Below, piece by piece: positions 1-24,309 of a stretch of DNA of 24,309 nt. The position numbers and the translations under genes were made by a program. The notes under the pieces were generated by a model, which worked only from the letters and a program-made list of their open reading frames with translations, made no database searches and was not told the DNA's origin. Position 1 is the first letter of the stretch; each line of letters begins with the position of its first letter. The stretch comes from a virus: the IMG/VR virus record IMGVR_UViG_3300037493_000551, positions 1 through 24,309 of that record; one strand, given 5' to 3'.

Positions 1-1138
1 AGCTGTCATCTGTAAAGTATTCTTTCTTGATGTAGGTTGCCGCATACCTAATGGCATCCATAGCATCATCCCAAAGTTTGACAGGCTCATCTGTGATTTG
101 GTCACCTATTTTCTTCCACTTATAATTTTCGTATTCTTTCTTGATTGCTGGATGGTCCTCACAGAATATACCAAAGGTTTTAATGTTATCTATCCCTTGC
201 TTGACTACCTTGTTAGCATTCTCAATGTAATAGCCAGCTCTATCAATTTCAGCTATTGTCTCAGGTCGAGAGTAGTCAGCTAGTATGTTGATGCTCTTCT
301 CAATGCCTAACTGGTCCATTCTTGCGATTAGGTCAGTAGTGGTCAAGTAGCTCTCGTAGATGACTGGCTCAATGTAGATGTCTTTGTCTCTCCAGTAAAC
401 TCTGACCAATGCAGTAGGGTGATTGTATCCAAAGTCTAAGCCGTACACATAAGACGTGAACTTAGCAGGTCTATGCTTGACAAATGACCAATTAGAGTAG
501 ATGTTACTTTTGCTGATAGCTTTCTCTCCTAGTGCGTAGATTTGATACTGTGCCTCATCTGTCCTCTTCAAGTCTTCAATCTGTCGCTTGATTGACTCAG
601 GTAGGAAGGGATTGTCTTTATAAGTTGACTTGATTAGGATTGACTCTTCTACTGGTAGCTCATACAGCCACGAGTTACTCTCAGATGGATTGTAGTCAAA
701 GATTAGCTTTCCTTCTGTCCTCATGTTGAGCTGAGTGAAGTCATCATAGTACAGTTCATTGGCTTCATTACACCAGGCAAGGTCTCTCTTTCTACCTCTT
801 ATCTTTTGTTCGTCATCAACTGAGAAAAACTCAACTATTGAGCCATTGCCAAATGTGTAGATGTGTTCTGACTTATTATGCCTTGCCACGTCATAAATAT
901 CAAGTGTCTTCATAATCTCTAAGAAGTCACGCATGACAGTTGCTCTCAATGCTGGGAAAGTCTTACGAATGATTGACACTACCTTGTTAGGATTCTGCAA
1001 GCAATAGACTATAATCAACTGGCATAGTGAGTAGGTCTTACTTGACCTTGAGCCACCCTCATTGATTATAAATCTATACTCAGGGCTATTGAGTGCCTCG
1101 TGATTCTTTTGAAAGATTACAGTTGAATTTAACTCCAT
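1..1138 (-). CDS. terL: Terminase large subunit (partial, C-terminus beyond the left edge)
   Basis: This is the packaging motor ATPase and nuclease that pumps phage DNA into the prohead through the portal. About 379 residues are visible, reading from an ATG at 1136-1138 to the window edge with no stop. The Walker A-like motif GGSRSSKTYS lies at residues 28-37. A Walker B-like segment, DLAWCNEANE, at about 119-128 carries the catalytic Glu. The C-terminal nuclease begins at YGLDFGYNHPTAL (about residue 230), whose Asp is a likely metal ligand, followed by ILADYSRPETIAEI with a second Asp. These motifs fit the PBSX/Terminase_3-type large subunits. The small subunit lies 48 bases upstream. The family is usually a little over 400 residues, so only the C-terminal end should be missing. 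The family call is secure; the exact subfamily is my inference. Confidence 0.95.
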   Translation of the reverse strand, partial: MELNSTVIFQKNHEALNSPEYRFIINEGGSRSSKTYSLCQLIIVYCLQNPNKVVSIIRKTFPALRATVMRDFLEIMKTLDIYDVARHNKSEHIYTFGNGSIVEFFSVDDEQKIRGRKRDLAWCNEANELYYDDFTQLNMRTEGKLIFDYNPSESNSWLYELPVEESILIKSTYKDNPFLPESIKRQIEDLKRTDEAQYQIYALGEKAISKSNIYSNWSFVKHRPAKFTSYVYGLDFGYNHPTALVRVYWRDKDIYIEPVIYESYLTTTDLIARMDQLGIEKSINILADYSRPETIAEIDRAGYYIENANKVVKQGIDNIKTFGIFCEDHPAIKKEYENYKWKKIGDQITDEPVKLWDDAMDAIRYAATYIKKEYFTDDS

Positions 1139-1186
1139 AGACAAATCATACCACTATTGTAGTACTTATATTATTATTTATTAAGA

Positions 1187-1615
1187 TTACTCCCCTTTAT
1201 TAGAAGTAATAATATTAACCTTTATCTCAGATACAGATTCACCTTTTGATGTGGTATCAACTCTCTCAGTCAGGTTGTTTAGTCTTTGAGTTATGGATGG
1301 ATTGTATTGACCAACCATACCACCTTCAATCTGATCATGTCGGATGGCTTCCTCTATGCGTGTGCAGATTGTGGCATATTCAGAATATCTATTCTCCTTA
1401 TTTGAAAAATAATCAGTTACTGTACATCCATTATCAGCAGCATAACTTCTGAAACCTACTTGAGTCAATGGCCTTTCTAATGGTATAGCAGTTGCCTCAC
1501 CAGTTTTATTAGAAAGTGAGTATTGATATCTAGGATTAGCTTTGCACCAATCTCTGTAAGATACAAATAGTTCCCACATTTTCTCAGGAGTCTCTATGTA
1601 TTTATGCTTCGGCAT
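1187..1615 (-). CDS. terS: Terminase small subunit, gp3-package-like
   Basis: This 142-residue protein probably recognises phage DNA and loads the large terminase. The N-terminal MPKHKYIETPEKMWELF, the aromatic-rich YRDWCKANPRYQYS and the PLTQVGFRSYAADNG region (about residues 49-63, a likely helix-turn-helix) resemble small terminases of the P22 gp3-package type that I recall from Bacteroidota phages. The segment at 107-125 (PSITQRLNNLTERVDTTSK) matches the usual short C-terminal tail of the group. It lies directly upstream of the large subunit and overlaps the end of the preceding gene by 14 bases, so the two are translationally linked. The position next to terL strengthens the call. Confidence 0.85.
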   Translation of the reverse strand: MPKHKYIETPEKMWELFVSYRDWCKANPRYQYSLSNKTGEATAIPLERPLTQVGFRSYAADNGCTVTDYFSNKENRYSEYATICTRIEEAIRHDQIEGGMVGQYNPSITQRLNNLTERVDTTSKGESVSEIKVNIITSNKGE

Positions 1616-1865
1616 CTTCTTGAGTTACCTTCTTAGTGCGTTTCTTTTTAACTGGCACGTCTTCCACTGCTGTGTATTCAATTACAGTTGGCTCAGGAGC
1701 TGTAGCAGTCACTACCTCTTCAAAGATGTGCTTAAGTCCAATTGTCTGATAGTATTTCACTTTGCTTAGGTCAAGGTTATCTACTACGATAGTCTTAGTA
1801 CCTTTAAATCTGTCATAGATTTTCACTGTTTTACCTAAGAATTCTGGTTTAATTGTGTATTCCAT
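1602..1865 (-). CDS. Small protein of unknown function heading the terminase unit
   Basis: I do not recognise this 87-residue protein. The first 50 residues look like a short beta-rich fold (FLGKTVKIYDRFKGTKTIVVDNLDLS), followed by an acidic/Thr-rich linker and a Lys-rich tail (PVKKKRTKKVTQEDAEA). It overlaps the small terminase start by 14 bases and is the first gene of the terminase unit, 17 bases downstream of a copy of the TACAATATAG late motif. A DNA-contacting or packaging accessory role would suit the basic tail and the position, but that is inference only. Confidence 0.7.
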   Translation of the reverse strand: MEYTIKPEFLGKTVKIYDRFKGTKTIVVDNLDLSKVKYYQTIGLKHIFEEVVTATAPEPTVIEYTAVEDVPVKKKRTKKVTQEDAEA

Positions 1866-1869
1866 AATA

Positions 1870-2409
1870 TTAGTCTTTATACCTATATTGTATCTCTTTT
1901 ATATTTTGTTTTATTTCTTTGATTAGAAAGAATGCCGATGTGCTATTGATGTTAAAGTACTTAGCCAGTGCAGTCTGAGTTGAGTGCCCTTTGTCATAGT
2001 ATGCCTCAAATATAATCTTTTTTATCCTATCATCTAGTGAATTTCTGTAGATTTCAACCATTGCCTTCTTGAAATTGTAGCTATCCTCTAGATTTACTTT
2101 GTGCTCAATGTCAGATGGATCATCTAGTGAGTCACCTAAGTATTCGTGTGACCTGTAAATATCATCTTTCTTTGTCCTTGAGCCTTGCGTCCAGATTAGC
2201 TCGTACTTGATTGTGTTGAGTAGATAGCTCTTAGCCTTATCTTGTGTTACATTCTCCATTTGTAGCTTAGCACAATGAATGTAAGCATTATTTATCACAG
2301 CATCGGCTTCAATTGAGCTAGGTATTTTAAGTCGCTGAATGAAGTGCTTTGTGTATTTGAGCACCTCTGTGTAGTTATTCTGCAAGTATTGATCAAGCAT
2401 TCTTTTCAT
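1870..2409 (-). CDS. Sigma-70-family-like protein, possible late-gene regulator
   Basis: This 179-residue protein has the layout of a small two-domain sigma factor. A helical segment at about 34-85, including DAVINNAYIHCAKLQ and KSYLLNTIKYELIWTQGSR, resembles region 2. After an acidic linker (93-110), residues 125-175 (DDRIKKIIFEAYYDKGHSTQTALAKYF...) look like a region 4 helix-turn-helix. The family would bind host RNA polymerase and redirect it. It is encoded just before the terminase unit, as late regulators often are. It overlaps the end of the preceding small gene by 17 bases. The similarity is weak and read by eye; a non-sigma DNA-binding protein is the alternative. Confidence 0.6.
   Translation of the reverse strand: MKRMLDQYLQNNYTEVLKYTKHFIQRLKIPSSIEADAVINNAYIHCAKLQMENVTQDKAKSYLLNTIKYELIWTQGSRTKKDDIYRSHEYLGDSLDDPSDIEHKVNLEDSYNFKKAMVEIYRNSLDDRIKKIIFEAYYDKGHSTQTALAKYFNINSTSAFFLIKEIKQNIKEIQYRYKD
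1883..1892 (-). promoter_or_regulatory. Late-motif copy A (TACAATATAG)
   Basis: On the minus strand this reads TACAATATAGGTAT and lies inside the last codons of the sigma-like gene. It shares 10 of 10 bases with the copies at 15150, 17722 and 22061. If TACAAT is a -10 box, transcription would begin near 1880, giving the terminase unit a leader of about 15 bases. No shared -35 box is visible. Confidence 0.5.
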
Positions 2410-2596
2410 ACCAGGATAAAAAGTCTTTAAACCATACCTTTCGTCTTACAGTAGAACAAAAGCACTCTTTATCCATTACCTTAGTAGCCATGAATTTAAC
2501 CATCTTAAGTTGTGATAGTGACCTCTTTGTCATAATCTCTTTCTCAGGTAGTGCGATGATTGATTCTACGAGTTGTATATCAGCTTCTGTAAGCAT
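2393..2596 (-). CDS. Small protein of unknown function (Cys/Arg motif)
   Basis: I chose the ATG at 2594-2596, giving 67 residues (MLTEADIQLVESIIALPEKE...). A longer reading from 2680 would run over almost the whole end of the upstream membrane-protein gene, and its extra 28 residues look out of frame. The C-terminal part, DKECFCSTVRRKVWFKDFLSWY, has a CxC pair and many basic and aromatic residues and could contact nucleic acid. It sits between a DUF1360-like membrane protein and the sigma-like gene and overlaps both (31 and 17 bases). Function unknown. Confidence 0.65.
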   Translation of the reverse strand: MLTEADIQLVESIIALPEKEIMTKRSLSQLKMVKFMATKVMDKECFCSTVRRKVWFKDFLSWYEKNA

Positions 2597-2793
2597 ACGG
2601 CTGTGAGTGATGTGGCACAAGCCACAGTGAATGATTGTGAATAGATTAATGCAGTCCAAAATGACATACACTTCCAGCATCCTAGAGCAGTGTGTAGCCA
2701 GTCAGGTAGAATGAATTTGTTAATGAAGTTCTGAATTGGCTCGAAGTTAACAAACCACCAACTAACTACCAATGAAGTAAAGAATGCTGTCAT
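2566..2793 (-). CDS. DUF1360-like small membrane protein
   Basis: This 75-residue protein has a hydrophobic N-terminal helix (about residues 3-17), the motif LGCWKCMSFWTALIYSQ at about 38-54 and a second hydrophobic stretch at 48-68. A CxxC followed by SFW at the start of a membrane helix is characteristic of the DUF1360 family, found in bacteria and many phages, whose function is not known. It is probably an inner-membrane protein of the infected cell. The 3' end overlaps the next small gene by 31 bases. Confidence 0.65.
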   Translation of the reverse strand: MTAFFTSLVVSWWFVNFEPIQNFINKFILPDWLHTALGCWKCMSFWTALIYSQSFTVACATSLTAVCLQKLIYNS

Positions 2794-2805
2794 AGTGTAA
2801 AGATA

Positions 2806-3036
2806 CTAATTTTGTTGAATGTACCATTTAAACCACTTATCATAGAATACATCTGTGACAGTCTTACCATTTAGAAACCTAGATAAGTTAGCATTGTTTA
2901 CTTTCATGTCCTCAGCTATGTGCACTTTTAAGTATCTGTTTGTGATTCTTTGATTAGTTTGCTCCACCATCCACTGCTTGATGGAAAAGTCCTTAGTAGT
3001 CGCGATAGTGATTGTATAAATCTCTGATGAATCCAT
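2806..3036 (-). CDS. Small helix-turn-helix-like protein
   Basis: A 76-residue protein. Residues 40-60 (IAEDMKVNNANLSRFLNGKTV) look like a Cro/repressor-type helix-turn-helix, with ANLSRFLNG as recognition helix. A sequence-specific DNA-binding role is inferred. The ATG at 3036 overlaps the preceding 59-codon gene by 44 bases. An internal ATG at 2970 would avoid that overlap and still retain the helix-turn-helix, so the true start is uncertain. Confidence 0.55.
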   Translation of the reverse strand: MDSSEIYTITIATTKDFSIKQWMVEQTNQRITNRYLKVHIAEDMKVNNANLSRFLNGKTVTDVFYDKWFKWYIQQN

Positions 3037-3172
3037 GAATAAAATAAATTAGTATTAGTATTGAAACGATTGTCAATCCTCTCTTGCCGAGGAAGTAGTG
3101 CATGCCATAGAAAAATAGCCCAAAGGTAGCCATTAAGCATAGCACTACTATGATGTACTTAACTAGTCTCAT
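2993..3172 (-). CDS. 59-residue membrane protein
   Basis: The ATG at 3170-3172 shares a base with the stop of the upstream DUF3127 gene (TAATG), so it should be translated by reinitiation. The product is 59 residues with two likely transmembrane helices: one near residues 5-22 (KYIIVVLCLMATFGLFFYG), then a basic GKRG turn, then one near 33-48 (LTIVSILILIYFIHGF). It ends in a charged tail. I recognise no family. The stop-start overlap, the sensible hydrophobic pattern and the basic loop argue that it is real. Confidence 0.6.
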   Translation of the reverse strand: MRLVKYIIVVLCLMATFGLFFYGMHYFLGKRGLTIVSILILIYFIHGFIRDLYNHYRDY

Positions 3173-3453
3173 TAGAATAGCTTAGAGATAACTTTTAGAG
3201 CATTTAAACTGACATAGTGTGTGCCATTGTATTCTCTGCCTCTCAGCTCAAATGTCACCTCTACTGTATCATTTACCTGGATAAAGTCTAGTAGGTCGAT
3301 GTTGTCATTGACTAACTGAAATTTCACCTCTTGAGGGTATTTGTCCTCAGGCTGTCCTACTCTTAGGATAAATTCTTGTACCTTGAATTTTTCAGATACT
3401 TGTTTCGCTGGCAACTTATTAATGATTGCTCCTTCTTGTGTGTGTTGATTCAT
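3172..3453 (-). CDS. DUF3127-like OB-fold protein, putative single-strand DNA binder
   Basis: A 93-residue protein matching the DUF3127 pattern: FKVQEFILRVG (about 23-33), YPQEVKFQLVNDNIDLLDFIQVNDTVEVTF (39-68), then LRGREYNGTHYVSLNALKVIS (70-90). This family is largely from Bacteroidota, is predicted to be an OB fold, and resembles single-strand DNA-binding proteins. A role in phage replication or recombination fits, since annealing protein and exonuclease genes lie upstream in the same direction. An intrinsic terminator precedes the gene and I see no clear promoter after it, so expression may depend on readthrough. The residue pattern makes the family call fairly firm; the biochemical role is inferred. 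Confidence 0.75.
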   Translation of the reverse strand: MNQHTQEGAIINKLPAKQVSEKFKVQEFILRVGQPEDKYPQEVKFQLVNDNIDLLDFIQVNDTVEVTFELRGREYNGTHYVSLNALKVISKLF

Positions 3454-3474
3454 ATTATTTGTTTAATTATTACT

Positions 3475-3534
3475 TTAAAAAACCCCTCCAACTGTATTTT
3501 AATTTAATTGCCAGATTTCGAGTTACTGGAGGGG
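3475..3534 (-). terminator. Intrinsic terminator before the DUF3127 gene
   Basis: On the minus strand CCCCTCCA (3527-3534) pairs with TGGAGGGG (3483-3490) across a 36-base loop, with further wobble pairing possible. It is followed directly by a run of T. It would end or reduce transcription coming from the small ORFs at 3553-4117. The long loop makes it unusual. Confidence 0.65.
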
Positions 3535-3552
3535 CTAGGTTTTCTCAGGTAC

Positions 3553-3765
3553 CTATACTATTTTTTCAGGGAATGGATTTTCAAGTCTCATTTTTGCTAC
3601 TTCAATCTCTGCTCTTATTGTCAGAGCTTTTGCATACTCATCAGCCATAGATGCTATAGTTGAATAAGGATGTACGTACTCAGCTTCATAGCCATTTCCG
3701 ATTGCTGATAACAAGCCTTGCATTGCAGCAATCATTGCTTGTTGATAAAATTCTTTTTCTGTCAT
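3553..3765 (-). CDS. Small protein of unknown function
   Basis: A 70-residue, probably all-helical protein (MTEKEFYQQAMIAAMQGLLSA... ...MADEYAKALTIRAEIEVAKM). Small phage proteins with an AxxYAxAL helix are common in siphovirus early regions, but I know no function. The ATG overlaps the stop of the 58-residue ORF upstream (AAAATGAC). It is the last gene before the intrinsic terminator at 3475-3534. Confidence 0.7.
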   Translation of the reverse strand: MTEKEFYQQAMIAAMQGLLSAIGNGYEAEYVHPYSTIASMADEYAKALTIRAEIEVAKMRLENPFPEKIV

Positions 3766-3938
3766 TTTGCTAATTTATATAGGTTTAAAAATCTTGCAGT
3801 AGTGCACTTGAATTCATTGATTGGATTGTCAGTGCTAGCCTGAGTTACTTGATAAATCACCATGCCAGCCTTATTTGAGATTGGCATCACTAACTGCTCT
3901 CTAGTTAGGTTCTTGTATAACTTGTTAACTTCTATCAT
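3762..3938 (-). CDS. 58-residue protein of unknown function
   Basis: This reading frame fills the gap between two accepted small genes and is linked to both by ATGA-type overlaps: its start overlaps the stop of the gene ending at 3935, and its stop overlaps the next start at 3765. The product begins MIEVNKLYKNLTREQLVMPI and ends FLNLYKLAK. It has no membrane segment or recognised motif. Its integrity and junctions are the evidence that it is real. Confidence 0.65.
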   Translation of the reverse strand: MIEVNKLYKNLTREQLVMPISNKAGMVIYQVTQASTDNPINEFKCTTARFLNLYKLAK

Positions 3939-4117
3939 TTTACTTTGTTTAAATTGTTAAATTCTTCTTTGCTTACCTTCCTAACATCTAGCTGGTCAAT
4001 ATTGTCTGTGATTAAAATGCAATAGTCATGACCTGACTTGTTGAATGTCTTAGCTGAGTAGCGAGCATACTTGAGATTTTCTAGGCTTGACTCAATAATG
4101 AAGTAGGATTTTTCCAT
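3935..4117 (-). CDS. 60-residue protein of unknown function
   Basis: The product, beginning MEKSYFIIESSLENLKYARY, has a predicted beta-alpha-beta character and no recognised motif. It follows the exonuclease gene by one base and is coupled to the next ORF by an ATGA overlap. Position suggests an accessory of the recombination operon; no function is assigned. Confidence 0.65.
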   Translation of the reverse strand: MEKSYFIIESSLENLKYARYSAKTFNKSGHDYCILITDNIDQLDVRKVSKEEFNNLNKVK

Positions 4118-4118
4118 C

Positions 4119-4739
4119 TTACTTAGATTTTAATTGTTCAATATATTCATTGTAGTAATTAGTGCAGTTGTACAGTCTCTCTGCTATCTTTTCCTCATCA
4201 TCTTGGCTGTAAGTATACTCAAGCACTGTGATTCGTTTCTTAGGATCAATGTGAGATACCTTGTGGATTGATTTGTTATCCCAATCTGAAAGTAAGAAGT
4301 CATCTGTATCAATCATGCAGTAGATTAGCTCAGCTGATTGCTTATCACAAAGCATCATGTAGCCTCTTAGTTGCCATTCATAATCTTTGTTAATTCCTTC
4401 TGCTGATATAGCTGGGAAAGTCTCTAATGACCATGAAGTCTTAATGTCAATGATTGAATTGTCCAGGATGATGTCAGGAGTACCGATTAGATAATCATTC
4501 TCTATAGTGTCTTCATTCTTGATGTAGAAAGTGTCTCTGACCTGATTGACTAGCTCAATTGATTCATGCTCCCAGTCAGTGCCTTTCTGCATTGCTTTTG
4601 TAGAGATAAAAGAATTGTAGCCAAAGAAGTCTTCTTTTGCCTTGTTAGCTATGTAAGACTTAGTAGTCTGACTTAATAACTCTGACTTAGTTCTTGACTC
4701 AGTCATGAGCTTACCTAGTGATGATGGATGCCATTTCAT
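4119..4739 (-). CDS. PD-(D/E)XK exonuclease of a phage recombination pair
   Basis: This 206-residue nuclease probably resects double-stranded DNA ends to feed the ERF annealing protein encoded next to it, as lambda Exo does for Beta. Visible motifs: an early acidic position in WEHESIEL (residues 56-63), the metal-binding Asp in GTPDIIL (Asp89), the catalytic D-x-K of IIDIKTSW (Asp98, Lys100) and a downstream QLRGYM (123-128). This order is that of YqaJ/lambda-Exo/Cas4-type PD-(D/E)XK nucleases. The ATG overlaps the ERF stop by four bases. Length is near the family's usual 200 or so. Confidence 0.85.
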   Translation of the reverse strand: MKWHPSSLGKLMTESRTKSELLSQTTKSYIANKAKEDFFGYNSFISTKAMQKGTDWEHESIELVNQVRDTFYIKNEDTIENDYLIGTPDIILDNSIIDIKTSWSLETFPAISAEGINKDYEWQLRGYMMLCDKQSAELIYCMIDTDDFLLSDWDNKSIHKVSHIDPKKRITVLEYTYSQDDEEKIAERLYNCTNYYNEYIEQLKSK

Positions 4740-5239
4740 AATGCTTGTAGTTGTTGTTTGGTTAATAAAAAATCTGCTTTCAATTTCTCTGCTGTGTACT
4801 TGCCTGACTCGATTGATTTAAGAGCCTCTTTGAATCTGTCATCTGTAAGTGATGGCTTAGCTGATGCACTAGCACTATTACCATCATCATCTACAGCTTG
4901 CAAGCTCAAAAGTGATTGAAGTGTAGCTCTACGATAGTAAGTAGTAGCTCCTATCATTTTCTGTGGATCAATGTTGTCAGGTAGAGTTAACCAGCTTTCA
5001 ATCATTTCACCAGTCTCAATGTCAATTATCTGAGTGCTCAGAATCTTATCATGGATAGGTTGTAACAGGAGCAGTCCATTCTCGTGAAGGATTGGCTCAA
5101 CTGTTTCTAGCAATGCGTTGATGTCTGCATAGCTCTTTTTAAAGTGAGGATTGGTGGAGTTCTTAACTACCTTGCCGATGCTCATTTTTGCCTTGTGAAT
5201 TTTGATCCACAATGACACTTTGGTTACTTCGTTTTGCAT
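4736..5239 (-). CDS. erf: ERF-family single-strand annealing protein
   Basis: A 167-residue recombinase that would anneal complementary single strands during phage recombination or genome circularisation. The ERF core is plain: NPHFKKSYADINALLETVEPILHENGL split over residues 30-56, and GATTYYRRATLQSLLSLQAVDDDGN over about 97-121. A lysine-rich helical tail follows. It is the first gene after a host-type promoter at 5261-5291 and is translationally coupled to the PD-(D/E)XK nuclease, forming a standard annealing-protein/exonuclease pair. Confidence 0.9.
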   Translation of the reverse strand: MQNEVTKVSLWIKIHKAKMSIGKVVKNSTNPHFKKSYADINALLETVEPILHENGLLLLQPIHDKILSTQIIDIETGEMIESWLTLPDNIDPQKMIGATTYYRRATLQSLLSLQAVDDDGNSASASAKPSLTDDRFKEALKSIESGKYTAEKLKADFLLTKQQLQAL

Positions 5240-5260
5240 ATATATTTATTTAATTGTTTA

Positions 5261-5291
5261 CAAATGTAATAATATTTTTTAGTTGTGCAAC
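5261..5291 (-). promoter_or_regulatory. Bacteroidota-type promoter for the recombination operon
   Basis: On the minus strand the -33 element GTTG (5288-5291) is separated by 19 bases from TACATTTG (5261-5268), which matches the TAnnTTTG -7 consensus. Transcription would begin near 5255, just ahead of erf (ATG at 5239). Confidence 0.7.
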
Positions 5292-5293
5292 TA
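5280..5293. promoter_or_regulatory. Inverted repeat over the -33 box, operator candidate
   Basis: TAGTTG and CAACTA are perfect inverted arms separated by TG. The repeat lies over the -33 element of the erf promoter, where a bound repressor would block RNA polymerase. The repressor is not identified. Confidence 0.45.
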
Positions 5294-5299
5294 TTTTTA

Positions 5300-5506
5300 T
5301 TAAAATAATTCAATATACCACCATTTAGGCTCAATTATCTGACCGATATAATCATCATCTGTATAGTCTTCACCATTCCAAATGACCTGAGTTACTTTGT
5401 AGTATTCAACTCCACCAAAGCTATTGAGCTTCACTACCTCACCTACAAAGTAGCAGTCAGTGTCTTCTGTGTCTTTAATTTTATCTCCTATTTTCAGCAT
5501 CTTCAT
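5300..5506 (-). CDS. Small beta-rich protein of unknown function
   Basis: A 68-residue acidic protein beginning MKMLKIGDKIKDTEDTDC. The alternation of GDKI, FVGEVVKL, EYYKVTQVIW and WWYIELF suggests a small SH3- or KOW-like barrel. No function is known to me. Two Met codons (5506 and 5500) are possible starts. It overlaps the end of the 54-residue upstream gene by 26 bases and lies just before the erf promoter. Confidence 0.6.
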   Translation of the reverse strand: MKMLKIGDKIKDTEDTDCYFVGEVVKLNSFGGVEYYKVTQVIWNGEDYTDDDYIGQIIEPKWWYIELF

Positions 5507-5645
5507 TTAATTTCATGCACATTTCACAATATTTAATCAATTTATCTAGTGCTATCCCTATCTCAGTAGGATGTGGCTGTGGAATTTCAGCTCCTCTTCT
5601 CCATTCTTGAAAGTTCTTAATGAAGTCTAAGTCTTCTTGTGTCAT
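5481..5645 (-). CDS. 54-residue phage protein with an EWRRG motif
   Basis: The product begins MTQEDLDFIKNFQEWRRGAE and continues with PQPHPTEIGIALDKLIKYCE. The pattern FQEWRRG...PTEIGxALD recurs in many small phage proteins, but I know no tested function. The ATG overlaps the upstream nuclease stop by ATGA, and the 3' end overlaps the next gene by 26 bases. Confidence 0.7.
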   Translation of the reverse strand: MTQEDLDFIKNFQEWRRGAEIPQPHPTEIGIALDKLIKYCEMCMKLNEDAENRR

Positions 5646-6115
5646 TGTGCTATAGTATTATACCATTCAATAAATGTATCAAAGTCTCTAGCAATGTAGT
5701 AGATGCCTCCAGCAGTCTCTATCTTATTCTGATATTGTTTTTGTACTTCTGACTGAACATCTCTACCATACTTGACCTCAATCTTGACTGACTTACCATT
5801 GATAATAGATGAGATGTCAGCAGTTCCTTTTGTACCTTGACCTTTTGTCCACTTACCGGGCAACTGTTTTGTGTAAGCTATCTCACCAGTTCCTACTTGA
5901 ATTTTTGCACCCTCTCTGTACTGTCCTTGACTACCTATCCTTTCAGCTTGGTTTCCAGTAGCATTGATGTAGAATATTATAGACTTAGTCAGGCTGTTAG
6001 CTGAGTTATCAGCCCACTCTGTTAGTGCTATGTATTTTGGATTCATGCTAGGATATTTAGCCATTGATGTCTCAAGCTCTAATGCTTTGAGTTTTGCTTT
6101 GTTTTCTTTGGTCAT
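5642..6115 (-). CDS. VRR-NUC-like PD-(D/E)XK nuclease
   Basis: A 157-residue protein whose C-terminal half carries a VRR-NUC pattern: KGTADISSIINGK (residues 96-108, Asp100), VKIEVKYG (110-117, Glu113 and Lys115), then QSEVQKQYQ (121-129) and GGIYYIARDFDTFIEWY (136-152). Standalone phage VRR-NUC proteins are thought to act on branched or flap DNA in replication and recombination. The N-terminal half is not recognised. It lies between a PAPS-reductase-like gene and the small EWRRG gene in one co-directional run. The catalytic residues are in the expected order, so I expect it to be active. Confidence 0.75.
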   Translation of the reverse strand: MTKENKAKLKALELETSMAKYPSMNPKYIALTEWADNSANSLTKSIIFYINATGNQAERIGSQGQYREGAKIQVGTGEIAYTKQLPGKWTKGQGTKGTADISSIINGKSVKIEVKYGRDVQSEVQKQYQNKIETAGGIYYIARDFDTFIEWYNTIAQ

Positions 6116-6120
6116 AGTTA

Positions 6121-6948
6121 TTAATTAAATGAGCACACACATTTGTCATCATCTGTGCTTAAATCCATTGTTAAAGTTTGTGGTAGTTGTGATAATTTAA
6201 CTAAATAATTTATAGACTTATGTCCTCTAAATGATGTGCTATTGTATTTCTGTTCTTGTTCATTGTACCAGTCAATAAATCGTGTGCCAAATCTAATATT
6301 TTCAATTAAATTATTGTCAGATTTTTTCCAGCACAGCTCACAATTGCCATACTTACCATGTAGATTTAATTTAAATTGTTCTTTATACCAGTATTTATTT
6401 AAGTCTAATTGAGATACTGGTGATTCAAAATCTGTTAATAAAGGAAATATTCTTTTTTTATCCTCTTTTATCTCAGCCCAGCTTATTCTTTTAGGCATGT
6501 CTTCTTTTCTAAATCCTATTGCTATTTTATAATTATTAACTCCAAAAATATCATTGCACAATTTTTTAGCTGGTGTTGTTTTTAAATTCTCAGAACAATA
6601 TGGTGCATTTTGATTCGGCAATCCTTTAAAAATACCTTTAGTCTTATGTTCAATCATGTTTGAAAAAGTTTTGGCACTCATGTCTAACTCATCCCATTCA
6701 ACAATATTATACTTTATACCAGTTCCTAAGTCATTAGAATAAACACCTTCAATCTTTATTAAAGGAATTTGCCAGTATTTTTCAATGTCTTTTAAGAATT
6801 GTATTGTTTCAGGCCGTTCCATTCCAGTATTGCAGAACACATAAACCTTTTTAAAATCTTTATACTTATCACTCAATTGAATGTGACGTGCCATCATAGC
6901 AGATGACCTACCACCTGAGATGGTGACCATTAGGTTTTCTTTTGTCAT
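6121..6948 (-). CDS. Phosphoadenosine phosphosulfate reductase-like protein
   Basis: A 275-residue member of the PP-loop ATPase/PAPS reductase superfamily. The PP-loop is VTISGGRSSAMM (residues 8-19), followed by VYVFCNTGMERPETIQFL (about 35-52). Later come YCSENLKTTPAKK, a central GFRKEDMPKR and a CxxC-like GNCELCWKKS segment, and the protein ends DDDKCVCSFN. Phages often carry such genes; proposed roles include sulfur metabolism and nucleic-acid thiolation, and the true substrate here is unknown. No dnd-type DNA phosphorothioation partners are visible. It overlaps the primase-helicase stop by four bases, so it belongs to the replication operon. Confidence 0.8.
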   Translation of the reverse strand: MTKENLMVTISGGRSSAMMARHIQLSDKYKDFKKVYVFCNTGMERPETIQFLKDIEKYWQIPLIKIEGVYSNDLGTGIKYNIVEWDELDMSAKTFSNMIEHKTKGIFKGLPNQNAPYCSENLKTTPAKKLCNDIFGVNNYKIAIGFRKEDMPKRISWAEIKEDKKRIFPLLTDFESPVSQLDLNKYWYKEQFKLNLHGKYGNCELCWKKSDNNLIENIRFGTRFIDWYNEQEQKYNSTSFRGHKSINYLVKLSQLPQTLTMDLSTDDDKCVCSFN

Positions 6949-9278
6949 AGTTCTGAAAATATTATGTATCTACCTTTGTGATTTTTATCTTTTGTAATTT
7001 TATAACCTTTGTGCTTAGCGTACTGAAATAACCATGTTGAGAAACGCTGTGGAGTCATGTCCTTATAATTGTAGTCTACCTCAAATGAGCTTAATAATTC
7101 GCTGTTATAGTATATTACATCTTTAACAAGTACATTCTCACTAATGAAGTCATAAAAGTCCTTGCTAGTAGCTTGAATAAATCTTTTTGCATCGGCATTG
7201 ATTCCTATTGACTTAGTAAGACCCTCTCTTAAGTATAACTGTAAGTTCTTAATCATGTAATTATCAAATCTTAGCCAGTCATCTGTGCTCCATTGGTCAA
7301 ATAACAGCTTACCATAATGTTTTAAAGGTGAGTTAGTAGAGTTAAAATATTGAAAGAACTCAATTTCATGTCTTCTACGATCATGACTACCTCCAGCTCC
7401 CTGAATAACATAGTTGGTTGTAATGACGATCTTAGGTGACCTCTCAAATGGTATAAACACCTCATCTTTATTTTTGCGATTGACAGTAATTCCTTCAGAA
7501 ACTATCATGAATAATTGCTCAAAATTAAAGTTCTTCACTACATCATCAAATGCTAGAATCTGAGTATCTAAATTTACTCTTTGATATAAAAAATCTGACT
7601 TAGTAGGATTGTAGAGCTTACCATCTATCTTGACTGTCTTTCTAATGTGATTCAAAGCTGTCAACATTAGTGACTTACCACTACCTCCATTGGGATTCTC
7701 ATCTATTTCTTGGTCATTAAAGATAATTGCTTTTTGATTTGTTCTATCCTTATAGCCATGAATTAAATACCCTAGTGTTGATTGTAGTGCAGCTATTCTC
7801 TTAGGCTCTTCATTAGATACCTTTTGAACTAAGTCAAAGAAGTCATTATTAAAATCATTCACCAGGTGAAATTCTCTATTAATAATTTGATTCTCCCAAA
7901 TGTAGCCTTCAACATCAATGTAGCTTAACATCTTAGACTCATCCTTAGTAACTTTAACTACTCCATTCAAATAAGGTAGATAGCTATAGTCATGACCATC
8001 TTGCAACATTTTGAGACTAACTGAGTCAATCATGTTTAGGTGATTCTCAGAGAATAAATAAGGTGACCTGGAGCAGTGATTCCAAATGTTTATTTGTCCT
8101 TTCTTTATCAGATAGGTAAGCACAAAGTCTTTAATCTGATCTACAGATGATAGCCTAACTTTATTCTCAATGACTCTGACAAATGTAGGTTTCTCAGCAT
8201 TCTCAGGATAAAACTTATTAAATCCATTTTTCACTAGAAAATTACTGTATTTCAATGGCTCAATTGTTACTATCTCTTTTTTAGATACAGTCCAAAATAT
8301 ATCATCACTACCACTATCCTCTTTAATATCAATTAAAATATCTGTGGTGATGTTGTGATCCTTCTTAATTTGCTCATCATCTACTCCATTCTTAACTTTG
8401 AGCTTGATTCTGTCAATAGTTAACTTATCCTCAAAATATTTGCTGTTAAAGTTGCTCTTTTTATAAGCTGACTTAATTGTAGATAACATTTCAGAGTGAG
8501 TAAAGTCTTCATTTGTTTCATAATTATTAAATAAATATTGCTCAGCTACATCTTGGTTAATTCCATAATCTGACAAACAACAAGCTATTTCAAAAATAAA
8601 GTAATTTCTTGAGCCATCTGAGAAGGAAGTTTTAAACTTAAACTTTTCAATTAGTTCTAGCTTCTTATTCTCATCTTGCAGTATGCACACTGGAGGCTTC
8701 TCAATGTATTCAAATCCTTTATCTTGTGTAATTCCTTCAAATACTAAACAAAACTCATTGAAATACACCTCAGGGTCATAAGATTCAAAGCATACTCTAC
8801 TGACATCTTGATTCTTTGAGTCAAAATACTCTGACTTAAAGTATTCAGCATAGGCTAAAAACCTTCTCTTATGTTCTACAGCTGTTGACTCAGGTATTCT
8901 TATCACAGCTTTTAAACCATTACCACCAGGTGAAGTGAAAACTATTATAACATAAGGGTCATTAATCAATCTTTCTCTTTCAGCTTGCATTATCTCAGTA
9001 GATGGATAACCATCAAAGTCTAAGACACAAAGCCCTGAGTGCTCAATCAATCCTTTGGCTGTTCTCTCTGAGAAAGTACCATTGAACATAATTGCATTGA
9101 GTTCTTTCTTAGATGCTGAATATCTTGGGTCTTTCTTGTCTACTGACCTAATTAGATTGATTTTTTCTCTAAGCTCCTCAGTTCCTAATCTTATTCTTGC
9201 AACTACCTCAGCTGGATTTAGATTGAATGGAGTCTCTTTTGACTTAAATAGTGATTTGAATACAGATATTTTTTTCAT
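6945..9278 (-). CDS. Primase-helicase (VirE-N/BT4734-like domain plus SF3 helicase)
   Basis: A 777-residue replication protein, read from the ATG at 9276-9278. A longer frame to 9368 is rejected because it crosses the promoter. The N-terminal half has SGLCVLDFDG (about 81-90), FTSPGGNGLKAVIRIP (114-129) and RVCFESYDPEVYFN (161-174), typical of the BT4734/VirE N-terminal domain related to primase-polymerases. The C-terminal half is a superfamily 3 helicase: Walker A NGGSGKS (530-536), Walker B ILAFDDV (574-580), sensor KIVITTNYV (616-624) and DRRRHEIEF (633-641) with likely arginine fingers. It probably primes and unwinds phage DNA. A hairpin lies in its leader, and GACAACT-type repeats lie upstream. 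Confidence 0.9.
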   Translation of the reverse strand: MKKISVFKSLFKSKETPFNLNPAEVVARIRLGTEELREKINLIRSVDKKDPRYSASKKELNAIMFNGTFSERTAKGLIEHSGLCVLDFDGYPSTEIMQAERERLINDPYVIIVFTSPGGNGLKAVIRIPESTAVEHKRRFLAYAEYFKSEYFDSKNQDVSRVCFESYDPEVYFNEFCLVFEGITQDKGFEYIEKPPVCILQDENKKLELIEKFKFKTSFSDGSRNYFIFEIACCLSDYGINQDVAEQYLFNNYETNEDFTHSEMLSTIKSAYKKSNFNSKYFEDKLTIDRIKLKVKNGVDDEQIKKDHNITTDILIDIKEDSGSDDIFWTVSKKEIVTIEPLKYSNFLVKNGFNKFYPENAEKPTFVRVIENKVRLSSVDQIKDFVLTYLIKKGQINIWNHCSRSPYLFSENHLNMIDSVSLKMLQDGHDYSYLPYLNGVVKVTKDESKMLSYIDVEGYIWENQIINREFHLVNDFNNDFFDLVQKVSNEEPKRIAALQSTLGYLIHGYKDRTNQKAIIFNDQEIDENPNGGSGKSLMLTALNHIRKTVKIDGKLYNPTKSDFLYQRVNLDTQILAFDDVVKNFNFEQLFMIVSEGITVNRKNKDEVFIPFERSPKIVITTNYVIQGAGGSHDRRRHEIEFFQYFNSTNSPLKHYGKLLFDQWSTDDWLRFDNYMIKNLQLYLREGLTKSIGINADAKRFIQATSKDFYDFISENVLVKDVIYYNSELLSSFEVDYNYKDMTPQRFSTWLFQYAKHKGYKITKDKNHKGRYIIFSEL

Positions 9279-9292
9279 AACTCTTGTTTTTA

Positions 9293-9330
9293 TTCTTGCT
9301 AAAAAAAAAGAAGGGGAAAAGTAGCAAGAA
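9293..9330 (-). promoter_or_regulatory. Leader hairpin in front of the primase-helicase
   Basis: In the mRNA TTCTTGCTA (9322-9330) can pair with TAGCAAGAA (9293-9301) around a 20-base pyrimidine-rich loop. The hairpin ends 14 bases before the ATG, so it could affect ribosome access. The loop's CCCCTT can also pair with AAGGGG near the predicted 5' end. Regulation is inferred. Confidence 0.45.
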
Positions 9331-9365
9331 AACTTTTTATGTGGATGCCTCCGACAACCCCTTTG

Positions 9366-9396
9366 CAAATGTAATAATAAATTTTAATTATCCAAA
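9366..9396 (-). promoter_or_regulatory. Bacteroidota-type promoter for the primase-helicase
   Basis: On the minus strand TTTG (9393-9396), a 19-base spacer and TACATTTG (9366-9373) match the Bacteroidota consensus exactly. Transcription should begin near 9360, leaving a leader of about 80 bases. A GCGTGACAAA repeat abuts the -33 box and may be an operator. Confidence 0.8.
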
Positions 9397-9397
9397 T

Positions 9398-9575
9398 GCG
9401 TGACAAACGTGGCAACTATGGGACAACTTCAAAAGTAGTTGTCACGCCTATAAGCTATACTGCTATTGAGTTACAGCAAAAGCGTGACAACTAGACAACT
9501 TTTTTTGGGGGTGTCCCCCTTGTTTTTTTAAAAAAGCTAGCTACCCCCTATAAGAAAGCTTGTCAGTTGTCACGC
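9398..9575. repeat. GCGTGACAACT repeat cluster, origin or operator candidate
   Basis: Copies of GCGTGACAACT or its complement lie at 9398-9407 (ends AAA), 9437-9447 (complement), 9482-9492 and 9565-9575 (complement). Shorter GACAACT copies lie at 9422-9428 and 9494-9500. The last full copy encodes the C-terminal ERDN of the DnaA-like gene. Orientation alternates. Iterated sites between a DnaA-like protein and the replicative helicase suggest a replication origin or an autoregulatory site. Apart from these repeats, the leader hairpin, the promoter and a plus-strand hairpin, the 9279-9562 gap holds no gene that I can support. Confidence 0.6.
9507..9529 (+). terminator. Plus-strand intrinsic terminator-like hairpin
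   Basis: GGGGG (9507-9511), a TGT loop and CCCCC (9515-9519) are followed by TTG and seven T. In this orientation it is a textbook terminator, but no plus-strand gene precedes it. It could end an antisense RNA across the repeat cluster, or be an origin structure. Confidence 0.45.
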
Positions 9576-9946
9576 TCAATGTACAAACCTTGCTCAATTC
9601 TCTCTTTAATCATTCTTAAGTAAGATGTGTTACTGCATTTCATAACATCCTCAAAGATAGAGTACTTCTCTACTTCTCGGGGTGCATCTGGTGGATAGAG
9701 ATAGTCTTTAATAGGTGCAATAATGTCATCATAGAGCTTGTCACAGTTTTGGAACTGCTTGTCTATCTTTAAGCCATTCAATACAGTTGCATGATGTTTA
9801 TCCAGCATTCTACCTATCTGACTTAGATTCATATTTAACTTGTACAGCTCAGAGAAAATGTAGTCTCGCTTGTAAACTAGCTCTCTTTGTCTACCACTAT
9901 CGCATAGGTTGTGGAGCTCTATCATGTATTTTATTTTCTTGATCAT
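9563..9946 (-). CDS. DnaA domain IV-like DNA-binding protein
   Basis: A 127-residue protein. Residues 40-60, NLSQIGRMLDKHHATVLNGLK, closely follow the DnaA domain IV signature, in which IG..F..+.HSTV contacts the DnaA box. There is no AAA+ ATPase part, so it is not a full initiator. The remainder is helical and unassigned. It could bind the GACAACT-type repeats that start at its own 3' end and help start replication or repress the primase-helicase promoter. The ATG overlaps the preceding stop by ATGA; a second Met at residue 8 is a less likely start. Confidence 0.65.
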   Translation of the reverse strand: MIKKIKYMIELHNLCDSGRQRELVYKRDYIFSELYKLNMNLSQIGRMLDKHHATVLNGLKIDKQFQNCDKLYDDIIAPIKDYLYPPDAPREVEKYSIFEDVMKCSNTSYLRMIKERIEQGLYIERDN

Positions 9947-10185
9947 GCTATTTTCTTTTGGTCAATATTTTTAAATATCTCAGAGTCTGAGTCCATCCTT
10001 CCAGTAGCCTTGATAAAGTCTACTTCTAGCTTAGCTGAGTTGATTATAACAGATCCAATTGAGCTGATAGCTTTTGCCTTATCTACCTCTTCTTTTATCT
10101 GTTCATTTGTTAAAGACTCATCATTAAGTCTTTCTAATGCTGCGAACATGTGGTCTCTTAGATCACTGATTTTGTTTCTTGCCAT
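9943..10185 (-). CDS. Small helical phage protein of unknown function
   Basis: An 80-residue protein (MARNKISDLRDHMFAALERL... ...VDKAKAISSIGSVIINSAKLEVDFIKATG). The pattern DLRxHxFxxLExL...KAKAI...VIxxAKxEVDxxKATG is familiar from many phage early regions, but I know no function. It is encoded between an HNH nuclease and the DnaA-like protein and overlaps both (23 and 4 bases). Confidence 0.75.
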   Translation of the reverse strand: MARNKISDLRDHMFAALERLNDESLTNEQIKEEVDKAKAISSIGSVIINSAKLEVDFIKATGRMDSDSEIFKNIDQKKIA

Positions 10186-10786
10186 TGATTGATTTGTTTA
10201 ATTTACTTGTTAATTTAATTACTTGTTGTATTTCTTCTGGGAATCTTTGGATGCTATTCCTGAGCATGTTATCTTTCATTGATACCATTTCAAGATTAGT
10301 GATGTCACAGTTCTTAGTGTTACCATCAATGAATCTAATGATGTTACCTTTTGGTATTGGTCCATTTTGGTCAATCCATACTTTGTTATGGTAAAGAATC
10401 CACTTGCTATCTCTGACCTTGTAGTACAGATATACTCTACCACTTTGATCAGCATCTTTTCTAGCTACTATTGTTCCATCAGGCTTCCAGTTGTGTGGTC
10501 TATTACCTTTTTTAAACATTGTAGCTTTGACTTTCTCATAGATTTCTGCTGGCATTTCTTTGCCTTTGTTGAATGGTGTGTGTCCAGGTGTATATCTAAA
10601 CTTTTTACCACCTTCAATGAGATTGTGTCTACCAGATGACTCTGACCTTTTAAATTCTAAGGTCTTTTTAAGGCCCATTGAGAATGCTCTATTAGCTACT
10701 TGAGAATAAGTCAATCCTAAGTCATCTGCAATACCTTGAGTCTTTTCATGTGGGAATCTTTGTCTTATGATTTCATTCTGTGTCAT
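10163..10786 (-). CDS. HNH endonuclease with N-terminal helix-turn-helix
   Basis: A 207-residue protein. The N-terminal part (about 15-45, TQGIADDLGLTYSQVANRAF) looks like a helix-turn-helix. The nuclease domain at 120-170 contains LYYKVRDSKWILYHNKVW (His133), then NGPIPKGNIIRFIDGNTKNC and DITNLEMVS, which matches the HNH_3 layout. Where many relatives have HHIDGN, this one has RFIDGN, a variant I recall from other phage HNH proteins. It may be a free-standing homing endonuclease or serve the phage. It overlaps the next gene by 23 bases. Confidence 0.8.
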   Translation of the reverse strand: MTQNEIIRQRFPHEKTQGIADDLGLTYSQVANRAFSMGLKKTLEFKRSESSGRHNLIEGGKKFRYTPGHTPFNKGKEMPAEIYEKVKATMFKKGNRPHNWKPDGTIVARKDADQSGRVYLYYKVRDSKWILYHNKVWIDQNGPIPKGNIIRFIDGNTKNCDITNLEMVSMKDNMLRNSIQRFPEEIQQVIKLTSKLNKSINGKKQNQ

Positions 10787-10908
10787 AGCTCCTCAATTTT
10801 CAAGATTAATACTGGCCATCTGTCTACTAGTAGAATGGCATGTTGTTGATCGTATGCCTTCACTATCTTGAAGGACTTGTCTCTCATTGTAACTTTGTAT
10901 GTTTTCAT
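10783..10908 (-). CDS. 41-residue protein nested over the end of the upstream ORF
   Basis: The reading frame gives MKTYKVTMRDKSFKIVKAYD followed by QQHAILLVDRWPVLILKIEEL, with a compact beta-alpha pattern. Its stop overlaps the HNH start by ATGA, as at most junctions here. It overlaps nearly all of the C-terminal half of the ORF ending at 10793, in another frame. Residue composition looks more like a real protein than the competing frame does over this stretch. Confidence 0.55.
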   Translation of the reverse strand: MKTYKVTMRDKSFKIVKAYDQQHAILLVDRWPVLILKIEEL

Positions 10909-10993
10909 TTTTAGCTCTTAGGTAGTTTATGTATAGTTGGATGTCAAAGTGACCTCTCTTAGCCCAGTAGGACTCAATATCAGCTAAGTTCAT
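10793..10993 (-). CDS. Small protein of unknown function, C-terminus doubtful
   Basis: The frame is open from 11056, but I prefer the ATG at 10991-10993 because the zinc-ribbon ORF occupies the earlier part. This gives 66 residues. The first 33 (MNLADIESYWAKRGHFDIQL...YLRAKNEN) look genuine. The remainder (NERQVLQDSEGIRSTTCHST...) is Ser/Thr/Arg-rich and overlaps the 41-residue ORF in another frame. Either the genes truly overlap or the frame changes near the A5 run at about 10907-10911. Confidence 0.45.
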   Translation of the reverse strand: MNLADIESYWAKRGHFDIQLYINYLRAKNENIQSYNERQVLQDSEGIRSTTCHSTSRQMASINLEN

Positions 10994-11111
10994 GTTCTTC
11001 AATTTGTCCGTTGTTACATCCACACTCTTCTTCTGTGTAGTGAATTTCATTTCCAAATGTGCAGTAGTGTACTTCTACTACTCCATCACCATTGCAGTCA
11101 GGACAAATCAT
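10980..11111 (-). CDS. 43-residue zinc-ribbon-like protein
   Basis: The product begins MICPDCNGDGVVEVHYCTFG and ends with ECGCNNGQIEEHELS. CPDCNGDG followed by CGCNNG repeats the CxxCxGxG / CxCxxG pattern of DnaJ-type zinc ribbons, so it probably binds one zinc ion. Its ATG overlaps the stop of the upstream gene by ATGA, and its stop overlaps the next likely start by 14 bases. The four-cysteine pattern makes a chance reading frame unlikely. Confidence 0.65.
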   Translation of the reverse strand: MICPDCNGDGVVEVHYCTFGNEIHYTEEECGCNNGQIEEHELS

Positions 11112-11338
11112 AGCTCACAAGTTTTAACAGTGTTGTACTTTTTGTGCTTGAATGTGCTCAGGTTGTTTCTCGTAGGAGTACTTAGATTGAACTGAGATAT
11201 CATTTGAGAGTGAGTACTCCATATAGCTCTCCATCTAGCTGTGATTTCAGAGTCATTACCATGTTGACTCATAGACCATAGATACATGTCCCAGCTTTTT
11301 TTCTCTTCTTGAATGATGTGATTGATTAAATTTTGCAT
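11108..11338 (-). CDS. Small protein of unknown function at the head of the early unit
   Basis: A 76-residue protein (MQNLINHIIQEEKKSWDMYL...), helical, with an aromatic- and Met-rich middle (WSMSQHGNDSEITARWRAIW) and a basic tail. I recognise no family. It lies just downstream of the strongest host-type promoter in the window, so it should be one of the first proteins made. It is coupled by ATGA to the zinc-ribbon ORF. Confidence 0.65.
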   Translation of the reverse strand: MQNLINHIIQEEKKSWDMYLWSMSQHGNDSEITARWRAIWSTHSQMISQFNLSTPTRNNLSTFKHKKYNTVKTCEL

Positions 11339-11339
11339 G

Positions 11340-11420
11340 TTATTTAGTTTTAAGGGTTAAAATTTTGATTGTAGCTACTATGCTGTAAAGCACTAATAAA
11401 TAAATGATAGTTCCTTGCAT
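11340..11420 (-). CDS. 26-residue hydrophobic peptide (leader ORF)
   Basis: From the ATG at 11418-11420 the frame reads MQGTIIYLLVLYSIVATIKI and stops after six more residues. It is one predicted membrane helix with a basic end. The stop lies one base before the next ATG. It is the first possible reading frame after the early promoter, so it could be a tiny membrane protein or a leader peptide. It is very short, so confidence is limited. Confidence 0.4.
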   Translation of the reverse strand: MQGTIIYLLVLYSIVATIKILTLKTK

Positions 11421-11451
11421 GTGTTTAGTTTTTGTGTTAATAATTATGAAA

Positions 11452-11482
11452 CAAAGTTAGTAACTGTTTTCATATATGCAAA
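11452..11482 (-). promoter_or_regulatory. Bacteroidota-type promoter for the early region
   Basis: On the minus strand TTTG (11479-11482), 19 bases and TAACTTTG (11452-11459) fit the consensus exactly. It lies directly after an intrinsic terminator that closes the lysis unit, and it faces the whole early region. Transcription should start near 11446. Confidence 0.8.
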
Positions 11483-11483
11483 C

Positions 11484-11503
11484 ATTTTAACATATTTTAA
11501 CAT
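11484..11503. repeat. Tandem ATTTTAACAT repeat upstream of the early promoter
   Basis: Two perfect copies of ATTTTAACAT (11484-11493 and 11494-11503) lie one base upstream of the -33 box. An A/T-rich UP-type element or a repressor site are both possible. Confidence 0.5.
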
Positions 11504-11513
11504 TTGATTGCAT

Positions 11514-11547
11514 AAAAAAAGGGATAAACTATCACTAGATCATCCCT
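11514..11547 (-). terminator. Intrinsic terminator after the lysis genes
   Basis: On the minus strand AGGGAT (11542-11547) pairs with ATCCCT (11520-11525). An inner CTA/TAG stem closes a GTGA loop, and seven T follow. It separates the late lysis unit from the early promoter just downstream. Confidence 0.8.
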
Positions 11548-11594
11548 CTTAGGTGTTATTGTAACCAAACAATATACATGCGGTACAAATATAA

Positions 11595-11870
11595 CTATTT
11601 TTTTCTTCTGAGAATTAATTTTATTAACTTTCCTATCAATCCTGATTGCTCATTAACATCTACATTCACCTCTCCATTGTTCACTTGTACGTCTACCTTG
11701 TCAGTATCTATTTTAAACTCCTTAGAGTCACTTTCTTTATGAAAGTCTATATCTACTTTATCTGTGTCTACTTTAACGTCTGTAACGCCATCTTTTCGGG
11801 TTACTTTGATATCCACATTCTTAGTATCAATGTTGATGTTGATGTTTTTTTTCTTTTTTGGCTCTTTCAT
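11595..11870 (-). CDS. Repetitive Asp/Val/Lys protein with a cationic amphipathic tail
   Basis: A 91-residue protein. A Lys-rich start (MKEPKKKKN) is followed by alternating Val-Asp-Lys segments, including TDKVDIDFHKE and TDKVDVQVNNGE, which suggest repeated short beta strands. The C-terminus GLIGKLIKLILRRKK forms a strongly cationic amphipathic helix resembling antimicrobial peptides. It is the last gene of the lysis unit, joined to the endolysin by TAATG, and is followed by a terminator. An envelope-disrupting role, comparable to the short cationic lysis proteins known from some phages, is my inference. A simple membrane-anchored protein is the alternative. Confidence 0.65.
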   Translation of the reverse strand: MKEPKKKKNININIDTKNVDIKVTRKDGVTDVKVDTDKVDIDFHKESDSKEFKIDTDKVDVQVNNGEVNVDVNEQSGLIGKLIKLILRRKK

Positions 11871-12385
11871 TATGCTTCGTTTTGACTTATTCTACCTTGA
11901 CTCTCTAATTTTATTACTCTTACATTAGCTGGTTGTGCTATTTTCCATGCTGTTCTCCTAGCTTCATGTAGCCTTACCTTAGCTATCCTCATGATGCTAA
12001 CTTCATTGCCTTGATTACCACCAATTATGTGGTAGTGAGTTTTGTCTTCACCTACATAGATTCCAACATGACCACCACCATCTCGCTTGAATGTTAGCAC
12101 ATCACCTAGCATAGGTTGATTAACTTGTGTGCCATACTTACCCCAATTCAAAGCCCACAAAGGACTATCTACTACCTCAACACCAGCCTTGTGAGCACAG
12201 TATGCTATGAATAAACCACACCAGGGGATTTCATCATTTGTGTATGCTTTAAGTCCAAGCTCTTTGGCCCAATCTAAGATGATAGGGTTGTGTTGTTTGC
12301 CTACAATCTCCTTAGTACCTATCAATTTGATAGCTTGCACTAAGATTTTAGGAGCTTTCTCCTCTTCTAGCCAACTATATTTCAT
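11870..12385 (-). CDS. Endolysin, NlpC/P60- or CHAP-like cysteine peptidase
   Basis: A 171-residue cell-wall hydrolase in the TIGR02594-like group. The catalytic Cys is in IPWCGLFIAYCAHKAG (Cys56), the His in GGGHVGIYVG (His106), and a polar third residue probably lies in GGNQGN (about 123-127). GDVLTFKR at about 94-101 is another family signature. It has no signal peptide, so export should depend on the holin. I chose the ATG at 12385 because it overlaps the stop of the TM peptide upstream; the ATG at 12400 would add only five residues lying within that gene. It cuts host peptidoglycan at the end of infection. Confidence 0.85.
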   Translation of the reverse strand: MKYSWLEEEKAPKILVQAIKLIGTKEIVGKQHNPIILDWAKELGLKAYTNDEIPWCGLFIAYCAHKAGVEVVDSPLWALNWGKYGTQVNQPMLGDVLTFKRDGGGHVGIYVGEDKTHYHIIGGNQGNEVSIMRIAKVRLHEARRTAWKIAQPANVRVIKLESQGRISQNEA

Positions 12386-12446
12386 AATAATATATTGCAA
12401 TTAAACCTAAAATCATACCACAAACAGAAGCTAACACAATCTCCAT
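12375..12446 (-). CDS. 23-residue transmembrane peptide between holin and endolysin
   Basis: Starting in a TAATG overlap with the holin stop, the frame reads MEIVLASVCGMILGLIAIYY plus YEI and stops 11 bases inside the endolysin gene. It is one membrane helix and little else. Overlaps with both neighbours and its place in the lysis cassette suggest a real, very small lysis accessory. Its size prevents high confidence. Confidence 0.5.
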   Translation of the reverse strand: MEIVLASVCGMILGLIAIYYYEI

Positions 12447-12649
12447 TACTTCTGTACTGTTAGCTGAGATAAAGTAGCTCCAATTGTGCCAGCAGTTACT
12501 AAATAGCCAGCCATATCTACTACAATAGTAGGTAGTTCAAATGGTGAAGTCAATAAGACAGCTCCAATAGTACCAATAGTGATTGATAAGTTACGAACTC
12601 TAAGCCAAAAGTTAGGTGTTTTGGCACACCATCTGTCTCTTAGTGTCAT
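12446..12649 (-). CDS. Holin-like membrane protein
   Basis: A 67-residue protein with a basic cytoplasmic-type start (MTLRDRWCAKTPNFWLRVRN) and two hydrophobic helices, about residues 21-36 (LSITIGTIGAVLLTSP) and 44-62 (DMAGYLVTAGTIGATLSQL), joined by a Pro-rich turn. The RxPxFxxxLRN...G..LL..P...AGYLVTAG pattern resembles short holins that I recall from Bacteroidota phages. It would make the inner-membrane lesion that releases the endolysin encoded downstream. Confidence 0.75.
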   Translation of the reverse strand: MTLRDRWCAKTPNFWLRVRNLSITIGTIGAVLLTSPFELPTIVVDMAGYLVTAGTIGATLSQLTVQK

Positions 12650-12936
12650 TTTATTAACTGTATTTCGATTAGTTTTTTCACTGATTGTGTCAACTCACTT
12701 ATGTGCTCAGCTAAATGCTTGATTTCAAGCTGTGTCATTTTTTCAATTGAGTCACTTCTAAATCTTGCCTCATTATCTACTAGGTCAATCTTGCCTTTAA
12801 GATGACTAATGTCTGATATTATCTCTTTCTGTTCACTTACTATAGCCTTAATCTCGCCATGTACACCTTTAATAAAGTAGCCAATAGCTGATAAAAGTAC
12901 TGTAATAATTGTGAATGCTATCTCGTTGAATGCCAT
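12646..12936 (-). CDS. Membrane-anchored coiled-coil protein (lysis accessory candidate)
   Basis: A 96-residue protein. Residues 5-25 (EIAFTIITVLLSAIGYFIKG) form one membrane helix. The remainder, 28-93, is a charged coiled coil (EIKAIVSEQKEIISDISHLK... ...QSVKKLIEIQ). XhlA-type and similar holin accessories combine a coiled coil and one helix, although XhlA has the helix at the other end. ATGA and TAATG overlaps link it to the holin and to the connector upstream. Confidence 0.6.
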   Translation of the reverse strand: MAFNEIAFTIITVLLSAIGYFIKGVHGEIKAIVSEQKEIISDISHLKGKIDLVDNEARFRSDSIEKMTQLEIKHLAEHISELTQSVKKLIEIQLIK

Positions 12937-13502
12937 TAGAGTATAAGTATTGAATTGTTATAACCATTTTCTCTCATCCCTCCGCAAGGACATCCACTAT
13001 GACATTGACCAACACAATTGCAAGAACACTGGTCAATCATTGGTCGAAGATCAGTGTCTCTGTTAGTGGCATCTGTGAAGCCAGGATACAAGTCTTTATT
13101 TGCTATTAAGTATCTGATTAATCTTTGCTCATAAAATGAAGCCTTTTGTGCATAGTGCTCCATTCCGAATGCTACCTCACTTCTACTCACAGATGCTGAG
13201 AAGTCACCGAATTGAGTCTGCAATCCTTTATTTTTTAGCTGATAAGTCAATCCAAAGATAGCATCCTCTGCTGACCTCCAAGCGATCACTGGTTGAATGA
13301 AGGTTACAAGTGTCTCCTCATCATTGGTCAGTGTCTGAGCATTGTAAGCGGCAAGTAAATAATTGTAGTAAGTAGTACCTAAGATAGGCATCACTCTCAA
13401 TTGTGCCTGAGTAGCTATGTATGGAGTTACATCTGTCACATCTACATTCGCTGTGATAGGTGTATTTACTTTGAGATAGGTCTCTGTTATAAAGTAGATC
13501 AT
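12936..13502 (-). CDS. Head-tail connector-like protein (DUF6712-like) with Cys-rich tail
   Basis: A 188-residue protein. The opening MIYFITETYLKVNTPITANV, the AQLRVMPILGTTYYNYLLAAYN region (33-54), LTNDEETLV and PVIAWRSAED match DUF6712, a family found next to portal genes in Bacteroidota phages and thought to act as the gp6-like head-tail adaptor. The C-terminus is odd: CSCNCVGQCHSGCPCGG packs seven Cys and one His into 17 residues, suggesting metal binding or disulfide locking. It overlaps the portal stop by ATGA. Confidence 0.75.
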   Translation of the reverse strand: MIYFITETYLKVNTPITANVDVTDVTPYIATQAQLRVMPILGTTYYNYLLAAYNAQTLTNDEETLVTFIQPVIAWRSAEDAIFGLTYQLKNKGLQTQFGDFSASVSRSEVAFGMEHYAQKASFYEQRLIRYLIANKDLYPGFTDATNRDTDLRPMIDQCSCNCVGQCHSGCPCGGMRENGYNNSILIL

Positions 13503-14812
13503 AGTGCTGGTGTTTCAATTGGTATAACATCACCACCTTCAATAGGAGGCAAAGATGCAAGTGAGCGAACTTCATTAGGAGTCATTGCATTAAGTACTTT
13601 TGTAGCTACCAATGGACTAAGTGAGTTGATTGCATCAGCTGTTTTACTAGCGTCACCTTCAATCTCTACAATAGTCTCATTGATTATCTGGAAGTTGTTG
13701 ATTGTGTATTCACCTGGTATCTTAGCAATCTCTAAAAGCTCATTAATTATCTCTTCTACCTGAGTTCTTAATGGCATAACTACATTTTTCTCAAAGATAA
13801 CATAGGCTTGCTTGATGTCAGCACCTCCACCTAGTGAGCCAGTAGTACGAACACCCATAAGGATAGGGTCAATTGTGTGAGCAAAACAAATTTGTTCAGT
13901 GTTCAATGCAGATGCCTCGTGAAATAGCTTATCATTGCCATTTGTAGGTAGTGATTCAATCTTTGGTAGTTGGTCCGCTGAGTTAGCAAAGAATGCAACT
14001 GCCTTACCAGCATTAGCCGCACCTTTCAACCTATCAATTGTGTGCTTGATCATTGATTTCTCCTCTTCTGATTGTGGTCTCTTAGGAAACATCATAGCAA
14101 AAGAAGGGAACACACTATTTTGAATGTTAGATTTTGCAAAGTAGCTCAACTCACCTGATAGGAAAGCAAAGTTAAGAGCACTTGTGTACTGTGGTAGCGG
14201 ATACCACTCCTGACCTAGTGTCATAATTTCATAAACATACAACTGCTCAAGGTCTGAATTTGTCGGATGGTATTTTTTTATAGATGTTACGTCAATTCTA
14301 GCGGCCCAGTCATCACATAAGAAGTAAGTGACTTTGTCTCTTGCAATTCTTACCTTCTCAGGTGATACATTGTATATCTTATATAGCTCTTTCTTAGCAT
14401 TGTAGCACAACTTGAAATAAACTCTATGGTGAACAGTCAACTGCTGAGCTATTGCTCTTTCTACTTTGCCAAGTTTAATTTTCTTTTCAAATGTATAGAG
14501 CTTGAGCTTGTCCTCATTGGTCATTCCTTCACTCTTAAGAACGTATCCACCACCTACTACTGAGTTGGTTTTAAAGTCAACTATTGCTCCATGTAAAGGT
14601 GATGTATAGTAGAGCTGATTTAATAGCTCAGGAAACATATTGTCTTGACCAAATGGAATATAGCCAGCTATCTGGTATCTACCATTAACATAGGGGAGTG
14701 ATAAGTTAGCATCACCTACTCTACCAAATGGTGTAGAGAAAGACTGATAGCCTTCTACTACTTCTGTTGTTGTCTGAGGCTTAGTGCCTATGAATCTGTT
14801 ATACCAAGCCAT
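13499..14812 (-). CDS. Portal protein
   Basis: A 437-residue protein expected to form the dodecameric ring through which DNA enters the head. The strongest marks are in the C-terminal half: NAGKAVAFFANSAD, PTNGNDKLFHEAS, ICFAHTIDPILMGV, and GSLGGGADIKQAYVIFEKNV followed by PLRTQVEEIINELL. These are typical of PBSX/HK97-like portals from Bacteroidota phages. The N-terminal part has YYTSPLHGAIVDFKTNSVVGGG, matching the portal clamp region. It overlaps the upstream structural gene by TAATG and the connector by ATGA. The length fits the family. Confidence 0.9.
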   Translation of the reverse strand: MAWYNRFIGTKPQTTTEVVEGYQSFSTPFGRVGDANLSLPYVNGRYQIAGYIPFGQDNMFPELLNQLYYTSPLHGAIVDFKTNSVVGGGYVLKSEGMTNEDKLKLYTFEKKIKLGKVERAIAQQLTVHHRVYFKLCYNAKKELYKIYNVSPEKVRIARDKVTYFLCDDWAARIDVTSIKKYHPTNSDLEQLYVYEIMTLGQEWYPLPQYTSALNFAFLSGELSYFAKSNIQNSVFPSFAMMFPKRPQSEEEKSMIKHTIDRLKGAANAGKAVAFFANSADQLPKIESLPTNGNDKLFHEASALNTEQICFAHTIDPILMGVRTTGSLGGGADIKQAYVIFEKNVVMPLRTQVEEIINELLEIAKIPGEYTINNFQIINETIVEIEGDASKTADAINSLSPLVATKVLNAMTPNEVRSLASLPPIEGGDVIPIETPAL

Positions 14813-15147
14813 TAGTCATAAATTGAATTAATAATTGGACCAGCCACTACAAGCCTTCCCTCTTCAATCATGTTCAATCCAATTGGATCTAATGTAGGAG
14901 TAGAGCTTTCATAGACCTTATATCTGTACTGACCTTTAATAAAGTCAATGTCTATAGGGTCTTCAATAGTGAATAGGTTAAATCTTGAAGGCCACAATGA
15001 AGTGTCAGTACCTTGCCAGTAAATTGGGTTAGGTGTTGTGTTAAACTCATCTTCAAACTCAAACAAATAGTAAGCATTTGATAGTGTTGTGACCTCAGTT
15101 AAGGTCAATACAAAGCTATTAGTTGAGTCTTTCTCAAGATATATCAT
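14812..15147 (-). CDS. Small structural protein of unknown function, probably leaderless
   Basis: A 111-residue, mostly beta-stranded protein (MIYLEKDSTNSFVLTLTEVT...; later YYLFEFEDEF and GQYRYKVYESS). Such proteins accompany portal genes in Bacteroidota phages; I know no specific function, and a minor head-tail or decoration role is plausible. It heads a transcription unit that begins right after the terminator at 15187-15206, with the late motif exactly placed to start RNA at the A of its ATG. Confidence 0.7.
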   Translation of the reverse strand: MIYLEKDSTNSFVLTLTEVTTLSNAYYLFEFEDEFNTTPNPIYWQGTDTSLWPSRFNLFTIEDPIDIDFIKGQYRYKVYESSTPTLDPIGLNMIEEGRLVVAGPIINSIYD

Positions 15148-15149
15148 AC

Positions 15150-15159
15150 CTATATTGTA
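15150..15159 (-). promoter_or_regulatory. Late-motif copy B, predicted leaderless promoter
   Basis: The minus strand reads TACAATATAGGTATG. TACAAT (15154-15159) is followed by six bases and then the A of the ATG at 15147. It lies between a terminator and the portal/lysis unit, where a promoter is required. Confidence 0.6.
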
Positions 15160-15178
15160 CTTAGAGAAAATTTTAATT

Positions 15179-15206
15179 AAAAAAAAGCCTTACATTTCTG
15201 CAAGGC
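15179..15206 (-). terminator. Intrinsic terminator after the tail tube gene
   Basis: On the minus strand GCCTT (15202-15206) pairs with AAGGC (15187-15191), extended by further inner pairing, and is followed by eight T. It ends the capsid unit that begins at 17719. Confidence 0.8.
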
Positions 15207-15232
15207 CTCTTTATCTATGGAAGAAAGATAGA

Positions 15233-15769
15233 TTATGGAGCTGGTGTAGTCAAAGTAGTCACTACTGACTCTTCAATTTGGTAAGCTAAAAACTCATTCT
15301 CTGCAAGCAAAGTGATTGAATACTTAGAACCATCTGCACGAGCTGTTCCTGAGCCTTCACCAGTAGCAGTCAACTGCAAGTAAGGAAAGAACCAGTATAA
15401 GCCATTAGCATCTTGAACAATACCACTCAAGTACTGTTGACCAGAGCCTAATACTTTAATAGCACTAGACTTAACAGATTCACGTCTGTGGAACATCAAG
15501 TTAATAGTCTGAGTCACAAAAGAAGAACCATTGATCAAGTCAATATTTGAATCTTCAGTGTAGCTTGAAGTATTGCGTCTGAATTCAAACTCAATAAATG
15601 GATCAGCTCCACCTACTAGGTCTAAGGCATCAATTATGTAGTCATCAGCTGGGTCAACTGACAATGTAGTCATATCAACATTATCTTGTTGATTAACAAA
15701 AAATTTATAAATACCACCAGTGTTGTTGTCACAACTTTTCAAGATGGTTTGGAGTGCATCACATGCCAT
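15233..15769 (-). CDS. Probable major tail tube protein
   Basis: A 178-residue beta-rich protein. It opens MACDALQTILKSCDNNTGGI and later has IEFEFRRNTSSYTEDSN, then TQTINLMFHRRE and KYSITLLAENEFLAYQI. Similar proteins with a CD...CDNN.GGIYK start follow the capsid gene in Flavobacterium-type phages and are taken as tail tube subunits. It is flanked by two hairpins: one upstream that could reduce its expression below that of the capsid protein, and a strong terminator downstream. The tail tube call rests on position and a pattern from memory. Confidence 0.6.
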   Translation of the reverse strand: MACDALQTILKSCDNNTGGIYKFFVNQQDNVDMTTLSVDPADDYIIDALDLVGGADPFIEFEFRRNTSSYTEDSNIDLINGSSFVTQTINLMFHRRESVKSSAIKVLGSGQQYLSGIVQDANGLYWFFPYLQLTATGEGSGTARADGSKYSITLLAENEFLAYQIEESVVTTLTTPAP

Positions 15770-15791
15770 GTCTTTTTATGTTTTAAAAGTG

Positions 15792-15820
15792 AAAAAATAG
15801 GGAGGCATTGCTACCTCCCT
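15792..15820 (-). terminator. Intrinsic terminator or attenuator after the capsid gene
   Basis: On the minus strand AGGGAGG (15814-15820) pairs with CCTCCCT (15799-15805) around an eight-base loop, then ATTTTTT follows. The next gene has no visible promoter, so partial readthrough probably sets the capsid to tube ratio. Confidence 0.7.
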
Positions 15821-15828
15821 TTTATATC

Positions 15829-16761
15829 TTAGATGTAGAATGCATTGTATAACACTATCTCAGTAGGGTTTGTGTAGTGAAAACCAGCTTTCAAGTTTGC
15901 ACGAGTTCTCAAGTAAGGCTCAGCTACAGTGTCAGATAAGTTCACAGCTCTCAATGCTTTTGAATCTCCCTCTGCATCAAATGCATAGATAAGATTAGTT
16001 CTTAAAGTCAATAAGATAGTGTTGTCAGGCATACCTTCACACACTACTACATTGATTCCTAAGAAAGTCAACCCTAATGGTAAAGTCACATAAGTCTGAG
16101 TGTTACCTTGTGCTGCTTTCAACTCATAAGCATTAGCTACATTTGTTGATACATACAATCTAAGGTCAGCTTTTTTACGTGAAATTGTATTAGGAGCAGC
16201 ATTAACAACTGATTCTAATACAGTCAATACATTTGATGTAGTGATAGCACCTGAGTACAAACCGATAATATCAGTATCATAGAACATTGGAAATAAGTAT
16301 CCAGTACAAAGACCTAACAATGGATCCTCAGATGCATCATTACCTTGCCATCTTAACAACTCTAAGTCTTGACCAATAACATTAGCCATTTCATTCCAGT
16401 AATAAGACATGAAAGATGCAACTGTGAAGTCACCATTTGAGCCTTGAGACATTTGAAGAGCTAAGAAAGACTGCTCTAAGTCAAATTGACAAAGTTGAGC
16501 CATAGCTGACAATGCACACACGTCAATGTCAATAGCATCTAATGAATCTGTAGGAGCTGAAAAGTTACAAGTAGATGCTTGCAATAAGCTACCAAAAGTA
16601 ACATTAGCTAATTTTGTTTTGCTCTTGATACCTGGTAAAGTTCTGAAGTTGTTAGCAATGTCAGGACTTGATAAATAAGCTCTTGAATAGAACTCATCTG
16701 GGTTTGCACACAAAAGTGCATTTGTTTCGATGTCTAGGTCGAATTTAAGGTTACGTGTCAT
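15829..16761 (-). CDS. Major capsid protein, HK97 fold
   Basis: A 310-residue protein that builds the head shell. It opens MTRNLKFDLDIETNALLCAN and has SCNF-type Cys residues near 63-70, an E-loop region, then LRLYVSTNVANAYELKAAQ, LPLGLTFLGINVVVCEGMPD and TILLTLRTNLIYAFDAEGDS, ending with TEIVLYNAFYI. The P-domain pattern with a target-loop strand and a C-terminal strand ending at the last residue is typical of HK97-type capsid proteins from Bacteroidota phages. It lies two bases after the protease/scaffold gene and is followed by an attenuator hairpin, as expected for a highly expressed product. Confidence 0.85.
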   Translation of the reverse strand: MTRNLKFDLDIETNALLCANPDEFYSRAYLSSPDIANNFRTLPGIKSKTKLANVTFGSLLQASTCNFSAPTDSLDAIDIDVCALSAMAQLCQFDLEQSFLALQMSQGSNGDFTVASFMSYYWNEMANVIGQDLELLRWQGNDASEDPLLGLCTGYLFPMFYDTDIIGLYSGAITTSNVLTVLESVVNAAPNTISRKKADLRLYVSTNVANAYELKAAQGNTQTYVTLPLGLTFLGINVVVCEGMPDNTILLTLRTNLIYAFDAEGDSKALRAVNLSDTVAEPYLRTRANLKAGFHYTNPTEIVLYNAFYI

Positions 16762-16762
16762 T

Positions 16763-17719
16763 TTATTTTGATTTTGAAAATTTTACAAATTCTTTGAACT
16801 TATCATGCGAGCTCAACGCCATTGGTGCTACTTCTTCTTCAGTCTCAATTGCAATTGATTCCTCAATTTGATTTTTCAATCCAGCTATCATAGCAATCAC
16901 TGAATTCATGTGCTCCTCTAATAAAGGACGTACAATAGCAATGATAGCCTCAGCATCTACAGCTGGGTCAATAGCCATAGCTACTTCTTCTGTTTCAGCT
17001 TCTTCTGTAGCTTGAGCCTCAGCATCAGCCACTTCTTCTTCCACAGCTGGATCTGCTGATAACTCAGCCTCCATCTCTGTAGGTACATCTTTAATCTCAA
17101 TAACTTCTCCGTCTTTTACAACATAGATTTTATCCTCGATTAGATGCTCTCCGTCAGGTAATTTCATAGTATTTAAATTTAATTGTTCCGATAATTTCAT
17201 ACCTAAGAATCCCTCAATTGAATAGCCTACTTGACCTGACTCAACAAGATCATCATAGTATGCTCTGTCAGTCACTTGACTTGTTAGCATCAATGTGCCC
17301 TTAGGGGTTTCAATACCATAAGTAGTGAATGCTTTGTCAGTCTCAGGGTTGTCTACTATCCAAGCCTCTAATATGTAAGCTGGGACTTTCTTAGTAGTGT
17401 CATGCTCTAAGTTAAAGATGTCTTTGTTCTGTAAATTCTGCATGAATTTAGAATGGATTTGTTCAATCACCTCAGCTGAGAATTGAACGTCGTACTCCTC
17501 ACCATCCTCATCTTTACGATAGATGTTCATTGGAATCATTGCTGGTGCAACTACTCTCATCTTAACATCGTCCTTGAATGTCATAGCTACATGAGAATTG
17601 AATGCCATACCTTTAACCTTAATAGCAGGCTTAGAAGTAAAGGCAATCATTTCTATGCCTAAGTTTTCACCATCGGCATACTCATCCTCTATTGTAATTT
17701 TGTAGATAGGTCTATCCAT
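16763..17719 (-). CDS. Prohead protease (XkdF-like) fused to a scaffold domain
   Basis: A 318-residue protein. The N-terminal domain resembles XkdF-type prohead proteases: VVAPAMIPMNIYRKDEDGEE (57-76), FNLEHDTTKKVP with the likely catalytic His106, LEAWIVDNPETDKA (117-130) and GQVGYSIEGFLG with the likely nucleophile Ser167. From about 205 to 260 the chain is extremely acidic and Ala/Glu-rich, followed by a helical region (PLLEEHMNSVIAMIAGLKN) and a basic end FKEFVKFSKSK. That suits a scaffold that binds capsid and is then self-cleaved. The ATG is predicted to be the 5' end of the mRNA. Its promoter lies in the 44-base divergent gap with the plus-strand genes. Confidence 0.85.
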   Translation of the reverse strand: MDRPIYKITIEDEYADGENLGIEMIAFTSKPAIKVKGMAFNSHVAMTFKDDVKMRVVAPAMIPMNIYRKDEDGEEYDVQFSAEVIEQIHSKFMQNLQNKDIFNLEHDTTKKVPAYILEAWIVDNPETDKAFTTYGIETPKGTLMLTSQVTDRAYYDDLVESGQVGYSIEGFLGMKLSEQLNLNTMKLPDGEHLIEDKIYVVKDGEVIEIKDVPTEMEAELSADPAVEEEVADAEAQATEEAETEEVAMAIDPAVDAEAIIAIVRPLLEEHMNSVIAMIAGLKNQIEESIAIETEEEVAPMALSSHDKFKEFVKFSKSK

Positions 17720-17721
17720 GC

Positions 17722-17731
17722 CTATATTGTA
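17722..17731 (-). promoter_or_regulatory. Late-motif copy C, predicted leaderless promoter
   Basis: The minus strand reads TACAATATAGGCATG. TACAAT (17726-17731), six bases, then the A of the ATG at 17719. It drives the protease-capsid-tube unit away from the divergent chaperone pair. Confidence 0.6.
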
Positions 17732-17739
17732 AAAAGTAT

Positions 17740-17747
17740 TATATTTG
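17740..17747 (+). promoter_or_regulatory. Plus-strand TAnnTTTG -7 box
   Basis: TATATTTG matches the Bacteroidota -7 consensus and would start RNA about 11 bases before the ATG at 17764. No good TTTG lies at the right distance upstream, so this is a weak or regulated promoter. It is the only one seen for the plus-strand pair. Confidence 0.5.
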
Positions 17748-17763
17748 TTAAAAATTAAAATCT

Positions 17764-18309
17764 ATGGTAAATATTTTAGGCTTTGATGTACCTAACCAAC
17801 TGAATGAGTTGAGTGTACAGCAATTTGAAACAATCACAACTATCCATGCTGACACTGAGCTGGATGCTATTGACAAACATTTGCAAGTGTTTGAATTCTT
17901 AGGAGTACCAGCTATTGAGTGGGATGCAGTTGAGATTGAAGAGTTCAAAGAGATAGTAAAAGAGTTCAATAACTTAGGTGATAAGCCTGATTTGATTAGC
18001 TCATTTGAAATTGATGGCTATACTTATGTGGCATTTGAAGACAGATTCAAGCTCTCAGTAAAAGACACTAAGCACATTGAAAAAATCATGCACTCGAGAC
18101 ATAAAGGTTATATCTCTGAGATGTTAGCAGTTTTATTCAAGCGTACTGACTTGACTAAGGTAGAGCACTACTCAGATGCTCACATCAAGTTGAAAGCTAA
18201 ATTAATTAGAGAATTGAAAGCTGAAATAGCTGTGCCTTACCTAGTGGAGATTGGTCAGAAGTTATCTAAATACATACCTAAGGATGCACCTACCGAAATA
18301 TTGGAGTGA
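17764..18309 (+). CDS. Tail assembly chaperone-like protein, first paralogue
   Basis: A 181-residue acidic helical protein, one of only two plus-strand genes. It begins MVNILGFDVPNQLNELSVQQ and has a second part with FEIDGYTYVAFEDRFKLSVK, HKGYISEMLAVLFKR and LKAEIAVPYLVEIGQKL. Each of these blocks has a counterpart in the next gene, so the two are paralogues. Size, acidity, location beside tail genes and overlapping arrangement with a longer partner are those of the G/GT tail chaperones that ready the tape measure protein. Direct motif support is lacking; I call it by context. Confidence 0.5.
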   Translation: MVNILGFDVPNQLNELSVQQFETITTIHADTELDAIDKHLQVFEFLGVPAIEWDAVEIEEFKEIVKEFNNLGDKPDLISSFEIDGYTYVAFEDRFKLSVKDTKHIEKIMHSRHKGYISEMLAVLFKRTDLTKVEHYSDAHIKLKAKLIRELKAEIAVPYLVEIGQKLSKYIPKDAPTEILE

Positions 18310-19015
18310 GATTGATGTATTGCAGTTTAAAGAGATTAGAGAACTGTATACAATCACTGAGGTCTTCAATAGAGAGATAGAAATACTTGCTATTTTAGCG
18401 GATGTTAGCTCTGAGGAACTTGAAGACCTTGACATTGAGGAAGTGACTGCCATGATTAGTGAGATTAAATTCGTTAACTCAGAGCCATCTAAACAATACA
18501 AGCACCAGATTGATGACTATCACTACAAGCCACTAGATAAGTTAACCATTGGTGAGTACATTGACCTTGAATTCTACTTTTCAAAAGACTATAATCAGCA
18601 CATTGGTCACATTGCATCTATTTTTTATAGACAAAAGTCAGTAAATCAGTGGGGTGTTACTGTATTTGAGCCTTATGACTTCTCACCTAGACAAAGATTT
18701 AAGCTCTTTGAAGACTATTGCATCAATGACATCTATGGTATTGTCCCTGAATTTATAGCTTTTAGGGAGAACTTCATGGAGACATACGGCAACCTATTTC
18801 ATGATGACAGTGATAGTGATGAGGAAGAGGATAAACCTACCACCTCACAAGAGTCTAAGGACTTACAGCTTAAAAAAAGTGAGATAAAATGGGGATGGGA
18901 GAGATTAATCTACTCCCTATGCAATGAAGACCTCACTAAATTTGAAGAGGTCACCAACTTACCACTTATTATGACTTTCAATATGTTAGCCATGAAGAAA
19001 GAATTAAACATCTAA
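18284..19015 (+). CDS. Tail assembly chaperone-like protein, second paralogue with extra C-terminal domain
   Basis: The first ATG of this frame is at 18284, giving 243 residues; the frame is open from 18251 with a TTG. It overlaps the first paralogue by 26 bases in the +1 frame. WSEIDVLQFKEIRELY aligns with LNELSVQQFETITTIH, HQIDDYHYKPLDKLTIGEYI with FEIDGYTYVAFEDRFKLSVK, and IASIFYRQ with LAVLFKRT. After an acidic DSDSDEEED linker it adds KWGWERLIYSLCNEDLTKF and EEVTNLPLIMTFNML, similar to C-terminal segments of phage tail chaperones I recall (a GT-like extension). The overlap allows either its own start or a +1/-2 frameshift fusion. Confidence 0.5.
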   Translation: MHLPKYWSEIDVLQFKEIRELYTITEVFNREIEILAILADVSSEELEDLDIEEVTAMISEIKFVNSEPSKQYKHQIDDYHYKPLDKLTIGEYIDLEFYFSKDYNQHIGHIASIFYRQKSVNQWGVTVFEPYDFSPRQRFKLFEDYCINDIYGIVPEFIAFRENFMETYGNLFHDDSDSDEEEDKPTTSQESKDLQLKKSEIKWGWERLIYSLCNEDLTKFEEVTNLPLIMTFNMLAMKKELNI

Positions 19016-19453
19016 GGGGTAACCTACTTTGAATCCTTCAGGTGGATCAAGTGCCTCAAATGTGTATGTGATTCTTTGATTCTTTTCAAGTATCTCAGAC
19101 ACCTTGAGAATAGGATAACGCTTTGTTAACCATTCTGTGTACTGTGAGTAGATTTCTGCTGTGATTCCTGAGCTATTAAGCTCCTCTGTGAATTGATTAA
19201 CGTAGTCTCTAGGTGTAATTACTCCACCATTCCACAAGAAAGCACCATTGTTAAGGAAAATAAAGTAGTACATTGCTATAATCTGTATCTCTAATTTTTC
19301 AAAGCTGGTGATTTTAGCATTTATTCTTATTGACTCTACCAATGTACCTTGACCAGCTACTATATCATTTCTAAGTATTCTCTTAAGTATGTTTGCCATC
19401 CTTCTTCTAGTAGGATAAAGCACATTAAATTCACCGTTATTTGCGTATGCCAT
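19004..19453 (-). CDS. Structural-region protein of unknown function
   Basis: A 149-residue protein with a basic N-terminal helix (YPTRRRMANILKRILRN) and a hydrophobic, aromatic middle (IQIIAMYYFIFLNNGAFLWNGG). The sequence suggests a mostly helical protein with partial beta content. I do not recognise a family with certainty; a tail completion or connector role would fit the position. It ends convergently with the plus-strand pair, sharing 12 bases with the end of that gene, and its start overlaps the preceding stop by TAATG. Confidence 0.65.
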   Translation of the reverse strand: MAYANNGEFNVLYPTRRRMANILKRILRNDIVAGQGTLVESIRINAKITSFEKLEIQIIAMYYFIFLNNGAFLWNGGVITPRDYVNQFTEELNSSGITAEIYSQYTEWLTKRYPILKVSEILEKNQRITYTFEALDPPEGFKVGYPLDV

Positions 19454-19668
19454 TAGTCTAGTGGTGTTGGTTGTGGTACATAAGGACTCAAAGGTATTTC
19501 TAATAAATAAGCGTATTCAGTTGGTGCTATATCCACCTCATCTGAGCTACTCAAAAATAAGAAATAAACTTCATTGATATCTTGAACAAAGTTAAAAAAT
19601 GTGTCTGCATCAAAGAATACATTTTGTAAACTTTCTGCTGTTTCTGTTGTTACTATTCTACCTTCCAT
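19453..19668 (-). CDS. Small acidic protein of unknown function in the tail region
   Basis: A 71-residue acidic protein (MEGRIVTTETAESLQNVFFD...) with the stretch DINEVYFLFLSSSDEVD and a Pro-rich end, PLSPYVPQPTPLD. No known family. It lies between the receptor-binding candidate and the 149-residue protein, with a short A/T-rich leader upstream, and shares the TAATG coupling seen throughout this unit. Confidence 0.65.
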   Translation of the reverse strand: MEGRIVTTETAESLQNVFFDADTFFNFVQDINEVYFLFLSSSDEVDIAPTEYAYLLEIPLSPYVPQPTPLD

Positions 19669-19677
19669 ATTTTTTAT

Positions 19678-20475
19678 TTAAACATTTCTACTCAAAGCCA
19701 CTTGGTAGGCATTCACCGCTGTGTAAAAGTTAGATGCTTCGGTATCTGTAAGTCCGTCACCAATTGAAGCGAAAGCACATTGTTTGGTTGTGTTATTAGA
19801 AGCAGTTCCTCCATTGTTATAAGCACCGATATACATATTGTTATTAGGTAATGACACTGAAGCTACAGTTCCGCTTATTATTTTAACTGAATTTCTCCAA
19901 CCATTAACAACATTTGAGGCGGTTCTATTAGCTATGTATAAAGCTCTCGAGTCTGTATCCACTGCACTAATATAACCTAAAAGTCCCGTTGTTGTTGCGT
20001 TAATTCTAAAGTATGATATATTAGTAAATCTTGCATTTAGATTAGTAGCTGAAGCACCTAATTGATTGCCAATTTCTACTTGATTTAAATTCACATTGCT
20101 TCTTGAATAGTAGCTAATATGGTGAGAGTTTAATAGACCAAAAGAATTTGAGTTAAAAAAAGTATTGGCAAAAGTAACCGAAGGTGTCATTCCAGTTGCA
20201 GAATGTGTCCATCCACTTGCAAATTGTAACCTAAATGCTGCATCCAAATCTCTAGGGTCTTTCAAGTTGTACTTATGACTACTTGCAGTTCCTCCTACAA
20301 TTGGATAAATAGCTTTGAACTTTGTCCAAATAGAATATCCTTTCAACGCAAGAACCAAAGTATTAATAGCATTCTGTTGTGTATTATCAGTAATTGCAGC
20401 CGCTGTTATGAACGCTTGTGCATCGGGGTCAAAAGCTGAGCCTTTTGGCATTAAAGAGATTAGGCTTCTGTACAT
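19678..20475 (-). CDS. Probable tail-associated receptor-binding protein
   Basis: A 265-residue protein, rich in Asn, Ser, Thr and Ala, matching a family I recall beside tail fibres in Flavobacterium phages: FDPDAQAFITAAAITDNTQQ, NAINTLVLALKGYSIWTKFK, AIYPIVGGTASSHKYNLKDP and later GDGLTDTEASNFYTAVNAYQ. The middle looks like a lectin/LamG-type jelly roll (TFANTFFNSNSFGLLNSHH). It probably contacts the host surface. The ATG at 20475 overlaps the fibre gene by 16 bases; an alternative start is Met9 at 20451, so the N-terminus is uncertain. Confidence 0.65.
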   Translation of the reverse strand: MYRSLISLMPKGSAFDPDAQAFITAAAITDNTQQNAINTLVLALKGYSIWTKFKAIYPIVGGTASSHKYNLKDPRDLDAAFRLQFASGWTHSATGMTPSVTFANTFFNSNSFGLLNSHHISYYSRSNVNLNQVEIGNQLGASATNLNARFTNISYFRINATTTGLLGYISAVDTDSRALYIANRTASNVVNGWRNSVKIISGTVASVSLPNNNMYIGAYNNGGTASNNTTKQCAFASIGDGLTDTEASNFYTAVNAYQVALSRNV

Positions 20476-22058
20476 GTCCCTACTATATCAAATTTAGTGT
20501 CTGTTGAATTATAAATACAACCAATATAAGTAGTCTTATTTGCAACCGTTATTGTTGGTGCAGTCACTCCTATTGCTCTGAAATTAGTTCCGTATGCTAT
20601 TGACCTTGCAGTTCCATTATCTTTAATTCTTATAATCAAAGATTGTCCCTCAACAAATGTACCAGTAGGATTAGCTAGTGTAAGTCCAACCGCCTGAGCT
20701 GTGATTGTTACAATATCATTAGTGCTAACTGCTGTTACTGTAGCACTAGATGCAACTGTCTGAACTCGTGGAGTGTATGATGCTTTGTCATTGAATGTAG
20801 TCCAATCAGCAGAGCTCAATGCACCTCTATTAGTAGCTGAGGCTGTAGGTAGATTGAATGTGTGTGTAGATGTAACTGAGTTAATTGCAAAGTCCGTTCC
20901 CGTTGTTCCCGTTGCAAAGTTCTGAACTTGGTCGGTTAAACCATTTAATGCAGTTAAGCCAGTTGAAAATGTAGTAATTATCTGACTAAGGTGATTATCT
21001 TCTGTGTGAAGTTTAATTGTCCTACCACTATGAGTTACATAGATTCTCACTGCAAGTCTATCCGTTAATGCTAAGGTAGTCTGAGGAACTGCTAATGCTG
21101 TTAAATACAAGTCTATTGCTGTGCCATTAGTAATACCCTCAGGGGTTGCTGAATTAGAAGCAATTAATGTTAATGTAGCACCGTCCCATTTATAAAGTTC
21201 AACGTAAAATGATGGTGAACCGCCGCTACTTGACGCGCTGAAATATGTTTCAAAATTCCAATTTCCAGCCGGTATTGATAACTGATTAGGGTCGTTTGCG
21301 TCAGTTATAAATGATTGAATGTAACCATTAGCATTGATTGTAAAATCTGTGCCAGTACCTATGATTGGTGTCTTATTAATTTCTTTCATTGCAACCCCAT
21401 CAAAAGTTCCTTGACTCACAGAACCATTTAAGTAATATGAAACAGATGCACCACCTCCACTTGTTGTTGGAAAGTTAGCAAGAGTGCCATCGCCACGAAT
21501 GTATTGTGTTTCAACACCAACACAAGCAACTGCTAATGTGCCAGATGTGGTTATTGGATTGCCACTCACTGTGAATGCTTCTGGCATCTCTAAATCAACA
21601 CTTGTAACAGTGCCACTTGTTAAGTCAGCTGTAGTTGCTATTGTGTAGCTACCAGTTGCCTTGTCAGGGAATTCAAGAATAACACCAGGATTGGTAGCAT
21701 TTGTATTCTGTAGTGAGCTTTCTTCAGCTCCAGTCTTCAATGCTAATGCACCAGTGTTAACTAGCTTAGCCGAAGTGCTAGCAAATGTATTCTCTGTGAC
21801 TATCTCAGTACCTGACACTGTGCTTGATTCATTAGCTCCAGCTGTGACCTCTATTGGATTGGTAGTAGTAGCTCCATTGTCAGTAACTTGCTGTAAATCC
21901 TGACTACCACCACTAGCAGAATTAATTATCTCTTGACCAGTAATTGACTTAGTGATGTAGCCAGTGCCACTAACTTCACTTATCTCTAATAAGTCTGTAG
22001 CCTCAAGGTTAGCTCCCTTAGGAGGCATTTGTGATATCTTCTGTCTGCGATATGCCAT
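20460..22058 (-). CDS. Tail fibre protein
   Basis: A 532-residue protein of low complexity, rich in Thr, Ser, Gly and Asn. The N-terminal MAYRRQKISQMPPKGANLEA and TDLLEISEV-type segment resembles the anchor of fibre proteins. Repeats typical of fibre shafts follow, including SGTVTSVDLEMPEAFTVSGN, PITTSGTLAVACVG and YIRGDGTLANFPTTSGGG. The distal part includes RGALSSADWTTFNDKASY, a pattern common in phage fibres. It is expected to trimerise and recognise the host. It heads a late unit with a predicted leaderless promoter at 22061-22070. Confidence 0.8.
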   Translation of the reverse strand: MAYRRQKISQMPPKGANLEATDLLEISEVSGTGYITKSITGQEIINSASGGSQDLQQVTDNGATTTNPIEVTAGANESSTVSGTEIVTENTFASTSAKLVNTGALALKTGAEESSLQNTNATNPGVILEFPDKATGSYTIATTADLTSGTVTSVDLEMPEAFTVSGNPITTSGTLAVACVGVETQYIRGDGTLANFPTTSGGGASVSYYLNGSVSQGTFDGVAMKEINKTPIIGTGTDFTINANGYIQSFITDANDPNQLSIPAGNWNFETYFSASSSGGSPSFYVELYKWDGATLTLIASNSATPEGITNGTAIDLYLTALAVPQTTLALTDRLAVRIYVTHSGRTIKLHTEDNHLSQIITTFSTGLTALNGLTDQVQNFATGTTGTDFAINSVTSTHTFNLPTASATNRGALSSADWTTFNDKASYTPRVQTVASSATVTAVSTNDIVTITAQAVGLTLANPTGTFVEGQSLIIRIKDNGTARSIAYGTNFRAIGVTAPTITVANKTTYIGCIYNSTDTKFDIVGTCTEA

Positions 22059-22060
22059 AA

Positions 22061-22070
22061 CTATATTGTA
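22061..22070 (-). promoter_or_regulatory. Late-motif copy D, predicted leaderless promoter
   Basis: The minus strand reads TACAATATAGTTATG. TACAAT (22065-22070), six bases, then the A of the tail fibre ATG at 22058. It begins immediately after the stop of the preceding gene. Confidence 0.6.
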
Positions 22071-22523
22071 TTAAGCTGGTAAATTAGTTATAAGAGGGAC
22101 TTGACAATTAGTCCAATTGCTAATGTCCACGTCTAAGCTCATCACCCAGCCCGCTGCATAGTCTAATAGTTGATTATTTAATGGAGTGATTGATGGTGAT
22201 CCTACAATATCAAAGCTATAATCATTGCTAAAATTAAAATAGTTGATTAGATCTACTAGAATTTGATGACAGTCTGAGAGAATAACTGTGATGTTAGCTC
22301 TATCCTTTTGAATTATGTCTAAGCAATACACCTCTAAGCTGATAGTGTTAACATCCATTGTAGTAGATGCCACAATAGGAGTAATAAATACCAAAGGATA
22401 TCTCTCATCCTTAGTGGCAAAGTTAGGAAGTTGCTCATTGAAGTCACTACCTACTTTTTTAACTTGTAAATGGTCAGTGTAAAATGCTTCAATGTGATTG
22501 ATTAGTGCCTGATAGCTTGTCAT
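22071..22523 (-). CDS. Tail terminator candidate
   Basis: A 150-residue protein. Blocks FYTDHLQVKKVGSDFNEQLP, NFATKDERYPLVFITPI, LEVYCLDIIQKDRANITVIL, SDCHQILVDLINYF and LDYAAGWVMSLDVDISNWTNCQVPL fall in an order I recall from structural proteins of Bacteroidota phages. Its size and alpha/beta pattern suit a tail terminator or completion protein, but I have no decisive motif. It overlaps the tape measure stop by four bases. Confidence 0.6.
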   Translation of the reverse strand: MTSYQALINHIEAFYTDHLQVKKVGSDFNEQLPNFATKDERYPLVFITPIVASTTMDVNTISLEVYCLDIIQKDRANITVILSDCHQILVDLINYFNFSNDYSFDIVGSPSITPLNNQLLDYAAGWVMSLDVDISNWTNCQVPLITNLPA

Positions 22524-24309
22524 AATTCTGCGTTTTGTTGGATACGATTAACTCTATTTTGTACGTTTGTCATCTCTGTTTCACTTACCACAGCTGTTAC
22601 TGTGAAGTTAGGTGTTGATGAGTTGCTATTTTGATTCTCTCCACCTACATTGTTAGCGTTGTTATTGCTACCAAATAAGTTAGGGGTTGCCATCTGACCA
22701 GTGTTAGATGGAGGAGTTCCAGCATCTGGCGAAGTTGGAACACTACCACCTCCTTCAAATGATGTAGAAGAGATTGCTGAGATAGATGCCGCTGTTGCCG
22801 CTATGGATGCCGCTATTCTTATCCCAGATGCAATACCTAGAGTAAAGTCAGGAACTGATAAAATAGCTAAGATAGCTTGAGCTCCATTGATAGCCGCCAT
22901 TGCTAAGTTCATTTTCTTTTGTTGTTCAAATTGTTGCTTAAGGATAGCTTCCTCTTCTTTACTACCTTTCTTAACATTTTTCAGCTTATTTCTAGTAGTA
23001 ATTTCTTGAATGCTTGAGATAGCTCCTAGTGCTTCTTTAGCAGTGTCAAAGCCTTCATTGATGTTCTTTAATGTCTTAGCCTGAGCCTCAGCTTCAATGT
23101 CTGAGATTTTCTTAGCTGTAGCTTCTTCTGCTGTGATTTTAGCTTGTCTGAATTTTTCCTCAATAGCCGCTATCTCTTCTTTTGACAAGTTAAGTGCTGA
23201 GATTTCAGCTAATCTCTGTGCCTCTAATGCTGTAAGTTGCTGAGCTAAAAATTCATTATTAAGTCTTATCTCCTCATCCTTATCACCTTTGAATCTCTCA
23301 AGCTCAAATGTTGAATAGGATAGCTTAGTGTCTCTAACTAATTGAGCCGATGCAAGTATCTTGGCATTCTTATCAGTCTCAATAGCTGTTATTTGAACAG
23401 ACACAGCCTTAGTGTCCTCAACTGCTTTAGAGTTGATTTCTTTAATTTGTTGCTCAGTTAAATCTTTACCTAGAACTGCTTGCTTTCTTTCCTCTTCTAT
23501 TAAAGTTTTTTGTAAGTCAAGTTTTTTGATAGCATCTTGCTCCTCTAACATCAAGGTCTTAATTCTTGACACAGCATCTTTATCAGCTATTGCTATCTTA
23601 TCAGCTTCAAGTTGGTCAGTAGCTATCTTTATCTGAGCATTCATTGCTGAGACTGCAGTAGCTCTCTCCATTTCATTGGCAAAGATTTTAGTCTTCTTGA
23701 TGTTTAACTTTTCAATCTCCTTAGATTCCTTGACCATTTGGTCAATTTTCATTTGGTCAATGTCTAGCTTTGTCTTACCATCAATGACAGCTTTGTCCAG
23801 GTCAATTTTGAACTGAGCACGCATTGTCTTCAAATGCTTATCTTGTTCAGATTCTATCTTAGCATTTGCTGTTTTATTTTCTTCTACTCTCTTCTTATTG
23901 GATGCAGTGGTAATGTCAGTTCTTTGTTGCTCAAAGTCTTTTTGAGTTGCTAAAATTAACTCATCAATTTTGATAACTGTTTTCCAATCTTGTGACCTTG
24001 ATGCTTCTCTTCGTTGTGTCTTTAACTTCGATATAGCCTCAGTCTCTTGAATCTTAAGCATAGCCTTAGACCTTTCAGTCTCATTCTTGATTGATTTAGC
24101 ATTCAACATTTCAATCTGCTTGTCAATGTCAAGAGCTAACTTCTTTTTGTTAGTAGCATTTTGAATTGCCAACTGGTTGATTTTATTGATAGCATCAGCT
24201 TCTTGATCCTTTAATTCTCTGAATCTCTTAGTCTGCTCCTCATCCATGTCAGCAAGATCACCCATTGCTTTAATCTCTCTTTTCCTCTGGTATTGTTTTC
24301 TTTGCTCCT
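22520..24309 (-). CDS. Tape measure protein (partial, N-terminus beyond the right edge)
   Basis: About 595 residues are visible and the frame stays open to the right edge, so the true start lies outside the window; Met codons within are internal. Most of the visible part is one long charged coiled coil, with segments such as ELKDQEADAINKINQLAIQN and EEIAAIEEKFRQAKITAEE. Near the end comes a hydrophobic region (AAINGAQAILAILSVPDF... ...IAASIAATAASISAISS), then a Gly/Asn/Ser-rich tail. This combination is typical of the C-terminal part of tape measure proteins, which set tail length and enter the host membrane at infection. Confidence 0.8.
   Translation of the reverse strand, partial: EQRKQYQRKREIKAMGDLADMDEEQTKRFRELKDQEADAINKINQLAIQNATNKKKLALDIDKQIEMLNAKSIKNETERSKAMLKIQETEAISKLKTQRREASRSQDWKTVIKIDELILATQKDFEQQRTDITTASNKKRVEENKTANAKIESEQDKHLKTMRAQFKIDLDKAVIDGKTKLDIDQMKIDQMVKESKEIEKLNIKKTKIFANEMERATAVSAMNAQIKIATDQLEADKIAIADKDAVSRIKTLMLEEQDAIKKLDLQKTLIEEERKQAVLGKDLTEQQIKEINSKAVEDTKAVSVQITAIETDKNAKILASAQLVRDTKLSYSTFELERFKGDKDEEIRLNNEFLAQQLTALEAQRLAEISALNLSKEEIAAIEEKFRQAKITAEEATAKKISDIEAEAQAKTLKNINEGFDTAKEALGAISSIQEITTRNKLKNVKKGSKEEEAILKQQFEQQKKMNLAMAAINGAQAILAILSVPDFTLGIASGIRIAASIAATAASISAISSTSFEGGGSVPTSPDAGTPPSNTGQMATPNLFGSNNNANNVGGENQNSNSSTPNFTVTAVVSETEMTNVQNRVNRIQQNAEL

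Follow-up and report, generated by a model that had tools for sequence, protein, structure and literature searches.

Predicted phage-encoded late sigma factor and start-codon-adjoining late promoters in an uncultivated phage group probably infecting Bacteroidota

The analysis of a 24.3 kb phage genome fragment (IMGVR_UViG_3300037493_000551, 24,309 nucleotides, hereafter the window) and its relatives supports the notion that these phages encode a late sigma factor with its own late promoters, which would give mRNAs that are mostly leaderless or carry leaders of only a few nucleotides. We regard this reading as likely, with a probability of about 0.8, in the absence of RNA or protein-DNA data. 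The phage group appears to be large, abundant, wholly uncultivated and of freshwater origin, and it probably infects Bacteroidota, the host phylum being inferred and not shown. Complete relatives of about 29-30 kb carry five motif copies on the same strand and before the same genes, one per late unit; the fifth late-promoter region is absent from the fragment. The units headed by these copies encode packaging, head and tail functions. Divergent clades were reached via a portal search of genome contigs, with one 72% relative found in a MAG.

Computation shows that the late -10 element TACAATATAG occurs four times in the window, always on the minus strand (Table 1), versus 0.24 copies expected by chance, and none of 100 shuffled sequences reached four copies. 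At three sites six bases separate TACAAT from ATG, so that the gap between the 10-mer and the start codon is two bases. At the remaining site, S4, the ATG at 1865 comes 17 nt after the 10-mer, and with a predicted start at the A at 1880 the predicted leader has 15 nt. Here the 10-mer sits in the last codons of the putative sigma gene, which encode a conserved IQYRY peptide. Within the subclade of the window the site is not predicted to be leaderless; in other subclades it is, in 87 of 116 distinct sequences. The motif was found at unit heads only and not before every late gene. The original prediction had described four minus-strand copies, each heading a late unit, and the TACAAT, six-base, ATG arrangement in three of them. 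All of this held, the term late being fitting and the timing inferred, and complete relatives add the fifth copy. The -35 element and the sigma gene described below had been missed.

Table 1. Positions of promoter elements, genes and terminator in the window.
Feature	Position	Strand	Remark
Late promoter S4, -10 TACAATATAG	1883..1892	-	inside 3' end of predicted sigma gene
Late promoter S15, -10 TACAATATAG	15150..15159	-	predicted start = A of ATG 15147; exact in 47/47 distinct relatives
Late promoter S17, -10 TACAATATAG	17722..17731	-	predicted start = A of ATG 17719; exact in 23/26 distinct relatives, other three near-identical
Late promoter S22, -10 TACAATATAG	22061..22070	-	predicted start = A of ATG 22058; exact in 32/34 distinct relatives
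S15 -35 TTTTAAT	15176..15182	-	16-bp spacer
S17 -35 TTTTAAC	17747..17753	-	15-bp spacer; overlaps -7 box of divergent TATATTTG promoter
S22 -35 TTATAAC	22087..22093	-	16-bp spacer; retained beside two unrelated upstream sequences
Early host-type -7 box TACATTTG	5261..5268	-	upstream of ERF gene, leadered; kept in 23/23 distinct relatives
Host-type (sigma-ABfr) -7 box TATATTTG	17740..17747	+	divergent plus-strand genes
Divergent ECF-like sigma factor gene, 179 aa (predicted late sigma)	1870..2409	-	last gene before first late promoter; fold-based
87-aa gene	1602..1865	-	heads terminase unit; then TerS 1187-1615, TerL 2-1144
111-aa gene	14812..15147	-	first in portal unit; portal at 13499-14812; codon-wise conservation directly 3' of ATG
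Head maturation protease (Peptidase_S78_2-like)	16763..17719	-	first gene of capsid unit
Probable structural gene, 532 aa	20460..22058	-	predicted to be S22-driven
Intrinsic terminator, hairpin + T8	15179..15206	-	ends preceding unit just upstream of S15; -17.3 kcal/mol, z -5.1

The original prediction was to count as refuted if related phages lacked the motif before these genes, and the opposite was found. Of the distinct upstream sequences anchored by orthologs, 150 of 158 carry the motif (47/47, 48/51, 23/26 and 32/34); only ortholog-anchored sites were counted, since invariance at motif-selected sites is circular. At S15, S17, S22 and S5 the noncoding flanks vary strongly round a near-invariant element, and all orthologous late units keep the motif together with its start-codon spacing while the flanks diverge. 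In relatives with sigma proteins only 41-49% identical, the -10 is altered to NACAATATAAGT, TATAATATA or AATATAGGT before the same genes, and the gap to the start is mostly unchanged, even with a GTG start. Clades A and D share a TATAGG core, clade B replaces the G that follows TATA by A or C, and the S5-like promoter of clade E is hard to recognise. The pattern search in clades D and F included the +1 base, hence the constant A at this position is not independent evidence there; the ortholog-anchored sites of clade F do provide such evidence.

Upstream of the motif, separated from it by 15-16 bp, there is a second, -35-like element, TTNTAAY, which keeps a fixed distance at three of the four window copies. 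Among distinct sites it occupies -22/-23 in 40/40 cases at S15, 28/28 at S17, 25/27 at S22 and 35/35 at S5, where the background, taken over the two offsets, is 0.0026 per site. S4 has no clear -35, and the TTCTAA at S5 partly overlaps the TerL stop codon, therefore S5 alone is weak evidence and the argument is carried by S15, S17 and S22. Separately, 26 of 123 matches to the bipartite pattern lack the ATG geometry; many of these fall in apparently unrelated viral contigs, and they look like chance occurrences.

The geometry of these sites bears on the predicted 5' ends of the late mRNAs. ATG follows TACAAT after 6 nt in 285 of 316 distinct, motif-selected clade-A sites, and known phage sigma factors start transcription 6-8 bp after their element (PMC8948821). 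The predicted start falls on the A of the ATG, and most sites, though not all, would therefore give late mRNAs without a leader or with one of a few nucleotides; at a minority the predicted leader measures about 15 nt or, at some sites in other clades, 2-3 or about 11 nt. We consider this likely, as an inference from geometry with no 5' ends mapped. Codon-wise conservation begins directly after these ATGs (S17, first six codons: third positions 0.36 vs 0.02 and 0.01), which argues that they are real starts. Moreover, the motif is retained where the ATG has been displaced or lost (S4 in the window, S22 of G027, S5 of clade F, and L542, L549, L551 and L554), hence the signal acts at the level of DNA or transcription. 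The earlier claim that transcription begins on the start codon is therefore supported from sequence alone, with leaderlessness being common but not universal. In Bacteroidota leaderless mRNAs are rare, amounting to 5.5% in F. psychrophilum, and about 3.7% of the 5' UTRs of B. thetaiotaomicron are under 10 nt.

The candidate reader of these promoters is the 179-aa protein, whose gene was present in 26 of 26 records searched. Its AlphaFold model, based on a 33-row alignment, reached a pLDDT of 82 and shows two helical domains (helices 2-74 and 98-178) joined by a low-confidence linker (76-96). This meets the sigma-70/ECF layout, in which helical region 2 and region 4 domains are connected by a flexible linker without region 3; the arrangement between the domains is uncertain (pTM 0.43). 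A shallow alignment of 18 close rows had given a poor model (pLDDT 62), remedied by the deeper one, and its top match was already a transcription complex chain. With the final model, ranks 1-26 of the Foldseek search against the PDB were nearly all sigma factors or sigma-containing complexes, with probabilities up to 1.00 and E-values of only 0.009 or worse. Matches among viral structures were annotated as sigma-70/ECF, the list being led by sigma factors, and an ECF sigma of the phiEco32 group (GAP52) stood 46th in the list. Alignment of the profile to ECF sigmas by hhalign was weak (E 0.03, 128 collinear columns); three of 200 column shuffles scored as high, and none aligned 100 columns. A single-sequence search gave no Pfam or PHROG match, a search of genome contigs returned no match for this sigma, no homolog could be detected in two cultured phages of Bacteroidota whose TerL is related (about 33%), and tblastn in a collection of 50,697 phage records gave no match indicating homology to gp36 or gp47. 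Collectively, the protein is predicted to be a sigma factor by its fold, the support at sequence level is weak, and core binding and promoter specificity are inferred.

The early genes use another promoter type. The host box is TAnnTTTG, and Bacteroidota lack Shine-Dalgarno sites and rely on upstream sequence context (PMC6847099). The early genes fit this sigma-ABfr box, as originally predicted and confirmed where examined, at the ERF gene; TACAATATAG does not. The accompanying claim of a host-unlike -10 also fits, with the amendment that the promoter is bipartite and that the -10 would be host-unlike because the phage encodes a sigma-like protein. In the mechanism that we propose, the TAnnTTTG promoters of the early genes would be served by the host RNA polymerase carrying the Bacteroidota housekeeping sigma. 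The small ECF-like sigma, which comprises regions 2 and 4 and belongs to no detectable family, would associate with the core polymerase of the host and bring it to the late promoters. Each ~29.5 kb genome has five of these, all co-directional and one heading each late unit, of the form TTNTAAY - N15/16 - TACAATATAG[G/T][T/C] - A(+1). Reading of the promoter by the phage sigma, the exact +1, the late timing and leaderless translation are all inferred. It might even be possible that the promoters of this highly divergent sigma are built to give leaderless late mRNAs, and that the early-to-late switch thereby also changes the mode of translation, from leadered host-type mRNAs to a 5'-terminal AUG.

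Among the alternatives, the strongest is that a host alternative (ECF) sigma or a phage-remodelled housekeeping holoenzyme reads the late promoters and that the 179-aa protein is otherwise employed. Bacteroidota have many ECF sigmas, seven in F. psychrophilum (PMC9723704), and the phage sigma has only weak support at sequence level. However, the late element does not resemble TAnnTTTG, the box of the host (PMC6847099), every record checked has a gene for a sigma-fold protein next to the first late promoter, and the promoter sequence varies between clades as this protein does, which makes the alternative unlikely. Still less probable is a translation-initiation or mRNA-binding signal, i.e. a Kozak-like context or the operator of a translational regulator. 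The motif adjoins the ATG in most copies and Bacteroidota use upstream context without Shine-Dalgarno sites (PMC6847099), but it persists when the ATG has moved or disappeared, is confined to unit heads and has a second conserved box 15-16 bp upstream, and S15 is preceded by an intrinsic terminator. A T7-like single-subunit phage RNA polymerase is similarly improbable. The very stringent conservation and the likeness of the TATAGG core (clades A and D) to a T7-type promoter start speak for it; against it, the sole long gene in the window's early region (~2.4-12.4 kb) encodes an 807-aa BT4734-like primase, the others being below 280 aa, and clade B has A or C for the G after TATA. A conserved -35 box is also not known as a T7-type feature. 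A search for phage RNA polymerase (PF00940) was silent, as was its control, and was not counted as evidence. Conservation by descent or coding constraint without own function, to which the S4 copy within the IQYRY codons might point, is practically ruled out by the comparative data, namely the near-invariance of the element within strongly varying flanks at S15, S17, S22 and S5, five sites without other shared homology, and its retention at S22 beside two different upstream sequences.

The preferred reading, in which a late sigma of the phage acts on dedicated promoters, concerns a field in which little is known on gene timing, and no mapped late promoter class for Bacteroidota phages was found in the open literature searched. 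The regulatory system can be read from the genomes, in which a sigma candidate and its five proposed targets are identified and natural variants link sigma and promoter divergence. If true, the late genes form a regulon whose mRNAs are leaderless, which is uncommon in these bacteria, and the phage sigma with its promoters would provide Bacteroidota with an orthogonal pair.

Compared with known systems, the promoters differ from the Bacteroidota housekeeping type, which serves the early genes of this phage (ERF and the divergent plus-strand genes), by the lack of TTTG in TACAATATAG and by the predicted start at the initiation codon. A leaderless architecture of -10 and ATG is known from Actinobacteria and Deinococcus-Thermus (compare PMC3160421). 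There, too, the -10 lies about six bases before the ATG and the start is at the A; however, it is a housekeeping feature in those bacteria, whereas here it would mark the late regulon of a phage whose presumed host phylum has few leaderless mRNAs. In phage T4, the late promoters (TATAAATA) are compact and almost invariant, and gp55 guides the polymerase of the host to them, as proposed for the sigma here; T4 late promoters are not known to have a -35 and require a sliding-clamp activator, and no such requirement is visible here. The sigma gp36 of phiEco32, whose promoters have the single element tAATGTAtA, acts on few, highly conserved -10-type promoters of middle and late genes with a start 6-8 bp downstream (PMC8948821), much as predicted for the phage here, but its promoters have no -35, in contrast to the -35 element and predicted region 4 domain found here. 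A close likeness in layout is to the phiEco32-like phage 7-11, whose SaPh711_gp47 recognises GTAAtg-(16)-aCTA (PMC8948821). Both combine a small phage sigma, here a predicted one, with the host core polymerase. Their late promoters are bipartite with a spacer of 16 bp, stand in small number before late genes and have a start point, predicted in the present case, 6-9 bp from the element. The position of TTNTAAY meets the spacer of the 7-11 subtype (about 16 bp), and the phiEco32/7-11 criterion of few repeated non-host promoters at late units is met as well. The promoter sequence is different, however, there is no detectable sequence match, and the host of 7-11 is enterobacterial. The system probably resembles the late sigmas of phiEco32 and 7-11 in its working and would represent a separate family.

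The 10-mer TACAATATAG, which contains TACAAT and forms the -10 element of the putative late promoters, occurs in four exact copies in the window, while dinucleotide shuffles of the window contained on average 0.24 copies and never reached four. The original prediction had placed these copies on the minus strand and claimed a fixed distance to the ATG for three of them; both claims held, all four coordinates being exact (see table). At S15, S17 and S22, three of the five late promoter sites, two bases separate the 10-mer from the ATG. The exception is the site S4, where ATA occupies the ATG position.

Positions of the late promoter sites and of further features in the window
Feature	Position (strand)	Following ATG	Context
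Predicted late sigma gene (179 aa)	1870-2409 (-)		lies immediately 5' of the first late promoter and overlaps it
S4, 10-mer	1883-1892 (-)	1865, 17 nt past 10-mer	ahead of terminase unit
S5, 10-mer	absent from window		ahead of ~497-aa gene, about 2 kb after S4
S15, 10-mer	15150-15159 (-)	15147	ahead of 111-aa gene that precedes portal
S17, 10-mer	17722-17731 (-)	17719	ahead of head protease
S22, 10-mer	22061-22070 (-)	22058	ahead of 532-aa gene
S17 -35 element and early -7 box	17740-17753		overlap
Place of missing 53-aa ORF	1865-1892		S4
PAPS-reductase-like gene	6121-6948 (-)		inside early region
Gene for 127-aa protein	9563-9946 (-)
Host-type promoter TACATTTG	9366-9373		mechanical TTG start of primase ORF at 9368
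Two overlapping ORFs (181, 254 aa)	17764-19015 (+)		lone against late strand

Absence of the motif before the same genes in related phages would have refuted the prediction, and it is present there. In 80 relatives recruited by their portal protein (83-99% identity), 145 forward copies and 1 reverse copy were found. Most records of ~29-30 kb contain five exact, co-directional copies; six records of this size have terminal repeats (55-127 nt). Conservation was counted from orthologous gene starts and not from motif hits, so that it was not presupposed; among distinct upstream sequences the exact 10-mer is situated at -12 in 47/47 (S15), 48/51 (S5), 23/26 (S17) and 32/34 (S22). Most exceptions show only a changed first base or one added base ahead of the ATG, and the bases flanking the 10-mer are highly variable. 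Two records, G035 (36,745 bp) and G033 (34,193 bp), exceed the length of a single genome and have a late promoter site that recurs after ~29-30 kb, hence each probably represents a circular map that was over-extended in assembly. The proposed -35 element TTNTAAY begins 22 or 23 nt 5' of TACAAT (spacer 15 or 16 bp) at all S15, S5 and S17 sites and at 25/27 S22 sites, compared with a background of 0.0026 per site at these two offsets. It is present at three of the four copies in the window; S4, which is located within the sigma coding sequence, has just AATAAAAC at this position. Since part of the S5 box coincides with the stop codon of TerL, the argument for the -35 element rests on S15, S17 and S22.

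As far as can be inferred from sequence alone, the motif is a transcription rather than a translation signal, because it is kept where the ATG does not follow. In the subclade of the window, S4 reads TACAATATAGGTATAAAG with the ATG 17 nt further; in another subclade (e.g. records G029 and G034) a hydrophobic 53-aa ORF opens directly at the leaderless ATG. This ORF is missing from the window subclade, which therefore has one leadered late unit. Likewise, the motif at S22 of G027 is followed by ATATAAAAC with the ATG 18 nt on, and in clade F of the related phages the ATG of S5, which reads TAATATAGGTAAA..., lies about 11 nt beyond the predicted start; other sites are displaced by 2 nt. An intrinsic terminator (-17.3 kcal/mol, z -5.1) directly precedes S15. 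The ATGs are genuine starts, because the first six codons at S17 vary at third positions (0.357) but hardly at first (0.021) and second ones (0.007), and S15 shows the same pattern.

The 179-aa protein is predicted to be a phage late sigma factor, for which the fold support is strong and the sequence support weak but concordant. Pfam and PHROG searches with it gave no match. The AlphaFold model (33 alignment rows, pLDDT 82) shows two helical domains joined by a disordered linker (76-96), the C-terminal one including a helix-turn-helix; the pTM of 0.43 is due to the free placement of the two domains. In a Foldseek search against the PDB, sigma factors or sigma-containing complexes fill nearly all of the top 26 places, including M. 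tuberculosis sigma-L, E. coli sigma-32 and sigma-E, AlgU, SigH and FliA, with probabilities up to 1.00, yet E-values of only 0.009 or worse. The best hit, 9n9q_C, comes from an RNA-guided transcription complex; which subunit this chain represents is unconfirmed. Among viral models, several Sigma70-ECF proteins rank among the top matches, as does 'RNA polymerase sigma-70 region 2' (E 1.5e-4). When the profile of the 179-aa protein was compared with eight ECF sigmas, 128 columns aligned collinearly over both domains (E 0.03); column shuffling reached an equal score in 3/200 cases and never aligned 100 columns. The gene is encoded in 26/26 records searched, while it is absent from the phage records of INPHARED.

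Sigma identity to the window protein is 69-98% in clade A, to which the window belongs, about 41% in B, 45% in C and 40-49% in D-F. Clade B has [GTA]ACAATATAAGT-ATG at S4, S5 and S22, AACAATATAAAC-GTG at S17, i.e. a GTG start at unchanged six-base spacing; its S15 element is 8-9 nt away from the ATG. In clade C, S15 and S22 both show TATAATATA at a distance of eight bases from the ATG, and most sites of clades D-F read AATATAGGT-ATG with TAAAC or GAAAC upstream. From clade to clade, promoter sequence and sigma thus vary jointly, with gene position and spacing mostly unchanged; this is a correlation and does not demonstrate specificity.

The window, an IMG/VR virus record of 24,309 bases, encodes a tailed-phage gene set with both terminase subunits (small and large), portal, head protease, a virion structural protein, CHAP/NlpC-P60 lysozyme, BT4734-like primase, ERF and exonuclease. 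The 127-aa protein weakly matches a DnaA C-terminal-like helix-turn-helix (E 4.7e-6, under the curated cut-off); a role as replication initiator is no more than possible. The mechanical start of the primase ORF (807 aa) falls inside a promoter, hence the true start is probably further downstream. The TAnnTTTG promoters predicted for early genes were found at the ERF gene (TTG...TACATTTG 29 nt before the ATG in 23/23 distinct relatives) and at the divergent plus-strand pair (TATATTTG in 24/26); their boxes match the Bacteroidota housekeeping consensus TTTG/TAnnTTTG (PMC6847099). TAnnTTTG is enriched across the whole window (50 vs 30 expected), so that single occurrences should not be over-read. 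The two plus-strand ORFs behind the conserved TATATTTG promoter have no family match; merely by layout, they might recall tail-assembly chaperone pairs. At S17, and likewise in other clades, the late -35 element shares bases with the -7 box of the early promoter that faces the other way, hence the late holoenzyme could occlude the latter, suggesting mutual exclusion.

In the proposed mechanism, host polymerase with its housekeeping sigma would read the leadered early genes, among them the sigma gene, which closes the early region. Subsequently, the phage sigma would bring the host core polymerase to the five bipartite promoters. The motif, spacing, conservation, fold and gene order on which this scheme draws are shown; the sigma-promoter pairing and late timing remain inferences, as does a host in the Bacteroidota, which is suggested by the host-type promoters, the primase and the nearest TerL matches (Bacteroides, Parabacteroides and Flavobacterium phages). 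Late sigmas encoded by phages, with dedicated promoters, are already known. What is new here is a strongly divergent sigma family that has not been described, its bipartite promoter and, in phages of Bacteroidota, a late regulon predicted to be leaderless, albeit prior mention outside the open-access literature cannot be excluded. At the phiEco32 gp36 and 7-11 gp47 promoters, transcription starts 6-9 bp from the element (PMC8948821); by analogy, +1 would lie here on or beside the A of the ATG. The leaderless late mRNAs of the original prediction fit this geometry, with +1 and translation mode still inferred. According to published figures, leaderless mRNAs are rare in Bacteroidota: they account for 5.5% in F. 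psychrophilum, ~3.7% of 5' UTRs are under 10 nt in B. thetaiotaomicron, and leaders are mostly over 10 nt in F. johnsoniae.
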